A DNA stretch of 64,000 nt from Nocardioides cavernae (GTDB lineage Bacteria; Actinomycetota; Actinomycetes; Propionibacteriales; Nocardioidaceae), in the NCBI RefSeq assembly GCF_016907475.1, contig NZ_JAFBCA010000001.1:4030001-4094000 (forward strand), in the 5' to 3' direction. A program made the position numbers and the translations under genes. Numbering within the stretch: position 1 is the stretch's first letter; each line of letters opens with the position of its first letter. Of the stretch, positions 1-64,000 are shown in pieces. The notes beneath the pieces are model-generated. The model saw only the letters and a list, made by a program, of their open reading frames with translations, searched no databases and was not told the DNA's origin.

Positions 1-2
1 TG

Positions 3-422
3 CCGGCCTGGTCGCAGCACCCGGGCTCGTGGCGGCGCGCCTTCGAGGTGCTGGCACGCCCGGCACCGGCGTACGAGCCGACGTTCCTGCACCGCGACTT
101 CGGCCACCGCAACCTGCTGTGGTCGGGCGACGCGATCACCGGGGTGGTCGACTGGGTGGAGACCTCGACCGGGCCGGCGTGGCTCGACGCGGCCCATGCG
201 GCGTCCAACCTCGCCCTGGCACACGGCACCGGCCCGGCGCAGGACTTCCTGCGCCGCTACGCCGCAGCGAGCGGCACCGACGCCGATGTCCACTGGCTCG
301 TCATGGACGCCGTGGGCTACCTGCCGCCGCCCGGGAAGCGCCCGCTCTTCGGCCGCGCCGACCTCCTCGGCCGGCTCGACGACTGGCTCGACCTGGTCGT
401 GCGCGACCCGCTCCTCAGCTGA
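3..422 (+). CDS. Phosphotransferase (aminoglycoside phosphotransferase/kinase-like fold), C-terminal part only
   Basis: The gene enters from outside the window, so only about 139 C-terminal residues are visible. The reading frame is open from base 3 to the TGA at 420-422. The catalytic loop HRDFGHRN (the HxDxxxxN Brenner-type motif of the APH/choline kinase family) is followed by the metal-binding VVDW segment and a GPAWLDAAH stretch typical of these enzymes. They transfer a phosphate from ATP to a small-molecule hydroxyl group in the cytoplasm. The substrate cannot be inferred from this fragment. The stop overlaps the stop of the convergent racemase gene by 8 bp. Confidence 0.8.
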   Translation, partial: PAWSQHPGSWRRAFEVLARPAPAYEPTFLHRDFGHRNLLWSGDAITGVVDWVETSTGPAWLDAAHAASNLALAHGTGPAQDFLRRYAAASGTDADVHWLVMDAVGYLPPPGKRPLFGRADLLGRLDDWLDLVVRDPLLS

Positions 423-1137
423 GGGCGAAGTCCACCGCCGCCAGCGCGTGCAGGCGGGTGGTGGCGAAGACGGGCACGTCGACGTCGTCGGGACTCAGCA
501 GCAGCTCGATCTCGGTGCAGCCGAGCACGACCCCCTCGGCGCCGTCGGCGACCAGCCGCTCAACCACGTCGACGTACGCCGCCCGCGACTCGTCGCGCAC
601 GACGCCGTGGACGAGCTCGCCGTAGATCACCTCGTGCACGAGCTCGCGGTCCTCGCCGGGCGGGACGAGCGCCTCGAGGCCGTGGGTGGCGAGCCGGTCA
701 CGCAGGAAGGCCTGCTCCATCGTGAACCTCGTGCCGAGCAGCGCGACCCGCGAGAGTCCGGCGCCGCGGATGGCCGCGGCGGTGACATCGGCGATGTGGA
801 TCAGCGGCACGCCCGTCGCGGCCTCGATCGCGTCAGCGACCTTGTGCATCGTGTTGGTGCAGAGCACCACGCACTCCGCGCCCGCCACCTCCAGCGCGGC
901 GGCCTCGGCGGCGAGCAGGCGGCCGGCGGCGTCCCACTCACCCGCGGCCTGCATGGCCTCGACCTCGGCGAAGTCGACGGAGGACATCAGCACCCGCGCC
1001 GAGTGGTAGCCGCCCAGACGCTCGCGCACCGCCTCGTTGAGGATCTCGTAGTAGAGCGCGGAGCTCTCCCAGCTCATCCCCCCGAGCAGGCCGATCTTGC
1101 GCATCGTCGGTGCAGCAGCGTCCATGCCCCCATTCAA
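415..1137 (-). CDS. Aspartate/glutamate racemase family protein (YgeA-like)
   Basis: The 240-aa product matches the Asp/Glu racemase superfamily in length and motifs. An N-terminal GLLGGMSWESS opens the first half. The two catalytic cysteines are visible in CTNTMHK and GCTEIELL, one per pseudo-symmetric half as in PLP-independent amino-acid racemases. The likely role is interconversion of L- and D-amino acids in the cytoplasm; whether the substrate is aspartate, glutamate or another compound cannot be told. Three in-frame ATG codons (1137, 1125, 1104) are possible starts. The one at 1104, just before RKIGLLGG, would give the most typical N-terminus. The gene is divergent from the GNAT gene at 1161 and converges on the phosphotransferase. 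Confidence 0.85.
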   Translation of the reverse strand: MNGGMDAAAPTMRKIGLLGGMSWESSALYYEILNEAVRERLGGYHSARVLMSSVDFAEVEAMQAAGEWDAAGRLLAAEAAALEVAGAECVVLCTNTMHKVADAIEAATGVPLIHIADVTAAAIRGAGLSRVALLGTRFTMEQAFLRDRLATHGLEALVPPGEDRELVHEVIYGELVHGVVRDESRAAYVDVVERLVADGAEGVVLGCTEIELLLSPDDVDVPVFATTRLHALAAVDFALS

Positions 1138-1160
1138 CCCGCTGGGTCTACCGTGACGGC

Positions 1161-1763
1161 ATGGTCAGCACGCCCCTGGTGAGCTCCGGCGGGCTCGTCG
1201 TCCACCCGGCGACGCACGCCCGCTTCGACGACGTGCGCACCATGGTCGGCCCGAAGAACCCGACGTCCAACGTGTGCTGGTGCCTGAGCCACCGCATCCC
1301 GGCGAAGGACAACCGCGAGCTGGCCGGCCCCGACCGCGGGGCGTACGTCGAGGCGCTGACGCGCAAGCGCACCAAGCCGGGCGTGCTCGCCTACGACGGC
1401 GACGAGGTCGTCGGCTGGGCGGCCGTCGCGCCGCGCGCGGAGCTGCCCTTCGCCCGATCCACGAAGATCCCGCACGTCGACGACCAGCCCGCCTGGTCGG
1501 TGTGGTGCATCCGGGTCCGCCCCGGGCACCGGGGCCGCGGCATCTCCCACGTGCTCCTCGACGGCGCGGTGGCCTACGCCGCGCAGCGTGGCGCACCGGT
1601 GGTCGAGGGCTATCCGGTGCACAACGAGGGTCGGAAGGTCGACCTGACGATGGCCTACGTCGGCACCCGCAAGCTGTTCGAGGACGCCGGCTTCGAGATG
1701 GCCGCGACCACCGAGGCCACGTCGGCGGGGTTCCCGCGCGTGGTCATGCGCCGGGGGGTCTGA
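1161..1763 (+). CDS. GNAT family N-acetyltransferase
   Basis: The product is about 200 aa. The acetyl-CoA pyrophosphate-binding motif A is clear as RVRPGHRGRGISHVLL (the R-x-x-G-x-G/A signature), preceded by WSVWCIRV and followed by a C-terminal KLFEDAGFE helix. It should acetylate an amine on a small molecule or protein; the substrate is unknown. I chose the ATG at 1161 because a -10-like TACCGT (1149-1154) ends 6 nt before it, the leaderless arrangement seen repeatedly in this window, and because the extra upstream residues do not look like a GNAT N-terminus. Confidence 0.85.
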   Translation: MVSTPLVSSGGLVVHPATHARFDDVRTMVGPKNPTSNVCWCLSHRIPAKDNRELAGPDRGAYVEALTRKRTKPGVLAYDGDEVVGWAAVAPRAELPFARSTKIPHVDDQPAWSVWCIRVRPGHRGRGISHVLLDGAVAYAAQRGAPVVEGYPVHNEGRKVDLTMAYVGTRKLFEDAGFEMAATTEATSAGFPRVVMRRGV

Positions 1764-1866
1764 CCGCCGTGCGCCACGACTCGCCGCCGCTCCCCCGACT
1801 CGGTCCGGGAGCGCATCGCTGCTACCGTTTGTCCAGTAACTCAGTGCACTAAAGGAGGAGTACGTC

Positions 1867-4527
1867 GTGGAGACGAACGAGGGTGACTGTCGGGTCGTCG
1901 TGGTGGGAGCCGGTGCCGGCGGCACGCTGGTGGCCACCCACCTGGTGACGGCGCTCTCCTCGCGCTTCCGCGTCGAGCTGGTCGACCCCGCACCGAGCAC
2001 CGGCCGCGGCCAGGCCTACTCCACGACGGACGAGCGCCACCTCCTCAACGTCCCGGCCTCCGGCATGAGCGCGTTCCCCCGCGACCCCGAGCACTTCCTC
2101 CGCTGGCTGCGCAACCACCACGACCCGAAGTTCCAGCCCCACGACTTCGCGCCGCGCGCGGCGTTCGGCCGCTACATCGAGAGCCTGCTGACCACCGCGA
2201 CCGAGTTCCCCGGCAACGCCCGGCTCGTACGCCGCCACGCCGAGGTCGCCGACGTCAGCCGGTCCGGCGACGGGTTCGTCGTCGAGCTCTCCGACGGCGA
2301 GCGGCTCGAGGCCCGCGCCGTCGTCCTCGCGACCAGCAGCCGCCCGGGCACCGGGTGGGCACCGCCCGAGCTGGCGGCCGACGCCCGCCTCGTCGCCGAC
2401 CCGTGGACGCAGGCGATCCCCGAGGTCGGCGACGTGCTGATGCTGGGCTCGGGCCTGACCATGGTCGACCTCGCGATCAGCGCCGACCGACCGGACCGCA
2501 CCATCCACGTGGTCTCGCGCACCGACGCGATGCCGCAGCCCCACGTGCTGCCCACGACTCCCCCGGTGCCGCCGCCGCCCGGCATCACCCGGACCCAGGA
2601 CCTCGACACGCTCCGCTCGACCCTGACCGCGCACGTGGAGGAGACCGTCGCGAGCACCGGCGACTGGCGGGCCGCGATCGACGGGCTCCGTCCCGTCACC
2701 TCCCAGCTGTGGCGAGGACTGTCGGAGGCCGACAAGCGACGCTTCATCGCCGAGGACGCCCGCTCGTGGGACGTGCACCGGCACCGGATGGCGCCGGCCA
2801 CCTCGCGACGCCTCGACGCGGTCGCGGCGGAGGGCAGGCTCGTACGCCACAGGGGCACCCTCGCCGCCGTGCGCGCCGACCGGTCCGCCCTCCACGTCAC
2901 CCTCGACGACGGGACGACCCTGCGCGTCGCGGCGGTGGTCAACTGCACCGGTCCGGTCGGCTCCATCGCCGCCGACCCGCTGCTCACCCGCCTGGCCCAG
3001 TCGGGCCTGGTCCGTCCCGGCCCGGCCGGGCTGGGCATCGACACCGCCGACGACGGTCGCATCCTCGGCACCCTGCCCGACACGCTCCCCTTCCTCGCCG
3101 TCGGCTCGCTGCGCCGCGGCAACCTGTGGGAGTCCACGGCGATGCCGGAGATCCGCGAGCAGGCCTACGACGTGGCGCGAATCGTGAGCCGGTCGCTGCA
3201 CGGCGAGGCCCGCCGCCGCCCGGTCGACCCCTACGGCCTCACGCTCTCCACCAGCCAGGACGCCGCCGAGCGCTACAACGCCGCGCTCGGCCGGCTGCTG
3301 CGCCTCCAGGACGGCGTCGAGGAGGGCCTCGCCGACGCGGTCGCCGCCGACGAGGGCTTCGTCCAGGCCCACGCCGCCCTCGCGCTGCTCGGGCACGAGT
3401 GGGGCGCCAACACCCACTGGCGCGCGTCGCTGCGCGCCGCCCACCGGGCCGCGGCCGACCGTCACCTCGACGACCGCGAGTCCTCCTTCCTCGACGCCGT
3501 CACCACCCGGCTGCGCACCGACGAGGCCACGGGCGCCGCGGCCCTGCTCCGCCACGTACGCCTCTTCCCGCGCGACGCCCTCGCCGTCAGCGTCGCGGTG
3601 CCGACCGTCGCCTTCGGCGGGCTCACCAGCGGCTCCCAGACCGCCGAGCTCGTCGAGTCGCTGGGCCGCTCCTACGGCGACGACTGGTGGTACGCCGGCC
3701 AGCTGGCGTTCGTCCGCCAGGACCAGGAGCGCTGGGCCGAGGCCGAGGACCTCTCCTCCTACGCGCTCTCCGTCGAGCCCGCCTCCGGCCACGCCGTCCA
3801 CGCCCGGGCCCACGTCTACTACGAGACCGGCGACCACACGACCGGGCTGGCGTGGCTCGACGAGTGGATCCGCTCCCGCGGACCCGAGGCCAACCACCGC
3901 TCCCACTTCTCCTGGCACGCCGCGCTCCACGAGCTGATGCAGGACGACGTCGAGGCCGTACGCCGCCGCTACGCCCGCGAGCTCGCTCCGTCGGTCGTCA
4001 GCGGCAGCAGGGTCGTGGTCGACAGCGGGTCGCTGCTCTGGCGCGGCCGGGTGACCGGCGCGTGGACCGACGACCTGCCCGTCGCCCAGGTGCGGGCGCA
4101 GGCACCGGCCGAGTGGCTGACCGCACCCCCGACGCCGTTCGCCGCGATGCACAGCGCCGTCCTGCTCGCCGCCGACGGCGACGCGGCCGCGCTGACCGAG
4201 CTGACGGCCCACGCCGAGCGGAGCGACGACCGCGTCTTCCGCGACGTCGTGGCTCTCCTGTGCACGGGTCTCGTCCAGGTCGTCGAGGAGCGCTGGAACG
4301 CCGCCGCCGCGTCGCTGACCGCCGTCGTCGGCACGATGGCGCCGCTGGGCGGCAGCCGGGCCCAGCGCGAGGTCGTCGAGGACACCCTCGTGCACGCCCT
4401 GGCGATGGCCGGGCGCACCACCGAGGCCGCGCACCTGCTCGACCAGCGCCTCTCCCGGCGCTCCTCCGCGCTCGACGCGCGGCGTCGCGCCGCGGTGTCG
4501 TCGGCGAGTGAGTCGGTCAGCAGCTGA
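1867..4527 (+). CDS. FAD/NAD(P)-binding protein (NAD_binding_9 type) fused to a TTC38-like tetratricopeptide domain
   Basis: The 886-aa protein starts at GTG 1867 behind an almost perfect Shine-Dalgarno AAAGGAGGAG (1851-1860). Residues 1 to about 450 form a Rossmann flavoprotein module: VVVVGAGAGGTLVATHL dinucleotide motif, then the HLLNVPASGMSAFP segment typical of the HI0933/NAD_binding_9 group. From about residue 455 (DPYGLTLSTSQDAAERYNAAL) the sequence becomes helical repeats and resembles stand-alone TTC38-type proteins, including HFSWHAALHELMQDDVEA near residue 690. The substrate is unknown; an oxidoreductase with its own protein-interaction scaffold is a reasonable inference. The frame is uninterrupted, so the fusion is not an assembly artefact visible here. 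A 47-aa ORF follows with a TGATG overlap. Confidence 0.8.
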   Translation: METNEGDCRVVVVGAGAGGTLVATHLVTALSSRFRVELVDPAPSTGRGQAYSTTDERHLLNVPASGMSAFPRDPEHFLRWLRNHHDPKFQPHDFAPRAAFGRYIESLLTTATEFPGNARLVRRHAEVADVSRSGDGFVVELSDGERLEARAVVLATSSRPGTGWAPPELAADARLVADPWTQAIPEVGDVLMLGSGLTMVDLAISADRPDRTIHVVSRTDAMPQPHVLPTTPPVPPPPGITRTQDLDTLRSTLTAHVEETVASTGDWRAAIDGLRPVTSQLWRGLSEADKRRFIAEDARSWDVHRHRMAPATSRRLDAVAAEGRLVRHRGTLAAVRADRSALHVTLDDGTTLRVAAVVNCTGPVGSIAADPLLTRLAQSGLVRPGPAGLGIDTADDGRILGTLPDTLPFLAVGSLRRGNLWESTAMPEIREQAYDVARIVSRSLHGEARRRPVDPYGLTLSTSQDAAERYNAALGRLLRLQDGVEEGLADAVAADEGFVQAHAALALLGHEWGANTHWRASLRAAHRAAADRHLDDRESSFLDAVTTRLRTDEATGAAALLRHVRLFPRDALAVSVAVPTVAFGGLTSGSQTAELVESLGRSYGDDWWYAGQLAFVRQDQERWAEAEDLSSYALSVEPASGHAVHARAHVYYETGDHTTGLAWLDEWIRSRGPEANHRSHFSWHAALHELMQDDVEAVRRRYARELAPSVVSGSRVVVDSGSLLWRGRVTGAWTDDLPVAQVRAQAPAEWLTAPPTPFAAMHSAVLLAADGDAAALTELTAHAERSDDRVFRDVVALLCTGLVQVVEERWNAAAASLTAVVGTMAPLGGSRAQREVVEDTLVHALAMAGRTTEAAHLLDQRLSRRSSALDARRRAAVSSASESVSS

Positions 4528-4670
4528 TGGCGCTCGACGGGTTCAGTGGGGTCGCGGTGACCACGATGATCAGCCTCGCGATCGTCGACCTGCACGTCGA
4601 GCTCGTCGCCGGAGCGGCCGCCTGGACCGCCGGCTGGTGGTTGCTCCGCGAGCCCGCCGCCGAGGAGTAG
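4527..4670 (+). CDS. Hypothetical 47-aa protein translationally coupled to the upstream fusion gene
   Basis: The ATG at 4527 shares its A with the TGA stop of the preceding gene (TGATG), the classic arrangement for reinitiation. The product has 47 residues and ends at TAG 4670. It is moderately hydrophobic (runs such as GVAVTTMISLAIVDL and GAAAWTAGWWLL) with an acidic tail EPAAEE, so it may be a small membrane-associated protein. I recognise no family. Support is positional: exact coupling and codon usage like its neighbours. It could still be chance in GC-rich DNA. Confidence 0.45.
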   Translation: MALDGFSGVAVTTMISLAIVDLHVELVAGAAAWTAGWWLLREPAAEE

Positions 4671-4719
4671 GGCCGCCGACGCCACCAACGGTCGGCACCA
4701 CGTGGTCGGCGTGCACGAC

Positions 4720-5865
4720 TCAGCCGCCCAGGTCGGTGGTGCGAGCGACGAGGTCGGCCAGGAGGGCCGGCATGCCGCCGGCCGCGACCACCCGTCGCTG
4801 GCGGTCCGGCTCGGTCTCCCGGGCGAGCGCGGCATCGAGCGGGTCGAGCGGCGCCTCCAAGCGGTCGGCGGCCAGCACGGTGCGCGCCTCTGCGACCACC
4901 CGGCCGGCGATCTCGCGCAGGGGGCGCAGCGACCGGTCCACGTCCACGATCCGCGTGTCGAGGCCGTAGCGGGCCGCGCGGTGGTCGTTGACGGCCAGCA
5001 CGTCGTCGTCGAGGTCGACCTCGTCGGGCGACTCGACGGCGCGGCGGGCGATGCCCTGCACGAGGGCGGTCAGCGCAGCAACCGTCGACAGGGACGGGAC
5101 GGCGTCCATCACCCGCACCTCGAGGGTCCCGAGCAGCGGTCGCGGCCGCATCTCCCACCACACGTAGGTGTGGTCGGACGCCTCGGCCGCCACCATCAGC
5201 GCCTCCGTGCGCTCGACGTAGTCGTCCCAGGACCGCAGCCGCGGCGGCATCGTGGTGCGGGGGTAGGAGCGGATGATGGCTGCCCGGGCCGTGGCCTGCC
5301 CCGAGTCCAGTCCGTGCCAGTACGGCGACCCCGCGGCGAGGGCGCGCAGGAGCGGCAGCCGGTTGCGCAGCCCGCGGTAGGCCAGCATCGCCGTGCGCTC
5401 GTCGGGAAGCCCGACGTGCACCTGCAGGGCCGCGGTCGGCGTGCGCAGCAGGCCGGCGTACTCGTCGATGATGCGGTCGTAGCGCGGCGAGGTGGCGATG
5501 TGCGGGGCCCCCACGGACGCGGTCGGGTGCACCCCCGCGGCGAGGATCCGTCCGCCCTGCTTGTCGACGAGGGCCCGGAGGTCGCGCAGCGAGCGCCACA
5601 CGTCCTCGGCGCTCCTGCACACCGGGGTGTTGAGCTCGACCTGGTCGACGTAGATCTCGCCGGTCACGACGCCGGCGTCGGGCACGGTCTGCGACATCGC
5701 CTCGACGAGCGGGGCGGCCGCGGCGCCCATCAGCTCGTCGCGGTCGTCGACGAGCATGAGCTCCTCCTCCACACCGACGGAGAACTCGCCGCCCGGCACG
5801 TGCGACGGCACCGCCGACATCCCCCTGGTCATGGGGCACAGGTGCCCCTCCGGGCACCGCGTCAT
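4720..5865 (-). CDS. Carboxylate-amine ligase / glutamate-cysteine ligase, YbdK type
   Basis: The product is up to 381 aa, the usual size for YbdK-like GCS2 ligases. The N-terminal FSVGVEEELMLVD is the family hallmark. GEIYVDQVELNTPV and LEVRVMDAVPS contribute acidic metal and ATP ligands of the glutamine-synthetase-like fold. These enzymes join a carboxylate to an amine with ATP; weak glutamate-cysteine ligase activity is known for the family. Three starts are possible: 5865, 5832 and 5820. The last gives MSAVPSHVPGGEFSVGVEEE, closest to the usual length. The desaturase stop lies 7 bp upstream of the 5865 start, so the two are probably one transcript. Confidence 0.85.
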   Translation of the reverse strand: MTRCPEGHLCPMTRGMSAVPSHVPGGEFSVGVEEELMLVDDRDELMGAAAAPLVEAMSQTVPDAGVVTGEIYVDQVELNTPVCRSAEDVWRSLRDLRALVDKQGGRILAAGVHPTASVGAPHIATSPRYDRIIDEYAGLLRTPTAALQVHVGLPDERTAMLAYRGLRNRLPLLRALAAGSPYWHGLDSGQATARAAIIRSYPRTTMPPRLRSWDDYVERTEALMVAAEASDHTYVWWEMRPRPLLGTLEVRVMDAVPSLSTVAALTALVQGIARRAVESPDEVDLDDDVLAVNDHRAARYGLDTRIVDVDRSLRPLREIAGRVVAEARTVLAADRLEAPLDPLDAALARETEPDRQRRVVAAGGMPALLADLVARTTDLGG

Positions 5866-5872
5866 GCGCTGG

Positions 5873-7012
5873 TCAGCGGCGGGGAGGCACCGACAGCCGG
5901 ACGACCTTGTGCCAGGCGCTGGCGACCTGCCGCCACAGCGGCGCGGTGTTGTAGGGCAGGCCGTGACGCTCGAAGAGCTCGCGAACGGGTCCTGCGATCT
6001 CGCGGTAGCGGTTGCTGGGCAGGTCCGGGAACAGGTGGTGCTCGATCTGGTGCGAGAGGTTGCCGCACAGCACGTGGAGCAGCGGCGGGCCCGAGACGTC
6101 GGCGGAGCCGAGCATCTGGCGGACGTACCACCGACCGCGCGTCTCGTGCTCGTCGATCTCGGCCACCTCGAACGTGGCCACGCCCTCGGGGAAGTGGCCG
6201 CACATGATCACCGAGTGGCTCCACACGTTGCGGGCCAGGTTGGCGACGAGGTTGGCGGTCAGGGTGGTGCGGGCCGACCCGGTGGGCGCCGAGAGCAGCG
6301 GGTGCAGGACGTAGTCGCGCAGCGCGCTGCGCGCAGCCCGGCGCGCCGTCGCACGCATCTCCACCTTCTGCTCCGCCGAGAGGCCGTCGCCGGAGCGGAG
6401 GGACTCGCCCAGATCGAGGTCGTAGGTCGCGATGCCGTACTCGAAGAAGACCGCGTTGAGCAGGTTCAGCAACGGCTGCAGGCGATGCCGTGGCTGCCAC
6501 TCCTGCGCCTCGTCGACGCGCAGGATGCCGTAGCCGAGGTCGTTGTCCTTGCCGAGCACGTTGGTGTTGACGTGGTGGCGGTCGTTGTGCGCGCGCTTCC
6601 ACTGGTCGGGCGCCGAGGCGTAGTCCCAGTCCCAGGTCGAGGAGTGGATCCGCGGGTCGCGCATCCAGTCCCACTGCCCGTGGAGCACGTTGTGCCCGAT
6701 CTCCATGTTGTCGAGCACCTTCGACAGGGTCAGCGAGGCCGTCCCCAGCCACCACGCGGTGCGGCTGCGGCTACCGAGGAGGACCACCCGACCCCCCACC
6801 TCCAGGCAGCGCTGGACGGCGATCACGCGTCGGATGTACGCCGCGTCGCGGGCGCCGCGGTCGGCGAGGACCTCCTCGCGCAGGGCGTCCAGGGTGCGCC
6901 CGATCTCCTCGACCTCGGCGTCCGTCAGGTCGGCGTAGGACCGCTGGCGCGGGGAGTGCTGGAGGAAGGCGGCCATCGCTCCCAGTGCCCCGACGCCGGT
7001 GCTCGCATGCAT
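5873..7012 (-). CDS. Membrane fatty acid desaturase
   Basis: The 379-aa product carries the three histidine boxes that bind the di-iron centre: HNVLH (about residues 107-111), HNDRHH (142-147) and QIEHH near the C-terminus. This places it in the acyl-CoA/acyl-lipid front-end-type desaturase family, which inserts a double bond into membrane-linked acyl chains using O2 and electrons from ferredoxin or a reductase. Hydrophobic stretches lie between the boxes. I chose ATG 7012 (MHASTG) because GGAGG lies about 10 nt upstream; the next ATG at 6973 is also possible. The open frame continues far upstream but there overlaps the divergent histone-like gene. It likely forms an operon with the ligase at 4720-5865. 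Confidence 0.9.
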   Translation of the reverse strand: MHASTGVGALGAMAAFLQHSPRQRSYADLTDAEVEEIGRTLDALREEVLADRGARDAAYIRRVIAVQRCLEVGGRVVLLGSRSRTAWWLGTASLTLSKVLDNMEIGHNVLHGQWDWMRDPRIHSSTWDWDYASAPDQWKRAHNDRHHVNTNVLGKDNDLGYGILRVDEAQEWQPRHRLQPLLNLLNAVFFEYGIATYDLDLGESLRSGDGLSAEQKVEMRATARRAARSALRDYVLHPLLSAPTGSARTTLTANLVANLARNVWSHSVIMCGHFPEGVATFEVAEIDEHETRGRWYVRQMLGSADVSGPPLLHVLCGNLSHQIEHHLFPDLPSNRYREIAGPVRELFERHGLPYNTAPLWRQVASAWHKVVRLSVPPRR

Positions 7013-7195
7013 CTGGGGACTGCCTCCGTACGGGTGGACTGCGACGCGATCCCCTGGGTACCGACCGCGCATGACCGGGCAATCCCACCACGACCAGGAC
7101 GCGGATCCTTCGTCGTGGCGCAGGTCACGGTCTGGCGCGGCCCCGATCGGGGTACTGACCTGTCCCGAGCTGGAACCTTCACGAGAGGATCGCTG

Positions 7196-7891
7196 GTGAA
7201 CCCCATCCGTCTGGTCTCCGGAGCCGTCACGCTCCCCGCCCACGCCGCCGCAGCCGTCATCGGGACGTCCGTCGGCATCGCGACGACCGGTGTGCGTACG
7301 ACAGCCCGTGTCCTCGCCCGGGTCATCGAGCAGGTGTCGGGCTCGGGTCCGGCCCCGTCCGCGCCGTGGCCCACCGACCGGCCCACCGACCGGCCCACCG
7401 ACCGGTCCACCGATCGGCCCACGGATCGGCCTGCCGACCGGGCCTCGTCCACCGAGGTGGGCCCGGCTCAGGGTGCGCGGCGGTCCACGACCGACGCTCC
7501 GTCCACTGCCCCGGCCGTGACGAAGCCGACCGTGACGAAGGAACCGGCCGCGAAGGCGCCGGCGAAGAAGGCGCCGTCCAAGAAGGCTGCGGCCAGGAAG
7601 GCGCCTGCGAAGAAGGCCGCTGCGAAGAAGGCGCCGTCCAAGCAGGCTGCCGTGCTCGCGCCGGCACTCGGGCTGAGCGAGGCCGAGGTGGAGCAGCTCG
7701 ACGCGGCGAGCACCGACGAGATCACCACGCCGTCGGGCATCCCCGCTGCCGGGGCGGGGGTCAACCCCGACACCACCGAATCCGACCTGCACCAGCCGGG
7801 CACCGAGCCGCTGATGGACCCGGCCACGGTCAAGGCCGTGGCCAGCGAGTCCGAGGTGCTGCGCCGGGCGGCCGACACCGACAAGGGCTGA
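7196..7891 (+). CDS. Histone-H1-like, Lys/Ala-rich repeat protein
   Basis: The 231-aa product starts at GTG 7196 behind AGAGGA (7184-7189). Residues 1-48 are alanine/valine-rich and mostly uncharged, possibly an amphipathic or membrane-facing segment. Residues 59-82 are six PTDR-like tetrapeptides. Residues about 119-152 are a Lys/Ala/Pro tract with [16 protein letters not shown] repeats like eukaryotic H1 and actinobacterial H1-like tails. The C-terminus is acidic and ends RAADTDKG. The basic tract suggests DNA or polyanion binding, but the N-terminus is not a canonical HU domain, so a nucleoid role is inference. A 12-bp palindrome CCCCGATCGGGG (7141-7152) lies in the upstream region. Confidence 0.7.
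7370..7441 (+). repeat. Six in-frame 12-bp tandem repeats encoding PTDR units
   Basis: The unit CCCACCGACCGG and close variants recurs six times (PTDR x3, [12 protein letters not shown]) inside the histone-like gene. The tract is length-variable by nature, since slippage in 12-bp steps keeps the frame. Confidence 0.85.
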
Positions 7892-7941
7892 GCCCGGCGC
7901 ACGCCGGGACGGACGTCGACGGTCCGTCCTATCCTCGGACC

Positions 7942-8283
7942 GTGCACCGGATCTTCACCACGAGCGTGGCCTCGGTCTATCCCCACTACGTCACCAAGGC
8001 GGAGCGCAAGGGGCGCACCCGCGAGGAGGTCGACGAGGTCATCGAGTGGCTGACCGGTTTCGACGCCACGCAGCTCCAGGCCCACCTCGACGAGGGCACC
8101 ACGTTCGAGGAGTTCTTCGCCGCGGCCGACCTCAACCCGCGCTCCGACCAGATCACCGGTTCGGTGTGCGGCGTCAAGGTGCAGGAGGTGGAGGACCCGC
8201 TCATGCGACAGATCCGCTACCTCGACAAGCTGGTCGACGAGCTCGCCAAGGGCCGACCCATGGACAAGGTGCTACGGGCCTGA
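7942..8283 (+). CDS. DUF2200 family protein
   Basis: The 113-aa product closely follows the DUF2200 family from memory: [16 protein letters not shown] at the start, [19 protein letters not shown], then [34 protein letters not shown] near the end. The family has no established function. I chose GTG 7942 because it directly precedes the conserved HRIF and because TATCCT (7930-7935) sits 6 nt upstream, a leaderless arrangement. The gene lies between the histone-like gene and the end of the LysR gene. Confidence 0.9.
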
Positions 8284-8295
8284 GCGGGCGCACCC

Positions 8296-9159
8296 TCAGC
8301 CGGTGACCAGCCGTTCGGTCACCGCCCGCAGCGGCGGCCAGCCTCCCCGCCCGCGCCGGGTCACCGCGTAGGCGCGCAGCCGCACCTCCGGGTCCCGCAG
8401 GCGTACGACGCTCACGCCGCGACGCGACGCGCGGCCCCGCGGCAGGAGGGCGACCCCGCGCCCGGCCACCACGAGGTCGTCGACGAGCTCGAGCGAGTCG
8501 ATCCGGTGCACGACGTGCGGCACGAAGCCGGCCCGCGAGGCCAGCGTGCGCAGCGCGTCCTCGTCCGCGGTGTGGCGCGAGTTCACGATCCAGTCGCGGT
8601 CGGCGAGGTCGGCGAGCGCCAGGTGCCGGTCGTGCGTCGGGACGCCGATCCCCCACTCCAGGTCCCACAGCGGTGAGACGACGTGGTCGTCGCGCCACTC
8701 CGCCGGCGCGAGGTCGTAGTCGTAGACGAGAGCGAGGTCGACGTCGTCGCGGGCCAGCAGGTCGAGCGACTCGAGCGGCTCGTACTCGTGGATGCGGACC
8801 TCGATGCGGGGGTGGGTGGAGCGCAGGTCGTCGATCGCCGGCAGCAGCGACCTCCGGATCGCGGAGGCGAAGCCGGCGACGCGCACCACGCCGGCCGGCT
8901 CCGCGGTCGGGTCGAGGTCGAGGCGCGCGGCCTCCACGGCCGCGAGGATCGTGACGGCGTGGTCGGCCAGCCGTCGTCCGGCCGGCGTCAGCCGCACCCG
9001 CCTGCCGTCGGGCTCGAGCAGCGGGCTGCCCACCTCGCGAGCCAGCGAGGCGATCCCCTGCGACACGCTCGACGTCGTCGTCCCGAGCGCCCCCGCGACC
9101 TCGTGCATCGACCCGAGGCGGGAGAGCTCGAGCAGCATGCGGAGGCGTCGGACGTCCAT
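8296..9159 (-). CDS. LysR family transcriptional regulator
   Basis: The 287-aa product has an N-terminal winged helix-turn-helix ([39 protein letters not shown]) followed by a periplasmic-binding-protein-like effector domain, the usual LysR length. It is divergent from an EamA-type exporter gene, the classic layout in which a LysR protein controls its neighbour. A dyad TGTCCA-N11-TGGACA lies between them at 9190-9212. GGAGGG is placed immediately before the start and could serve as SD. The effector is unknown; amino acids are plausible because RhtA-like exporters often move them. Confidence 0.92.
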
Positions 9160-9189
9160 CCCTCCATTGTGTCGATGACGCGAACGAAC

Positions 9190-9212
9190 TGTCCAGCAAA
9201 GTCACGTGGACA
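9190..9212. promoter_or_regulatory. Candidate LysR operator, TGTCCA-N11-TGGACA
   Basis: A perfect 6-bp inverted repeat with an 11-bp spacer sits in the 83-bp divergent intergenic region. The T-N11-A geometry is that of LysR-type boxes. Binding by the adjacent regulator is inferred. Confidence 0.5.
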
Positions 9213-9242
9213 CGAACGATCAGACCATCGTCTACTGGGGTC

Positions 9243-10136
9243 ATGCCTTCCACCACCCTCCACTCCGGGGCCCGCGCAGGCGCCTCCATGGCCGTCGCGT
9301 CCATGCTCTGCGTGCAGCTCGGCCTGGCCGTCTCCGTCGGGCTCATCGACGACCTCGGCGCGTCCGGGGCGGCCTGGATCCGGCTCTTCTGGGCGGGGAT
9401 CCTCCTCCTGGTCCTCGTCCGCCCCCGGCTCTCGCTCTACTCCCGCGAGGCGCTGTGGTCGGGTGCCGCGCTCGGCGTGGTCACCGCCGGGGTGACCCTG
9501 CTCTTCATGGCGGCGGTGGCGCGCCTCCCCCTCGGCACCGCCAGCGCGCTCGAGTTCCTCGGTCCGCTGACGATCGCGGTGTGGCGCAGCCGCGGTGTGG
9601 GCCGGTCCTGGGCGGCGGTGGCTGCCGTCGGCGTGCTCCTCCTGACCCAGCCGTGGACCGGCGCGGCCGACCCGGTCGGCGTCGCCTGCGCCCTGGGCGC
9701 CGCCGTGTGCTGGGCGGCGTACATCCTGCTGACCCAGCGCGTCGGCGACGCTGTCAGCGGACTGGGCGGACTGGCGATCTCGATGCCCGTCGCCGCCCTC
9801 GTCGCGACCCTGGTCGCGGGTCCGGGTGTCGTCGGACAGCTCACACCCCAGCTGCTGCTGTACGGCCTTGGCCTGGCGATCCTGCTGCCCGTCGTGCCCT
9901 TCGCCCTGGAGCTGCTCGCCCTGCGCCGGCTCACCACCGGCGCCTTCGGGACCCTGATGGCCCTCGAGCCCGCCTTCGCCCTGGTGATCGGCTTCCTCGT
10001 GCTGAGCCAGGTGCCCAACGGCATCGCCGTGGTCGGCATCCTGCTCGTCGTGGCGGCGGGCATCGGCGCCGAGCGCACCGGGGCCCGGGCGGATGCGCCC
10101 GCCCCTGTGGAGGGCGCCGGCCTGGTCTCGGCGTGA
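9243..10136 (+). CDS. EamA/RhtA-like drug/metabolite transporter family permease
   Basis: The 297-aa product shows about ten hydrophobic segments in two EamA repeats, the standard layout of DMT-superfamily exporters. Features such as [39 protein letters not shown] and the [20 protein letters not shown] second-repeat signature match RhtA-type threonine/homoserine exporters, but the substrate is not determined. It is divergent from the LysR gene and so probably regulated by it. A hairpin terminator follows at 10163-10199, shared with the convergent peptidase gene. Confidence 0.88.
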
Positions 10137-10162
10137 CCACCCGGGTAGCGCTGTCCGGGCAT

Positions 10163-10199
10163 GGTGAGGGCGGGCCGCACGGAGCGACCCGCCCTCACC
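10163..10199. terminator. Bidirectional hairpin between the EamA gene and the M28 peptidase gene
   Basis: Perfect 12-bp arms GGTGAGGGCGGG (10163-10174) and CCCGCCCTCACC (10188-10199) enclose a 13-nt loop between two converging genes. There is no clear T tract on either strand. Confidence 0.65.
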
Positions 10200-10214
10200 G
10201 TCCGTCGTCGTCGC

Positions 10215-11825
10215 TCAGCGGGTGCGCTCGCCCCTGATCGTGGCGAGGGTCCGCTCGGACGCACCGGTCTTGACCTGGCCCCGACCCGGGTGTCCCGGCA
10301 CGTCGTTGACGGTCGACGTGTCGTAGGCGAACGTCAGCACCGCGGTGGCGATGGCGTCGGAGTTGACGTCCAGCGCGTGCACGTTGATGTTCCCGACGAG
10401 GGTGTAGTCAGCGCGCAGCTGGTCGTAGAGGGCGACGTTCTGCCCGGCTCCGGTCAGGTTGTCGCACGGCTGGTGGTAGCACGGGTCGTACGCCGCGCCC
10501 GCCACGCCGCCGTACAGCGCCGCCTCGGCCGCCGTCTTGGGCACCTCCGCGCCGGTGAACAGGCCGCCGGCAGGGATGCCCACCGCGATGAACGGCCCGT
10601 AGTCGGAGCGACCGGAGAACTCGCTGTCCTGGGACGGCTCCCCGCGGTCGGCGTAGAACTTCTCGAAGACGTCCTCGATCTGGGCGCTGCCCTCGGGGAT
10701 GAAGCCGGGTGCCGCGGTCCCGCCGGAGTTGTCGCCGTCGTAGATGCCGAACATGTAGTTGGGCGAGGCGACCATGTCGAAGTTGAGGTAGAGCGCGATG
10801 TCCTCGGCCTGCTCCGCGCTCAGCTCCGCGACGTAGTGCTCCGACCCGAGGAGGCCCGACTCCTCGGCACCCCACCAGGCGAACCGCACGGTGTTGGTGG
10901 GCTTGACCTTGGCCATCTGGATGGCGGTCTCGAGGAGCGCGGCGCTGCCGGAGCCGTTGTCGTTGATGCCGGCACCGTCCTGGACGCTGTCGAGGTGGGC
11001 GCCGGCCATGACGGTGTTGTCGTCGTTGCCCGTGCCGGTCTCGGCCAGCACGTTGTACGCCGTGCGCGTGTCGGCGGTGTAGTCGACCGTCACCGTGACG
11101 GTGGCACCCGGGGTGCTCGCCAGGTCGGCGCCCGCCTCGAAGGTCGCGAACACTGCGGGGATCGTCAGGCCCGTGGCGTCACCGATCATGTTGAGCAGGC
11201 CGGTGCGGCCGGGCTGGCCCTCGTTCATGATCACGACAGCGGACGCCCCCGCGGCCTGCGCGTTGAGCGCCTTGACCGCGAAGCCGCAGCTGCCCCGCTG
11301 CATGAGGGCAACGGCCCCGGCAGGGAAGCCCGCGAAGTCGGAGGCCTCGCAGCCGCTCGTGTTGCTGTTGGCCGGCAGGCTCGGGTTGATGACGAGCCCG
11401 ACCGGGACGAGCGAACCCGTCGCGGTCCCCTCAGGACTCCCGGAATCGAAGGTGTTCCGAAGGAAGTCGGCCTCGTTGACGAACGTGCGCGGGTTCGGCG
11501 AGACCCTGATCAGCTTGGAGTTCTCCTCGAAGTAGTCGAACTCGAACTCCTGGACGGTGGGGTCGTAGCCGGCGGCCTCGAGCTGGTCGACGACGTAGTC
11601 GACCGACGCCCGGTAGCCGGGGCGGCCCGCGGCCCGGTCGCCGTTCTCGTCGGCGATGTCCTGGAGCGCCTCCAGGTGGTCCATCACCCCGTCCACCGTC
11701 ACGGCCTTGGTGAGCTTGCGGACCGTGTTGTTGTTCGGGTCGGCGTACGCCGGCGGGCTGGTCATGGCACCGATCAGGGCCGCTGTCGCGGCCGCGGACA
11801 CGGCCAGGTGGAACCGTCTGGGCAT
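10215..11825 (-). CDS. Secreted M28 family aminopeptidase with PA domain
   Basis: The 536-aa product begins with a Sec signal peptide (MPRRFHLAVSAAATAALIGA, cleavage likely after AYA). A protease-associated domain spans roughly residues 130-230. The M28 catalytic domain follows, with zinc ligands and catalytic acids visible in GAHLDSVQDGAGINDNGSG, WGAEESGLLGS, YLNFDM and the C-terminal CYHQPCDN. It resembles Streptomyces-type leucyl aminopeptidases that release N-terminal residues outside the cell. The SD GGAG lies a few bases before the ATG. The gene stands alone and converges on the EamA exporter. Confidence 0.92.
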   Translation of the reverse strand: MPRRFHLAVSAAATAALIGAMTSPPAYADPNNNTVRKLTKAVTVDGVMDHLEALQDIADENGDRAAGRPGYRASVDYVVDQLEAAGYDPTVQEFEFDYFEENSKLIRVSPNPRTFVNEADFLRNTFDSGSPEGTATGSLVPVGLVINPSLPANSNTSGCEASDFAGFPAGAVALMQRGSCGFAVKALNAQAAGASAVVIMNEGQPGRTGLLNMIGDATGLTIPAVFATFEAGADLASTPGATVTVTVDYTADTRTAYNVLAETGTGNDDNTVMAGAHLDSVQDGAGINDNGSGSAALLETAIQMAKVKPTNTVRFAWWGAEESGLLGSEHYVAELSAEQAEDIALYLNFDMVASPNYMFGIYDGDNSGGTAAPGFIPEGSAQIEDVFEKFYADRGEPSQDSEFSGRSDYGPFIAVGIPAGGLFTGAEVPKTAAEAALYGGVAGAAYDPCYHQPCDNLTGAGQNVALYDQLRADYTLVGNINVHALDVNSDAIATAVLTFAYDTSTVNDVPGHPGRGQVKTGASERTLATIRGERTR

Positions 11826-11965
11826 GGGGAGCTCCTACGCGCGGGGGGGATTGGATTTTCGGACCCTAGGGCGGACGGGGGCGCGGCGAGTCACCCGCTG
11901 CGGATGAGGCCGCGGTGCCCCTGTTCGTGACCTACTGGCACACCACGTACGTGCGGAGTGATGCG

Positions 11966-13321
11966 ATGGCCACCGAGGGTGAGGCACCAGCCATCGACCC
12001 GGCGGCGGTCATTCGCTCGCGACCGTACCTGTCTGCCTTGCTGATCTCGGCGGCGCTGGGCGTGCCCATCTCAGCCGTCGCCTACGGCTTCCTGGCGCTC
12101 GTCGCCGAGATCCAGGAGCTCGTGTTCGTTGACCTGCCCGACGCCGCGTTCGACGGCGGTGCGCCCGCGTGGTGGCCGGTGCCGTGGTTGGCCGTGTGTG
12201 GGTTGCTGACCGGGCTGACCATCCGGTACCTGCCCGGCACAGGCGGGCACTCCCCCGCCTTCGGCTTCCACGCGGGTGGAGGGCCGCCCGCACCCAAGGA
12301 GCTCCCCGGCGTCATCCTGGCCGCCTTCACCACCTTGAGCCTGGGAGCCGTCCTCGGACCGGAGGCACCGCTGATCGCCATCGGTGGCGGGCTCGCAGCG
12401 CTGACCGTGCAGCTCACGAAGAAGGACGCACCACCGATGGCGCTCACGGTCATGGCGTCGGCCGGCAGCTTCGCCGCGATCAGCACGCTGCTCGGGTCAC
12501 CGCTGCTCGCCGCGTTCCTGATCATGGAAGCGGCCGGCATCGGCGGCGCGACGCTGACCCTGGTGGCACTTCCGGGGCTGCTGGCGTCCGGCGTCGGGGC
12601 ACTGGTCTTCGTCGGCATGAACAGCTGGACCGGGCTCGGCAGCTTCTCACTGGCACTGACCTCCGTGCCGCCGGCCACGGACCCGACCGTCGCCACCATG
12701 TTGTGGGCGCTGCCGATCGGCGTTGCCTGTGCGCTGCTCGGCTGGCTGATCCGCTGGATCGGCCTGTCGCTGCGGCCTCTGGTGCACGTCAACCGGGTGC
12801 TGGTGACATCGGTGCTCGGCGTGGTCGTCGGTTCGACCGCGATGGTCTACCAGCTCGTCTCCGACAACAGCTTCACGCAGGTCCTGTTCTCCGGCCAGGA
12901 CGCCCTGCCCGAGCTGGTCGAGCACGCCACCACCTACTCGACCGGTGTCCTGGTCCTCCTGGCTGCCTGCAAGACCCTGGCCTACGGACTGTCGTTGAGC
13001 GCCTTCCGCGGCGGGCCGGTCTTCCCGGCGATGTTCATCGGTGCCGTCATCGGCATCGCTGTCTCCGAGCTGCCCGGAATGGCCCTGGCTCCGGCGATCG
13101 GCATGGGGATCGGCGCGATGTGCGCCGCCATGCTGCGACTGCCGCTCACCTCGACGCTCCTGGCGACGCTGCTGCTCGGCGTCGACGGCGTCTCCGTGAC
13201 CCCGCAGGTCGTGGTGGCGGTGGTCGCCGCGTTCCTGGTGACCACCATGCTTCCGGCTCCCCGTGCGGAGGCAGGAGGGACCGCGCAGGTCCCAGCGCCC
13301 GACAGGGGTGGCCAGTCCTGA
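11966..13321 (+). CDS. ClC family chloride channel/transporter
   Basis: The product is about 451 aa with 10 or more hydrophobic helices. The ClC signatures appear in divergent form: GTGGHSPAFGF in place of GSGIP, LGAVLGPEAPLIAIG (with the glutamate of the GxExP gate retained) and GGPVFPAMFIG (GxFxP). It likely moves chloride or a related anion across the cell membrane. I chose ATG 11966 (MATEGEAP) with GGAGTG upstream; an earlier in-frame start at 11915 would add 17 non-conserved residues. It is followed 23 bp later by a GntR regulator and a membrane protein gene. Confidence 0.85.
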   Translation: MATEGEAPAIDPAAVIRSRPYLSALLISAALGVPISAVAYGFLALVAEIQELVFVDLPDAAFDGGAPAWWPVPWLAVCGLLTGLTIRYLPGTGGHSPAFGFHAGGGPPAPKELPGVILAAFTTLSLGAVLGPEAPLIAIGGGLAALTVQLTKKDAPPMALTVMASAGSFAAISTLLGSPLLAAFLIMEAAGIGGATLTLVALPGLLASGVGALVFVGMNSWTGLGSFSLALTSVPPATDPTVATMLWALPIGVACALLGWLIRWIGLSLRPLVHVNRVLVTSVLGVVVGSTAMVYQLVSDNSFTQVLFSGQDALPELVEHATTYSTGVLVLLAACKTLAYGLSLSAFRGGPVFPAMFIGAVIGIAVSELPGMALAPAIGMGIGAMCAAMLRLPLTSTLLATLLLGVDGVSVTPQVVVAVVAAFLVTTMLPAPRAEAGGTAQVPAPDRGGQS

Positions 13322-13324
13322 ATA

Positions 13325-13343
13325 GTGCTAGTACGATTAGCAC
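13325..13343. promoter_or_regulatory. Palindromic operator GTGCTA-N7-TAGCAC overlapping the gntR start region
   Basis: Perfect 6-bp arms (13325-13330 and 13338-13343) flank a spacer that contains TACGAT (13332-13337), a good -10 hexamer placed 7 nt before the gntR ATG. A regulator bound here would block a leaderless promoter. Autorepression by the adjacent GntR protein is inferred from position. Confidence 0.65.
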
Positions 13344-13344
13344 C

Positions 13345-13698
13345 ATGCACTGGACGTTGGACCACTCGTCGACACAGCGACTGCAGGACCAGGTGGCTGC
13401 CTGCGTCGTCCGCGGCCTGCACACCGGGGAGCTGTCGGTCGGCGAGCAGCTGCCCCCCGCGGCCGAGCTGGCTGAAGCAATATCGGTGGATCGCAACACC
13501 GTGCTGGCTGCCTACCGACAGCTCCGCGAGGCCGGGATCCTCGAGTTCCGCCGCGGTCGCGGTGCGCGTATCGCGGCGACCGCCGAGACAGGCGACCTCG
13601 CCCCGGTCCGCCATGCCGTCCAGGCAGCCATCGACCTCGCCCGACGCTACGGACTGGACTCGTCCGACGTCATCACCCTCGTCAAGGAGCTGTCATGA
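13345..13698 (+). CDS. GntR family transcriptional regulator, YtrA subfamily
   Basis: The 117-aa product consists of a GntR winged helix (LQDQVAACVVRGLHTGELSVGEQLPPAAELAEAISVDRNTVLAAYRQLREAGILEFRRGRGARI) and a short helical tail of about 45 residues, the small size typical of the YtrA subfamily. Those regulators usually repress a nearby membrane-transport operon. The start is fixed by the ATG at 13345, since no SD is visible and a -10 lies 7 nt upstream. The stop overlaps the next gene by ATGA. Confidence 0.9.
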   Translation: MHWTLDHSSTQRLQDQVAACVVRGLHTGELSVGEQLPPAAELAEAISVDRNTVLAAYRQLREAGILEFRRGRGARIAATAETGDLAPVRHAVQAAIDLARRYGLDSSDVITLVKELS

Positions 13699-14159
13699 AC
13701 ACGACTGCCTACACCGGGCGCGCGACCAACTGGCCGAGCGTGATCATCAGCGGACTCCTGCTGGTCCCCCTGATCGGCCTGGCCGCCAGCAGCGGCTCAG
13801 TCCCAGAGACCGTTGTCGCCTTCACGGTGCTCGCGCTCGTGGGGCTCCTGGCCGAGGTGGTGACCGCGTCCGACGTCCGCGCCTCCTGCGGCCCCCACGG
13901 CGTCAACATCCACTGGGGGTTCCTCGGCTGGCCACGGGCGAAGTACTCCCTCGTCGACATCGCGAACGCCTCGGTCGTCGATGTTCCGTGGTGGGCCGTG
14001 AGCTACGGCTTCTGGTGGACCCCCGGACGGACCGTCTGCACCGTGCGGACAGGCCCGGCCCTGCGCCTCCACCTGGTCAACGGCCGCACGGTCACCGTCA
14101 CGGTTCCCGACCCGCACCGGGCGTTGGCTGCCCTCCGCATCGCCGGCAACGGCGGGTGA
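13695..14159 (+). CDS. Membrane protein with two N-terminal TM segments, partner of the GntR regulator
   Basis: The 154-aa product has two hydrophobic helices at about residues 15-33 and 38-55 and then a soluble beta-rich domain of about 90 residues (YSLVDIANASVVDVPWW, RLHLVNGRTVTVTVPDPHRALAAL) that looks like a PH-like membrane domain. The ATG overlaps the gntR stop (ATGA), so the pair is co-translated. Small YtrA-type GntR genes are often coupled to such membrane proteins, which may sense or respond to envelope stress; the function here is not known. Confidence 0.7.
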   Translation: MNTTAYTGRATNWPSVIISGLLLVPLIGLAASSGSVPETVVAFTVLALVGLLAEVVTASDVRASCGPHGVNIHWGFLGWPRAKYSLVDIANASVVDVPWWAVSYGFWWTPGRTVCTVRTGPALRLHLVNGRTVTVTVPDPHRALAALRIAGNGG

Positions 14160-14211
14160 CGACCTGACCTGCGACGCTGCGCCGCGCTCGAGGCGGCACC
14201 CCCGGAACAGC

Positions 14212-14255
14212 AACAGGGCCTGATCTGCGTCTCCGCGGATCAGGCCCTGTTCTTT
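14212..14255 (+). terminator. Intrinsic terminator after the clc-gntR-membrane protein genes
   Basis: Perfect 14-bp arms (14212-14225 and 14238-14251) with a 12-nt loop are followed by TTCTTT (14250-14255) on the plus strand. It lies between the plus-strand genes and the tRNA on the other strand, so it may serve both. Confidence 0.85.
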
Positions 14256-14256
14256 G

Positions 14257-14330
14257 TAGCGGGGGCAGGATTTGAACCTGCGACCTCTGGGTTATGAGCC
14301 CAGCGAGCTACCGAGCTGCTCCACCCCGCG
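14257..14330 (-). tRNA. Initiator tRNA-fMet (CAU)
   Basis: The 74-nt cloverleaf on the minus strand begins CGCGGGGTGGAGCAG and has the anticodon loop CTCATAA. Two initiator hallmarks are present: three consecutive G:C pairs (GGG/CCC) at the base of the anticodon stem, and a mismatched first acceptor pair (C1 opposite U72). The T-arm GCAGG-TTCAAAT-CCTGC is intact. The discriminator is A73. CCA is not encoded. This tRNA starts translation and is recognised by methionyl-tRNA formyltransferase and IF2. Confidence 0.97.
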
Positions 14331-14379
14331 TCGGTGAACAGAACATTACAGGGGTGGGGGGCGGGGCCCAAATCGGGGG

Positions 14380-17379
14380 TCAGCCGAGCTGGCGCACCGC
14401 CTGCTCGACGAGCTGGCGTCCCTCCTCCATCAGCCGGGCCCACCGCACGGTGTCGCCCTGACGCTGGGCCTCGTCGGCCTGGGCGAACTTGTCCTCCGCC
14501 TGCTGCAGCAGCTCGGAGACGTTGGCCTGTCCCCCGGGCTCCTGGGTCGGCTGCGAGCCGGGCGACTGCGACGGCTCGGTGGTCGGCTCCTCCGTCGGCG
14601 TGGGCTCCTCGGTCGGCTCCTCCGACGAGCCGGTCTCCGTCGACGGATCGGCGGTCAGCGAGTCCTCGATGGCCCCCACGAGCGTCGTGCCGATGCCGAC
14701 GCGGTTCTCGTAGGAGACGAGCACGAAGCGCAGGATCGGGAAGTTCGACTCACCGGCACGACGCGTGTAGACCGGCTGGACGTACATGAACGTGTCGCCG
14801 ATCGGCAGCGTCAGCAGGTTGCCGGGCACCCGGTCGGCGTCGCCGGTCGTGTAGGGCAGCAGCGCCTGGCTGACGTCCTCGTTGGTGGCGAACGTGTTGG
14901 CGATCTGCAGCGGGCCGCCCGAGGGCTCGTTGGGCAGCTGCAGCACCGAGACCTTGCCGTAGTCCGAGCTGGTCGCGTCGCTGTTGACCGCCATGTAGGC
15001 CGCGAGGTTGTTCTCCTTGCGCCGCGGCACGTAGACGGAGGTCAGCGACCACTTCTCGCCGTCACCGGTGTCGGTGAAGAGGCGGTACGGCGGCTGCAGG
15101 CGGGTGGTGCGCTGCGGGTCGCTCGGGACCTCCCAGCGGCTCGATCCCTCGAACCACGCCGACGCCGAGGTCTCGTGGTAGCGCTGGAACTGGAAGCGCT
15201 GGGCCTTGAAGAGGTCCTCGGGGTAGCGCAGGTGCTCCATCAGCGCGTCGGGGATTTCTTCCTTGGGCTGGACGACGTCGGGGAACACCTCCTTCCACGC
15301 CTGGAGGATCGGGTCCTCCTCGTCCCACTCGTAGAGGGTCACCGTGCCGTCGTACGCGTCGACCGTGGCCTTCACCGAGTTGCGGAGGTAGTTGATCTCG
15401 TCGGTCGGGAGCGTCTGGAAGCCGGTGTTCTCCTGCAGCGAGTCGTCGGTCATCTCCTCGAGCGACTCCCGCTGGGAGAGCGGGTACTTGTCGGTGACCG
15501 TGTAGCCGTCGAGGACCCACTGGATCTGCCCGTCCACCACGGCCGGGTAGGGGTCGGAGTCGACGGTCAGCCACGGGGCGACCTTCTCGACCATCTGGCG
15601 CGGGTTGCGGTCGTAGAGGATCTTCGAGTTCTCGTGCACCCGGCTCGACAGCAGCAGGTTGGGCTCGCTGAAGCGCACCGCGTAGAGCAGCTGGCTGAAG
15701 ATGTTGCCGATCGGGACGCCGGCAGCGCCGTCGTACGTCGTCGCGACCTCGTCGTCACTGCGGTCGCCGCGCGGCAGGTCGAACTCGACCGGTGCCCCGC
15801 CGGGCTGCTGGCCGACGATGCTGTAGGTCGGGCTCTGCTCGCCGAAGTAGACGCGCGTCTCGTAGCCGTCCTCGCCCGCGAGTCGGGTGAGCGCGTCCTC
15901 GTCGGACTCCTGGCCCTCGGCCCACTGGATGCCGGTCTGCTGGACCGAGTCGTCCTCGGGTCGCTGGTTGGCGTAGGCGGCGATCACACCGTTGCCGTGG
16001 GTGTAGGCGGTGTGGAGGTTCGACCAGTTCTGGTCACCCTCGGCGAGACCGCTCTGGTCGAGCTCCCGGACGCCCAGCACCACGGCGCGGTCCTTGCCGT
16101 CGATCTCGTAGCGGTCGACGTCGAGCACGTTGGGCACCGAGTAGTAGGCGCGGACCTGCTGCTGCTGCTCGAAGATCTCGCTGACGATCTGCGGGTCGAC
16201 GAGCGGGATCCCGTCGGTCCGGCTGTTGACCGAAGCCAGCTCGTCGCCGTCGTCGGCGATGGCCGTGCCGCCGACGTCGCGCACGTCGATCTGGTCGAGC
16301 TGGTAGGCCGCGCGCGTGGCGTCGATGTTGGCCTTGATGTAGGGACCCTCGCGGTCCGGCACGTTGGGATTGACCCGGATCGCCTGGACGAGCGTCGGGA
16401 CGATCAGGCCGAGGATGATCGCGGAGAGCGCGAACAGGGCGACGCCGACCGACGGCAACAGCCAGGTGCGCCGCCAGATGTTGGCGAGGAACAGCAGCGC
16501 GCAGACGATCGCGATGCCGGCGAGGATCTCCTTGGCGGGCAGCACGGCCTTGTCGTCGGTGTAGCCCATACCGGTGAAGATCGAGCCGGAGTTGGTGACC
16601 AGGTCGAAGCGGTCGAGCCAGTAGTCCACGGCCTTGGCCAGCACGAAGAGCGCCAGCAGCGCGGAGACCTGGATCTGCGCGGCGCTCGTGAGCCGCTCCC
16701 CGGGACGGGCGGAGAGCCGGATGCCGCCGAACAGGTAGTTCATCAGCAGGGAGGCGATGAGGCCGACGACGGCCAGAGCCATCACGAAGTCGACGATGTA
16801 GTGCCAGAACGGCAGGTCGAAGACGTAGAAGCCGACGTCCTTGTTGAAGTAGGGGTCGGTGGTGCCGAACTCCTTGCTGTGCCGCCACAGGGAGTAGCTG
16901 CGCCACTGGCCCGACGCCGACGCACCGGCGAAGAGGCCCATCACGGCGGCCGCGCCACCGATGACCCAGCCCATGCGCGGCGCGATGAGCTGGCGGTAGC
17001 GGTCCATCCCGTCGTCGGGCATCCCCGGCATGCCGGGCCACAGGACGGGCCGGTAGCGGTAGGCCATCGCCATCGCCACCGCGACGACGGCGGCCATCAG
17101 CCCGGCGAAGACGAAGAACAGCCCGATGCGGGTGAGCAGGAGCGTCGTGAAGACGTCCTGGTAGCCGACGGAGCCGAACCACAGCCGCTCGGTCCAGAAG
17201 GACGCGAAGGCGCTGAGCAACATGAAGGCGAGGACGAGGACGATGGCGGTGATGACCAGCGCGCCCGGTCGGCGTGACGCGGCCGCCGGACGCGCGCCGC
17301 CCGAGCCTCCGTTGCCGTTGGGCCGCTGGGGGCCGTCGGGTCCGGTGGGTCCGCTGGGTCGGTCGAAGGGATTGCTCAT
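14380..17379 (-). CDS. UPF0182 family membrane protein
   Basis: The 999-aa product matches the large actinobacterial UPF0182 family (Rv3193c type) in length and layout. After a Gly/Pro/Asn-rich cytoplasmic head there are about seven TM segments within residues 35-335. A large extracytoplasmic domain follows with motifs such as TYTHGNGVIAAYAN and FGEQSPTYSIVG. Residues about 890-945 are a low-complexity Glu/Pro/Thr linker, and the C-terminus is a helical coiled segment (ELLQQAEDKFAQADEAQRQGD). The function is unknown. It is the last gene of a minus-strand group with the PPA1309 protein and the PDZ protease, 4 bp downstream of the former. Confidence 0.93.
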   Translation of the reverse strand: MSNPFDRPSGPTGPDGPQRPNGNGGSGGARPAAASRRPGALVITAIVLVLAFMLLSAFASFWTERLWFGSVGYQDVFTTLLLTRIGLFFVFAGLMAAVVAVAMAMAYRYRPVLWPGMPGMPDDGMDRYRQLIAPRMGWVIGGAAAVMGLFAGASASGQWRSYSLWRHSKEFGTTDPYFNKDVGFYVFDLPFWHYIVDFVMALAVVGLIASLLMNYLFGGIRLSARPGERLTSAAQIQVSALLALFVLAKAVDYWLDRFDLVTNSGSIFTGMGYTDDKAVLPAKEILAGIAIVCALLFLANIWRRTWLLPSVGVALFALSAIILGLIVPTLVQAIRVNPNVPDREGPYIKANIDATRAAYQLDQIDVRDVGGTAIADDGDELASVNSRTDGIPLVDPQIVSEIFEQQQQVRAYYSVPNVLDVDRYEIDGKDRAVVLGVRELDQSGLAEGDQNWSNLHTAYTHGNGVIAAYANQRPEDDSVQQTGIQWAEGQESDEDALTRLAGEDGYETRVYFGEQSPTYSIVGQQPGGAPVEFDLPRGDRSDDEVATTYDGAAGVPIGNIFSQLLYAVRFSEPNLLLSSRVHENSKILYDRNPRQMVEKVAPWLTVDSDPYPAVVDGQIQWVLDGYTVTDKYPLSQRESLEEMTDDSLQENTGFQTLPTDEINYLRNSVKATVDAYDGTVTLYEWDEEDPILQAWKEVFPDVVQPKEEIPDALMEHLRYPEDLFKAQRFQFQRYHETSASAWFEGSSRWEVPSDPQRTTRLQPPYRLFTDTGDGEKWSLTSVYVPRRKENNLAAYMAVNSDATSSDYGKVSVLQLPNEPSGGPLQIANTFATNEDVSQALLPYTTGDADRVPGNLLTLPIGDTFMYVQPVYTRRAGESNFPILRFVLVSYENRVGIGTTLVGAIEDSLTADPSTETGSSEEPTEEPTPTEEPTTEPSQSPGSQPTQEPGGQANVSELLQQAEDKFAQADEAQRQGDTVRWARLMEEGRQLVEQAVRQLG

Positions 17380-17383
17380 GGCC

Positions 17384-18019
17384 TCAGGGGTTCTCGTCGG
17401 GGCGGGGCTGGGTGTCGTGCGTGAGGTCGTGGGACGGGTCGTGCAACGTCGCGTGGAGGAGGTCGAGGAGGCCGGGGACCAGCTCGGTGCCGTTGACCAC
17501 CGACTGCTCGTCGTCGTGCGCGCGCAGGCGCAGGGCGCAGTACGACGCCCCGGCGCGGGTCACGCCGGCGACCATCCGCACCTCCTGGCGATCGGGGTGC
17601 TCGCGTGCGAACAGCTCCGCCGCGGTGGGTTCGTCGGGGATCTCGTCGTCGATCTCGGGCGGGAGCACGAGCCGCTCGATGACGGCGGCGCACCCGGCGA
17701 CGCTCTCGGGCCAGGCAATGGTGTGCAGCGCGTCCTCGAGCACCTGACCGGGCGGCAGCCCGTCCTGCTCGATGGGCGTGAACGAGCCGTCGTCGCCGGG
17801 GCCGTCGATCGCCATCACGGCGGCGAGCGCGGGCTCCTGGGCCACGAGCGTCGCGGTGTCGACGAGGGCGTACAGCCGGGCCGGCTGGTCCCACCCGTCC
17901 TGGGCGACGTGGGCCTCGATCTCGAGGACCGCGGCGGCCAGGGCCGGGTCCTCGGGGAGCGCGTCGGGAGCGCCGGGCTCGGGGACGGCGCCGGCGGTCG
18001 GGTCGGTGGGGCTGGTCAT
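17384..18019 (-). CDS. PPA1309 family protein
   Basis: The 211-aa soluble product matches the uncharacterised PPA1309 family of actinobacteria, with ILEIEAHVAQDGWDQPARLYALVDT-like and HTIAWPESVAGCAAVIERLVLPPE segments. No catalytic motif is evident. The start ATG overlaps the stop of the upstream PDZ protease gene (ATGA), and only 4 bp separate its stop from the UPF0182 start, so the three proteins are made from one transcript and may work together at the membrane. Confidence 0.85.
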   Translation of the reverse strand: MTSPTDPTAGAVPEPGAPDALPEDPALAAAVLEIEAHVAQDGWDQPARLYALVDTATLVAQEPALAAVMAIDGPGDDGSFTPIEQDGLPPGQVLEDALHTIAWPESVAGCAAVIERLVLPPEIDDEIPDEPTAAELFAREHPDRQEVRMVAGVTRAGASYCALRLRAHDDEQSVVNGTELVPGLLDLLHATLHDPSHDLTHDTQPRPDENP

Positions 18020-19068
18020 GAGGCGGTCTCCTCGCAGCTCGGGAGGTCGGTGTCGGGGTCGGCGACCCAGTCGTCCAAGGTCTTCACGGCGCCGTCCAGC
18101 GTGGTGGCCTTGGCCAGGCGCATGTCGCCGGGGTCCACTCCCCCGATGGCGTTGCAGTTGTCGGCCGGGACGAGGAACAGCTCAGCGCCGGCGTCGCGGG
18201 CGGCGGCGATCTTCTGCTGGATGCCGCCGATCGGTCCGACCTTGCCGGCCGGGGTGATGGTGCCGGTGCCTGCGATGTCGGCGCCGCCGGTCAGCGAGCC
18301 CGGGGTGAGGGTGTCGTAGATGGCCAGCGACATCATCAGCCCGGCGCTCGGACCGCCGATGTTGTCGGCGATGTCGACGCTGACCTGGAAGGGGAAGTCG
18401 AAGCCGACGCCCGGCGTGATGCCGATCCGGAGGTCCCCGTCGACCTCCTCGGGGGTCACGTCGACGGCCACCTCCTTCTTCCCACGTCGTACGACGAACT
18501 CGACCGGCTCCCCTGGCGACGCGGCGTCGACGGCGTCGACGGCGTCCTGGGCGCCGGTGACCTTGGTGCCGCCCACCCGCAGCAGCACGTCGCGCACCTC
18601 GAGCTTGCCGTCGGCCGGCAGGCCCGGGGTCACGTCGAGCACCTCCACGAGCGGGTCGACCTTCTCGCCGAGCTGGGTGAGCGCGGCCGCGATCGCGGTG
18701 TCCTGCGAGGACACCATCGCGGCCTCGGACTGGCGGTCGCTCGACTCGTCGGTCTCCTCGGGGCCGTAGATCGAGGAGCGCGGCCAGACCGCGGCGTCGG
18801 GGTCGAAGTAGGCACGCAGGAGCTCGGGGAGGCTCACGTCCTCCTGCGGTGTGCTGACGTAGACGGTCGTCATCCGCAGCTCGCCGTCGTCGTGGTAGGC
18901 CTGGTGCCCGGTGACCTCGACGATCTCGTCACCGGAGTCCTCGGCGAGTATGTCGACGGTCGGTCCTGGGTAGTAGGTGACGTACGGCAGGGGCACGAAC
19001 GCAGCCGTCGCCCACAGCACTGCCAGCAGGCACAGCGCGAGCAATCCCGCCCTGGTCCGCTGAGTCAT
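18016..19068 (-). CDS. PDZ domain protein with Lon-like serine protease domain (YlbL family)
   Basis: The 350-aa product has an N-terminal signal anchor (TRAGLLALCLLAVLWATAAFVPLPYVTYYPG), a PDZ domain at about residues 155-225 and a C-terminal Lon protease domain. The catalytic serine is in GGPSAGLMMSL and the lysine in VGPIGGIQQKIAAARDAGA, forming the Ser-Lys dyad. It is probably a membrane-anchored extracytoplasmic protease. I chose ATG 19068 (MTQRTRAG); a TTG at 19095 would add nine residues that do not improve the signal. It heads the protease - PPA1309 - UPF0182 operon, an order also known in mycobacteria (Rv3194c-Rv3193c). Confidence 0.93.
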   Translation of the reverse strand: MTQRTRAGLLALCLLAVLWATAAFVPLPYVTYYPGPTVDILAEDSGDEIVEVTGHQAYHDDGELRMTTVYVSTPQEDVSLPELLRAYFDPDAAVWPRSSIYGPEETDESSDRQSEAAMVSSQDTAIAAALTQLGEKVDPLVEVLDVTPGLPADGKLEVRDVLLRVGGTKVTGAQDAVDAVDAASPGEPVEFVVRRGKKEVAVDVTPEEVDGDLRIGITPGVGFDFPFQVSVDIADNIGGPSAGLMMSLAIYDTLTPGSLTGGADIAGTGTITPAGKVGPIGGIQQKIAAARDAGAELFLVPADNCNAIGGVDPGDMRLAKATTLDGAVKTLDDWVADPDTDLPSCEETAS

Positions 19069-19116
19069 GGGCGCAACTCTCTCAAACGGCGGCAACTCCG
19101 CGGCAACGCGCGTCGC

Positions 19117-19377
19117 TCAGGAGGCGCGCCGGGTGGCGCCGTCGCCCGGGCCGGCGCCGTGGCTGGGCCGGACGGCGATGCCGGTGCTGCGGTCGCGCAC
19201 CCGTGCCGACGTACGACGCGTGCCCGCCGGCGGCTCCTTGGTGAGGGCCCGGCCGAGGCGTTCGACGGCGACGTCGCGGTCGACCTCGCCGCGGCCGTCC
19301 CGCCCGGCCCACGACACCCACGCCATCGCCGCGAGGGCCACGACGGCCGACGGCACGAGCCACAGCAGGATCTCCAC
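19117..19377 (-). CDS. Small single-pass membrane protein (86 aa)
   Basis: The product has one N-terminal TM helix (MEILLWLVPSAVVALAAMAW) and a charged cytoplasmic tail rich in Arg, with VERLGRALTKEPP in the middle. No family name is recognised. The GTG start is supported by TACCCT placed exactly 6 nt upstream (19384-19389 on the plus strand), a leaderless promoter. It lies between MoaE and the PDZ protease on the same strand. Confidence 0.7.
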   Translation of the reverse strand: MEILLWLVPSAVVALAAMAWVSWAGRDGRGEVDRDVAVERLGRALTKEPPAGTRRTSARVRDRSTGIAVRPSHGAGPGDGATRRAS

Positions 19378-19419
19378 GCGACGAGGGTAGGGGCCGCGAG
19401 GGGTCCGGGCCGGGAGGCC

Positions 19420-19857
19420 CTACGGCGTGCCGACCCACTCCTCTGTCCGGTCGTCGAAGACCTGGTGCTTCCAGATCGGCACCTCGGCCTTCAAGGTGTC
19501 GATGAGGGCGCGCGAGGCCGCGAAGGCGTCGCCGCGGTGGGCCGCGGTCGTGGCGACGACGACCGCGAGGTCACCGATCCGCAGCTGGCCCACCCGGTGC
19601 ACGGCCGCCACGCCCCGGACGTCGTGGTCGGCGGCCACCCGCCGGCAGACGTCCTCGAGCCGGGCCAGCGCGGTCGGGTGCGCGGAGTAGTCGAGCGCCG
19701 TGACGCCCTTCCCGCCGTCGTGGTCGCGGACCTGGCCCACGAAGAGGGTGAGGCCCCCGGCACCGTCGTCGCCGAGCGCGTCGAGGACCTCGGTCACGTC
19801 GAGCGGGGTGTCGCGGATGGCGACGAGGCGCACGGCATCGGAGGAGGGGTGGCTCAC
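19420..19857 (-). CDS. moaE: Molybdopterin synthase catalytic subunit MoaE
   Basis: The 145-aa product matches MoaE in length and motifs: GLTLFVGQVRDHDGGKGVTALDYSAHP, VHRVGQLRIGDLAVVVATTAAHRGDAF and LKAEVPIWKHQVF, the last carrying the catalytic lysines. MoaE with MoaD converts precursor Z (cPMP) to molybdopterin by sulfur transfer. MoaD and other cofactor genes are not in this window. The GTG at 19857 is chosen because TAGACT lies 7 nt upstream; the longer frame would run into the promoter of the divergent protease gene. Confidence 0.94.
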   Translation of the reverse strand: MSHPSSDAVRLVAIRDTPLDVTEVLDALGDDGAGGLTLFVGQVRDHDGGKGVTALDYSAHPTALARLEDVCRRVAADHDVRGVAAVHRVGQLRIGDLAVVVATTAAHRGDAFAASRALIDTLKAEVPIWKHQVFDDRTEEWVGTP

Positions 19858-19909
19858 GCCGCCGAGTCTAGGGGTGCCGCTGCTGGGCGCGGTGGGTACC
19901 GTGGACGCC

Positions 19910-21244
19910 ATGAGTGACACCCCCGGTGGTCCCGGATCGTCCGGTCAGGATCCCGACGACAACAACCCCTTCAAGGGCACGCCCTTCGAGCAGATCTTCT
20001 CCCAGATGGGCGGGTTCGGCCCGGGAGGCGGCCTGCCCGACCTCAACTCGCTGATGGCGCAGATGCAGTCCTTCTTCGCGCCGCACGACGGCCCGGTCAA
20101 CTGGGAGACGGTCACCGACCTGGCCCGCCGGGCGGCGGCCCAGGAGCCCGACCCGACCGTCAGCCCCGCCCAGTCGGGCGCGGTCGCCGACGCTGTGCGC
20201 CTCGCCGACCACTGGCTCGACACCACGACCGAGTTCCCCTCGGGCGTGACCACCACCGCCGCGTGGTCGCGGGCCGAGTGGATCGTCGAGACGATCCCGG
20301 TCTGGAAGGTGCTCGTGGAGCCGATCGCCGGCTCCGCCACCCAGGCGCTGGGCCAGGCGATGCCCGAGGAGATGAAGCAGCTCGCCGGCCCCCTCATGGC
20401 GATGCTCGGCAAGGCGAGCGGCGCGATGGTCGCCTCCCAGGTCGGCAGCGGCCTGGGTGCGCTCGCCGCTGACGTGCTCAGCGCCTCCGACATCGGCCTG
20501 CCCCTCGGCCCGATCGGCAAGGCCGCGCTGCTGCCCACCAACGTCGCGGCGTTCGCCGAGGAGCTGCCCGACGTCTCCGCCGACGACGTGCTGCTCTACC
20601 TCGCGCTGCGCGAGGCGGCCCACCAGCGGCTGTTCGCCGGCGTGCCGTGGCTGCGCGACCACCTCATCGGGGCGGTCTCGGAGTACGGCGCCGGCATGGA
20701 CTTCGACACCTCCGGGATGGAGACCAAGCTGCGCGAGGTCGACATGACCAACCCCGAGGCCATGCAGGACGCCCTCGCGGGTGGGCTCTTCGACCCCGAG
20801 CCGTCGGCCGCCCAGAAGGCCGCGCTGGAGAAGCTCGAGGTGACCCTCGCACTCGTGGAGGGCTGGGTCGACGAGGTCGTCAGCCAGGCCACGGCCGAGC
20901 GGATGCCTGCCGCGGCCAAGCTGCAGGAGACCGTACGCCGTCGGCGCGCCGCGGGCGGACCGGCCGAGCAGACCTTCGCCACCCTCGTCGGCCTCGAGCT
21001 GCGGCCCCGCAGGCTCCGGGACGCGTCGGTCCTCTGGGGCTCGCTGCGCACCCGCCAGGGCGCCGAGGCCCGCGACGGCGTCTGGATGTCGCCGCACCTG
21101 CTGCCCACCGCCGCCGACCTCGACGACCCGCTGGGCTTCCGGGAGGACTCGGTGACGCCCGGCGAGCTGTCGGAGGAGGAGTTCGACGCCGGCCTGCGCG
21201 ACCTGCTCGACGGCGGCGACAGCGGCACCCGCCCCGCCGAGTGA
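19910..21244 (+). CDS. Zinc-dependent metalloprotease of the DUF2342 (zincin_2) family
   Basis: The 444-aa product matches the Rv3195-type family, once labelled as linked to F420 biosynthesis. A flexible Gly/Pro head (residues 1-50) precedes a helical body with ATQALGQAMPEEMKQLAGPLMAMLGKASGAMVASQVGSGLG. The putative metal site is REAAHQRLFAGVPWL, a family-specific EAAHxRLF version of HExxH-like zinc sites, with a second conserved WVDEVV helix. The substrate is unknown. ATG 19910 is preceded by TACCGT (19897-19902) with a 7-nt gap. The stop overlaps the NUDIX start (GTGA). Confidence 0.9.
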   Translation: MSDTPGGPGSSGQDPDDNNPFKGTPFEQIFSQMGGFGPGGGLPDLNSLMAQMQSFFAPHDGPVNWETVTDLARRAAAQEPDPTVSPAQSGAVADAVRLADHWLDTTTEFPSGVTTTAAWSRAEWIVETIPVWKVLVEPIAGSATQALGQAMPEEMKQLAGPLMAMLGKASGAMVASQVGSGLGALAADVLSASDIGLPLGPIGKAALLPTNVAAFAEELPDVSADDVLLYLALREAAHQRLFAGVPWLRDHLIGAVSEYGAGMDFDTSGMETKLREVDMTNPEAMQDALAGGLFDPEPSAAQKAALEKLEVTLALVEGWVDEVVSQATAERMPAAAKLQETVRRRRAAGGPAEQTFATLVGLELRPRRLRDASVLWGSLRTRQGAEARDGVWMSPHLLPTAADLDDPLGFREDSVTPGELSEEEFDAGLRDLLDGGDSGTRPAE

Positions 21245-21849
21245 CCCTCCACGCGAGCGCCGTCGCCACGCTGGCGGCGTGGGTCGCGCCGACGCCCGCG
21301 CAGGGCGCACTCCGCGACCGCTACCTCGCCCACCTGGCCGCGCATCCCGACGGCCTGGCCAAGGCGTGCTTCCCCGACCACCTCACGGCCGGCGCGATCG
21401 TCGTCTCCCCCGACGCCGGCGCGGTTCTCCTCAACCACCACCGCAAGGCCGACGCGTGGCTGGCCTTCGGCGGCCACCTCGAGCCCGGCGACGCGTCGTT
21501 GGCCGGCGGCGCCCGACGCGAGCTGGTCGAGGAGTCCGGGCTGACGTCGTTCGACTTCGACGAGGAGCCGCTGTCGCTCGACGAGCACGCGGTGGAGTTC
21601 TGCTCCGACCGCGGCACCGTCCACCACCTCGACGTACGCTTCCTGGCCACCGCCGAGCCGGACGCCGCCCACGCCACGAGCGAGGAGTCGCTCGACGTGC
21701 GCTGGTGGCCGGTCGACGCGTTGCCGGCGACGTTCGACGACATGTACGTCCTCATCGAGGCCGCGGTCGCGCGGGTGCGGGCGGGGCCGTCGTCGGCTCA
21801 GTCCTCGTCGACGCCCGGGGGCGGCTCGAGCCGGGCGGCCGCGGAGTAG
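21241..21849 (+). CDS. NUDIX hydrolase
   Basis: The 202-aa product has a NUDIX box, GGHLEPGDASLAGGARRELVEESGL, with Asp replacing the first Glu of GX5EX7REUXEEXGU; the catalytic REUXEE core is intact. It should hydrolyse a nucleoside diphosphate linked to some moiety X. The GTG start overlaps the upstream protease stop (GTGA). The C-terminal Ser-rich tail overlaps the convergent YgjP-like gene by 52 bp. Confidence 0.88.
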   Translation: MTLHASAVATLAAWVAPTPAQGALRDRYLAHLAAHPDGLAKACFPDHLTAGAIVVSPDAGAVLLNHHRKADAWLAFGGHLEPGDASLAGGARRELVEESGLTSFDFDEEPLSLDEHAVEFCSDRGTVHHLDVRFLATAEPDAAHATSEESLDVRWWPVDALPATFDDMYVLIEAAVARVRAGPSSAQSSSTPGGGSSRAAAE

Positions 21850-22338
21850 CCCTCGAGGTAGCCCTTCGCCTTGTCCGCGCGGGGGGTAGCGGTCGACCCA
21901 CGCCCAGAACGCCGGCGTGTGGCCCGACTCGAGCAGGTGGGCCAGCTCGTGGACGAGCACGTAGTCCACGACCCAGCCGGGCACCTTCTGCAGCCGGTCG
22001 CTGAGCCGGATGGTGCGGTCGCCCGGGGTGCACGAGCCCCAGCGGGCGTTCTGGTTGGTCACCCACCGCACCGAGGCGGGGACTGCGAGGCCCCCGAGGT
22101 AGAGGTCGTTGAGCTTGGCGGCGCGGGCGACGAGGTCGTCGTCGGAGCGCAGGCGGCGCTTCTCCTGCCGCTCGATGCGCGCGACCATGTCGGCGACCCA
22201 CGTCGCCTCGTCGCGCTTGCTCATGGCGGCGGGGATGAGCACGACGATGCGGTCGCCGTCGCGGTAGGCCGAGACCGTCCGGCGGCGGCGGCGCGAGCGG
22301 CGCACCTCCACGTCGGGCGGGCCGGCCGGGGTGCTCAT
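21798..22338 (-). pseudogene. YgjP-like (DUF45) metallopeptidase with a frameshift
   Basis: From ATG 22338 the frame reads a typical YgjP/WSS1-like metallopeptidase: VRWVTNQNARWGSCTPGDRTIRLSDRL and the zinc site VLVHELAHLLESGH (HExxH plus a downstream His). After AFWAWVDRYP the frame runs into Arg/Pro-rich nonsense. Removing one base from a six-G run at 21881-21886 restores YPRADKAKGYLEGYS and a natural C-terminus ending VDED at TGA 21800-21798. So either the gene has a 1-nt insertion near its end or the base is a sequencing error. The catalytic region lies before the lesion. A promoter TAGGTT ends 6 nt before the start. Total intact length would be about 180 aa. Confidence 0.85.
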
Positions 22339-22399
22339 GTGCCGAACCTAACCCCCGCCACCCACACTCGAGGGTGGACTCGCTGGAGCGGGGCCACGC

Positions 22400-23494
22400 T
22401 CAGAGCCGGGCCGCGGCCCAGTCGAGGAGCCGGTCGCGCTCCCAGGTGGTGACGATCCGGTCGGGGTCGATCCCGGCCTCGGTGGCGCGGGCGGCGCCGT
22501 AGTCGAGCATGTCGAGCTGGCCGGGCGCGTGGGCGTCGGAGTCGATCGAGAACAGGCACCCGAGGTCTCGAGCGAGCTCGAGCAGCCTCGTGGGCGGGTC
22601 GCGGCGCTCGGGCCGCGAGTTGATCTCCACGGCCACGCCCTCCTCCGCGCACGCGGTGAACACCGCCTTCGCGTCGAACTGGCTCTGCGGTCGCACACCC
22701 CGGTTGCCGGTCACCAGACGACCGGTGCAGTGGCCGAGGACGTTGGTGTGCGGGTTGCGGACAGCGGCGACCATCCGCCTCGTCATCGGGGCGGCGTCCA
22801 TCTTGAGCTTGGAGTGCACCGAGGCGACGCGGACGTCGAGCCGGCCCAGCATCTCCGCGGTCTGGTCGAGCGACCCGTCGTCGAGGATGTCCACCTCGAT
22901 CCCCTTCAGCAGCGTGAACGACCCGCCGAGGTGCTCGTTGACGGCGTCCACGACCCCGAGCTGGCGCGCCAGCCGCTCGGCACTCAGCCCGTTGGCCACC
23001 CGCAGCCGTGGGCTGTGGTCGGTGAGCACGAGGTAGTCGTGACCCAGCTCCATGGCGGTCATCGCCATCTCCTCCAGCGGCGAGCCGCCGTCGGACCAGT
23101 CGGAGTGGGAGTGCAGGTCGCCCCGCAGCCTGGCACGCAGCTCCTCCCCGCCACGCGCCAACGGCCCGGCGGTCGCCTCGAGCTTCACGAGGCGCTCGGG
23201 GACGACCCCGTTGCACGCGTCGGTGATGGCGGCCGCGGTGCTGGGACCGATGCCCGTCAGCTCGGTGAGCGTGCCGTCGGCCGCGCGTCGACGTACCTCC
23301 TCCTCGGGCAGCGGCAGGATCGTGCGCGCGGCCTTGCGGAAGGCCTCGATCCGGCGGGTCTCCTCGCGCTGGCGCTCCATCAGGAACGCGATGCGTCGCA
23401 GGGTCGCCACGGGACCGCGGGCGGTGCCCGCCGTCGACTCCTCGCCCAACTTCTTCTCCTCCACAGCCCCGTCGCGGGTGAAACCGCTGGTCAC
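22400..23494 (-). CDS. PHP domain protein with helix-hairpin-helix region (PolX-like, no polymerase domain)
   Basis: The product is about 364 aa. Residues 1-100 are helical with an HhH-like LTELTGIGPSTAAAITDA. The PHP phosphoesterase domain follows with its metal ligands: DLHSHSDWSDG, LTDHSPR, GIEVDIL, VASVHS, HCTGR and IDSDAHA. It resembles the C-terminal half of bacterial PolX, suggesting a nuclease or phosphatase acting on DNA ends or small phosphates. GTG 23494 is the first start before a well-composed N-terminus; GTG 23500 is equally possible. Confidence 0.87.
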   Translation of the reverse strand: MTSGFTRDGAVEEKKLGEESTAGTARGPVATLRRIAFLMERQREETRRIEAFRKAARTILPLPEEEVRRRAADGTLTELTGIGPSTAAAITDACNGVVPERLVKLEATAGPLARGGEELRARLRGDLHSHSDWSDGGSPLEEMAMTAMELGHDYLVLTDHSPRLRVANGLSAERLARQLGVVDAVNEHLGGSFTLLKGIEVDILDDGSLDQTAEMLGRLDVRVASVHSKLKMDAAPMTRRMVAAVRNPHTNVLGHCTGRLVTGNRGVRPQSQFDAKAVFTACAEEGVAVEINSRPERRDPPTRLLELARDLGCLFSIDSDAHAPGQLDMLDYGAARATEAGIDPDRIVTTWERDRLLDWAAARL

Positions 23495-23665
23495 CCGCAC
23501 AGTACGGCGCGCGCGCCGGGCGTGTCGCGCACAGGGTCCTCCCCACGCCCGGCGGCTTCGTCCACCCCCGAGGGGCGTCCGTGCACACACTCTCCACAGG
23601 CCTGTCCACAGGGGTGGACACCAGCTCGTTGACCGCGCGGGCGTCCGCCCCTAGGTTTGCGCCCA

Positions 23666-23732
23666 GAAGGGCCCCACGGCTCCTCGACGCCAGCTGGGGA
23701 AGGCAGGCGTCGGAGGCTGCGGGGCCCCTTCT
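23666..23732. terminator. Long imperfect hairpin downstream of the enoyl-CoA hydratase gene
   Basis: GAAGGGCCCC (23666-23675) can pair with GGGGCCCCTTC (23721-23731), and an inner imperfect pairing involves GGCTCCTCGACGCC and GGCGTCGGAGGC. It lies between the hydratase stop at 23763 and the PHP gene start, as a terminator would. The rest of the 268-bp gap (23495-23762) shows no gene. Confidence 0.55.
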
Positions 23733-23762
23733 TCGTTCGGCCCTGCCGTGGCCTCGCGCGGG

Positions 23763-24569
23763 TCAGCGTCCGCGGAACTCCGGCGACCGCTTCTCCTTCG
23801 CCGCCGCGATGCCCTCCTGCAGGTCGGCGGTCGCGAGCGTCATCGGCTGGGCGAGCGCCTCCCACTGGAGCGCGGACTCGAAGTCGGCGTGACCACCGTC
23901 GGCGAGCGCGACCTTGGTCAGGCGCGCCGCGATCGGTGCGGTCGCCGCGATGCCGGCCGCGGTCTCGAGCACCTCGTCGAGGAAGGATCCGGAGTCGATG
24001 ACGCGCGAGACCAGCCCGAGCCGCAGCGCCTCCTCGGCCTCCACGACGCGGCCGGTGAGGAGCAGGTCCCGCGCGTGGGCGGGGCCGACCACGTTCGGCA
24101 GCAGCCAGGTGCCGGCCATGCCCGCGTGCATGCCGAGCTTGTTGAAGGGCACGCCGAGCTTGGCGCCGTCCGCGGCGTAGCGGATGTCGCAGGCGAGGGC
24201 GAGGCACAGGCCAGCCCCGATGGCGGCGCCGTTGACGGCAGCGATGGTGGGCACCTCGAGACGCCGGATCGACAGCCACGCCCGGTAGAACGGCAGCATC
24301 CGCGACCGCAGCCGGTCCACGCTCGCGTCGGGCTCGCTGGCGATCCACGAGGTGTTGCCACCGGAGCAGAAGGCGCTCCCCTCCCCCGTCACCACGACCG
24401 CGCGCACGGACGTGTCGGCGGCGATCTGCTCGATGGCCGCGACCCAGGACGAGGTCATCTCGTCGCTCATCGCGTTGCGCATCCCGGGGTTGTCGAGGGT
24501 CAGCAGGACGACCCCCTCGGAGGGGCGCTCGAGGCGGAGGTGGGCGAGGTCGGGAGAGGTCTCTGGCAT
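23763..24569 (-). CDS. Enoyl-CoA hydratase/isomerase family protein
   Basis: The 268-aa product is a crotonase: TGEGSAFCSGGNTSWIA forms the first oxyanion-hole loop and AAVNGAAIGAGLCLALACDIRYAADGAKLGVPF the second, followed by AHARDLLLTGRVVEAEEALRLGLV. It should act on an acyl-CoA, by hydration or isomerisation, in fatty-acid or related catabolism. The position of the second catalytic Glu is replaced (MHAGMAG), so the exact reaction is uncertain. ATG 24569 is preceded by TACCCT with a 6-nt gap. Confidence 0.9.
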   Translation of the reverse strand: MPETSPDLAHLRLERPSEGVVLLTLDNPGMRNAMSDEMTSSWVAAIEQIAADTSVRAVVVTGEGSAFCSGGNTSWIASEPDASVDRLRSRMLPFYRAWLSIRRLEVPTIAAVNGAAIGAGLCLALACDIRYAADGAKLGVPFNKLGMHAGMAGTWLLPNVVGPAHARDLLLTGRVVEAEEALRLGLVSRVIDSGSFLDEVLETAAGIAATAPIAARLTKVALADGGHADFESALQWEALAQPMTLATADLQEGIAAAKEKRSPEFRGR

Positions 24570-24589
24570 GGCCCGAGGGTACTGACCCG

Positions 24590-24623
24590 GCTGAGCGTGA
24601 AATGACTCGGTTTCACGCTCAGC
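24590..24623. promoter_or_regulatory. Perfect 13-bp inverted repeat in a divergent promoter region
   Basis: GCTGAGCGTGAAA (24590-24602) and TTTCACGCTCAGC (24611-24623) flank an 8-nt spacer. It covers the expected -35 region of the hydratase promoter. Because the genes on both sides point away, an operator is more likely than a terminator. Confidence 0.5.
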
Positions 24624-24760
24624 GCGTGTGGTGCGTGAGCGTGGCCCACGCGTGGCGTAGGGTCGTCGGCGGAGCGCTGGCAACCGTCGGCCCTCCCCGG
24701 CGGGCTTCCCCGAGAGACTCCCCGTCGCGACGACCAAGAAAAACAAGCAAGGAGGCCGTC

Positions 24761-24919
24761 ATGGCGGAGACCTGGAGCGGTGAGTTCTACTGCGTCAAGT
24801 GCAAGGAGAAGCGCGAGGCGGAGGGCGAGATCAAGGTCAACGACAAGGGCACCAAGATGGCCAAGGGCGTCTGCCCGGTCTGCGGCACCAACTTGAACCG
24901 CATCCTCGGCAAGGCGTGA
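24761..24919 (+). CDS. DUF5679 small zinc-ribbon protein
   Basis: The 52-aa product has YCVKCKEKREAEGEI and CPVCGTNLNRILGKA, two CxxC knuckles of a zinc ribbon, and matches the short actinobacterial DUF5679 family. The SD AAGGAGG is placed well before ATG 24761. The function is unknown; small size and strong SD suggest high expression. A hairpin follows at 24941-24973. Confidence 0.9.
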   Translation: MAETWSGEFYCVKCKEKREAEGEIKVNDKGTKMAKGVCPVCGTNLNRILGKA

Positions 24920-24940
24920 GCCTCAGCTCTTGAGCTCATT

Positions 24941-24973
24941 GCGGCGGCGTCACCCCTCGGGTGGCGCCGCTGC
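24941..24973 (+). terminator. Hairpin downstream of the DUF5679 gene
   Basis: Arms of 15 nt (24941-24955 and 24959-24973) match at 13 positions around a 3-nt loop. The hairpin runs into the start of the next open frame, which argues that the next gene starts downstream of it. Confidence 0.55.
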
Positions 24974-24987
24974 TGCATCTGGTGCTG

Positions 24988-25578
24988 ATGCGCTCCGGGT
25001 CACCTGTGGACGACGGCCTGGACCCGTCGCCGTCGTGGCACCGTCGGAGGGTGCCCGCCCGACCCGCCCCCTCGTCGTACGTCGGCGGCACGCGCGCGCA
25101 GCTCGACTGCCCTGACGCCTGGACCGGGGCCGTCGTCGCCGCGCTCTCCGCGGCCGGGGTCGTCCTCGACCCCAGCGCGCCCGTCGGGATCGCGGTGACC
25201 CCCGCACGCCTGGTCTCGGCCACGGTCGACGCGTGGAGCGTCGACTCACTGCCGCACGTGCTGGTGGGCGTGCAGCCCTACGCAATCGACGTCGGCCCGT
25301 GGGTCGCCCCCGGCGTCGGACCGTGCGCGCGGTGCGTGGCCGCCGCGGTGCTCGACGAGGGCGATCGCGCCGCACCGGGAGCGGTCCCGAGGCCGTTGCT
25401 CGCGCTCGCCGCCGGAGCGGTCGCCCGCGACCTCGCCGCGTGGTCGCGGAGCGAGCTGCCGCACACGTGGCTCACGTCGTGGCGCGTCGACCACGAGCCG
25501 GTGCCCGCCGCACGACGCTGGCAGCGCCACCCCTACTGCGGCTGCGCCTGGTTCGACGAGGGGTTCGACGCCGGCTGA
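24988..25578 (+). CDS. Cyclodehydratase-like (TOMM/ThiF-related) protein, Rv3196 type
   Basis: The product is about 196 aa from ATG 24988; GTG 24961 and GTG 25051 are alternatives, but the terminator-like hairpin at 24941-24973 makes 24961 unlikely. The C-terminal half resembles the actinobacterial proteins often labelled bacteriocin biosynthesis cyclodehydratase: HVLVGVQPYAIDVGPWVAPGVGPCARCVAAA and a terminal HPYCGCAWFDEG, giving a CxxC/CxC zinc site. No precursor peptide or cyclisation partner gene lies nearby, and homologues sit next to uvrD2 in many actinobacteria, so a housekeeping role is more likely than RiPP synthesis. Confidence 0.75.
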   Translation: MRSGSPVDDGLDPSPSWHRRRVPARPAPSSYVGGTRAQLDCPDAWTGAVVAALSAAGVVLDPSAPVGIAVTPARLVSATVDAWSVDSLPHVLVGVQPYAIDVGPWVAPGVGPCARCVAAAVLDEGDRAAPGAVPRPLLALAAGAVARDLAAWSRSELPHTWLTSWRVDHEPVPAARRWQRHPYCGCAWFDEGFDAG

Positions 25579-25600
25579 TCGGCCGGCTGATCGGGGTGTG

Positions 25601-25768
25601 TCACCACCACTCGCTGTCGAGCTTGCTCTCCATCGCCCTCAGGTGGGTGCGCGAGCAGGTGTCGCAGTAGGCGCGGCGCCGGCCGTTCTCGACCGAGGTC
25701 GTCCACGTGAGGGTCTCCCCCTCGGGGGCCCGGGTGCCGCAGAAGTCGCACGTCACGAGGTCGCTCAC
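25601..25768 (-). CDS. Hypothetical 55-aa zinc-finger protein
   Basis: The GTG at 25768 opens a 55-residue frame ending TGA 25601. It has two CxxC pairs, TCDFCGTRAPEGE and YCDTCSRTHLRAME, 24 residues apart, and ends KLDSEWW. The start is supported by TAGCCT (25775-25780 on the plus strand) exactly 6 nt upstream, the leaderless module of this genome. The pattern fits a treble-clef or zinc-ribbon protein. No name is known to me. It converges on the cyclodehydratase-like gene. Confidence 0.75.
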   Translation of the reverse strand: MSDLVTCDFCGTRAPEGETLTWTTSVENGRRRAYCDTCSRTHLRAMESKLDSEWW

Positions 25769-25815
25769 GCCTCGAGGCTACCCCGGCGCGGCGGGGTCGA
25801 TGATCCTGGAAATGG

Positions 25816-25860
25816 CAGCGAGCCGGTACGTCGTCACGGTGACGACGTACCGGCTCGCTG
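25816..25860. terminator. 45-bp palindrome with 22-bp perfect arms
   Basis: Arms 25816-25837 and 25839-25860 are exact reverse complements around a single central base, starting with CAGCGAGCC and ending GGCTCGCTG. It lies downstream of the 64-aa gene (25922-26116) on the minus strand and CATTTCC follows on that strand, which fits a terminator. A cruciform or protein-binding role is also possible. Confidence 0.6.
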
Positions 25861-25921
25861 TGTGTGCTCACCCGCGATCAGGGCGAGAGCCGTCCCGAGG
25901 CCAGGTCGGCCTCGGAACACG

Positions 25922-26116
25922 TCAGATCGCGCGAGCGAGGGCGAGACGCGCCTGCTGCGCGGCCTGCTCGGCCTTGCGGCTCATACGACGGGCCAGGGCC
26001 AGCTGGTGGCCGCGCCGCAGTTCGTGCGCCTCTCCCAGGCGCGCGGTCATTTGCGCGCGTGCGAGTTCTTCATGCATGAGATTCATGTCGTTTCGTCCAT
26101 TTCGGTAGGTCTTCAT
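25922..26116 (-). CDS. Small basic helical protein downstream of whiB7
   Basis: The 64-aa product reads MKTYRNGRNDMNLMHEEL, then Arg/Ala-rich helices with LARAQMTARLGEAHELRRGH and ARRMSRKAEQAAQQARLALARAI. The MNLMHEELARA core is like short uncharacterised actinobacterial proteins I have seen. Starts at 26116 (used here), 26086 (MNLM) and 26077 are possible; no strong SD marks any. It lies 47 bp after whiB7 on the same strand and may be induced together with it. Confidence 0.6.
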   Translation of the reverse strand: MKTYRNGRNDMNLMHEELARAQMTARLGEAHELRRGHQLALARRMSRKAEQAAQQARLALARAI

Positions 26117-26163
26117 GAGAGATGTGTTCCTTGCACTTCTTCGGAGGTGGTGGAGCGTGGCGC

Positions 26164-26544
26164 CTACGCGGCGGCCCCGTCCTTCTGGTTCTGGCCGGTC
26201 TGAGCGACGACCTGCTCGGACTTGCGGGGCCGGCCTCGCGGCCGCTTGCGCGGGATCACCACGCCCTGGAGGAAGAGCTCGCCTCCCCAGACGCCCCACG
26301 GCTCACGCCGCTCGAGGGCTCCGTCGAGGCACAGTGCACGCACCGGGCAGTCGATGCAGAGGGCCTTGGCGTGCTCCACGTCCGCGGGGGACTCGGCAAA
26401 CCACAGCTCTGCGTCGTTGACGCGGCAGGGCAGCAGCTCCTCATTCACTCCGGCAGCTGCGTCGTGCAGGGCTCCGAGCGGGGCCTGGGGCTCCACCTCG
26501 GTCTTGTCGGCAGCTCGATTGCGGTCGAGAACGCTGATGGTCAT
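26164..26544 (-). CDS. whiB7: WhiB7 transcriptional regulator
   Basis: The 126-aa product has the Wbl [4Fe-4S] cysteines (PCRV, then CIDCPVRALC), the GVWGGELF turn and a C-terminal AT-hook RGRPRK that defines WhiB7. In other actinobacteria it binds the primary sigma factor and AT-rich DNA upstream of -35 elements and activates intrinsic antibiotic-resistance genes. The start at 26544 follows GGAGGAGGTG. Upstream on the same strand are a terminator (26597-26639), a 63-codon leader ORF and a promoter with an AT-rich box, so expression is probably controlled by attenuation and autoregulation. It lies next to uvrD2, as in mycobacteria. Confidence 0.95.
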   Translation of the reverse strand: MTISVLDRNRAADKTEVEPQAPLGALHDAAAGVNEELLPCRVNDAELWFAESPADVEHAKALCIDCPVRALCLDGALERREPWGVWGGELFLQGVVIPRKRPRGRPRKSEQVVAQTGQNQKDGAAA

Positions 26545-26596
26545 GTTTTCACCTCCTCCTCGTTGACCTGATCGCGGTTTGTGACTCACTTGGGAC

Positions 26597-26639
26597 AAAC
26601 AGAAAGGCCGCGGATCCCGGGTTTCGGGTTCCGCGGCCT
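26597..26639 (-). terminator. Intrinsic terminator (attenuator) in the whiB7 leader
   Basis: A 15-bp stem with one mismatch (26625-26639 with 26605-26619, 5-nt loop) is followed on the minus strand by TTTCTGTTTG. It sits between the leader ORF stop and the whiB7 SD, so it must be bypassed for whiB7 to be transcribed. Two segments inside the leader ORF can pair with both of its arms (see findings). Confidence 0.85.
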
Positions 26640-26665
26640 GGAGGCTGCCGATGTAGGTGTGTGAC

Positions 26666-26857
26666 CTAAGTCGACGGACTCCAGGCTGGAGTACCCGGGA
26701 AGACGCCCTTGACGCGCTCGATGGACACAGCGGTCCCCTGGAGCGCAGCTGCAAGATCGACACCGAGGACGCGCACATCAGTGGCGCAGCGGTGGCCTGC
26801 AGTGGGCATGCCGAAGGACGGCGTCCAAGCCGTCATCGTCATCGTGTAGTTCTCCAT
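26666..26857 (-). CDS. whiB7 leader ORF (63 aa)
   Basis: ATG 26857 follows a near-perfect SD, AAGGAGGTGG, about 6 nt upstream. The frame encodes MENYTMTMTAWTPSFGMPTA and then 43 more residues, ending SPST-TAG at 26668-26666, 27 nt before the terminator hairpin. Leader ORFs with an attenuator upstream of whiB7 are known in actinobacteria; this one is longer than a minimal leader peptide. Its translation probably sets the fold of the RNA rather than making a needed protein, though a functional product cannot be excluded. Confidence 0.75.
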   Translation of the reverse strand: MENYTMTMTAWTPSFGMPTAGHRCATDVRVLGVDLAAALQGTAVSIERVKGVFPGTPAWSPST

Positions 26858-26930
26858 GGGGGCCACCTCCTTCGGGGCATCAGGCGCGGATCGTCGTCAG
26901 CGATCCCATGCGCGGGTTGTTGTGAAGGGA

Positions 26931-26972
26931 ACGTTAGACCCCTCACATCGTCAGGGGCAAACCATTTAATGG
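26931..26972 (-). promoter_or_regulatory. whiB7 promoter with AT-rich upstream box
   Basis: On the minus strand TTGCCC (26960-26955) and TAACGT (26936-26931) are separated by 18 nt. Directly upstream of the -35 is the AT-rich CCATTAAATGG-like stretch (26972-26962), the place where WhiB7 inserts its AT-hook, so self-activation is likely. Confidence 0.7.
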
Positions 26973-27025
26973 GTATTACCGAGAATTCTTTCCGGATCGC
27001 CCTCCGACGCCCGTCCGCAGGCCAC

Positions 27026-29101
27026 TCAGCTGCCGGCTCCGGCGACCAGCGCGAGCACCTCGTCGCCGTACTTGGCGATCTTGCCCGGGCCGACGCCGCT
27101 GATCTTGCGCAGGCCCGCCTCGTCGGTGGGGACGTGCTCGGCGATCAGCTGCAGGGTCGCGTCGGTGAACACCACGAACGCCGGCACGCTGTCCTCCGCG
27201 GACCGTGCCAGGCGCCACTCGCGGAGCCGCTCGAAGAGCGCCTCGTCGTAGGACGCGGGGCAGTCGGCGCAGCGGCCGATCTTCTTCTCCACCGACGTCG
27301 ACAGTGCCTTGCCGCACTCGCGGCAGTGCATCGCGGCGCGGTTGCGCTTGGTGCGCTCCCGCCGCTGCGCGGACACGCCGGGCACGCCGTCGAGCAGGGG
27401 CGCGAGGAACGGCGAGCTGCCGCGCGTCGAGCGGCCGCCCGGCTCCCGGGCCGTCGCCCACGACACGGTGAGCTCGTCGCGGGCGCGGGTCATCGCGACG
27501 TAGAGGAGTCGACGTTCCTCCTCGACCTCCGCGGGCGTCTGCGCCTGCGAGATCGGCATCATCTTCTCGTGCATGCCGGCCACGAAGACGGCGTCCCACT
27601 CCAGGCCCTTGGCCGAGTGGATCGTCGCGAGGGTGACGGCGTCCGCCACCGGCGCGTGCTGCTCGCTGGCGCGACGGTCGAGGTCGTCGACGAAGTCGCC
27701 CACGCTCGCCTCGGGACGCTCGCGTCCGAAGTCGGCCGACAGGTCGACGAGCGCCTGCAGGGACTCCCACCGGTTGCGGACCTCTCCCCTGCCCTCGGGC
27801 GGCTCGGTGGAGTGGCCCATCTGCGAGAGCACGGCCACGACCGCCTCGGACACCGGGCCGGACGCCTCGCCCGAGCGGGCCGCACCCCGGACGAGGGTGA
27901 TCGCCTGCCGCACCTCGGGACGGTCGAAGAACCGCGCAGCGCCGCGTACGACGTAGGGGATCCCGCGAGCCGCCAGGGCCTCCTCGAAGCGCTCGGACTG
28001 GGCGTTGATGCGCAGCAGCACGGCCATCCGGCTGGCCGGGGTGCCGGAGGCTCGCAGGGCGGTCACCCGGTCGGCGACGGCCTCGGCCTCGGCGACCTCG
28101 TCGGTGGCCTCGCGCCAGGTGATGCGGGCGCCGGCGGGACGCTGGGCGACGAGGTCGACACCCTTGCTGGGCGTGCCGGCGAGCAGCCGGTTGGCCGCGG
28201 CGACCACCTCGGGGGTCGAGCGGTAGTTGCGGACCAGGTCGACGCTCGTGGCGGAGGGGAAGCGCTGGGTGAACTCACGCAGGTAGCGGGCGTCGGCGCC
28301 GGCGAAGGAGTAGATCGTCTGGGCGGGGTCGCCCACGACGCACAGCTCGTCGCGCCCGCCGAGCCACAGGTCGAGCAGGGCGTGCTGGAGGGGCGAGACG
28401 TCCTGGAACTCGTCGACGACGAACCACTTGTACTGGCGGCGGACCTGCGCGGCCACGGCCTCGTTGTCGGCGAGGAGCCCGGCGCCGAACAGCAGCACGT
28501 CCTCCATGTCCATCCGGCCCTGGCCGCGCTTGACCTCCTCGTAGGCGTCGAAGGCGCGGGCCACGACCTCGGGGTCCAGGTTGGACACCGCTCGGCCGCG
28601 GGTGCGGGCGATCGCGGCGTAGCGGTCGGGGCCGACGTTGGAGACCTTGGCCCACTCGATCTCGCTGGCGAGGTCGCGCAGCGTGGCCTGGTCGACGCCG
28701 AGCCGCTGTCGTCGCGCGGCGAGCGCGAGCATCGCCAGCTTGGACTGGACGAGCTCGGGCAGCTCGCGCTGGTGGACCCGCGGCCAGAAGAACCGCAGCT
28801 GGCGCAGCGCGGCGGAGTGGAAGGTCCGCGCCTGCACCCCCGGCGCCCCGAGGGCACGCAGCCGCTCACGCATCTCACCCGCCGCGCGGGTCGTGAACGA
28901 CAGCGCCAGCACCTCGGTGGGCGCGTAGACCCCCTGGGCGACGCCGTGCGCGATGCGGTGGGTGACCGCGCGGGTCTTGCCGGTGCCGGCGCCGGCCAGG
29001 ACCCGCACGGGCCCGCGCAGCGCCTCGGCGACCTGTCGCTGCTCGGGGTCGAGCGCTTCGAGCAACGGAACAACTCCTGCGACGTCGTGGTTGGGGCTCA
29101 T
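27026..29101 (-). CDS. uvrD2: ATP-dependent DNA helicase UvrD2 (SF1, with HRDC domain)
   Basis: The 691-aa product has the Walker A motif VLAGAGTGKTRAVTHRI, ALSFTTRAAGEMRERL, the Walker B VVDEFQDVSPLQ, GDPAQTIYSFAGAD, RNYRSTPEVV and TIHSAKGLEWDAVFV, a full SF1A helicase set. Two CxxC pairs (CRECG and CADCP) form the UvrD2 tetracysteine motif, and the C-terminus is an HRDC domain (LQLIAEHVPTDEAGLRKISGVGPGKIAKYG). It unwinds 3'-tailed duplexes in DNA repair and is essential in mycobacteria. It lies between whiB7 and the mycoredoxin gene, as in M. tuberculosis. Confidence 0.96.
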   Translation of the reverse strand: MSPNHDVAGVVPLLEALDPEQRQVAEALRGPVRVLAGAGTGKTRAVTHRIAHGVAQGVYAPTEVLALSFTTRAAGEMRERLRALGAPGVQARTFHSAALRQLRFFWPRVHQRELPELVQSKLAMLALAARRQRLGVDQATLRDLASEIEWAKVSNVGPDRYAAIARTRGRAVSNLDPEVVARAFDAYEEVKRGQGRMDMEDVLLFGAGLLADNEAVAAQVRRQYKWFVVDEFQDVSPLQHALLDLWLGGRDELCVVGDPAQTIYSFAGADARYLREFTQRFPSATSVDLVRNYRSTPEVVAAANRLLAGTPSKGVDLVAQRPAGARITWREATDEVAEAEAVADRVTALRASGTPASRMAVLLRINAQSERFEEALAARGIPYVVRGAARFFDRPEVRQAITLVRGAARSGEASGPVSEAVVAVLSQMGHSTEPPEGRGEVRNRWESLQALVDLSADFGRERPEASVGDFVDDLDRRASEQHAPVADAVTLATIHSAKGLEWDAVFVAGMHEKMMPISQAQTPAEVEEERRLLYVAMTRARDELTVSWATAREPGGRSTRGSSPFLAPLLDGVPGVSAQRRERTKRNRAAMHCRECGKALSTSVEKKIGRCADCPASYDEALFERLREWRLARSAEDSVPAFVVFTDATLQLIAEHVPTDEAGLRKISGVGPGKIAKYGDEVLALVAGAGS

Positions 29102-29158
29102 GGAGGGTGTCGACCACCCTCCTCCTCAACCCTAGACGCCGGAGGGGACACTCGATCC

Positions 29159-29401
29159 ATGACCTTCACGATGTTCAGCACCCCGTGGTGCGGCTACTGC
29201 CATCGCCTCAAGAGCCAGCTCGACCGCGAGGGCATCGAGTTCTCGATGGTCGACATCGAGCAGCAGCCCGAGGGCGCGTTCACCGTCGAGCAGGCCAACG
29301 GTGGCAACCAGACGGTGCCGACCCTGCTCTTCTCCGACGGCAGCACGCTGACGAACCCGTCCGTGGCGCAGGTCAAGGAGAAGCTGGCCGCGATCTCGTG
29401 A
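29159..29401 (+). CDS. mrx1: Mycoredoxin (glutaredoxin-like)
   Basis: The 80-aa product is a thioredoxin-fold protein with the CGYC active site near its N-terminus (FSTPWCGYCHRLKSQL), the cis-Pro loop TVPTLLF and a GGNQTVPT segment, like mycobacterial Mrx1. It reduces mycothiol mixed disulfides using mycothiol, the actinobacterial counterpart of glutaredoxin. ATG 29159 follows GGAGGGG. It is divergent from uvrD2, as in mycobacteria. Confidence 0.95.
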   Translation: MTFTMFSTPWCGYCHRLKSQLDREGIEFSMVDIEQQPEGAFTVEQANGGNQTVPTLLFSDGSTLTNPSVAQVKEKLAAIS

Positions 29402-29444
29402 CGGCGGCGTGGAGCCCGCACCGCGCCGGGGTTAGCCTGACGTC

Positions 29445-29897
29445 GTGTCACTGCTGAACTCGATCGACCGCGACCACGTCCTCACCGCGATGGAGACCTG
29501 GGATGCCGCAGGTGGGGCCAACTACATGCTGGTGCGCGGCGGCGTCTCGACGCACGTGCTGATGCACCACGGCAGGGAGTACGACGCCGCGGCGATCGCC
29601 GGCATCGCGCACGGCCTCGCGACCGGGCGCACCCTCACCCCCGCCGACATCCCGGGTGGCGGGGCCGGGGCGAGCAAGCACCTCGTGCGGCTCGGCTTCG
29701 ACATCCGCGACGACTCGCCGCCGGCTCCCCAGCGGGTGCCGGGCACACGCTCGTCCACGCCCCGTGCGCCGCGGGCGACCACCACGCGTGCGACGACCTC
29801 GCGCCCGCGTGTCGCCGCCAGCGACCGGGTCGACAAGTTGTGCCCGACCTGCTTCCTCGCGCTGCCCGCCACGGGCATCTGTGACAACTGCGCCTGA
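29445..29897 (+). CDS. Hypothetical protein with ScoMcrA-like N-terminal module and C-terminal CxxC pairs
   Basis: The 150-aa product opens with DRDHVLTAMETWDAAGGANYMLVRGG and HGREYDAAAIAGIAHGLATGR ... SKHLVRLGFDI, which resembles the head domain found at the N-terminus of ScoMcrA-like restriction enzymes (remembered similarity, moderate). A Thr/Arg/Pro-rich linker of about 35 residues follows, and the end is LCPTCFLALPATGICDNC, a zinc-ribbon-like CxxC/CxxC. No nuclease domain is present. GTG 29445 has TAGCCT 6 nt upstream (29433-29438). Its role is unknown; DNA binding is possible. Confidence 0.7.
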   Translation: MSLLNSIDRDHVLTAMETWDAAGGANYMLVRGGVSTHVLMHHGREYDAAAIAGIAHGLATGRTLTPADIPGGGAGASKHLVRLGFDIRDDSPPAPQRVPGTRSSTPRAPRATTTRATTSRPRVAASDRVDKLCPTCFLALPATGICDNCA

Positions 29898-29909
29898 CCG
29901 GCGTCGACC

Positions 29910-30833
29910 TCAGTCCCAGCCGGGGCCGTCGAGCGGGCGACCGAACCAGCTCTCGATGAGCGAGGACGATATCGAGATGCCGCGGGGCACCACGAGCTCG
30001 CCCGACCGGCCGGCGGCCTCGAAGTCGGCGCGTGTCCACCAGCGCGCCTCCTCGATCTCCGCGCCGTCGACGTCGATGTCGGTGGTCACGGCGCGTCCGG
30101 TGAAGCCGAGCATCAGGCTCGCGGGCAGCGGCCAGGGCTGGCTGCCGAAGTAGGCGACCCTGCCGACCTGCACGCCGACCTCCTCCATCACCTCGCGGCG
30201 CACGGCGTCCTCGAGGGTCTCCCCCGGCTCGCAGAAGCCCGCGAGGGTGGACCAGCGACCGGCCGGCCAGGCGGTGTTGCGACCCAGCAGGATCGCCTCG
30301 TCCTCCCCGTCGCCGTGCGTGATGGCCATGATCACGGCCGGGTCGGTGCGCGGGAACTGGGCACGGTCGCACTGCGTGCACCGCAGCTCGTGACCGGCCG
30401 AACGACTGGCCAGGGTGCCGCCGCAGCGCGGGCAGAACCGGGTGGCGTGGTGCCACTCGGCCAGGCCGATGGCGTGCATGACGAGCGGCGCATGCTGCGG
30501 GCTGCCCTCTGCAAGCAGGGTCAGCACCGAGCGGAGCGGCACCCACTCCTCGGCCCCGCCGGGCGCCTCGTCCGGCGGCACGATGACGGCCAGGTGCACC
30601 ACGCCGTCGCTGTCGCCGAGCAGCACGAGGGTGCCCTCGGGGGCCTCGTCCGGACCGACCCACCCGACGGCACCGTCGACCGGGCGGAGCCGGTTGCCCG
30701 CCACGACGAGGACGCGGGTGGCGGGGTCGGCCATCTGCTCGGCGAGCCAGGCGTCGTCGGTCCGCCGGAGCCCCATCCGGTTGTGCGCGTGGGCGGAGAG
30801 GGCGACGTGCGGGAGAAGGCGTTCGGGGCTCAC
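29910..30833 (-). CDS. nudC: NAD(+) diphosphatase NudC
   Basis: The 307-aa product has the zinc ribbon CPRCGGTLA ... LRCTQC, FPRTDPAVIMAITHGDG, the NUDIX box GFCEPGETLEDAVRREVMEEVGV and the NudC-specific SQPWPLPASLM segment. It cleaves NADH to NMNH and AMP, and NudC enzymes also remove NAD caps from RNA. The GTG start at 30833 has TAGCCT 6 nt upstream, so the mRNA is probably leaderless. The promoter is back-to-back with the zinc-responsive aztD-like promoter. Confidence 0.95.
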   Translation of the reverse strand: MSPERLLPHVALSAHAHNRMGLRRTDDAWLAEQMADPATRVLVVAGNRLRPVDGAVGWVGPDEAPEGTLVLLGDSDGVVHLAVIVPPDEAPGGAEEWVPLRSVLTLLAEGSPQHAPLVMHAIGLAEWHHATRFCPRCGGTLASRSAGHELRCTQCDRAQFPRTDPAVIMAITHGDGEDEAILLGRNTAWPAGRWSTLAGFCEPGETLEDAVRREVMEEVGVQVGRVAYFGSQPWPLPASLMLGFTGRAVTTDIDVDGAEIEEARWWTRADFEAAGRSGELVVPRGISISSSLIESWFGRPLDGPGWD

Positions 30834-30858
30834 TGCGTCAGGCTAGCGCCGTACCTCT

Positions 30859-30896
30859 TTGACAATGGTTCTCATTTGTGTTGAGAATCATTCTCA
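30859..30896 (+). promoter_or_regulatory. Zinc-regulated leaderless promoter with two Zur boxes
   Basis: TTGACA (30859-30864) and GAGAAT (30883-30888) are 18 bp apart, placing transcription start at about the A of ATG 30896. Two Zur-box-like dyads overlie it: TGACAATGGTTCTCA (30860-30874, imperfect) and TGAGAATCATTCTCA (30882-30896, perfect 7-1-7). Zn-Zur bound here would block RNA polymerase, so the gene should be on when zinc is scarce. Confidence 0.85.
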
Positions 30897-32134
30897 TGAA
30901 GCCGACCCGTCTCCATGTCCTGCTCGCCACCCTCGTCGTGACGGGAGCCACGGCCTGCGGCACCGCGAGCGAGCCCGGCGCGTCCACCGACACCGAACCC
31001 GCCACCGACTCCGCGCGGGAGCCGACGGGCACCGAGGTCGCCGCCGCGACGCCGCGCCTGGCCCTCACCCACGACCGCGGTGTGATGGTCGTCGACGTCG
31101 CCAGCGGTGAGGTCGTCGCCGACGAGGCGATGGAGGGCTTCGTCCGCGTGTCGCCGGCCGGCGACGGCCGCCACGCGCTCGTGAGCGGCAACCTGGGCTG
31201 GCACGTCCTCGACCTCGGGTCGTGGGGGCACGAGCACGGCGACCACGCGCACCACTACACCAGCGACCCGGGCCTGACCGGCGTGCTGCTCGAGGCCGCG
31301 GAGGCCGGGCACGTCGTCGCCCACGACGGCATCACCACGCTCTTCGACGACGGCACCGGCACGATCACCGTGCTCGATCCCGACGACCTGGCCGACGAGG
31401 CGCCACAGGTGTCGACGGCCGCCGCGGACGAGGCCCACCACGGCGTCGCCGTACGCCTCGTGGACCGCAACCTCCTGCTGACCGTCGGCGACGAGGAGTC
31501 ACGGTCGGGCGTACGGCTGGTGAGCCCGTCCGGCGCGGTGCTCACCGAGACCGACGAGTGCCCCGGCGTGCACGGAGAGGCCTTCGCCGAGGACGTCGCC
31601 GTCTTCGGGTGCGAGGACGGCGCGGTCGTGGTGGACGGTCGCCAGATGACCAAGGTGCCCAGCCCGGACGCGTACGGGCGCATCGGCAACCAGGCGGGCT
31701 CGGAGGTGTCCCCCGTGCTGCTCGGCGACTACAAGACCGACCCCGACGCCGAGCTGGAGCGCCCTACGCGGGTCGCGCTCGTCGACACCCGCGACGCCTC
31801 GCTGCGCCTGGTGGACCTCGGCACGAGCTACAGCTTCCGCTCGCTCGGTCGCGGCCCGGACGGTGAGGCGCTCGTCCTCGGGACCGACGGTGCTATCCAC
31901 GTCATCGACCCCGAGACCGGCGACCGGGTGGACGCGATCGACGTGGTCGGACGCTGGCGTGAGCCGCTCGACTGGCAGCAGCCCCGTCCGTCGCTGCACG
32001 TCGTCGACGCGACGGCGTACGTCACCGACCCGGTCCACGACCGCGTGCACGTCGTCGACCTCGACCGCGGCCGGGTCACGTCGAGCCTCGACCTGCCGCA
32101 CACGCCCAACGAGATCGTCGCCAACGCCGGCTGA
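30896..32134 (+). CDS. aztD: Zinc metallochaperone lipoprotein, AztD-like
   Basis: The 412-aa product has a lipoprotein signal (LLATLVVTGATACG, lipobox TAC after the hydrophobic stretch) and a beta-propeller-like body with repeats such as VMVVDVASGEVV, HVIDPETGDRV and VHVVDLDRGRV. A His-rich loop, HEHGDHAHHYTSDPG (about residues 112-126), fits the flexible zinc-binding loop of AztD, the periplasmic chaperone that hands zinc to the ABC-transporter binding protein AztC. The promoter carries two Zur boxes. No AztABC genes are in the window, so this copy is an orphan here. The assignment rests on motif and regulation. Confidence 0.85.
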   Translation: MKPTRLHVLLATLVVTGATACGTASEPGASTDTEPATDSAREPTGTEVAAATPRLALTHDRGVMVVDVASGEVVADEAMEGFVRVSPAGDGRHALVSGNLGWHVLDLGSWGHEHGDHAHHYTSDPGLTGVLLEAAEAGHVVAHDGITTLFDDGTGTITVLDPDDLADEAPQVSTAAADEAHHGVAVRLVDRNLLLTVGDEESRSGVRLVSPSGAVLTETDECPGVHGEAFAEDVAVFGCEDGAVVVDGRQMTKVPSPDAYGRIGNQAGSEVSPVLLGDYKTDPDAELERPTRVALVDTRDASLRLVDLGTSYSFRSLGRGPDGEALVLGTDGAIHVIDPETGDRVDAIDVVGRWREPLDWQQPRPSLHVVDATAYVTDPVHDRVHVVDLDRGRVTSSLDLPHTPNEIVANAG

Positions 32135-32176
32135 GTCGCACAGCCCTTGTCCTCGGGACTCCCTAGGCTGGGCGCC

Positions 32177-32887
32177 GTGAGCACCCACATCGGCGCCCAG
32201 CCCGGCGACATCGCCCCCACCGTCCTCCTGCCCGGCGACCCCCTGCGGGCCAAGTGGATCGCCGAGACGTTCCTCGACGACGCGCGCTGCTACAGCGAGG
32301 TGCGCGGGATGTACGGCTTCACCGGCAGCTGGAACGGCCACCCCGTCTCCGTGCAGGGGTCCGGCATGGGCCAGCCGTCGATGGCCATCTACGTCAACGA
32401 GCTCTTCAAGGAGTACGACGTCGCCTCGATCATCCGGGTGGGCTCGTGCGGTGCGGTTACCGACGACGTGGGCGTGCGGGACGTGATCATCGCGTCCGGC
32501 GCCTGCACCGACTCCTCGATGAACCGGATCGCCTTCCACGGCATCGACTACGCCCCGGTGGCCGACTTCGGGCTGCTGCGCGGTGCTGTCGAGGCCGCTG
32601 AGGCGCGCGAGGGCGGCTCGCCCTTCCACGTGGGCCTGATCTTCTCGAGCGACTCCTTCTACCCGGCACGGCCGGAGCTGCTCGGCGAGATGGTGAAGTA
32701 CGGCGTGCTCGGGGTCGAGATGGAGGCGAGCGCGCTCTACACCCTCGCGGCGAAGCACGGCCGGCGTGCGCTTGCGATCTGCACCGTCTCCGACCACATC
32801 GTCACCGGCGAGGAGACCACCTCCCAGGAGCGCGAGCAGACCTTCGGCGAGATGGTCGAGATCGCGCTGACCGCCGCGCTCGGCTGA
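32177..32887 (+). CDS. deoD: Purine-nucleoside phosphorylase, DeoD type
   Basis: The 236-aa product has the expected length and motifs: [23 protein letters not shown] (phosphate site), [13 protein letters not shown] and the catalytic Asp in [12 protein letters not shown]. It cleaves purine (deoxy)nucleosides with phosphate to base and (deoxy)ribose-1-phosphate in nucleoside salvage. GTG 32177 has TAGGCT (32164-32169) 7 nt upstream. Confidence 0.96.
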
Positions 32888-32896
32888 CCTGCTGGG

Positions 32897-33300
32897 CGGT
32901 GCGTGAGCCACCTTCCGGCGGCCTGGAACGTGGGTGGCCCACCGCCGGCGGTGCAGGAGGGGGTTCTCGGCGCGGGAAACCCTCCCTGGCCACCGCTGGT
33001 CCGCGTGTCGGCGTACGACGCGCCGGGCGGCGGTGCGTGAGCCACCTTCCGGCGGCTTGGAACGTGGGTGGGCCACCGCCGGCGGTGCAGGATGGGGGTT
33101 CTCGGCGCGGGAAACCCTCCCTGGCCACCGCTGGTCCGCGTGTCGGCGTACGACGCGCCGGGCGGCGGTGCGTGAACCACCTTCCGGCGCCCTGGAATGT
33201 GGGTGGGCCACCGCTGGCGGTGCAGGAGGGGGGTTCTCGGCGCGGGAAACCCTCCCTGGCCACCGCTGGTTCGCGTGTCGGTGTACGACGCGCCGGGCGG
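32897..33300. repeat. Three tandem ~135-bp non-coding repeats
   Basis: Units begin at 32897, 33031 and 33166 (134, 135 and 135 bp), each opening CGGTGCGTGA and ending in a CGCCGGGCGG tract. They differ at only a handful of positions. The first third of each resembles a decayed version of the perfect hairpin that follows at 33301-33348. Open frames exist on both strands, but they shift relative to the unit because of 134/135 lengths, so coding is unlikely. This is the only stretch over 300 bp without a gene (32888-33358). Confidence 0.9.
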
Positions 33301-33348
33301 CGGTGAGTGAGGCAGGTTCTGGGGCGCCAGAACCTGCCTCACTCACCG
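33301..33348. terminator. Bidirectional terminator between deoD and adnB
   Basis: Two perfect 22-bp arms (33301-33322 and 33327-33348) with a 4-nt loop stand between converging genes. It directly abuts the tandem repeat array. Confidence 0.85.
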
Positions 33349-33358
33349 CTCGGGCGGG

Positions 33359-36300
33359 TCAGACCTCGGCGAGCAGCTTCTCGAGAGCGGCCCGGTCGGG
33401 GAGGTCGGTCGGCTCGACGGTGCGGCCGGAGCGGACGTAGTGGAAGACCGCGCGCACCCGTTCGAGCGGGACGCCGGTGAGCTCGGACCAGGCGAGGCGG
33501 TAGAGGGCGAGCTGGAGCGGGTCGGCGGTCTCGTTGCGGTTGGTCTTCCAGTCCACGACGAGGAAGTCGGCGGCTGAGCCTGAGGGCTCGGCGTAGACCG
33601 CGTCGATACGGCCGCGAACCACCTGCCCTGCGAGGACGAGGGCGAACGGCGCCTCGACGGCGTGCGGGGCGCGGTCGCCGAAGGGACCGTCCTCGAAGCG
33701 CATGACCACCTCGCCGAGGTCGGCCTCGTCGTCGATGCCCGCGTCGGCACGGCCGGGCAGCTCGTCGGGCTCGATGAGGGCCTGCTGGCCGAACCGGTCC
33801 TCGACCCAGGCGTGGAAGGCGGTGCCGAAGCGCGCAGCGGGCGCCGGCGGTCGCGGCATCGGTCGGGCGAGCTCCCGGGCGAACGTCTCGGGGTCGTCGC
33901 GCAGCCGCACCATCGAGGTGGCGGACAGGCTGCTCGGCAGCGGCAGGTCGATCGACGTCGACCGCTCCGCGCGGGCCTCCCTGATCAGCTGGACGAGGTC
34001 GTCGTCCCACTCGGCGACCCGCGCGGCCTCGACCATGTCGAGGCCCTCGTCGGGCGCGGTGCGATCGATCGTGCGGACCAGCTCGGCGGCCGCGATCCGG
34101 CGGGCTGCCTCCTCCCCCGGGCCCGGCACCGGCCAGGGCCTGGACGGGTCGACGTCGTCGTTGGGGTTGGGCGACTTGGGGGCGGGCTTCTCGATCCAGT
34201 GCTCGACGGGCTCGCCCCACTCCTCGAGCTGGTCGCGGACCACGCGCTGGTAGTCCGAGGGCCCGAAGGGCGTCGCGCGCTGGCCCCAGACGTAGGACGT
34301 GACGGCGAGGTGGTGGGCCGCGCGGGTGTAGGCGACGTAGCCCAGGCGCAGCTCCTCCTCGGCGTCGTGGGCCTTGGTCGCCGCGCGGTAGGCGTCGAGC
34401 GCTGCCTTGTCGTGCCCGACGAGCTGCGGCTGGTCGGCGCGGTCGCCCCGCAGCGGCGCGGGGAGCACGGCAGGAGAGGACGTCCAGAGGGTGCGCGAAC
34501 GGTTGCTCGGGAAGCGGGTCTCCCCCACCCCGACGCAGAAGACCGACGACCACTCGAGGCCCTTGGCGCGGTGGACCGTCAGCAGCTTGACCGAGTCGGC
34601 CGCTGTGGGCGTGGCGACGTCGAGGCCGTTGCCCTGGTCGTCCTCCGCGGTGAGGTAGGCCAGCAGGGCCGGCAGGGTCACGTCGCCGTCGACGGACTGG
34701 AACTCGGCCACGGCCTTCACGAAGAGGTCGAGGTTGTCGCGGCGCGCGGCGGCCGCGGGCGAGGTGGCCGAGGCGAGCTCGACGTCGACGCCGGTCGTGT
34801 CGATGATGCGCCGCACCACGTCGAGCAGCGGGTCGCCGACGTGGGCGCGCAGCCGGCGCAGCTCGGTGGCGAGCAGCGCGAACCGGTCGAGCGCCTCGGA
34901 CGAGTACGACGCCTCGCCGGGCGCCTCGACGGCGTCGCTGAGCGCGGGCAGCTCGGAGGCGTCGATGCCGTCGGCGATCTGGAGCAGCTGGTCGGCGACC
35001 GTGGCCGCCTCCTTGCGACCGCGGACGCCGGCGATCTCCGCGGCCCGCAGGGCGAGCAGACGCAGGTCGCGCGGGCCGATCGCCCAGCGCGGACCGGTGA
35101 GCAGGGTGAGCATCGACGTGTTGGCGGTGACGTCGTGCAGCAGGGTCAGCGTGGCGACGACCTCGGCGACCTCCGGCAGCCGGACCAGGCCCGAGAGGCC
35201 GACGATCTCGACCGGGATGCCCGCGGAGGTGAGGGTGTCGTAGACCTCCTCGGCCTGGGCGTTGTCGCGGCTGAGCACTCCGATGTCGGACCAGGCCTTC
35301 CCGGTGCCGTGGGCATCCTTGACGGCGCCGGCCAGCCAGTCGAGCTCGTCGAGCGCCCGCTCGTGGACGTGGGTCTCGACGAGTCCCTCCCCCGCGATCG
35401 CGGACGCGCGCAGCCGGGCGACCTTGTCGCCGTAGGCCTCGAGCAGCGGCGCGGCGAGCCGGTTGGCGACCTCGAGGATCCTCCGGTCGGAGCGACGGTT
35501 GACGGTCAGTGGGAGCCGGCCGGGCTCGCCGTCGGTGGCGGGGAAGGTCTCGGCGAAGTTGAGGATGTTGGACACCGAGGCGCCGCGCCAGCCGTAGATC
35601 GCCTGGTTGGGGTCGCCGACGGCCATGACCGGGTGGCCGAGCCCGTGGTCGTCGTCGGGGCCCGAGAACAGTCGGGCCAGCATCGTGGCCTGCGCGACGG
35701 AGGTGTCCTGGTATTCATCGAGCAGCACCACCTTGAACCGCGCACGCTCGAGCTCGCCCACCTCGGGCTGGTCGTCGACCAGTCGTGCGGCGAGGGCGAT
35801 CTGGTCACCGAAGTCCATCAGGCCGAGGTCGGCCTTGAGCGTGCGGTAGCCGCGGACGAGCTGGAGCAGCTCGGCTCGCCGGTCGATGGCGTTGACCGCC
35901 TTGGCGGGCGGCTCGAGGTAGGTCTTGCGGGCCTTGCCCGCCTGCTCCTCCGCGATCGCCCGCTCGAAGCCGCGGCGGGCCTCCTCGTCCGTGCGGCGTA
36001 CGTCGTCCTCGTCGACGAGGTGCTCGCTCATCGCGCCGTCGAGGGCGAGGAGGTTCTGGATGGCGGTCGCGGGATGGTCGGTCAGCAGCTCGATGTGGCC
36101 CGTGAACCGCTCGATGACGCGGGCGCCGAGCTGGTAGCGCGAGGCGTCGGAGACGACCCGGGTGTCGGGCTCGTGACCGATGCGGAGGCCGTGGTCGGTG
36201 AGGAGGTTGGCGGCGTAGGCGTGGTAGGTCGCGACGGTCGGCTCGAGGACGTCCTCCCCCTCGGCGACGACCGACCGGTCGAGGAGCCCCGCGGCGCCGA

Positions 36301-36598
36301 GGGCAGCGGTGACCCGCTGGCGCAGCTCGGCGGCGGCCTTGGTGGTGAAGGTCAGGCCGAGCACCTCCTCGGGACGGACCTTGCCGGTCGCGACCAGCCA
36401 CACCACGCGCTGCGCCATGAGGGTGGTCTTGCCGCTGCCGGCACCCGCGACGACGACGGTCGGTCGCAGCGGGGCGGTGATCGCGGCCCACTGCTCGTCG
36501 CTCGCAGCGTGCTCGGCCTTCATCAGGACCCGGAGGTCCTCGGCGGTGTCGAGTCGGATCGGCGTGAACGCCGGCTCGCTCTGCGTCTGCTCGCTCAC
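33359..36598 (-). CDS. adnB: AdnB helicase-nuclease subunit
   Basis: The 1079-aa product has an N-terminal SF1 helicase module: VVVAGAGSGKTTLMAQRVVW, LTFTTKAAAELRQRV, VVLLDEYQDTSVAQ, VGDPNQAIYGWRGAS and TVHRAKGLEWSSVF. The C-terminal RecB-like nuclease has FGTAFHAWVEDRF, GRIDAVY, FLVVDWKTNR and LQLALYRLAW, with the D/D-x-K residues intact. With AdnA it forms the mycobacterial-type end-resecting motor nuclease for double-strand break repair. The GTG start overlaps the adnA stop (GTGA). The open frame extends far upstream only as an out-of-frame shadow of adnA. Confidence 0.93.
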   Translation of the reverse strand: MSEQTQSEPAFTPIRLDTAEDLRVLMKAEHAASDEQWAAITAPLRPTVVVAGAGSGKTTLMAQRVVWLVATGKVRPEEVLGLTFTTKAAAELRQRVTAALGAAGLLDRSVVAEGEDVLEPTVATYHAYAANLLTDHGLRIGHEPDTRVVSDASRYQLGARVIERFTGHIELLTDHPATAIQNLLALDGAMSEHLVDEDDVRRTDEEARRGFERAIAEEQAGKARKTYLEPPAKAVNAIDRRAELLQLVRGYRTLKADLGLMDFGDQIALAARLVDDQPEVGELERARFKVVLLDEYQDTSVAQATMLARLFSGPDDDHGLGHPVMAVGDPNQAIYGWRGASVSNILNFAETFPATDGEPGRLPLTVNRRSDRRILEVANRLAAPLLEAYGDKVARLRASAIAGEGLVETHVHERALDELDWLAGAVKDAHGTGKAWSDIGVLSRDNAQAEEVYDTLTSAGIPVEIVGLSGLVRLPEVAEVVATLTLLHDVTANTSMLTLLTGPRWAIGPRDLRLLALRAAEIAGVRGRKEAATVADQLLQIADGIDASELPALSDAVEAPGEASYSSEALDRFALLATELRRLRAHVGDPLLDVVRRIIDTTGVDVELASATSPAAAARRDNLDLFVKAVAEFQSVDGDVTLPALLAYLTAEDDQGNGLDVATPTAADSVKLLTVHRAKGLEWSSVFCVGVGETRFPSNRSRTLWTSSPAVLPAPLRGDRADQPQLVGHDKAALDAYRAATKAHDAEEELRLGYVAYTRAAHHLAVTSYVWGQRATPFGPSDYQRVVRDQLEEWGEPVEHWIEKPAPKSPNPNDDVDPSRPWPVPGPGEEAARRIAAAELVRTIDRTAPDEGLDMVEAARVAEWDDDLVQLIREARAERSTSIDLPLPSSLSATSMVRLRDDPETFARELARPMPRPPAPAARFGTAFHAWVEDRFGQQALIEPDELPGRADAGIDDEADLGEVVMRFEDGPFGDRAPHAVEAPFALVLAGQVVRGRIDAVYAEPSGSAADFLVVDWKTNRNETADPLQLALYRLAWSELTGVPLERVRAVFHYVRSGRTVEPTDLPDRAALEKLLAEV

Positions 36599-39500
36599 TG
36601 GACGGTCACGCTCCCTGCGCCCTTGGCCGGGCAGATGGCGACGAAGGGGCAGTCGCGGCAGTGCGGGCCGGCCGTCGCGGGGAAGTTCTCCGCACGCACC
36701 AGGGCGGCCGCGCGGGCGAGCCCCTCGCGGAGGGTCGTGCGCTCGGCACCGTCCGGGTCGTGGGCCGGCTGGCCCTGGACCTTGGCGCTCGGGGAGTCGT
36801 CGTCGATGCCGAGCTGCACGAGCTCGGCGCCCCCGGACGCCATGGCGCGACCGGCCGCCTCGTCGAGGGCGCCCGCGTCGACGGCGTACTGGTAGAGCGC
36901 GAGCTGGAGGTTGCCTGCGACGGACGGCCCGGACGGCGCGGCCCGGGCGCTCTTGAAGTCGACGACGACCACGCGGCCGGAGTCGTCGATCTCGAGCCGG
37001 TCGGCGAACCCCGTGAGCATGACGGGGCGGCCGTCGACGTCGACGACGCTCTGGAAGCGCTGCTCGGCGCCGAGGACCTCGCGGGGGTTGTCGAGGTGCC
37101 ACTGGACGAAGCGGCCCACGGCCTTGCGGATCCGGGCGAGCTCGCGCTGGCGCGACCACGGCGTGCGGAAGGCGAGCCGGTCCCAGACGGCCTCGACCTC
37201 GGCCATCATCGGGTCGACCTCGGCCGGCAGCTCGCCGACGGCCACGCGCTCGGCGAGGGCGTGCAGGATCTGGCCGAGGTTGGCCGATTGGTGCACGGCC
37301 GAGACGCCGCCGGCCTCGCGCTCGAAGAACCACTGCGCAGGGCAGAGCAGGATCGAGTCGAGCATGCTGGCGGAGACCGGGACCGGTCGCTCGGGGTCGC
37401 GGATCGGCTCGATCGAGCGGGTCGCGCTGCGGGTGCCCCACCAGGTCGACGGGTCGGCGGTCGGCACGAGCTGGCGACCGTCGACCTCCTCGGCCGCGAG
37501 CGCCGCCAGCCGGCGGGCGGCGGCCTCGCGGAGCGCGGGCGACACGGAGGGGTCGGCGGCGTGGCGACGCAGCTCGGCCACGAGCCCGCCGAGCGACAAC
37601 GGACGCGCCGGCCGCCCGTCGTGGTGCTCGATGGTCACGCCGAGCTCCTCCAGGAAGCGCGAGGGCTGCTCGCCGTCGTCGTCGGGCGACTTCACCGCGC
37701 TCACCACCAGTCGTCGGCGGGCTCGGGTGCACGCGACGTAGAACAGGCGGCGCTCCTCCATCAGGAGCGCGCGTGCGGTGACCGGGGGGACGAGGTCGGG
37801 GTGGCCGGACGCGTCGACGCCGATCCGGTCGGCGCCGAGCAGCGTGGTGCGGCGGCGCAGGTCGGGCCAGCCCTCCTGCTGGACGTGGGCGACGACGACC
37901 AGGTCCCACTCGAGGCCCTTGGAGCGGTGGGCGGTGAGCAGCCGGACCGCCTTGCCTCGGGCGCCCTGCTCGGCGAGCGTGTCGGCGGGCAGCTGCTGCT
38001 CGACCAGGTTGGCGAAGAACGCCTTGACGCCGATGTGCTCCCGCTGGTCGACCACGCGCGAGGCGAGCTCGAAGAGCGCGACGATCGCGTCGAGGTCGCG
38101 GTGCGCCCGGCGGGCACCCGCACCTCCGAGGTCGACCTGGCGACGCAACCGCTGCGGCCAGGACGTCTCCGACCAGAAGTGCCACAGCACGTCCTCGACG
38201 CTCGACCTGTCGGCGAGCATCCGGGCCCCCGCGTGCAGCAGCGCGGCCAGGGAGGCGGCGCGCTCGACGTCGGGACCCTCGAGGCCCTCGAGGAAGCCCT
38301 CCTCGACGACGGCGAGCCGCAGGAGCTCGCGGCTCGTGCGACGGGCCGTGGCGTCGGGCAGCTCCTTCTCGCGGGTGCGGAGCCGGCGGACGAGCGCGCG
38401 GAGGTCGGAGGCGTCGAGCCCGCCGAGCGGCGACAGGAGGAGCGACTCGATGCGCCCCGGGTCGAGGAAGTCGGGCGAGTCGGGGTCGTCGTTGTCGAGG
38501 TTGACCACCGCGCGCAGCGCGCCGAGGAGCGGCACGACGGCCGGGTCGTGGACGAGCGGCAGGTCGTCGGAGGCCACCTCGACGGGCACGCCGGCACCGG
38601 CCAGCGCACGCCGCAGCGGCGGGATGCTGGTGCGGCCGGAGCGGACCAGCACCGCCATCCGGTCCCACGCGATGCCGTCCTCGAGGTGCGCCCGGCGCAG
38701 GAGGTCGGCCAGCCGCTCGGCCTCGGCCCGCTCGGTGTCGTAGGTGACGACCTCGACCCGGCCGTCGCCCTGCGGCCCCGGCACGGCCTCGGGCGACAGG
38801 AACGCCTCGCGCGCCTCGGCGGAGATGCTGCCGGTCAGGGTCAACCGGCCGGCCACCCGGCCGGCGCCGAGCATGATGCGCGGCCCGAACCGGCGGGTGC
38901 GCCGGAGCACGACGACCGGGGCGGGCGAGCCGCCTGCGGTCGGGAAGCTGCCCGGGAAGTCGAGGATGCCGCGCACGTCGGCGCCGCGGAAGCCGTAGAT
39001 CGACTGGTGCGGGTCCCCCACCACGGTGAGGTTGCGACCGTCACCGGCGATCGCGCGCAGCAGCGCGACCTGGCCGGGGTCGGTGTCCTGGTACTCATCC
39101 ACGAAGACGTGCGCGTAGCGCGCCCGCAGCTCGTCGCGGTGTGCCTCCGCCTCGATGACCGCGCGCCGGATGAGGTCGGCGTAGTCGGTGGCACCGAGGT
39201 TGTCGAGCACCGTCAGGTACTGCTCGAGGAACAGCCCGGCCGCGATCAGCTCGGGCAGGTCGTGCTCGATGCCGAGCGCGCGCAGGCCGGCGGGGTCGAG
39301 CCCCTTCTCCCGCGCCCGGGCGAGCACGGCCTGGACCTCGCGCACGAAGCCGCGGGTGCCGGCCGCCCGGCGCAGCTGCTCGGGCCAGACCACCGACTCG
39401 GGGTTGTCGCGGAGCAGTTCGCGCAGGACCACGTCGGCCTCGGGAGCCGACAGCAGCCGGATGGCACCCTCGTAGAGCTCGGCCGGAGCGTACTTACGGA

Positions 39501-39828
39501 CCAGGGCGTAGGCGAAGGAGTGGAACGTCGAGCACGCGGCGGCCGACGTCGTCCGTGCCACGCGAGCGGTGACCCGGTCCCGCAGCTGCTCGGCGGCCTT
39601 GCGGGAGAAGGTCAGGGCGAGGACGGAGTCGGGTGTGGCACCTCGGTGCTCGATCCGGTCGACGATCGCCTCGACGAGCGTCGTGGTCTTGCCGGTGCCG
39701 GGACCGGCGAGGACCAGGAGCGGGCCACCCTCGTGGTCGACCACGCGCTGCTGGTGCTCGTCGAGCTCGGGCACCACGACCTCGCGGTCGGGCCGGACGA
39801 GCCGGTAGCGGGTGGTCGGGGTGTTCAC
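36595..39828 (-). CDS. adnA: AdnA helicase-nuclease subunit
   Basis: The 1077-aa product carries a complete-looking Walker A (LVLAGPGTGKTTTLVEAI), ALTFSRKAAEQLRDRV, VFVDEYQDTDPGQ, VVGDPHQSIYGFRGAD and TAHRSKGLEWDLVVV. The nuclease domain has LTGFADRLEID and VVVVDFKSAR and ends with CRDCPFVAICPAKG which, with LCPAQWFFERE upstream, suggests an iron-sulfur cluster nuclease of the AddB/AdnA kind. It starts at GTG 39828 and is co-translated with adnB. In the mycobacterial order a potassium channel gene lies between nudC and adnB; here aztD and deoD take that place. Confidence 0.92.
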   Translation of the reverse strand: MNTPTTRYRLVRPDREVVVPELDEHQQRVVDHEGGPLLVLAGPGTGKTTTLVEAIVDRIEHRGATPDSVLALTFSRKAAEQLRDRVTARVARTTSAAACSTFHSFAYALVRKYAPAELYEGAIRLLSAPEADVVLRELLRDNPESVVWPEQLRRAAGTRGFVREVQAVLARAREKGLDPAGLRALGIEHDLPELIAAGLFLEQYLTVLDNLGATDYADLIRRAVIEAEAHRDELRARYAHVFVDEYQDTDPGQVALLRAIAGDGRNLTVVGDPHQSIYGFRGADVRGILDFPGSFPTAGGSPAPVVVLRRTRRFGPRIMLGAGRVAGRLTLTGSISAEAREAFLSPEAVPGPQGDGRVEVVTYDTERAEAERLADLLRRAHLEDGIAWDRMAVLVRSGRTSIPPLRRALAGAGVPVEVASDDLPLVHDPAVVPLLGALRAVVNLDNDDPDSPDFLDPGRIESLLLSPLGGLDASDLRALVRRLRTREKELPDATARRTSRELLRLAVVEEGFLEGLEGPDVERAASLAALLHAGARMLADRSSVEDVLWHFWSETSWPQRLRRQVDLGGAGARRAHRDLDAIVALFELASRVVDQREHIGVKAFFANLVEQQLPADTLAEQGARGKAVRLLTAHRSKGLEWDLVVVAHVQQEGWPDLRRRTTLLGADRIGVDASGHPDLVPPVTARALLMEERRLFYVACTRARRRLVVSAVKSPDDDGEQPSRFLEELGVTIEHHDGRPARPLSLGGLVAELRRHAADPSVSPALREAAARRLAALAAEEVDGRQLVPTADPSTWWGTRSATRSIEPIRDPERPVPVSASMLDSILLCPAQWFFEREAGGVSAVHQSANLGQILHALAERVAVGELPAEVDPMMAEVEAVWDRLAFRTPWSRQRELARIRKAVGRFVQWHLDNPREVLGAEQRFQSVVDVDGRPVMLTGFADRLEIDDSGRVVVVDFKSARAAPSGPSVAGNLQLALYQYAVDAGALDEAAGRAMASGGAELVQLGIDDDSPSAKVQGQPAHDPDGAERTTLREGLARAAALVRAENFPATAGPHCRDCPFVAICPAKGAGSVTVQ

Positions 39829-39893
39829 AAGGACACCCCATCACGCGGGACCGACAGTGTCCTGCCGACCCCGCGGAGGGTGTGGACGAAACC

Positions 39894-41000
39894 TCAGCCC
39901 AGGTCGACGATCGCGGCGACCGGGCCGCCACCCTCGGGGCCCTGGTGGGCGGCGGAGACCGACACGAAGACCGCCGGGTCGCCGGTGACGGCGGCGGTGA
40001 CGCCGCCGACGCACGACTTGATCTGGCGGTGCCAGTGCACGTCGGAGTCGTCGAGCATCGCGTTGCGGCGCCCGCGGACCATGCCGTCCTGGCTGGCCTC
40101 GCACTTGAGGAAGACGTTGACCAGCTTGCCGTCGAGGTCGCTGGTGCGCGGACGCTCGGGCAGGTCGAGGCCGGCGGACCGGATCGCCTCCCAGATGCCG
40201 TCCGCGTCGAGGGCGTCCTCCATCACCGAGTGGCCGATGCGGTAGCGGCCGCCGACCCCCTTCGCGTTGCCGACGACGACGATCTGCGCCTGGTCGAGCT
40301 CGACGCCCGAGGAGCAGGAGGCGACCGAGGAGTAGAGCTCACGGCTGTGCATGACGTCGGCGTCGGTGGGCATCTCGATCTCGCCGAGTGCGACGGCGAT
40401 GCCGAGGCCGGTGACGCCGTTGGAGAGGTCCATCGACTCGTGGGTGTGCTCGGTCCAGACCTTCTTGCCGCGCGCCTTGGCGTCGCGGATGGTGTGGATG
40501 GTCAGCAGCGGGGTCTTGGTCTGCACGTAGTGCACGTCGGCGGGGTCGGTGATCCCGGCGCGCTCCATGGCGACCTTCACGCCCGCCGCGACCTTCTCGA
40601 TCATCGCGGTGTAGCCGATCTCCTCGGGCAGGATCGCCTCGCTCATCGCGAAGCCCGCGGTCAGCCGCATCTCCTCGCGCGACGGGTCGTCCTCGGGGAC
40701 GTCGGTCGTGGCGAAGATCGTGGCGTGCGGGCTGATGACACCGTCGGTGCCGCCGGACCAGACGATCGGGATGCCCTTGACCTGCTCCGGGTCGGCGCCC
40801 TTGGCGACCAGCGCCTCACGGAACGCGCGGTCGGCGATGATCCGGGTGTAGTCGTTGACGCCGCCGTTGCCCTCGGTCTTGCCGATGATCGCGAAGACCC
40901 GGTCGGCGGCGATGACGCCGTCGTCGACGAGCTTCGTCAGCTCGGAGGCGTCGGCCACGGAGTGGATGGGGACCTTGCGGACTTCGATGGCGCTGGGCAT
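39894..41000 (-). CDS. Ring-opening amidohydrolase (cyanuric acid hydrolase/barbiturase family)
   Basis: The 368-aa product matches this family in length and segments: [77 protein letters not shown] and [16 protein letters not shown]. Its three repeats each supply a Lys-Ser pair for hydrolysis of a cyclic amide such as cyanurate or barbiturate. The substrate is not clear. ATG 41000 follows AAAGGAAC. The carbamate kinase gene lies 31 bp upstream on the same strand, suggesting nitrogen salvage from a cyclic ureide. Confidence 0.9.
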
Positions 41001-41031
41001 GGGGTTCCTTTCGAGCGGAGTGCAGGATGGT

Positions 41032-41967
41032 TCAGGCGGGTACGACGACGGTGCCGGCGTCGCCGCCGACGGCCGCGGTGATCTGGTCGAGGCTGGTGAT
41101 GACGCCGGTGCCGCCGGTGGTCTCGACGAAGCGGCAGACCGCATCGACCTTGGGCCCCATCGAGCCGGACGCGAAGTGGCCGTCGGCGGCGTGGGCGCGC
41201 AGCTGCTCGACGGTGATCCGGCCCAGGGGCTCGGCGTCGGGTTCGCCCCAGCGGATCACGGCGTTGGGCACGTCGGTGGCGATGACGAGCACGTCGGCGC
41301 CGGTGGTGCGGGCGAGCAGGGCGGCGCCGAGGTCCTTGTCGATGACGGCCTCGACGCCGACGAGCGAGCCGTCGGGACGGCGTACGTGCGGGATGCCGCC
41401 ACCGCCGTTGGCGACGACGACGTAGCCGGCCTCGATGAGGGCGACCGCGGCCGGGGCGTCGAGGATCTCCTGCGGCTCGGGCGACGCGACGACGCGGCGC
41501 CACCCCTTCTCGCCGCGGTCCTCCCAGGTCTCGCCGTGGTCGACGAGCACCCTGGCCTCGGCCTCGGGCAGGTGGCGCCCGATCGGCTTGGTCGGACGCG
41601 TGAAGCCCTCGTCGTCGGCGTCCACCAGCGTGCGGGTGACGAGGGCGGCGCTGCGCCGGTCGATCCCCCGGGCGGCGAGCTCGTGGTCCAGCGCATCCAT
41701 CAGGACGAAGCCGAGCGTGGCCTGCGTCTGCGCACCGCACCAGTCCAGCGGGACCGGGGGTACGACGCTCGCTGCGAGCTCGTTCTTGACGAGCAGGTTG
41801 CCGACCTGGGGGCCGTTGCCGTGGGTGATCACGACGTCGTGGTCGTGCTCGAGCAGACCGGCGACCGCGGCCATCGCGACCTGCGCCGCCTCGATCTGGT
41901 CCTCGGGGCGCGCCCGGCCGTCGGCGTTCGTCATGGCGTTGCCACCGAGTGCGAGCAGGACCCTCAT
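41032..41967 (-). CDS. arcC: Carbamate kinase
   Basis: The 311-aa product is a typical Arc[10 protein letters not shown] at the start, [43 protein letters not shown] and [15 protein letters not shown]. It reversibly makes ATP and carbamate from carbamoyl phosphate and ADP, usually in fermentation of arginine or of ureides. No arcA/arcB is present here, and it precedes the ring-opening amidohydrolase, so a ureide-catabolic role is inferred. ATG 41967 has TACGGT 6 nt upstream. Confidence 0.94.
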
Positions 41968-42089
41968 GCGGCAACCGTAGTGATCCGGACCACGCCTCCC
42001 CATCGGCAACTGTTGTCAGCGTGACGCCGGGAGACGGTCAGGTGTTGCCCATCGGCCGGACTGAGGCGTGGCCGCGGGTGGCGCCCGGG

Positions 42090-42154
42090 CCACACGTGTC
42101 CGCGATGTTGCCCATCGATCGGATCGTCGGGGGCGCCATCTCGGACACGTGTGG
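42090..42154. repeat. 13-bp inverted repeat around a repeated GTTGCCCATCG element
   Basis: CCACACGTGTCCG (42090-42102) and CGGACACGTGTGG (42142-42154) are perfect complements with a 39-nt spacer. The spacer contains TGTTGCCCATCG, which also occurs at 42043-42054 and, inverted and slightly varied, at 42000-42010. The 213-bp gap between arcC and the kinase gene holds no gene. Confidence 0.6.
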
Positions 42155-42180
42155 CGGAGACGGTCGTCGATACTGGCCCG

Positions 42181-42678
42181 GTGGGCGTCCGGAACTACCT
42201 CGTCGAAGGTGTCTCGTGCACCGGCAAGACCAGCGTGGCGACCGAGCTCGAACGCCGCGGCCACCACGTGGTGCACGGCGACCGCGAGCTGGCCTACCAG
42301 GGCGACCCGGTCACCGGCGAGCCCCTGCCGGGTGCACAGCACGAGCACCACGTCTGGGACGTCGACCGCGTTCGCGACATCGTCGCCGATCGCGCGGCGC
42401 CCGCGACGTTCTTCTGCGGCGGCTCGCGCAACATCGGCGTGTTCGTGGACCTCTTCGACGAGGTGTTCGTGCTCGAGGTGGACCGTGCGACGCTCACCGC
42501 CCGCCTCGACGAGCGTCCCCCGGACGAGTACGGCGCACTCCCGGAGGAGCGCGAGCTGGTCCTGCGACTCCACCGGACCCAGGAGGACGTCCCGGCCGGC
42601 ACCCCCGTCGACGCGACCCGGACGGTCACTGAGGTCGTCGACGAGATCCTCCGCAGGGCCGGCCTCCCGCCCGCCTGA
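42181..42678 (+). CDS. P-loop kinase-like protein (AAA family small kinase)
   Basis: The 165-aa product begins YLVEGVSCTGKTSVATEL, a Walker A, then HGDRELAYQGDPVTG and FFCGGSRNIGVFVDLFDEVFVLEVDRATLTARLDER, an adenylate/nucleoside-kinase-like layout. The substrate is unknown. GTG 42181 is used because the conserved N-terminus is short and GATACT lies 6 nt upstream; GTG 42151 would add ten residues. Confidence 0.8.
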   Translation: MGVRNYLVEGVSCTGKTSVATELERRGHHVVHGDRELAYQGDPVTGEPLPGAQHEHHVWDVDRVRDIVADRAAPATFFCGGSRNIGVFVDLFDEVFVLEVDRATLTARLDERPPDEYGALPEERELVLRLHRTQEDVPAGTPVDATRTVTEVVDEILRRAGLPPA

Positions 42679-42682
42679 GCCA

Positions 42683-43975
42683 CTACGCCCAGGCGAAGTA
42701 GCGGAGGTAGACGTAGACCCAGGCGACCAGCAGCGTCGCGACGGTCACCACGACGCCGTACTTGGTGAAGCCCCAGAAGCTGATCGGCTCCCCCGCCTTG
42801 GCGGCGATGCCGAGCACGACGACGTTGGCGCCGGCCGCGACCGCGGTGGCGTTGCCGCCGAGGTCCGCTCCGAAGACGAAGGCCCACCACAGCGGGCTGT
42901 CCGCACCGGACGTCGTCGTCGTGGCGACCATGTCCTCGACGATCGGCACCGTGGCGGTCGTGTAGGGGATGTTGTCGACGAAGGCGCCGATCACGCCGGA
43001 GCCGAAGAGCAGGGCCGTCGCGCCGAGCAGCTCCCGGTCGCCCATCGCCTCCGCGGCCCACTCGCCGACCGCGCCGATGACGCCGACCTGCACCAGCGCG
43101 CCGACCAGCACGAACAGCGCCATGAAGAAGGCGAGGGTGTCCCACTCGACCTCCTCGAGGAACTCCTCGGGCTCGGTCCGCGAGACCAGCACCATCGCGC
43201 CGGCGCCCATCATCGCCACGACCGACGGGTCGAGGTGGAGCACGGTGTGCAGGCCGAACGCGATCATCACCAGGAACAGCACCACCAGGCACCGGCGCAG
43301 CATCCGGAGGTTGGTGATCGCCTCGGCCGGGCGGAGGTCGTCGAGCCCGTGCACGTCGACCTCGTGGTCGAGGTCCTTGCGGAAGAGCCAGCGCGCCATC
43401 ACGACGAAGAGCGCCAGCAGGATGATCGTCAGAGGCAGCGAGTGCACGAGGAAGTCGACGAAGCTCAGCCCGGCCCGGCTGCCGATGATGATGTTGGGCG
43501 GGTCGCCGATCAGGGTGGACATGCCGCCGATGTTGGAGGCCAGGATCAGCGAGATGAGGTACGGCGCGGGCGGCAGACCGAGCCTCCGGCAGACCGACAG
43601 CGTGACCGGAGCGACCAGCAGCACGCACGTCACGTTGTCGAGGATCGGCGAGACGGCAGCCGTGATCAGCACGAGCAGCACGAGCAGCTTGTAGGGCTCT
43701 CCGCCGGAGCGCTGCGCCGCCCACAGCGCCAGGAACTCGAAGAGCCCGGTCTGCTTGAGCACGCCGACGATGATCATCATCCCGAAGAGCAGGAAGATGA
43801 CGTTCCAGTCGACGCCCGTGTGCTCCTCGAAGAAGGCGGTCTCGGCGTCGACGAGGCCGATGACGACCATGCCGGCCACGCCGCCGAGGGCCGCGGCGAC
43901 GCGGTGGACGCGCTCGGTCGCGATGAGGGCATAGGCGACGATGAAGACCGCCAGGGCGGCGGAGGTGAGGATCAC
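42683..43975 (-). CDS. ArsB/NhaD-type ion transporter
   Basis: The 430-aa product has about 11 hydrophobic helices and the ion-transporter superfamily signatures DNVTCVLLVAPV, NIGGMSTLIGDPPNIIIG and a second pseudo-symmetric DNIPYTTATVPI with GADLGGNATAVAAGANVVVLG. It should exchange a cation or oxyanion across the membrane, Na+/H+ or arsenite type. The ATG overlaps the stop of the TrkA-C gene (ATGA); that domain may regulate it. Confidence 0.9.
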   Translation of the reverse strand: MILTSAALAVFIVAYALIATERVHRVAAALGGVAGMVVIGLVDAETAFFEEHTGVDWNVIFLLFGMMIIVGVLKQTGLFEFLALWAAQRSGGEPYKLLVLLVLITAAVSPILDNVTCVLLVAPVTLSVCRRLGLPPAPYLISLILASNIGGMSTLIGDPPNIIIGSRAGLSFVDFLVHSLPLTIILLALFVVMARWLFRKDLDHEVDVHGLDDLRPAEAITNLRMLRRCLVVLFLVMIAFGLHTVLHLDPSVVAMMGAGAMVLVSRTEPEEFLEEVEWDTLAFFMALFVLVGALVQVGVIGAVGEWAAEAMGDRELLGATALLFGSGVIGAFVDNIPYTTATVPIVEDMVATTTTSGADSPLWWAFVFGADLGGNATAVAAGANVVVLGIAAKAGEPISFWGFTKYGVVVTVATLLVAWVYVYLRYFAWA

Positions 43976-44457
43976 GCGACCCGCCTGGGCACGCCGAAGG
44001 CGCGGGCTGAACGCGCCGGGTCGTCCGTGTCCTCGGCCCAGGTGGCGAGCCGGCCGTAGCGGCTGACCGACCGCAGCCGCTCCTCCACCTGCGCGACCTG
44101 GCCCAGGGCGGCGACGACGAGGACCTGGTCGCCGGCGCGCAGGCCGGTGCGGGCGTCGGGGACGAGCACCTCCTTCCCGCGCGCGAGGATGGCGACCCCC
44201 GACCCGTTCGGCAGCCGCAGCTCGCCGACCTCGACGCCGGACAGCCGCGAGGCGGGCTCGACCTCGAAGCGCAGCAGGACCGCGTCGAGCCGGTCGAGGG
44301 TGGCGAACCCGATCGACACCTTGTGCACGAAGCTGCCCTTCTCCTGCCAGCGGGGCTGGCGTCCACGCCCGATCGCGAGCCCGACGGCGAAGCCGATCGC
44401 GGAGGCGATGAGGGCGACGGAGACCGCCACCTCGAGCAGGTAGGGCGTGTCGCTCAT
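43972..44457 (-). CDS. TrkA C-terminal (RCK_C) domain protein with TM anchor
   Basis: The 161-aa product has an N-terminal TM helix (VAVSVALIASAIGFAVGLAIG), a linker with FVHKVSIGFATLDRLDAVLLRFEV and a TrkA-C domain (SGVEVGELRLPNGSGVAILARGKEVLVPDARTGLRAGDQVLVVAA), a ligand-binding regulatory module of transporters. Both its ends overlap neighbours by 4 bp (ATGA), so it is made with the SPFH-like protein and the transporter. Confidence 0.87.
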   Translation of the reverse strand: MSDTPYLLEVAVSVALIASAIGFAVGLAIGRGRQPRWQEKGSFVHKVSIGFATLDRLDAVLLRFEVEPASRLSGVEVGELRLPNGSGVAILARGKEVLVPDARTGLRAGDQVLVVAALGQVAQVEERLRSVSRYGRLATWAEDTDDPARSARAFGVPRRVA

Positions 44458-45002
44458 CCGGGGTTCCCTGTCAGGCGGGCCTCGACCTCGGTGACCGCCA
44501 GCGCGGTGGCCGCGGTGCCGACCGGCAGCTGTCGGGTGAGCTGGCGGGGCCACTGCGTCTCGAGGGCCTCGAGGTCGTCGACGAGCGACTCCACCTCGAG
44601 CTGCTCGACGGCCCGGGCCACGGTGTCCTCGGCGAGCCGCGCGGCCTGCGCCGGCGGGACGTACGCCGCGCCCGGCTCGACGTCGCGCACCTGCACCGTC
44701 AGGTCGGCGAGGGCGACGACGTCGACGCCGTCGCTGGTCCGCGAGCGAATCACCAGCGGCACCACGCGCGGGTCTGTCGTCACGGGCTCGAACCGCTCGA
44801 GACCCGGCCAGCGGGCGACGAAGCCGTTGCGCCGGACGCGCACGACCTCGCCCCTCCGGACCACGAGGACGAGCTCGCCGGGGCCCACGCGACGTACGCA
44901 CATCAGAGTGGCGAACAGCAGGCCCGGCCCGACGATCACCAGCCACACCACCCACGCCGCCCCGGTCGGGTCGACGGCGGTGTTCTCGTCCGGTGGCGGC
45001 AT
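44454..45002 (-). CDS. SPFH/band-7-like membrane protein
   Basis: The 182-aa product has one TM helix near its N-terminus (WVVWLVIVGPGLLFATLMCV) and a band-7-like beta/alpha domain: VGPGELVLVVRRGEVVRVRRNGFVARWPGLERFEPV, TSDGVDVVALADLTVQVRDVEPG and AEDTVARAVEQLEVESLVDDLE. It is shorter than classic flotillins and lacks their coiled-coil tail. It is first in the SPFH - TrkA-C - transporter operon. Confidence 0.75.
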   Translation of the reverse strand: MPPPDENTAVDPTGAAWVVWLVIVGPGLLFATLMCVRRVGPGELVLVVRRGEVVRVRRNGFVARWPGLERFEPVTTDPRVVPLVIRSRTSDGVDVVALADLTVQVRDVEPGAAYVPPAQAARLAEDTVARAVEQLEVESLVDDLEALETQWPRQLTRQLPVGTAATALAVTEVEARLTGNPG

Positions 45003-45099
45003 GCCACGAAGTCTTCGCGGACCGGGTGGTCGCGACCATGGGTGCCTGACCCCATCTGCATTGGGCTGGGACTGGGCCGGGGATGGGAGGGTTGGCGAC

Positions 45100-46077
45100 A
45101 TGCGTCTGCCCGGCCACCTCCCGCTGTTCTGGACGATCTGCCTGATCAACGGCGTCGTGCTCGTGGTCGCGGCGCTGCTGCTGCTCTTCTCCCCCGCCCG
45201 CGTCTCGGCCGACGCCGTGCCGTCGGAGATCGTCGTGATCGGCGTCGGGCTGGTGGTGATGATCCTGACCAACGCGCTCCTCATCCGCTGGGCGCTCGCG
45301 CCGCTGCACCGCCTCATCGCGCGACTCGAGGACATCGAGCACCTCGAGCCGACCGAGCTTCCCGAGGAGGGGTCCGGCCCGGTCCTCGGCATTGCGCGGA
45401 GCGTCAACGGGCTCCTCGCCCGCCTCGCCGAGGAGCGCCGCACCGGGGACGCGCGAGCGCTTGCCGCGCAGGAGGCTGAGCGGCACCGCATCGCCCAGGA
45501 GCTGCACGACGAGGTCGGGCAGAGCCTGACGGTCGTCCTGCTGGGCCTCAAGCAGCTGGAGTCGCAGTCGCCGCCCGCACTGGTGCCCGAGCTGGCGGCG
45601 GTCCGCGAGAGCGCCCGTGCCGGCCTCGACGACGTACGCCGGGTGGCGCGGCGGCTGCGTCCGGGAGTCCTGGAGGACCTCGGCCTGGCGAGCGCGCTGG
45701 CCGCGCTGGCGACCGAGTTCGCCGACCACAGCTCCGCGTCGGTGCGCCGCTCGTTCGCGCCCGGCCTGCCGGCACTGAGCCCGGAGGCCGAGGTGGTGGT
45801 CTACCGGGTGGCCCAGGAGGCGCTCACCAACGCCGCCCGGCATGCCGACGCCCGCTCGGTCGAGCTCTCGCTGCAACGGCTCGGCGCCCACGTCGTGCTG
45901 GAGGTGCGCGACGACGGCCGCGGCTTCACCGGCCTCACCGAGGGGTCGGGGCTGATGGGGATGCGTGAGCGCGCCGCGCTGGTCCGCGCCGAGCTGTCGG
46001 TGATCAGCCAGCCGCGCCACGGCACCACGGTGCGGCTCAAGGTGCCCGTCGACACGACTGCGGAGGCGAGCGCGTGA
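45100..46077 (+). CDS. Sensor histidine kinase, NarL/DesK class (HisKA_3)
   Basis: The 325-aa product has two TM helices in residues 8-65, a HAMP-like linker (WALAPLHRLIARLEDIEHLEP), the dimerisation helix ERHRIAQELHDEVGQSLTVVLL with the phosphorylated His, N-box VAQEALTNAARHADA and G-box VRDDGRGFTG. It lacks a large sensor domain, so it may sense the membrane itself. ATG 45100 follows GGGAGG. It overlaps its response regulator (GTGA) and is divergent from the SPFH-transporter operon, a likely target. Confidence 0.93.
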   Translation: MRLPGHLPLFWTICLINGVVLVVAALLLLFSPARVSADAVPSEIVVIGVGLVVMILTNALLIRWALAPLHRLIARLEDIEHLEPTELPEEGSGPVLGIARSVNGLLARLAEERRTGDARALAAQEAERHRIAQELHDEVGQSLTVVLLGLKQLESQSPPALVPELAAVRESARAGLDDVRRVARRLRPGVLEDLGLASALAALATEFADHSSASVRRSFAPGLPALSPEAEVVVYRVAQEALTNAARHADARSVELSLQRLGAHVVLEVRDDGRGFTGLTEGSGLMGMRERAALVRAELSVISQPRHGTTVRLKVPVDTTAEASA

Positions 46078-46718
46078 TCCGGATCCTGCTGGCCGACGAC
46101 CACACGCTGGTGCGCCGCGGCGTACGCCTCATCCTCGAGCAGGAGCCCGACCTGTCCGTCGTCGCCGAGGCCGCCGACGGCGCCGAGGCCGTCGAGCGAG
46201 TGCGCGACACCGAGGTCGACCTCGTCGTGCTCGACATCGCGATGCCTCGGATGACCGGGCTGCAGGCGGCCGCCGAGATCGCCCAGCGCCGCAACCCGCC
46301 CAAGATCCTGATGCTGTCGATGCACGACAACGAGCAGTACTTCTTCGGCGCCCTCAAGGCCGGTGCGAGCGGGTACGTCCTCAAGTCCGTCGCCGACGAG
46401 GACCTCGTCAGCGCCTGCCGGGCGGCGATGCGCGGCGAGACGTTCCTCTACCCCGGCGCCGAGAGCACGCTCGTGCGCGACTGGCTCGACCGGATGCGTC
46501 GGGGTGAGCGGGTGCCGACGTCGGTGCTCACCGCGCGCGAGGACCAGGTGATCAAGCTGATCGCCGAGGGTCGCTCCTCGCGCGAGATCGCCAAGGACCT
46601 GCACATCGCGCTCAAGACCGTCGAGGGGCACCGCGCCAACATCCTCGGCAAGCTCGGGATGCGCGACCGCGTCGAGCTGACCCGCTACGCGATCCGGGCC
46701 GGCCTGATCGAGCCGTAG
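46074..46718 (+). CDS. NarL/FixJ-type response regulator
   Basis: The 214-aa product has a receiver domain with the acidic pocket ADDHTLVRRG, the phosphoacceptor LVVLDIAMPRMTG and the LKAGASGYVLKSV lysine, and a LuxR-type helix-turn-helix (LTAREDQVIKLIAEGRSSREIAKDLHIALKTVEGHRANILGKLG). GTG start overlaps the kinase stop. Target promoters are not known. Confidence 0.95.
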   Translation: MIRILLADDHTLVRRGVRLILEQEPDLSVVAEAADGAEAVERVRDTEVDLVVLDIAMPRMTGLQAAAEIAQRRNPPKILMLSMHDNEQYFFGALKAGASGYVLKSVADEDLVSACRAAMRGETFLYPGAESTLVRDWLDRMRRGERVPTSVLTAREDQVIKLIAEGRSSREIAKDLHIALKTVEGHRANILGKLGMRDRVELTRYAIRAGLIEP

Positions 46719-46731
46719 GGGCCTGCCCGGC

Positions 46732-46794
46732 CGCACGTGCGGCGGTTGTGGCCCCTGGAACGGCCGTTCGAGGGCCAGAACCGCCGCACGTGCG
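46732..46794. terminator. Bidirectional hairpin between the response regulator and methyltransferase genes
   Basis: Perfect 16-bp arms at 46732-46747 and 46779-46794 enclose a spacer that can itself pair (GGCCC with GGGCC, GGAAC with GTTC). It separates two convergent genes. Confidence 0.75.
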
Positions 46795-46800
46795 TCGATC

Positions 46801-47568
46801 TCACCCGTCGCTGGCGAGCCGAGCGAGGTGCAGGGTGATGTCGCCGACCACGTCCACCTGCGGCGGCAGCACGGCCAGGATCCTGCCGAACGCGGCCTCC
46901 CTGTCGATGGGCGGGAGCTCGAGGTAGGCGGAGACGGTCGACAGGAGCCCGACGTAGTCGAGCGCCGACACCGTCGTACGACGGTCCAGCTCGACCTGCC
47001 TGACGTCGGTGAACAGCTCGGACCTGGACAGCTCGGTGCCTGGCCACTGCATGGCGGCGCTGTCGGGCGTGCCGTCCGGCGACGGTACGTCGTCGTCGGC
47101 GAGCCAGGGGGCGCGCGCGCAGCGCACCGCGTCCTCCAGCCCGGGGTCGGCGAGGTCCAGCGGACCGCCGAACGACGCCAGGACGCCCCCGGGCTCGAGC
47201 AGCTTGGCGGCGCGCTCCCACCGACCCTCGGCCCTGGTCCAGTGCAGGGCCGCCGCGGCGTACACGAGGTCGTAGGTCGAGGTCAGCGGCAGCTCCTCGA
47301 ACGTGGCCCGCACCGTGCGCACCGAGTCGGGGACGTGCCGTTCGAGCTCGGCGAGCATCGCGGCGTCCGGCTCGGTCGCGGTGACCGCAAGCCCGCGCGC
47401 CGCAAACACCCGCGTCGCCTTGCCCGTGCCCGCGCCGATCTCGAGGGCCGTCGCGACGGGCCCACCGGCGTAGGCCAGCACGGCGTCGACCAGCGCTCCC
47501 GGGTAGCCGGGTCGGAAGCGCTCGTAGGCCGCCGCCACGGATCCGAAGGACAGCGCACGCGAGGTCAC
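46801..47568 (-). CDS. Class I SAM-dependent methyltransferase
   Basis: The 255-aa product has motif I ALEIGAGTGKATRVFA, the acidic loop VTATEPDAAMLAEL, TYDLVYAAAALHW (motif II/post-II) and LLEPGGVLASFGG, typical of the methyltransferase 11/25 group. The substrate is unknown. The GTG start overlaps the LanC-like stop (GTGA), so it is made with that protein and may act on the same molecule. Confidence 0.9.
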   Translation of the reverse strand: MTSRALSFGSVAAAYERFRPGYPGALVDAVLAYAGGPVATALEIGAGTGKATRVFAARGLAVTATEPDAAMLAELERHVPDSVRTVRATFEELPLTSTYDLVYAAAALHWTRAEGRWERAAKLLEPGGVLASFGGPLDLADPGLEDAVRCARAPWLADDDVPSPDGTPDSAAMQWPGTELSRSELFTDVRQVELDRRTTVSALDYVGLLSTVSAYLELPPIDREAAFGRILAVLPPQVDVVGDITLHLARLASDG

Positions 47569-48905
47569 GGCAGGTTCCACCAGGTGTCGAGGCGCGCGAG
47601 CGCGGGCGTCGTACGTCCCTCGCGCAGGACGCGCGCGAGGCGCATGAGGTACGCCGCGATGCCGGCCGCACCCTGCATCCAGCCGACGCCGGGCGGGAGC
47701 AGCGGGTCGTCGTTGCGGTGCTCGGTGAAGCGCCAATGTGCGCGGTCACCTTCGCCTGCTCCTCGATCGACCAGGGCCCGCTCGACGAGCGCGTCGCCGA
47801 GGACCTGCGCGAAGACGAGGTCGTCGTCCACCCCGAGCCGCTGCCAGGCATCGAGGAAGACCTCGCCCACCCCGGCGGTGCCGCAGCAGCGGCCGTCGTT
47901 GTCCCAGAAGCCGGGTCGCAGGCGCTCGGGGATCCCGGACGTGCGGATGCTGTGCAGGCAACGGCGGTGCCACTGCGCCGGCGTCTCCCCCGCGACCGCA
48001 GCGACGCCCGCGTGCTCGAGGGCGGTGAAGAGCAGGGAGGTGCCGGTCGGACCGTGGCACCAGCTGTAGGTGACCTCGTCCATGTCGGGCTGGTTCGGGA
48101 TCACGTGCGGCACGACCAGACCACCGTCACTCGTGTCACCCAGCGTCACGAGGTGCTCGGCGCCGCTTCGAGCGGCCTCGACGAGGTCGGCCCGGTCGAG
48201 CTCGGAACCGGCCACGGCGAGCGCAGCGGCGATCCCGGACAGCCCGTGCGACCAGTTGGGCATCTGGCGGTCGCGGCGCTCGGGGGGCAGGTCGACGGCG
48301 AAGCGTCGCGGGACGAAGACCCAGTTGGTGCCCGCATCCGTCGGCTCGCCCTCGGCCAGGAGGATGCCCGCCGTCCTCGTGGCCAGCGCCTCCGCGCCGG
48401 GGACTCCGTGCCGGTGCGCCCAGACCGCGCCGAGCAGGTTGCCGGCCGTGCCGAGGGTGGCGTCGTTGATCCGGGTGTGCGGTGCGTACGGCGGGGACTC
48501 CATCCACGGTTGCTCCCAGCCGTCGTCGGTCGCGAGCTCGGCCAGCCGGGCGACCGCCTCCACGGACCCGTCAGCCTGCAGTGCCGACAGGACCCCGAGG
48601 TCGCTGACCAGGCCGTCGAAGTAGGAGTACGTCGTGGTGGTGGCCAGCTTGCCCCGGACCCGGTCGACGATGCCGTCGGCGAGCCGCTGCTCCTCGTCGG
48701 TCCACCCCCGCGTCCCGCGGACCTCGGCCAGCACGTGCGCCAGGCCGCCGATGCCGCTGTGCAAGCCGTCGCGCTCGTCCTCCGGCGGCATGCCGTCGTG
48801 CGGGACGGACACCGGGATCCACGGCCCGTCGTCCCACCGCACCTGGTCGAGCACCCAGCGCCAGGCCGCCTCACCGAGGTCGGCGTACGTGTCGTGCGAG
48901 GTCAT
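47565..48905 (-). CDS. LanC-like (lanthionine synthetase C family) protein with a Cys-Cys zinc motif
   Basis: The 446-aa product shows the (alpha/alpha) toroid repeats of LanC with the GxxG loops HSGIGGLAHVL, LGTAGNLLGAV, NWSHGLSGIAAAL, WCHGPTGTSLL, CCGTAGVGEVF and MQGAAGIAAYL. The zinc ligands correspond to Cys283 (WCHG) and Cys340, but the third ligand, His in NisC and LanCL1, is Cys341 (CCG). A catalytic-like His220 is present. No dehydratase or precursor peptide is found nearby, so this is a stand-alone LanC-like protein, perhaps a glutathione/mycothiol-type adduct enzyme or a cyclase acting in trans. The SD GGAGG precedes the ATG. Confidence 0.88.
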   Translation of the reverse strand: MTSHDTYADLGEAAWRWVLDQVRWDDGPWIPVSVPHDGMPPEDERDGLHSGIGGLAHVLAEVRGTRGWTDEEQRLADGIVDRVRGKLATTTTYSYFDGLVSDLGVLSALQADGSVEAVARLAELATDDGWEQPWMESPPYAPHTRINDATLGTAGNLLGAVWAHRHGVPGAEALATRTAGILLAEGEPTDAGTNWVFVPRRFAVDLPPERRDRQMPNWSHGLSGIAAALAVAGSELDRADLVEAARSGAEHLVTLGDTSDGGLVVPHVIPNQPDMDEVTYSWCHGPTGTSLLFTALEHAGVAAVAGETPAQWHRRCLHSIRTSGIPERLRPGFWDNDGRCCGTAGVGEVFLDAWQRLGVDDDLVFAQVLGDALVERALVDRGAGEGDRAHWRFTEHRNDDPLLPPGVGWMQGAAGIAAYLMRLARVLREGRTTPALARLDTWWNLP

Positions 48906-48921
48906 CCGGCGTTCCTCCCGT

Positions 48922-49401
48922 TCATCCCTGGTAGGGCGGCGCGACGCCCCAGCCCCACCGCGGGGTGGGCGCGTGCTCGACGACCTGCGCTCCCGGCCGG
49001 GAGTTCTCCATCGCCAGCCGGGTGCCCCACTCGAGGTAGCCGATGATCGCAGCGCGGAACTCCGGGTCGGCCGGGAGGTCCGCGTCGTCGGCGGCGAGAC
49101 TCATCGTGGCGGCGAAGCGGTGCCGCTGCTCAGGGGTGATGTCGAGCCCCACGTGGTGGCGGAGCATCGACTCGTAGCCGCCGTGCCGATCGGTGTAGGT
49201 CGTCGGCCCGCCGAGCACCTCGGCCCACCAGTCGGTGACGTGCTCCCGGTGCCCTTGCGACACCCCACCGGGGAAGAAGCCGGCCAGGATGTCGTCGGCC
49301 TGGACGCGGTCGTAGAAGGAGTCGATCATCCGCCGCAGCGGGTCGAGGCCGCCCGCCCACTCGTACAGCGTCGGCAGCCCCGGCTCGTCCACTCCACCCA
49401 T
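48922..49401 (-). CDS. Truncated haemoglobin (globin family)
   Basis: The product is about 159 aa from ATG 49401. It has TLYEWAGGLDPLRRMIDSFYDRVQADDILAGFFP, then HREHVTDWWAEVLGGPTTYTD, a proximal-His region MLRHHVGLDITPEQRHRF and YLEWGTRLAMENSR, close to group II truncated haemoglobins that bind O2 or NO. It heads the operon with the LanC-like and methyltransferase genes (16-bp gap). Confidence 0.9.
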   Translation of the reverse strand: MGGVDEPGLPTLYEWAGGLDPLRRMIDSFYDRVQADDILAGFFPGGVSQGHREHVTDWWAEVLGGPTTYTDRHGGYESMLRHHVGLDITPEQRHRFAATMSLAADDADLPADPEFRAAIIGYLEWGTRLAMENSRPGAQVVEHAPTPRWGWGVAPPYQG

Positions 49402-49457
49402 GCAGGCATTCCACCGCACGGGACGCACGGCCGCACCTGCAATTTCCGCGCGGCAGG

Positions 49458-50126
49458 TCAGCGCCGCTGCACCATCGCGTCCAGCACGCGCGTGCCCACG
49501 GGCAGCCCGTGGTCGTCGTAGTAGGCGAACATCGCCGACAGCCAGGGATGGGTGCCGGGGTCGGCGACCCGACGCACCGGGACGCCCGCCTCGTCGGCCA
49601 GCTCACGCACGGTCGCGACGCGCGTCGCGAGCTCGTACGTCGCTCCCCCGTGGCCGGGCTCGGTCAGGACGACGGCCGCGGCGCGACCGAGGTCGGCGAG
49701 GTCGAGGAAGCCGAACCGGACGTCCGGCGAGTAGGGCAGGTCGAGCGGACCGGTGAGGTCGAGGTTCTGGAGGTAGGCGCCGGGCTGCAGGATCGTCCAC
49801 CCGAGCCCGCTGCGCCGGACCAGGTCCTCGCTGACCGCCTTGCCGAGGTGGTGCGGCATCGCGGGCGCGTAGGGCGAGGCGACGGAGTGGTAGACGACCC
49901 GCTCGACCCCGGCACTGCCGAGCGCGGCCAGTGCGGAGGCGACGTACGCCGGCTCGTCGGGGTGCAGGTTGGGCGCGATGACGTACGCCGCCTCGCAGCC
50001 GGCCACCTCCGACGCGAGGTCCGGCCAGTCGGCCCGCCCCAGCGGCCGGGCGTCGACGCCCCGGTCGGCCAGCGCCGAGCAGACCGCGCGACCGGTCTTC
50101 CCGTGCCCGCCGAGGACGGCGATCAT
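49458..50126 (-). CDS. NmrA-like NAD(P)-binding protein
   Basis: The 222-aa product starts MIAVLGGHGKTGRAVC (GxxGxxG dinucleotide motif) and continues with YVIAPNLHPDE, VERVVYHSVASPYAP and WTILQPGAYLQNLDL, typical of NmrA/atypical SDR proteins without a catalytic Tyr-x3-Lys. It may be a redox sensor or reductase. The ATG shares a base with the hyuB stop (TGATG), so it is the third gene of the hydantoinase operon. Confidence 0.85.
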   Translation of the reverse strand: MIAVLGGHGKTGRAVCSALADRGVDARPLGRADWPDLASEVAGCEAAYVIAPNLHPDEPAYVASALAALGSAGVERVVYHSVASPYAPAMPHHLGKAVSEDLVRRSGLGWTILQPGAYLQNLDLTGPLDLPYSPDVRFGFLDLADLGRAAAVVLTEPGHGGATYELATRVATVRELADEAGVPVRRVADPGTHPWLSAMFAYYDDHGLPVGTRVLDAMVQRR

Positions 50127-52123
50127 CAGACCCGGTCGACCTCGGCGAACGCCGCGCCGTCGGCCAGCGAGGCGTAGCCAGGGCCGCGGTCGAAGAACGC
50201 GTCGTCGTCCTTGCTCCAGGCGGCACGACCCGCGCGCTCGGCAGAGGTGGCCGCGTCGTCGAAGCCCAGGGTCCCGTCGTCCGCGGAGCCGGTCAGCACC
50301 ACGCCGTAGTCGCGCAGCGCAGCCTCGGCCGACACCTTGCGCCAGACCACGTCGCGGACCACGGACTCCGGGTCGCGAGCGAGCGGGTCGCCCCAGCCGC
50401 CGCCACCCGTCGTACGGATCCGGACGAGCTGGCCGGCCTTGATCTCCTCGGCGTCGGCGAGGGCGTCGACCTCGCGCTCGTCGGGGCCGCCGGGGTCGAT
50501 GACGACCTGGAACGGCATGCCGGCCTTGCCGCCGCGCACGCCCCAGCAGGCCAGGATCGAGCGGTCGGCGATCGACATGAAGTGCGCGTCCTTGAGCATC
50601 CGGATGTGCTTCTCGTAGCCGAGGCCGCCGCGGAACTCCCCCGCGCCGCCGGAGTCCTGGGCCAGGCCGAGGCGCTCGACGATGAACGGGAAGCGCGACT
50701 CGGTGAACTCCGTCGGCAGGTTGCGGGAGTCGGGCACGACGTGGATGGTGTCCTCGCCGTCGGCGTAGTAGCGACCGCCGGAGCCGCCGCCGAGCACCTC
50801 GCGCATGAGGTAGTCGTTGTCGTCGAGGTCCTTGCCGTAGACGCCGGTGTAGCGGATCGTCTCCTGGTCGGCGGGCATCTTGCCGTCGACGGCCTTGGCG
50901 ACGACGCCGGCCAGCACGCCGAGCAGCCGCAGGATCACGAACGTGCGGGCGTTGGTCGGGCCCGGGTGGATCGGCGTGAGCAGGGTGCCCTTCTCGGGGA
51001 AGCGCATCTCGATCAGCGGCACGATGCCCTCGTTGACGTCGAGCTCGGCCATCCGCTCGGGGGTGTCGGCGAGGTTGCGCAGGATCGGCGCGAGCCACTT
51101 CTTCAGGAAGTTGCCGCCGACGTAGTCACCACAGTGGTTGATCGGCCCCTTCGCCTGCGCGCTGGTGCCGGTGAAGTCGATGATCAGCCGCGGCCCGGCG
51201 GGACGCCCCATCTCGGGGTCGGCCGGGGCGTCGCTCACCTTGGTCAACGTGATCCGCTGCGTGTGCAGCTGCGGCTCGTCGACGCCGTCGTGCTCGGCGT
51301 AGTCCTCCCAGACGTAGGTGCCGTCGGGGATCTTGGAGAGGATCTCGCGCCGGTAGGTCTCGGTCGTGGTGTCGAGGATCGCGTCGAACGCCGTCTCGAT
51401 CGCCTCGCGGCCGTAGCGCTCGAACAGCTCGCCGAGCCTGCGCGCCCCCATCAGGCAGGCGGAGCACTCGGCGTCGAGGTCGGCGGCGAGGCTGTCGGGC
51501 ATCCGCGAGTTGCGGGTCATGATCCGCAGCGCCGACTTGTTGGGCACGCCGGCGTCCCACAGCTTGATCGGCGGGACGGCCAGCCCCTCCTCGTAGACGG
51601 TGGTCGCGTTGCTGGGCATCGAGCCCGGGACGGCGCCGCCGATGTCGTCGTGGTGGCCGAACGCTTGCACGAAGGCGACGACCTCACCCTCGTGGAAGAC
51701 CGGCACGGTGACGCACAGGTCGGGCAGGTGGCCGATGCCGCCTTCGGACTCGTAGACGTCGTTGTGGAAGAAGACGTCGCCCTCGCGCATCTCGTCGATC
51801 GGGTAGTCGCGCACGATCGGGTGCACGAGCGCGCTGTAGGAGCGGCCGGTCAGCTTGCGCAGCTGTCGGTCGTGGATGCCCGCGCGGAAGTCGTGGGCGT
51901 CGCGGATCATCGGCGAGCGGCTGGTGCGACCGATCGCGGTCTCGACCTCCATCTCGACGCTGGCGAGCGTGCCCTGGACGATCTCGACCAGGATCGGGTC
52001 GACGCTCGACCCCTCGGCCGTCAGGCGGCCGCCGTGCTCGTAGGCGGTCGGCAGGCCGGCCGGGTTCACCGGCTTGGCGGTGACGTACGACGGGTCCACT
52101 GCGCGGGTGCTGACGTCGGTCAT
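50126..52123 (-). CDS. hyuB: Hydantoinase B / oxoprolinase subunit B
   Basis: The 665-aa product matches HyuB: VEIVQGTLASVEMEVETAIGRTSRSPMIRDAHDF, DVFFHNDVYESEGGIGHLPDLCVTVPVFH, IIDFTGTSAQAKGPINH and GGGGWGDPLARDPESVVRDV. With HyuA it forms an ATP-dependent enzyme that opens cyclic amides such as N-methylhydantoin or 5-oxoproline, or carboxylates ketones. The start overlaps the hyuA stop (ATGA). Confidence 0.93.
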   Translation of the reverse strand: MTDVSTRAVDPSYVTAKPVNPAGLPTAYEHGGRLTAEGSSVDPILVEIVQGTLASVEMEVETAIGRTSRSPMIRDAHDFRAGIHDRQLRKLTGRSYSALVHPIVRDYPIDEMREGDVFFHNDVYESEGGIGHLPDLCVTVPVFHEGEVVAFVQAFGHHDDIGGAVPGSMPSNATTVYEEGLAVPPIKLWDAGVPNKSALRIMTRNSRMPDSLAADLDAECSACLMGARRLGELFERYGREAIETAFDAILDTTTETYRREILSKIPDGTYVWEDYAEHDGVDEPQLHTQRITLTKVSDAPADPEMGRPAGPRLIIDFTGTSAQAKGPINHCGDYVGGNFLKKWLAPILRNLADTPERMAELDVNEGIVPLIEMRFPEKGTLLTPIHPGPTNARTFVILRLLGVLAGVVAKAVDGKMPADQETIRYTGVYGKDLDDNDYLMREVLGGGSGGRYYADGEDTIHVVPDSRNLPTEFTESRFPFIVERLGLAQDSGGAGEFRGGLGYEKHIRMLKDAHFMSIADRSILACWGVRGGKAGMPFQVVIDPGGPDEREVDALADAEEIKAGQLVRIRTTGGGGWGDPLARDPESVVRDVVWRKVSAEAALRDYGVVLTGSADDGTLGFDDAATSAERAGRAAWSKDDDAFFDRGPGYASLADGAAFAEVDRV

Positions 52124-54207
52124 CGGGCCGACTCCTTCCGGATCACGAGGTTGGCCCAGTCGTCGACCACGACCTCGAAGCCGGGGTGGACGGGGATGGT
52201 CGAGCCGAACTCCTCGACGATGGCCGGCCCGCTGAAGGTGTCGCCGGCGCCCAGGTCGGCGCGCCAGACGACCGGGGTGTCGATGTAGCCCTGCTCGGCG
52301 TCGAAGCAGACCTCGCGCCGGCTGCGGACGGCGCGCTCGAGGACGTCGCCCTCGGCCTTGTCGAGGGTGGGGATCTCGGGCCGGGTGATCGGGCCGATGC
52401 CGGTGACGCGGAGGTTGACCCACTCCACCTGCTGGTCGCGGTCACCGCGGAAGTCGTAGCCGTAGAGCTGGCGGTGGTCGGCGTGGAAGGCGTCCGCGAC
52501 CTGCTCGACGTACGCCGCGTCGACGACGCCCTCGGGGGCGGCGACGCGGACCTCGTAGGCCTGCCCGACGTAGCGCACGTCGATGGTGCGCTGGAAGCGG
52601 TGCTGGTCGGCGGTGAAGCCCTCCTTGGCGAGCGCCGCCCGGGCCCGGTCGGTGAGGTCGTCGAGGATCGACTGGACGGCCGCGTGGTCGAGCGCGGACT
52701 CCTTGGCGACGTGGGTCTGGACGTAGTCGTTCTTCACGTCGACGGTCAGCAGGCCGAAGGCGCTCACGTTGCCCGGGTTGGGGGGGACGACGACGCCGGC
52801 GAGGTCGAGGATGTCCACGAGCCGACAGGCCAGCAGCGATCCGGAGCCGCCGAAGGTCGTCAGCATGAAGTCGCGGACGTCGAGACCGCGCTTGACGCTG
52901 ACCTGCCGCAGGGCGTTGGCCTGGTTCCATGCCGAGATCTCCAGGATGCCGGTGGCGCAGCGCTCGAAGTCGAGGCCGAGCTGGCCGGCGAGGTCGGCGA
53001 TGCCCGTCCGGGCGGCCTCCACGTCGAGCGGGATCTCGCCGCCGAGCAGGTGGGGAGGGATCCGGCCGAGGGTGACGTGGGCGTCGGTGATGGTCGGCTG
53101 GGTGCCGCCCTTGGCGTAGCAGAGCGGGCCCGGGTCGGCGCCGGCCGAGTGCGGACCGACCTTGAGGGTGCCCTCGGGCGACAGCCAGGCGATCGAGCCG
53201 CCGCCGGCGCCGACGGTGACGACGTCGATCATCGGGATCTTGCTCGGGTAGGCACCGACCGTGCCCTCGGTGGTGAGGGTCGGCTCGCCGTCGAGGACGA
53301 CGGAGACGTCGGTCGACGTGCCGCCGCCGTCGCAGGTGAGGATCTTGGGGAAGCCGGCGACCTTGGCGATCAGTGCCGCACCCAGCGCGCCGGCCGCGGG
53401 GCCCGACAGCACGGTGGTGATCGGCTGGTGGACGACCTCGTCGGCCGACAGCACGCCGCCGTTGGACTTCATCACGTAGAACGGGATCTCGTTGCCGGTG
53501 AACCCGAGCAGCCGGTCGGAGATGTTGGTGACGTAGCGGCTGACGTTGGGCTTCACTGCCGCGTCGACGAGCGTGGTCATCGAGCGCTCGTACTCGCGGT
53601 ACTCGCGGAGCACCTCGCTCGAGATCGAGACGATCGCGTCGGGGTGCTCGCGGCGCAGGATGTCGCGCATCCGCAGCTCGTGGGCGTCGTTGGCGTAGGC
53701 GTGGATCAGGCAGACGCCGATGGTGGTGATGCCCTGGTCCTTGAACCAGCGGGCCGCCGCGACGGCCGCCTCCTCGTCGAAGGGGCGGATCTCGGCGCCG
53801 GTGAAGTCGAGGCGACCCCCCACCGTGCGCACGCGGTCCGCCGGGACGATGCGGTCCGGCTTGACCCAGAAGTAGGAGTTGCCGTAGCCGTCGGGCACCG
53901 ACTGGCGGGCGATCTCGAGCATGAACTCGTAGCCCTCGGTGGTGATGAAGCCGAGCGCCTCGACCTTGCCCTCGAGCAGCTTGTTGGTCGCCACCGTCGT
54001 GCCGTGCGACACGGCCGTGATGTCGCTGCCCCCGGCACCGACGATGCCGAGGATCTTCTCGATGCCGGCGATGAAGCCGTCGGCCGGGTTGCCCGGCGTG
54101 CTGGGGGTCTTCGTGGTGACCAGCTCACCCGAGTCCTCGTCGAAGGCGACCACGTCGGTGAACGTGCCCCCGGTGTCGATGCCGATCCTGATCCGCCGCG
54201 CGCTCAT
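52120..54207 (-). CDS. hyuA: Hydantoinase A / oxoprolinase subunit A
   Basis: The 695-aa product is a HyuA-type ATPase of the actin-like fold: RIGIDTGGTFTDVVAFD, TTKTPSTPGNPADGF, VSHGTTVATNKLLEGK, TCDGGGTSTDVSVV and SAGADPGPLCYAKGGTQPTITDAH. The second half carries the FGGSGSLLACRL segment. It provides the ATP-using half of the complex. It is first in a hyuA-hyuB-nmrA-like operon. Twin palindromes at 54245-54291 lie in its promoter region. Confidence 0.94.
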   Translation of the reverse strand: MSARRIRIGIDTGGTFTDVVAFDEDSGELVTTKTPSTPGNPADGFIAGIEKILGIVGAGGSDITAVSHGTTVATNKLLEGKVEALGFITTEGYEFMLEIARQSVPDGYGNSYFWVKPDRIVPADRVRTVGGRLDFTGAEIRPFDEEAAVAAARWFKDQGITTIGVCLIHAYANDAHELRMRDILRREHPDAIVSISSEVLREYREYERSMTTLVDAAVKPNVSRYVTNISDRLLGFTGNEIPFYVMKSNGGVLSADEVVHQPITTVLSGPAAGALGAALIAKVAGFPKILTCDGGGTSTDVSVVLDGEPTLTTEGTVGAYPSKIPMIDVVTVGAGGGSIAWLSPEGTLKVGPHSAGADPGPLCYAKGGTQPTITDAHVTLGRIPPHLLGGEIPLDVEAARTGIADLAGQLGLDFERCATGILEISAWNQANALRQVSVKRGLDVRDFMLTTFGGSGSLLACRLVDILDLAGVVVPPNPGNVSAFGLLTVDVKNDYVQTHVAKESALDHAAVQSILDDLTDRARAALAKEGFTADQHRFQRTIDVRYVGQAYEVRVAAPEGVVDAAYVEQVADAFHADHRQLYGYDFRGDRDQQVEWVNLRVTGIGPITRPEIPTLDKAEGDVLERAVRSRREVCFDAEQGYIDTPVVWRADLGAGDTFSGPAIVEEFGSTIPVHPGFEVVVDDWANLVIRKESAR

Positions 54208-54244
54208 GGGGACGATTCAACAGATCCGGCCGCCCTGGTGACCA

Positions 54245-54291
54245 CGGCAGAGTTTGCCGACGGATCGCCACTTCCTCGGCAAGACCTGCCG
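54245..54291. promoter_or_regulatory. Two CGGCA-N5-TGCCG palindromes upstream of hyuA
   Basis: Copies at 54245-54259 (spacer GAGTT) and 54277-54291 (spacer AGACC) have identical arms and centres 32 bp apart, about three helical turns. They begin 38 bp upstream of the hyuA start and probably bind a dimeric regulator whose gene is not adjacent. Confidence 0.65.
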
Positions 54292-54328
54292 GGTGACGCG
54301 TGACGCGAGGACGTCAGGGGACAAAGGC

Positions 54329-54365
54329 GAAGGGCCCTCGGCGGTATGAGCGCCAAGGGCCCTTC
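54329..54365 (-). terminator. Hairpin terminator downstream of the SARP and 52-aa genes
   Basis: Arms 54329-54343 and 54351-54365 pair with one mismatch (core GAAGGGCCCT/AGGGCCCTTC) around a 7-nt loop. On the minus strand CCTTTG follows. It ends the SARP-side transcripts before the hyuA promoter. Confidence 0.75.
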
Positions 54366-54374
54366 TGGTGAGGC

Positions 54375-54533
54375 TCAGGTCGCCGTGGCGTCCAGCTCCT
54401 CGGGTTGACCGGTCGTGGTGATGTTCCCGGTCGATCGCTCTCTCCGTCTCGTCCCAGCCACCTCATCACCCGGTGCCTGCGACGTTCCCCGGCGTACCGG
54501 TTCCCGTCGTGCGGACTCGTCGTCCAGAGCCAT
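54375..54533 (-). CDS. Hypothetical 52-aa protein downstream of the SARP gene
   Basis: ATG 54533 follows GGGGAGG and opens a 52-codon frame ending TGA just before a terminator. The product is hydrophilic: MALDDESARREPVRRGTSQA and a tail GQPEELDATAT. The spacing of SD, ORF and terminator suggests a real gene, but no family is recognised. A precursor-peptide or small-regulator role is possible and untested. Confidence 0.5.
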   Translation of the reverse strand: MALDDESARREPVRRGTSQAPGDEVAGTRRRERSTGNITTTGQPEELDATAT

Positions 54534-54673
54534 CCCGCCTCCCCTTGCGGGGCTGCGTAGGGAGAGTTCTATGCCCTGCGTCACACCGTCCGCAAGGCCT
54601 TCGGCGAAGCTTTTTCCACATACTCCGGGTTCCGGCGCGTCGTGCACAGCAAGGCCCTCACCGTCCCCAGGTG

Positions 54674-57442
54674 TCAGCACTTCTCCACACGTTCGTGCAC
54701 AGCTTCCTCCACACCGACGTCGCCGTCGAGGACGCGGGCGAGCACCTGGTCGAGGGTCAGCTGCGCGCCCTCGACGCGCAGCTCCTCGAACCGTTCGTCC
54801 CCCAGGGCGCTGCGGAGCGCGGCCACGACTCGGTCGTGCTCGGGCACGTCTCCGGGGTGGCGCCGGGCGCCGAGGACGCGCAGTGCCTCGTCGCCCGCAC
54901 CGACGAGCACCGCCCCCAGCTCCGGGCGACCCAGCGCGTGCTCGGGCCCGGCCAGCTGGGAGACGGTCCACGCCGCCATCAGCCTCCGGCCCTGGGACCA
55001 GCAGATGCGCAGCGCCTGGTGGGTGAGCCGCCGGGCCTCCTCGTGGTCGCCGCGGTGGTCGGCCAGGTAGCTGAGGTTGGAGAGGAACACGCTGACGTAC
55101 ATCTCGTCACCCAGGTCGCCGGAGATCTGCAGGCCCTCCTCGTAGGCCTCGCGGGCCTCCTCGTCGCGCCCGGCGACCCGCGTCAGCTCGCCGCGGATGT
55201 TGAGCACCTGGGCGACGAGCGCGGGACTGCCGACCCCGCGCCCGAGCGCGAGCGCCTCGTCGTTGGTCCGCATGGCAAGCCCGGTCTGCTCGACGTCCGC
55301 GATGTACGTCGCCGAGGTGACGGCGAGCCCGTACGCCACGAGCCGGGTCTCCCCCAGCTCGCGGAACAGGACGGTCGCGCGCTCCCAGTGGGTGCGTGCC
55401 TCGGGCCGGTTGGAGGGGAACGCCATGAACCCGGCCGCCAGGTGGATCCGCGCCGAGATGTAGGGGTCGAGCCGGTCCTCGACGGCGAGCATCTCGTCGA
55501 TCCAGCGCAGTCCCTCGGCGTGGTTGCCCTCGAGGAACCAGTAGGCGCCCAGCGCCGCGGTGATGCGCGCGGTCAGGGGCAGGTCGCCGGTGCGGGCCGC
55601 CCATGCGTGTGCCGCCCGCACCTCCTGCAGCATCTCGCTGATGTCGTCGAGCCAGCGGTAGGTCGCGTCGGTCCACCGGCGCTCGTAGAGGTCGTCGAGC
55701 CAGGACGAGAAGTACGCCGCGTGGCCGGCCCGGGCGGCCTCGCGGTCCGCGTCGGCCAGCCGGGCGGCGTGCTCCCGCACGAGTGCGAGCATCCCGAAGC
55801 GCGGCTCGTTGCGGTAGCCGGTCGTCCGTCGCACCAAGCTGTGGTCCACCAGGACGGTGAGCGGGTCGACCACGTCGCCGTCGGCCCACACCGCCTCGAC
55901 GGCCTCCAGCGGCACGTCGCCGTGGAAGACCGAGAACAGCCCGAACAGGCGCTGCTCCGCGGGGCCCAGCAGCTGGAGGCTCCAGTCGATCGTCGACGGG
56001 ATCGTCTGATGGCGGTCCGGGAGGTCTCGTCCGGCCGCCGCGGTCGACAGGAGGCGGCCCGTCAGGCGCTCTCGAAGCAGGGCAGGGGACAGCGTGCGCA
56101 GATGGCCGCCGGCGATCTCGATCGCCAGGGGCAGCCCGTCCACCGCACGGCAGATCGCGGCGACGTCGTCGACGTGGTCGACCAGCTCGAAGTGGGGGTC
56201 GACCGCGGTCGCGACCTGGTCGAACAGGACGATGGCGTCGGCGAGGCCGTCGGTCCCGTGCCCGCCCTCGAGGGTCAGGGGGTGCACCTCGTGGACGTGC
56301 TCACCCGCGACGCGCAGCCGCGCCCGGCTGGTCACCAGCACCCGGAGGTCGGTGGACCACTGCAGCATGTCCCCCACGAGGTCGGCGGCCTCCACGACGT
56401 GCTCGAAGTTGTCGAGGACCAGCAGCAGGCTCTGGCGCTGGAGCGCCTCCTCGAGCATCTGGACCACGTTGGAGTTGTCCCCCGACCGGATGCCGAGCTC
56501 GCTCACGGTCAGCTCGGCGACCAGACCGGGTTCGGCGACCTTGGTCAGGTCGACGTAGCACGTGCGCTGGCGGGTGGCCTCGCCCCAGACGTGCGCGACC
56601 TCCGCCGCGAGTCGGGTCTTGCCGACCCCACCGATGCCGAGCAGGGTCACCAGCCGGTGCTCCTCGAGCAGGGAGAGGACCGCGTCGACGTCGGCTTCAC
56701 GTCCCACCGTCCGGGTCGCGGGTCGCGGCACCCGGGTCGTGCTCGCACCCGGTGCGGCCGACGCCGGCTCGACCGGCGGCATCGCCTGGGCCCGTGCGTG
56801 CAGGGCACGGGCAGCGGGGCCGGGCTCGGCGCCGAGCTCGTCGCGCCACGTCCGGGCCATCGCCTCGAGCTGGCGCAGCGCCTGGCTCCGGCTACCGCTC
56901 TCCACGTGCTGCTGGACCAGCCGGAGGTGTGCCTCCTCGTCGAGCGGCTCCGCGGCCACCAGGTCGGCCCACCGCCCGGCTGAGCGGAGCAGCTCCAGGT
57001 AGGAGACGCGGAGGCGCTCGCGCTCGGCGTCGGCCCATGGCTCGTAGAGGTCCTCGGGCAGCAGGTCGCCGCGGTAGAGGTCGATCGCCTCCCCCACCGA
57101 CGACGGGTCGCCTGCCGCACGGTCGAAGCGCTCGACGTCGACCGCCACCTCCGCGTCGGGCCACAGCGAGACCACGTCGCCGGCCAGGACGACCGCGGAC
57201 GGGACCCCGACGGCCGCACGTGCGTAGTGCGCGGCCTTGTGCAGCCGGGGCGCCGCCTGCTCCAGGAGCAGGTCGGGCCAGAGGAGGTCCACCAGCTGCT
57301 CACGGGGCAGCTGCCGGCCGGGCCTGAGCGCGAGCACCTTCACCAGCGTGGCGGCACTGCGGCGGGTCCAGGCGTGCGCGGCGACGGCGCGGCCGTCGAC
57401 GACGACCGCGAACCCTCCGAGGAGACTGATGTCGACGTGCAT
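54674..57442 (-). CDS. SARP/AfsR-type transcriptional activator (BTAD, NB-ARC, TPR)
   Basis: The 922-aa product has an OmpR-like winged helix (LLGGFAVVVDGRAV, AATLVKVLALRPGRQLPREQLVDLLWPD, residues 1-95), a bacterial transcriptional activation domain (to about 225), an NB-ARC ATPase with Walker A LLGIGGVGKTRLAAEV (about 267) and LLLVLDNFEHV, and a TPR-rich C-terminal half. This is the AfsR layout; such proteins activate nearby biosynthetic genes by binding phased direct repeats. It lies 91 bp after the flavoprotein pair on the same strand. A SARP-like operator lies at 61140-61239 in the same cluster. Confidence 0.93.
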   Translation of the reverse strand: MHVDISLLGGFAVVVDGRAVAAHAWTRRSAATLVKVLALRPGRQLPREQLVDLLWPDLLLEQAAPRLHKAAHYARAAVGVPSAVVLAGDVVSLWPDAEVAVDVERFDRAAGDPSSVGEAIDLYRGDLLPEDLYEPWADAERERLRVSYLELLRSAGRWADLVAAEPLDEEAHLRLVQQHVESGSRSQALRQLEAMARTWRDELGAEPGPAARALHARAQAMPPVEPASAAPGASTTRVPRPATRTVGREADVDAVLSLLEEHRLVTLLGIGGVGKTRLAAEVAHVWGEATRQRTCYVDLTKVAEPGLVAELTVSELGIRSGDNSNVVQMLEEALQRQSLLLVLDNFEHVVEAADLVGDMLQWSTDLRVLVTSRARLRVAGEHVHEVHPLTLEGGHGTDGLADAIVLFDQVATAVDPHFELVDHVDDVAAICRAVDGLPLAIEIAGGHLRTLSPALLRERLTGRLLSTAAAGRDLPDRHQTIPSTIDWSLQLLGPAEQRLFGLFSVFHGDVPLEAVEAVWADGDVVDPLTVLVDHSLVRRTTGYRNEPRFGMLALVREHAARLADADREAARAGHAAYFSSWLDDLYERRWTDATYRWLDDISEMLQEVRAAHAWAARTGDLPLTARITAALGAYWFLEGNHAEGLRWIDEMLAVEDRLDPYISARIHLAAGFMAFPSNRPEARTHWERATVLFRELGETRLVAYGLAVTSATYIADVEQTGLAMRTNDEALALGRGVGSPALVAQVLNIRGELTRVAGRDEEAREAYEEGLQISGDLGDEMYVSVFLSNLSYLADHRGDHEEARRLTHQALRICWSQGRRLMAAWTVSQLAGPEHALGRPELGAVLVGAGDEALRVLGARRHPGDVPEHDRVVAALRSALGDERFEELRVEGAQLTLDQVLARVLDGDVGVEEAVHERVEKC

Positions 57443-57533
57443 CGCACCCTCCCAGCCGCGAGCGATGCGACTCTACGCCCGTCAGGGCGCCCGGATCGAC
57501 GCCATTTCCCGGGGCCGTCCGGACGTACGGCGC

Positions 57534-58706
57534 TCAGCCCGCGACGTCAGCCCGGTCGAGCTGCTCGAGGTGCTCGACCTCGTCACCCATCGCCGCGCTG
57601 AACCGGCGGAGCAGCGACCGGATGCCGGGAGCGTCCCAGTCGTACGCCGCCACGCGCTCGGTCACCTCGAAGACGTCACGCGAGAGCCGGTCGCGGGTCT
57701 CCTGGTAGCGCCCCAGCGCCACGTGCTCCGGGACGGCGCCGGCGTGGGAGGCGAGCACCTGTCCGGCCAGCAGCTCGGCGTCCCGCAGCGCGTCGGTGAT
57801 GCCGTGGGAGGTGATCGGGTCCTTGAAGTAGCCCGCGTCCCCCACGAGCGCCCACCCGGGTCCGGAGGACTCGCGCGCGAAGCCGGGCAGGCCGGCCCAG
57901 CCGCGGAGCGGGGTGACCGGCCGGAGCCCGCGCGCCCGCTCCGCAGCGGCAGGACCCGCGGCGTCGAGCAGTCCGGCGAAGGCCTGCTCGACGCCGAGGC
58001 GGCGCAGGCCGCGCATCCGCGCGGGGGTGGTGCCCACGAACACGCACGAGGCCCCGTCGTTGGTCGGGATGACGCCCGACCCCGCGCCGTCGCCGTACGT
58101 CCACTCGAAGCCGTCGCCCAGCGGGTCCTCGACGTAGCGGTAGAGCACCGCGCTCGACGTCCACCCCTGCCACGTGGTCCGCGCGCCGACCTCTTCTGCG
58201 ACGCGGGAACGGATCCCGTCGGCACCGATGGTGAGCCCGGCCGCGAGCTCGACGCGGACGCCGCTGCGGGTACGGCCGACGACGCCGGCCACGCGGCCCG
58301 AGCCGTCGCGGCGCAGGGACGTCACGGCCGTCTCGTGCAGCACCCGCGCTCCGGCCTGCTCGGCGGCGTCGACGAGGAGCCGGTCCAGCAGGTGCCTGCG
58401 GGGTGCGTAGAGCGCGTCCACCCCGGACCGGGGTCGGATGGCGACGTCGGCGACCTCCCCGTCCGCGTAGCCGAAGACGGTGCGTTGGACGGCCGGTGTC
58501 CCGGCGGCCACGACGTCGGCCAGCACGCCCCAGCGGGACAGCTGCAGGACTCCGCCACGCATGAGTGCGTGCGTGGAGAGGGTGTCGCTGCCGCGCCGCC
58601 CCCGGTCGACCAGGGCGACCGACAGGCCGGCCCGGGCCAGGAGCAGCGCCGTGGAGGCGCCGGCGACCCGGCCGCCCACCACGACGACGTCGACACTGTC
58701 TCTCAT
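57534..58706 (-). CDS. FAD-dependent oxidoreductase (monooxygenase/GG-reductase-like)
   Basis: The 390-aa product has the FAD-binding VVVVGGRVAGASTALLLARAGLSVALVDRG, the LTIGADGIRSRVAEEVGA segment and WALVGDAGYFKDPITSHGITDALRDAELLA, the GD motif region of group A flavin monooxygenases and geranylgeranyl-reductase-like enzymes. The substrate is unknown. Its ATG overlaps the stop of the next flavoprotein gene (ATGA). Confidence 0.88.
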   Translation of the reverse strand: MRDSVDVVVVGGRVAGASTALLLARAGLSVALVDRGRRGSDTLSTHALMRGGVLQLSRWGVLADVVAAGTPAVQRTVFGYADGEVADVAIRPRSGVDALYAPRRHLLDRLLVDAAEQAGARVLHETAVTSLRRDGSGRVAGVVGRTRSGVRVELAAGLTIGADGIRSRVAEEVGARTTWQGWTSSAVLYRYVEDPLGDGFEWTYGDGAGSGVIPTNDGASCVFVGTTPARMRGLRRLGVEQAFAGLLDAAGPAAAERARGLRPVTPLRGWAGLPGFARESSGPGWALVGDAGYFKDPITSHGITDALRDAELLAGQVLASHAGAVPEHVALGRYQETRDRLSRDVFEVTERVAAYDWDAPGIRSLLRRFSAAMGDEVEHLEQLDRADVAG

Positions 58707-60013
58707 GCTGCCGGCTCCTGTCGGCCGGTGCCGGAGCCGTCGGTGGCCGGCACCCGTGCCCCGCTCGCGGCGAGCAGGTGGGCCACCACCGACCCGGCGT
58801 CGTGCCGCGCCCCGTCGATCTGGCCGGAGTCGCGCCGGTGCTGGAAGCGCTGCCCGACGACGTACACACCCTCGGCGGGGGTCACGCCCCGGTGCTGGCG
58901 GACGGCCCCGTCGGGGTCGGTGATCGGCAGCCGCAGCCAGGGGTGGTGGGGGCGGTAGCCCGATGCCACCAGCACCGTGCCGATGCCCTCGGCGCGCAGG
59001 TCGACCCGGCGCCGCGGGGACCCGATCGCCACGGGACGGGGCCGCGGGCTGTCCCACAGCTGGCCGCCCAGGCCGATCCGCTCGACGAAGTGGTCGAGGC
59101 TGTCGATGAGCCGGTCCAGGTTCGCGTCGGCGGCACCGACGGTCGCGGCGAGGTCGTCGCGGAAGTGAGCCGTACGGCCGTCGACCGTGTCGAGCCGTCC
59201 GACGAGGCGGACACCGTGCTCCTGGAGGCGGCCGAGGTCGAGGTCCTCGGTGGACCGCTCGGGGTCGTCGCGGCCCACGAGCTGCAGCGAGGTCTCACCG
59301 CGCGCGGCCACCGGGTCGGCCACCTCGTCGATGGTCCGGGCCAGGCGGCCGGTGTTCTCGAGCCACCAGAAGATGTCGAGGCCGCGGTGCCGCCTGGGCA
59401 TCCGGGTGTGCCGCCCGACCGCGAGGGTGACCTCGCGACCGGCCCGGTTGAGCTCGTCGGCGATCTGCATGCCGGACGCCGACGCGCCCACGACGAGCAC
59501 GCCGCCCGTCCCGAGCCGGCCGGGGTTGCGGTAGTTGTTCGAGGTCACCAGGTCGATCCCGGAGGTGTCGAGCCCGGCGAGGCCGGCCGGCACGTGGGGA
59601 GTCCCGTGCGGCCCGGTCGCGATGACGACGTGACGGGCGTGCCAGGTGCCGCGACTGGTGACGACGCGGTAGCGACGTGCCGGGCGGCCGCCGGGTGTGG
59701 CGGCGACCTCGTGCACGGTGGTTCCGTCGACGACGGGCGCGCCGAACGAGGCGGCGTACGCCTCGAGGTAGCCGATGAAGGAGCCGACGCTGAGGTAGCC
59801 GTCGGGGCGTGGCCCGCGGTAGCTCCAGCCGGGGAGCCGGGTCATCCAGCTCGGCGTGAGCAGGTGGAGGGAGTCCCAGCGCTCGGTGCGCCAGCGGTGG
59901 CCGATCCGGCCGCGGTCGAGCACGACGTGCTCGCGTCCGGCGTCCGTGAGCAGCTTGCTCACTGCGAGGCCGGCATGTCCGGCCCCGATGACGACGGTGT
60001 CGATGGTGGTCAT
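58703..60013 (-). CDS. Flavin-containing monooxygenase-like NAD(P)-binding protein
   Basis: The 436-aa product has two dinucleotide-binding motifs: VVIGAGHAGLAVSKLL for FAD and VLVVGASASGMQIADEL for NAD(P)H, with RWRTERWDSLHLLTPSWMTRLPG and NNYRNPG between. This is the architecture of CzcO/FMO-like monooxygenases. The SD AAAGGAACC precedes the ATG. It is co-translated with the 57534-58706 flavoprotein and lies 76 bp after the OsmC gene. Confidence 0.88.
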   Translation of the reverse strand: MTTIDTVVIGAGHAGLAVSKLLTDAGREHVVLDRGRIGHRWRTERWDSLHLLTPSWMTRLPGWSYRGPRPDGYLSVGSFIGYLEAYAASFGAPVVDGTTVHEVAATPGGRPARRYRVVTSRGTWHARHVVIATGPHGTPHVPAGLAGLDTSGIDLVTSNNYRNPGRLGTGGVLVVGASASGMQIADELNRAGREVTLAVGRHTRMPRRHRGLDIFWWLENTGRLARTIDEVADPVAARGETSLQLVGRDDPERSTEDLDLGRLQEHGVRLVGRLDTVDGRTAHFRDDLAATVGAADANLDRLIDSLDHFVERIGLGGQLWDSPRPRPVAIGSPRRRVDLRAEGIGTVLVASGYRPHHPWLRLPITDPDGAVRQHRGVTPAEGVYVVGQRFQHRRDSGQIDGARHDAGSVVAHLLAASGARVPATDGSGTGRQEPAA

Positions 60014-60089
60014 CCAAGGTTCCTTTCAGGTGTTCTGCGTGCGAGCGGCCGGCCGGTGGTCCGGCCGACCGCTCGCACGCCTGACGGGC

Positions 60090-60662
60090 TCAGCCCGTCA
60101 CCACGTCGATGTGGACGGGCGTCGGGTTGGTCAGGGCGTCGTAGACGGCCGAGCGACGGCGGGACTGGTCGACGATGTCGCGCAGGGTGGCCTCGTCGGC
60201 GTCGCCCTCGATGCGGAACGTGACCTTGATCTGCTCGTAGCCGTTGCGGACGGCGCCGCCCGAGAGCCCGAGGATCCCGAGCAGGTCGATGTCGCCCGTG
60301 ACGGACGACGAGACGTGCGTGAGCCGGACCCCGCGGGCCGCCGCGATGTTGGCGATGCCGGAGGTCAGGCAGGCCGCGATGGCGTGCAGCAGGTACTCGA
60401 TCGGCGTCGGACCGACGTCCGTGCCGACGAGCACGGCCGGGTGGTCGGACTCGACCACGGTGTCCTGCGCGTGCCGCATCTCCTGCATGGCGCCGTAGAA
60501 GCCGGCGAACGTCGAGCGGCTGTGGGTCCCGGACACCCAGGTGTTGGTGGCCCGGAACTGGAACTCCGCGATCTCGTTCGTCTGCTTCACGGCGTCACGC
60601 GTGCCGAAGAGCGTCGGGACGTCGACCCCGTTGAGGGGCGCCTTCTCGGTGGTGGTGCTCAT
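60090..60662 (-). CDS. OsmC family protein
   Basis: The 190-aa product has an OsmC fold: TPIEYLLHAIAACLTSGIANIAAARGVRLTHVSSSVTGDIDLLGILGL, with the second conserved cysteine in AACLTS. The first catalytic cysteine of Ohr/OsmC enzymes is not evident, so peroxidase activity is uncertain. The SD AGGAGAAG precedes ATG 60662, which overlaps the MaoC stop (ATGA). Confidence 0.87.
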   Translation of the reverse strand: MSTTTEKAPLNGVDVPTLFGTRDAVKQTNEIAEFQFRATNTWVSGTHSRSTFAGFYGAMQEMRHAQDTVVESDHPAVLVGTDVGPTPIEYLLHAIAACLTSGIANIAAARGVRLTHVSSSVTGDIDLLGILGLSGGAVRNGYEQIKVTFRIEGDADEATLRDIVDQSRRRSAVYDALTNPTPVHIDVVTG

Positions 60663-61135
60663 GCGATCTTCTCCTGTGTCGGTGCCGGGGACCCGGCGTG
60701 TGGGTGGGTGATGGGTGAGGTGGCGGCGCCGACCACGGGGTCGCGCCAGACGACGGCGGTGCCGTCGAGGACGAGCACGTCGTCCTGGTTCGTGATGCTC
60801 GTCGCGAGCGTGGTGACCGGCTTGTCGTCGCGGACCGCGGTGACGACCGCCGTCGCCGTGAGGACGTCGCCGGGCCGGACGGGCGCGAGGAAGCGCCACG
60901 AGACCTCGAGGAACACGCTCCCCGGGCCGGGCAGCTGCTCGGCGACGAGCGCGTTGAGCAGCCCGGAGGTCACCCCGCCCTGCACGACGATGCCGCCGAA
61001 GCGGGAGCGCGCGGCGAGGTCCTCGTCGTAGTGGACGGGGTTGCGGTCACCGCTGATCGCGGTGAAGAGCTCGATGTCACGACGGGTGACGGCCCTGGTG
61101 CGTCGGGCTGAGGCGCCGACCTGGTTGCTGGTCAT
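60659..61135 (-). CDS. MaoC-like (R)-specific enoyl-CoA hydratase domain protein
   Basis: The 158-aa product is a hot-dog fold hydratase: ITRRDIELFTAISGDRNPVHYDEDLAARSRFGGIVVQGGVTSGLLN (the Asp-x4-His hydratase motif is DRNPVH) and FLAPVRPGDVLTATAVV. It should add or remove water on a 2-enoyl-CoA or acyl-carrier-linked substrate. It heads the minus-strand operon and its start lies next to the SARP-like operator. Confidence 0.88.
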   Translation of the reverse strand: MTSNQVGASARRTRAVTRRDIELFTAISGDRNPVHYDEDLAARSRFGGIVVQGGVTSGLLNALVAEQLPGPGSVFLEVSWRFLAPVRPGDVLTATAVVTAVRDDKPVTTLATSITNQDDVLVLDGTAVVWRDPVVGAATSPITHPHAGSPAPTQEKIA

Positions 61136-61139
61136 GGCG

Positions 61140-61239
61140 CCGAGGTTGGTCGGTGGACCTTCCCCCGGCCTTCCGGATTCCTTCCCCGGGCCGGAACGGG
61201 CTGCGGAAGGGCGCCGGAAGGACGTCGGACCAACCTCGG
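61140..61239. promoter_or_regulatory. Symmetric SARP-like operator in the divergent MaoC / 53-aa gene promoter
   Basis: CCTTCC occurs at 61158, 61169 and 61180, exactly 11 bp apart. The reverse complement GGAAGG occurs at 61205 and 61216, again 11 bp apart, with weaker CGGAAC (61192) and CGGACC (61226) in phase or nearly so. Outer arms CCGAGGTTGGTC (61140-61151) and GACCAACCTCGG (61228-61239) are perfect complements, each 6 nt from its repeat group. Phased 11-bp direct repeats are the known SARP target form. Confidence 0.75.
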
Positions 61240-61272
61240 ACCACTCAGTCCACACCGACCAAGGAGCCGCTC

Positions 61273-61434
61273 ATGCACCACTCGCTCACCACCGTCCTCG
61301 CCACCTCACGCGAACAGGAGCTGCGCACCGTCGTACGCCGCCCCGACCGCCTGATGGCACGCGTGCTCGAGCTCCAGGCGCACCCGCCGACGAGCCGTCG
61401 CACGCTCCGCTCGCTCCACACCACCCGTTCCTGA
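61273..61434 (+). CDS. Hypothetical 53-aa protein
   Basis: ATG 61273 follows AAGGAG with a 6-nt gap. The product is basic and helical: SLTTVLATSREQELRTVVRRPDRLMARVLELQ and a tail with several Arg and Ser. No family is recognised. It is first in a plus-strand pair with the GNAT gene, 12 bp apart, and lies directly downstream of the SARP-like operator. Confidence 0.6.
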   Translation: MHHSLTTVLATSREQELRTVVRRPDRLMARVLELQAHPPTSRRTLRSLHTTRS

Positions 61435-61446
61435 AGGAGACACCTC

Positions 61447-62130
61447 ATGACCTGCAGCACCACCATGGCCGCCCCCCGCACCGCCACGCCCACCGCGGCG
61501 CCCACCACCGGCGCAGCGGGCGGGCGGGCGGTCCACCCGGTCCACGTCCACGTCCACGTCCGGCTCCGTGACGGCGGGTCCGTCCTGCTCCGCCCGCTCG
61601 TCGGCGGTGAGGTCGCCGTCCTGGAGACGGTGTTCGAGGGGTTGTCCACGCGGTCGCGCAGACAGCGGTTCCTCGTCCCGATGCCGCGGCTCCCGAGCGG
61701 TCACCGCCGCGCCCTCGCCGACGTCGACGGCCAGCGGCACGTCGCCTGGGTGGCGCTCGTCGACGGGGTGCCTGTGGGCATCTGCCGCTACGTGACGACG
61801 GCCCCCGACGCCGCGGAGCTGGCCTTCGAGGTGGTCGACGCCCAGCAGGGCCGGGGCATCGCCTCCGCGCTGGTCGACGCCGTCACGACGGTCGCCCGGT
61901 CCCGCGGCATCACGTGGATCGAGGCGAGCGTCGAGTCCGGCAACCTCGCGTCGGAGGCCGTGCTGGCTCGCGTCGGCATCGAGCTCTTCCTGTCCGACGG
62001 CCTGCTCGAGGGCCGCGGCGAGCTCCGTCCGGCCCCGTCACGGTCGCTGGTCAACCAGCGCGCCGTGCTGGCCCTCGCGGGTCAGTCGGCGAGCAGCTCC
62101 TCGACCGCAGCGGCGACCTCGAGCAGCTGA
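61447..62130 (+). CDS. GNAT family N-acetyltransferase
   Basis: The 227-aa product has a low-complexity Ala/Thr/His-rich head of about 40 residues, then a GNAT domain with LRPLVGGEVAVLETVFEGLS, AWVALVDGVPVGICRYV and the CoA-binding ELAFEVVDAQQGRGIASALVDAV. It looks like the acetyltransferases that sit in protein-acylation or small-molecule pathways; the target is unknown. SD GAAGGAGA precedes ATG 61447. Its 3' end overlaps the convergent amidase gene by 49 bp. Confidence 0.85.
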   Translation: MTCSTTMAAPRTATPTAAPTTGAAGGRAVHPVHVHVHVRLRDGGSVLLRPLVGGEVAVLETVFEGLSTRSRRQRFLVPMPRLPSGHRRALADVDGQRHVAWVALVDGVPVGICRYVTTAPDAAELAFEVVDAQQGRGIASALVDAVTTVARSRGITWIEASVESGNLASEAVLARVGIELFLSDGLLEGRGELRPAPSRSLVNQRAVLALAGQSASSSSTAAATSSS

Positions 62131-63476
62131 CGGTCGGCTCCGTGCCGGGCGACCAGCTGGACGCCGACGGGAAGGCCGTCGGCGGTGCGCCCGGCGGGCA
62201 CGGAGATCGCCGGGCAGCCGGTGACGGTGATGAAGTAGGCCGAGCGCATCCAAGCGAGGTAGTCGGGCATCTGCTGCCCGTTGATCGTCTCGGGGAACTC
62301 CTGCTCGACCGGGAACGGCGGCACCTGCGAGGTCGGCAGCAGCAGCACGTCGTGCCCGCCGAAGAAGATCCGCATGGTCTCCGACAGCGAGGTGCGCTGC
62401 GTGTAGGCGCGGGCCACGTCGGCGCCGGTCAGCGGCTCCCCGGCGCGGATGTTGGCCTCCAGCGACGCCTTGAACGAGGTGGGGTGCTCGGCGAGCAGCC
62501 GCCCGAGCTTGGCCTGGAAGTGCCAGGCGCGCAGCGTGCGGAAGGTGTCGTCGGCCAGGGACAGGTCGGGGTGGGCCTCGGCCACCGACGCTCCCGCGTC
62601 GGAGAGCCGCGCCGCGGTCGCACGTACGACGTCCGCGACCTCGTGGTCCACCACCAGAGAGCCGCCGAGGTCCACCGAGCACGCCACCCGCAGCCCGGCA
62701 AGGCGTGCGGACGCGAGCGGCGGGGCGAACGACGCACCGGGATCACCCAGCGCGAGCGGCGCCCGTGGGTCGGGACCGGCGAGCACCGACAGCAGCAGGG
62801 CGAGGTCGCCGACGTTGCGGGCCATCGGACCGCCGACGGACGTGCTCTCCCACTGGTTGTAGAGCGGCCACTCCGGCACCCGGCCGAGCGAGGGCCGCAT
62901 GCCCACGACGCCGCAGAACGACGCCGGGTTGCGCAGGGAGCCGCCCATGTCGGAGCCGTCGGCCAGCGGCACCATCCCGGACGCGAGCGCGCACGCCGCT
63001 CCCCCGCTCGACCCGCCCGCGGATCGCGACGGGTCGACCGGGTTGCGGGTGACGCCGAAGACGGTGTTGAACGTGTGGGACCCGGCCGCGAACTCCGGCA
63101 CGTTGGTCTTGCCGACGAACACCGCGCCCGCGCTGCGGACCCGCTCGACGAGAAGGTCGTCGTGGTCGGCGACGGCGTCGGCGAAGATCGGCGAGCCGTA
63201 GGTCGTGCGCCACCCCTTCAGCGCGTGGGTGTCCTTCACCGCGAAGGGCAGCCCGTGCAGCGGACCCACCTCCTCGCCCGAGGCCTGCGCCTGGTCGGCG
63301 ACGGCCGCCCAGGCACGGGCGCGCTCGGCGTCGAGGGAGACGATCGCGTTGAGCTCGGGGTTGCGCTCCTCGATCCGGTCGAGGTGCAGCTCGAGGAGCT
63401 CGGTCGCCGAGATCTCCCCGGACCGTACGGCGGCGGCCTGGGCGCGTGCGGTGGAGTCGACCGTCAGACCGGTCAC
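62082..63476 (-). CDS. Amidase (amidase signature family)
   Basis: The 464-aa product has the Ser-cisSer-Lys triad of the amidase signature family: Lys in PFAVKDTHALKGW and the serines in SAGGSSGGAACALASGMVPLADGSDMGGSLRNPASFCGVVGMRPS. It hydrolyses an amide to acid and ammonia; the substrate is unknown. The GTG start overlaps the stop of the CoxG-like gene (GTGA). Confidence 0.94.
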   Translation of the reverse strand: MTGLTVDSTARAQAAAVRSGEISATELLELHLDRIEERNPELNAIVSLDAERARAWAAVADQAQASGEEVGPLHGLPFAVKDTHALKGWRTTYGSPIFADAVADHDDLLVERVRSAGAVFVGKTNVPEFAAGSHTFNTVFGVTRNPVDPSRSAGGSSGGAACALASGMVPLADGSDMGGSLRNPASFCGVVGMRPSLGRVPEWPLYNQWESTSVGGPMARNVGDLALLLSVLAGPDPRAPLALGDPGASFAPPLASARLAGLRVACSVDLGGSLVVDHEVADVVRATAARLSDAGASVAEAHPDLSLADDTFRTLRAWHFQAKLGRLLAEHPTSFKASLEANIRAGEPLTGADVARAYTQRTSLSETMRIFFGGHDVLLLPTSQVPPFPVEQEFPETINGQQMPDYLAWMRSAYFITVTGCPAISVPAGRTADGLPVGVQLVARHGADRQLLEVAAAVEELLAD

Positions 63477-64000
63477 CGGCGACGTCCCAGGAGCACGCCG
63501 AGCGCGACGAGGCCCGCGCCGACGGCCACACCGAGGAGGAAGTCCTGCTGGGAGCCGGCACCTGCGAGGGACGACGGCTTGGCAGGAGCGGTGAAGACCT
63601 GCCCACCACCGGCCGGTGCGTCAGCACCGCTGGTCGAGGAAGGCACGCTCGCGCCTGTCACGAGACCCGCCTCGGCCGGTCCGCCCGCGATCGCCTTCTC
63701 GACGTTGCCGAAGAACTCCGCGGCCATCCGTCGCGAGACCGAGGTCAGCATCCGCTGGCCGACGCCGCCGACCATGCCGCCGACGACCGCGTCGGCGTCG
63801 TAGAAGAGCGTGGTGGTGCCGTCGGGGTTGCCCTCGAAGCGGACGGCCACGTCGGCTCCGACGGTGCCGGGGGCGCCGGCACCCTGCAGGTTCATCTTCA
63901 GCGACTTGTGCGGTGTCAGGTCGCTGAGCTTGCACGTGCCGGCGTAGGTGCCGCGGATGCTCGCGACCCCGGCGGTGACGGTCATGTCGTAGGTGTTGTC
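63473..64000 (-). CDS. CoxG-like SRPBCC family protein with C-terminal membrane anchor (5' end beyond the window)
   Basis: The frame is open to the right edge, so about 175 C-terminal residues are visible. The part seen has GVASIRGTYAGTCKLSDLTPHKSLKMNLQGAGAPGTVGADVAVRF and VVGGMVGGVGQRMLTSVSRRMAAEFFGNVE, as in CoxG (carbon monoxide dehydrogenase subunit G) SRPBCC proteins. A Ser/Pro/Ala linker and a TM helix (FLLGVAVGAGLVALGVLLGRRR) follow. CoxG recruits xanthine-oxidase-family dehydrogenases to the membrane. The ATG at 63985 is internal. Confidence 0.88.
   Translation of the reverse strand, partial: DNTYDMTVTAGVASIRGTYAGTCKLSDLTPHKSLKMNLQGAGAPGTVGADVAVRFEGNPDGTTTLFYDADAVVGGMVGGVGQRMLTSVSRRMAAEFFGNVEKAIAGGPAEAGLVTGASVPSSTSGADAPAGGGQVFTAPAKPSSLAGAGSQQDFLLGVAVGAGLVALGVLLGRRR

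Follow-up and report, generated by a model that had tools for sequence, protein, structure and literature searches.

Organization of the whiB7 locus

The window, i.e. the whole stretch of 64,000 nucleotides of Nocardioides cavernae DNA that was analysed, carries on its minus strand a whiB7 gene (26544-26164) with a UvrD-type helicase gene upstream. The product matched the Pfam Whib domain (E 8.4e-15) and, among solved structures, WhiB7 ranked top with 107.8 bits against 37.3 bits for the best non-WhiB7 entry, the GVWGG motif and the RGRPRK hook both aligning to WhiB7; the gene downstream of the leader is thus WhiB7 by its Whib domain, its GVWGG motif and its AT-hook. No NCBIfam family was retrieved for this product at E 0.01, and no Rfam family was found for the region 25000-28500, scanned up to E 1. 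A small basic ORF of 64 amino acids (25922-26116), without Pfam or NCBIfam match at E 0.01, lies directly 3' of whiB7.

The predicted promoter of the leader (26980-26931) is made up of an AT-rich stretch (26980-26961), a -35 box TTGCCC (26960-26955) and, after a spacer of 18 nt, a -10 box TAACGT (26936-26931). Of the 25 leader upstream regions inspected, 20 have the motif TTTGC behind an A+T-rich stretch. Mycobacterial whiB7 is autoregulated, as stated in the available text of PMC13393426, and by analogy the leader promoter described here is probably under WhiB7 control as well.

Downstream of this promoter, the Shine-Dalgarno (SD) sequence AAGGAGG (26872-26866) precedes a leader ORF (uORF) of 63 codons that runs from ATG at 26857 to the stop codon TAG at 26668-26666. 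The end of the uORF contributes two strands to a predicted antiterminator. The first, S1 (CGGGT, 26697-26693), is assigned by covariation and folding to ACCCG (26629-26625), the inner part of the terminator 5' arm; the second, the 5' strand of the pairing termed AT1 (GCCTGGAG, 26686-26679), is assigned by alignment, covariation and folding to CTCCAGGC (26643-26636), which overlaps the base of the same arm. Hairpin H (26675-26647), which includes the leader stop codon, is enclosed between the antiterminator strands. The intrinsic terminator with its U-rich tail (26639-26596) comprises AGGCCGCGGAACCCGAAACCCGGGATCCGCGGCCT (26639-26605) followed by TTCTGTTTG. In addition, ACTCCAGCCTGGAGT (26678-26692) could fold locally into a small hairpin, which would mask the 5' strand of AT1, and CTCC...GGAG versions of this type of hairpin are present in several of the nearest leaders.

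In the original prediction the promoter, the SD, the 63-codon ORF, the terminator and whiB7 had been placed on the minus strand at coordinates that are all correct to the base. The switch was built there on two 8-nt complements, TCCCGGGT (26700-26693) with ACCCGGGA (26622-26615) and GCCTGGAG with CTCCAGGC, which are indeed perfect and nested, their leader segments lying within codons 53-60. Nonetheless, 17.6% of dinucleotide shuffles of the leader ORF (n=2000) held one or more separate 8-nt complements of the terminator region, so that a single one means little by itself; two or more were found in 1.05%. The real evidence for the leader pairings is therefore conservation rather than chance statistics. 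The stop-codon hairpin and the amino-acid make-up of the leader, both dealt with below, were absent from that prediction.

Conservation of the leader

Our main sample consisted of 123 Nocardioidaceae leaders, 97 from the 98 sampled genomes of the genus (G070 was dropped for want of a clear whiB7). The remaining 26 represent other genera of the family; there, 30 loci had been obtained out of 51 family genomes with a match and three duplicates (L098, L099 and L105) were removed from the family loci. All 123 leaders contain CTCCAGGCCGCGG and, after it, a CCGCGGC arm when up to three substitutions and a single indel are tolerated; all have a near match to CCTGGAG further upstream, and in the alignment TGGAG and CTCCAGGCCGCGG are near-invariant. 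An anchored search recovered the terminator hairpin in 123 of 123 leaders. A generic terminator finder showed it with a T-rich tail in 121, having picked another hairpin in L043 and L071, as it did in the duplicate L099. In exact form, the terminator pattern was matched by 122 of 147 genomes of the genus, and a longer pattern occurs, with TGGAG included, in 22 of 295 genomes of the class, 14 of them in the genus; the match of G579 to the latter is without hairpin and probably due to chance.

The pattern CCTGGAG-N25-55-CTCCAGGC was found in the window's own genome at the present locus alone, on both strands, but its reversed control occurs there 3 and 2 times, which implies that this pattern alone is not rare. 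Scanning named genomes yielded at least 119 loci; among the matches listed, 111 have whiB7 downstream, in two (L136 and L189) the sequence ends just past the likely whiB7 start, and six are probable chance matches. The 113 listed loci include members of Nocardioides, Marmoricola, Kribbella, Nonomuraea, Herbidospora, Planotetraspora, Streptosporangium, Actinospica, Actinoallomurus and Crossiella. The layout is common to leaders outside the family and the letters differ.

The same surveys provided some observations on the distribution of the gene. Eight listed genomes of another genus of the family (code g19) lack a whiB7 match at E 1e-24 and none has one; in G199, a genus relative with a genome 71% complete, the leader terminator element is present twice; and the genus relatives G001, G011, G015, G039, G052 and G072 carry extra WhiB7-like paralogues with about 47-60% identity.

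Alternative pairings of the leader

The pairing of GCCTGGAG with CTCCAGGC stands as originally proposed, with near matches in 123 of 123 leaders and 96.7% of the cells paired in the Nocardioidaceae alignment; its own covariation is weak because AT1 hardly varies. RNAalifold on 65 divergent cross-family leaders recovered just 6 AT1 pairs, S1 and the hairpin remaining unaligned across families.

The second pairing was originally drawn between TCCCGGGT and the loop and 3' arm of the terminator (ACCCGGGA), so that, alongside AT1, both terminator arms would be broken. This model is backed by the perfect 8-bp match in the window, by the minimum energy of the TCCCGGGT/ACCCGGGA state at two late polymerase positions that were sampled, 26604 and 26601, and by raw duplex energies, which favour the 3' side in 93 of the 123 Nocardioidaceae leaders and the 5' side in 23. 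Covariation, on the other hand, speaks for the 5' inner arm. In a set of 109 distinct leaders, none of 5000 partner permutations equalled the true 5' partner, whereas 1287 of 5000 did as well as the true 3' partner. After swapping partners among the 20 nearest relatives of each of the 123 leaders, a leader's own 5' inner arm outperformed the swapped ones in 89 cases and fell short of them in 29 (p 2e-8), against 56 better and 67 worse for its own 3' arm (p 0.86), for which this test has less power owing to the low variability of that arm. Cells in which both partners had changed numbered 22 in the 5' model (11.0 in shuffles; 88.1% paired) and 8 in the 3'-arm model, close to the 6.8 of its shuffles. 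Sliding the partners by one column gave 28 doubly changed cells, more than the 22 in structure, with pairing reduced to 55.9%; and the tree-based test of independent pairs returned 2 supported pairs for S1 and the 5' arm, which is not significant.

Leaders from outside the Nocardioidaceae also favour the 5' side. In 34 of 38 of them (40 loci, selected by record title, minus L181 and L235, a few being unclassified MAGs) the 5' side is the stronger partner; their S1, e.g. GGTCCGC, matches GCGGATCC on the 5' side of the terminator, and in leaders such as L136 and L141 the 3' side fits far less well than the 5' side. Furthermore, CCCGGG is a palindrome that fits either arm, so that a match to both is expected from either pairing. 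Altogether, the comparative data suggest that the second pairing is better supported with the 5' inner arm (CGGGT/ACCCG) than with the 3' arm. The check by covariation within the Nocardioidaceae, proposed along with the two 8-bp pairings, thus turned out positive for CGGGT/ACCCG and failed to bear out TCCCGGGT/ACCCGGGA, and the simultaneous break of both arms is not well supported. We regard that model as improbable; still, ACCCGGGA is a possible later partner, and both terminator arms may be used in turn by the leader segment. An antiterminator shared by the end of the uORF and the terminator arm was thus found computationally.

Folding and proposed mechanism

The stop codon is in hairpin H or enclosed by it in 123 of 123 leaders (5' arm in 98, loop in 25), and the sequence of the hairpin changes among leaders with strong folding kept: measured against single-base shuffles, the mean z was -2.86 and z fell below -1 in 118 of 123. 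The position of the stop is likewise constrained, 18-30 nt upstream of CTCC and 17-20 nt past the start of CCTGGAG (122 leaders), in uORFs of 48-97 codons (119 leaders). These parts, their conservation, the CGGGT/ACCCG covariation and the predicted folding are direct results of the present analysis.

With the leader free, the window at equilibrium favours the terminator (-58.0) over the antiterminator (-49.9, or -54.2 with TCCCGGGT/ACCCGGGA); since the terminator is more stable even then, the switch must be kinetic. In the occlusion model, computed on 122 leaders with L109 left out, all 122 pair with the 5' arm as long as the 3' arm is still missing, at a mean of 15.5 expected pairs. Placing a ribosome mask on the stop lowered these antiterminator pairs to 6.7 and raised the terminator pairs from 7.2 to 8.7. 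Counting against the mechanism, fewer than 3 antiterminator pairs were left under the mask in just 18 of 122 leaders, because S1 lies outside the masked footprint. Folding also separates the roles of the two strands, AT1 alone opening the terminator base beside the U-tract while the inner hairpin remains, and S1 tying up the inner arm.

How these parts would work during transcription and translation of the leader, ribosome stalling and read-through into whiB7 we infer from the sequences as follows. In a healthy cell the ribosome would reach the leader stop, open the stop-codon hairpin, as expected of a ribosome terminating inside it, and cover GCCTGGAG; CTCCAGGCCGCGGAACCCG would then be free, the terminator would form and transcription would stop. 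Under stress, when a drug acting on ribosomes or a missing charged tRNA slows or stalls the ribosome farther upstream, GCCTGGAG would be left to pair with CTCCAGGC and CGGGT with the inner 5' arm ACCCG. The resulting long antiterminator hairpin would capture the 5' arm ahead of 3' arm synthesis, so that the polymerase would continue into whiB7. In the species of the window the CCCGGG segment may later move to the 3' arm.

We put the probability that the whiB7 leader is a conserved ribosome-controlled transcription attenuator, in the version that combines S1/5'-arm pairing with AT1, at roughly 0.87. The conserved end of the leader (A-W-S/R-P-P-x-stop) might alternatively reflect a constraint on the peptide, e.g. 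proline-rich arrest, with RNA pairing as a by-product; PP occurs within the last 7 residues in 93 of 119 leaders and Trp within the last 9 in 118. We give this little credence, as leaders of the families f3 and f60 mostly end differently (e.g. WSDPA or WRHPQVT), the leader end still pairs with the 5' side of the terminator in other families, and in L100 and L103 an additional base of the leader strand has its counterpart in the partner (CCTTGGAG/CTCCAAGG); a constraint on the A-W-S-P-P peptide is in our view secondary. Rho acts at leaders in actinobacteria, but that Rho, or translation of whiB7 itself, controls the gene with the terminator being minor is very improbable in view of a hairpin kept in 123 of 123 leaders and a T-rich tail in 121.

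Amino-acid composition of the leader peptide

The 63 residues of the window leader include all 20 amino acids, and the set is complete already within the first 52. Peptides could be derived with a conservative start choice from 119 of the 123 Nocardioidaceae leaders, four having no start that satisfied the SD rule. The peptide is fast-changing, with a ratio of synonymous to nonsynonymous codon differences of 115:176 in close leader pairs of equal length; the 16 nearest leaders have 60-64 codons. In spite of this, 65 of the 119 leaders are complete and the mean is 19.23 distinct amino acids. Reshuffling residues among leaders (1000 runs) gave a mean of 17.68 (sd 0.09), with never more than 21 complete sets; for within-column shuffles (500 runs), which keep shared ancestral positions, the mean was 18.12 and the highest number of complete sets 22. 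The other frames of the leader DNA encode 13.0 and 14.3 distinct residues and the antisense 14.7, none complete, and equal-length segments from 366 ORFs of named relatives reach 16.65, 2.0% of them complete. In the subset of leaders less than 50% alike by string matching, 21 of 52 are complete.

The rare residues occur about once each: Cys, His and Tyr are present exactly once in 71, 86 and 93 of the 119 leaders, at positions that scatter over 40, 46 and 32 alignment columns. The scatter suggests that these residues are lost at one site and gained at another, with the reservation that the middle of the peptide aligns poorly. Accordingly, no run of codons for the amino acid of one pathway, of the trp or ilv type, was found in the 119 leaders. 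Within the part preceding the last 11 codons, in which a stalled ribosome would leave GCCTGGAG free, the set is complete in 47 of 119 leaders against 1.2% of controls; in the part preceding the last 13 codons it is complete in 26 (reshuffle mean 2.9). Counting against a pangram, Glu, Tyr and Asn are missing in 24, 20 and 16 of the 119 leaders, and Trp is confined to the last 11 codons in 35.

The survey of peptides outside the family covered 106 loci (L250-L265, L293-L309 and L310-L382), of which 95 yielded a peptide and 11 lacked a terminator or uORF under the rule applied; of 176 class-level genomes with a match, 73 were drawn by place, L293-L309 of their loci being used. Excluding L261, L262, L264 and L265 (no family assigned) and L294 (same genus), 90 out-of-family leaders were counted, and L127-L130 and L266-L292 were likewise kept out of the counts. 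Complete sets were found in 44 of the 90: 13 of 13 in f3, which we take to be Streptomyces-like, 9 of 14 in f62, 6 of 11 in f60, 2 of 6 in f61, 3 of 13 in f4, presumably mycobacteria-like, and 11 of 33 in the remaining families. Column shuffles reached the observed mean in 0 of 500 runs for f62, 1 for f60, 7 for the Streptomyces-like family and 8 for f61. The mean exceeds the expectation from the composition of other families in 18 of 25 families, Nocardioidaceae included (Wilcoxon p 0.005), the other seven lying at or below it, some with uORF calls with weak SD. The 13 mycobacteria-like leaders (L256, L258, L259 and L320-L329) contain 26.8% alanine and have no excess in their amino-acid set, 403 of 500 column shuffles reaching the observed mean.

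Comparison with known attenuators

Ribosome-mediated attenuation is already in print for whiB7/wblC, in the available passages of PMC11550727, PMC9618640, PMC10727445 and PMC13393426 (citing Lee, Lee and Roe 2022), and the first three of them also agree with the original prediction in describing a ribosome-controlled attenuator in which the end of the leader ORF supplies the 5' strand of the antiterminator. Judging from these first three and from excerpts of Dinan 2014 (PMC4128351), the window leader shares with the mycobacterial and Streptomyces attenuators an SD-led uORF, an intrinsic terminator between uORF and whiB7, whiB7 itself downstream, an antiterminator taken from the uORF end, and read-through promoted by a stalled ribosome. 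It differs from the known cases by GCCTGGAG/CTCCAGGC and CGGGT/ACCCG with the stop-codon hairpin between, and mycobacteria-like leaders fold via other pairings, without the amino-acid excess. The attenuator is thus of a known kind for whiB7/wblC, here in a clade-specific form to which we add the corrected pairing and the stop-codon hairpin. This corrects and extends across many genera the RNA logic of whiB7, a regulator of intrinsic drug resistance in actinomycetes. Lee, Lee and Roe, in the 2022 article mentioned above (Mol Microbiol 117:179), are said to have found that antiterminators differ among actinomycete sub-clades.

In the trp attenuator the position of the ribosome picks terminator or antiterminator, and the leader codons are those for the operon's amino acids. 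Similarly, in ilvB1 of M. tuberculosis (PMC13236596, as far as its available text goes), ribosome position in the leader ORF selects between both structures, but the ilvB1-type codons specify the operon's own amino acids, whereas the whiB7 leader has all 20, the rare ones about once. Drug-stalled uORF ribosomes also alter the downstream gene in are5sc and tiaA (PMC12421871) and in toiL of E. coli (PMC12121999); vmlR counts among such antibiotic-sensing systems too. However, the uORFs of are5sc and tiaA are described as very short (MLV and MVGDDDISG), with stalling at the start codon (PMC12421871), while the uORFs of whiB7 are long and encode an almost complete set of amino acids.

The pangram leader is the new and surprising part of our study. 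A literature search, with the full text of Lee, Lee and Roe 2022 outside its scope, found no published statement of it. We lean towards the view that the whiB7/wblC leader of many actinomycetes is a selected pangram, which turns over fast and yet tends to retain one or more copies of every one of the 20 amino acids, for the most part upstream of the antiterminator, so that one leader could report the shortage of any charged tRNA together with drug-stalled ribosomes; mycobacteria-like lineages would have departed toward an alanine-rich leader. The near-complete set suggests a sensor for the shortage of any amino acid or aminoacyl-tRNA besides drugs. In the available sections of the respective papers, whiB7 is also induced by amino-acid starvation, stalling in its uORF being untested at that time (PMC12121999), and serine tRNA cleavage is linked to whiB7 induction in a discussion (PMC10287673). 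The varied peptide could instead serve context-specific drug stalling, in which the residue differs by drug, and not amino-acid sensing. This is rather unlikely in our opinion, although it would suit the response of whiB7 to several classes of ribosome-targeting drugs (PMC12121999, available passages), for it leaves the roughly single copies of Cys, His and Tyr unexplained. If true, the selected pangram would explain how one leader answers stresses as unrelated as amino-acid starvation, tRNA damage and many drugs, would act as a general-purpose sensor of translation stress, as opposed to classical leaders watching one or few amino acids, and would make direct single-codon predictions.

Codon usage of the 119 leaders was also peculiar. 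T-ending codons are enriched relative to genes (TTT 13-fold, TCT and ATT 8.6-fold, AGT 8-fold and GCT 7-fold) and AAA, CTA, TTG, GAA and CAA are avoided, which possibly denotes slow wobble codons or the avoidance of AG-rich sequence; the number of distinct codons per leader is 34.0, against 27.2 in controls.
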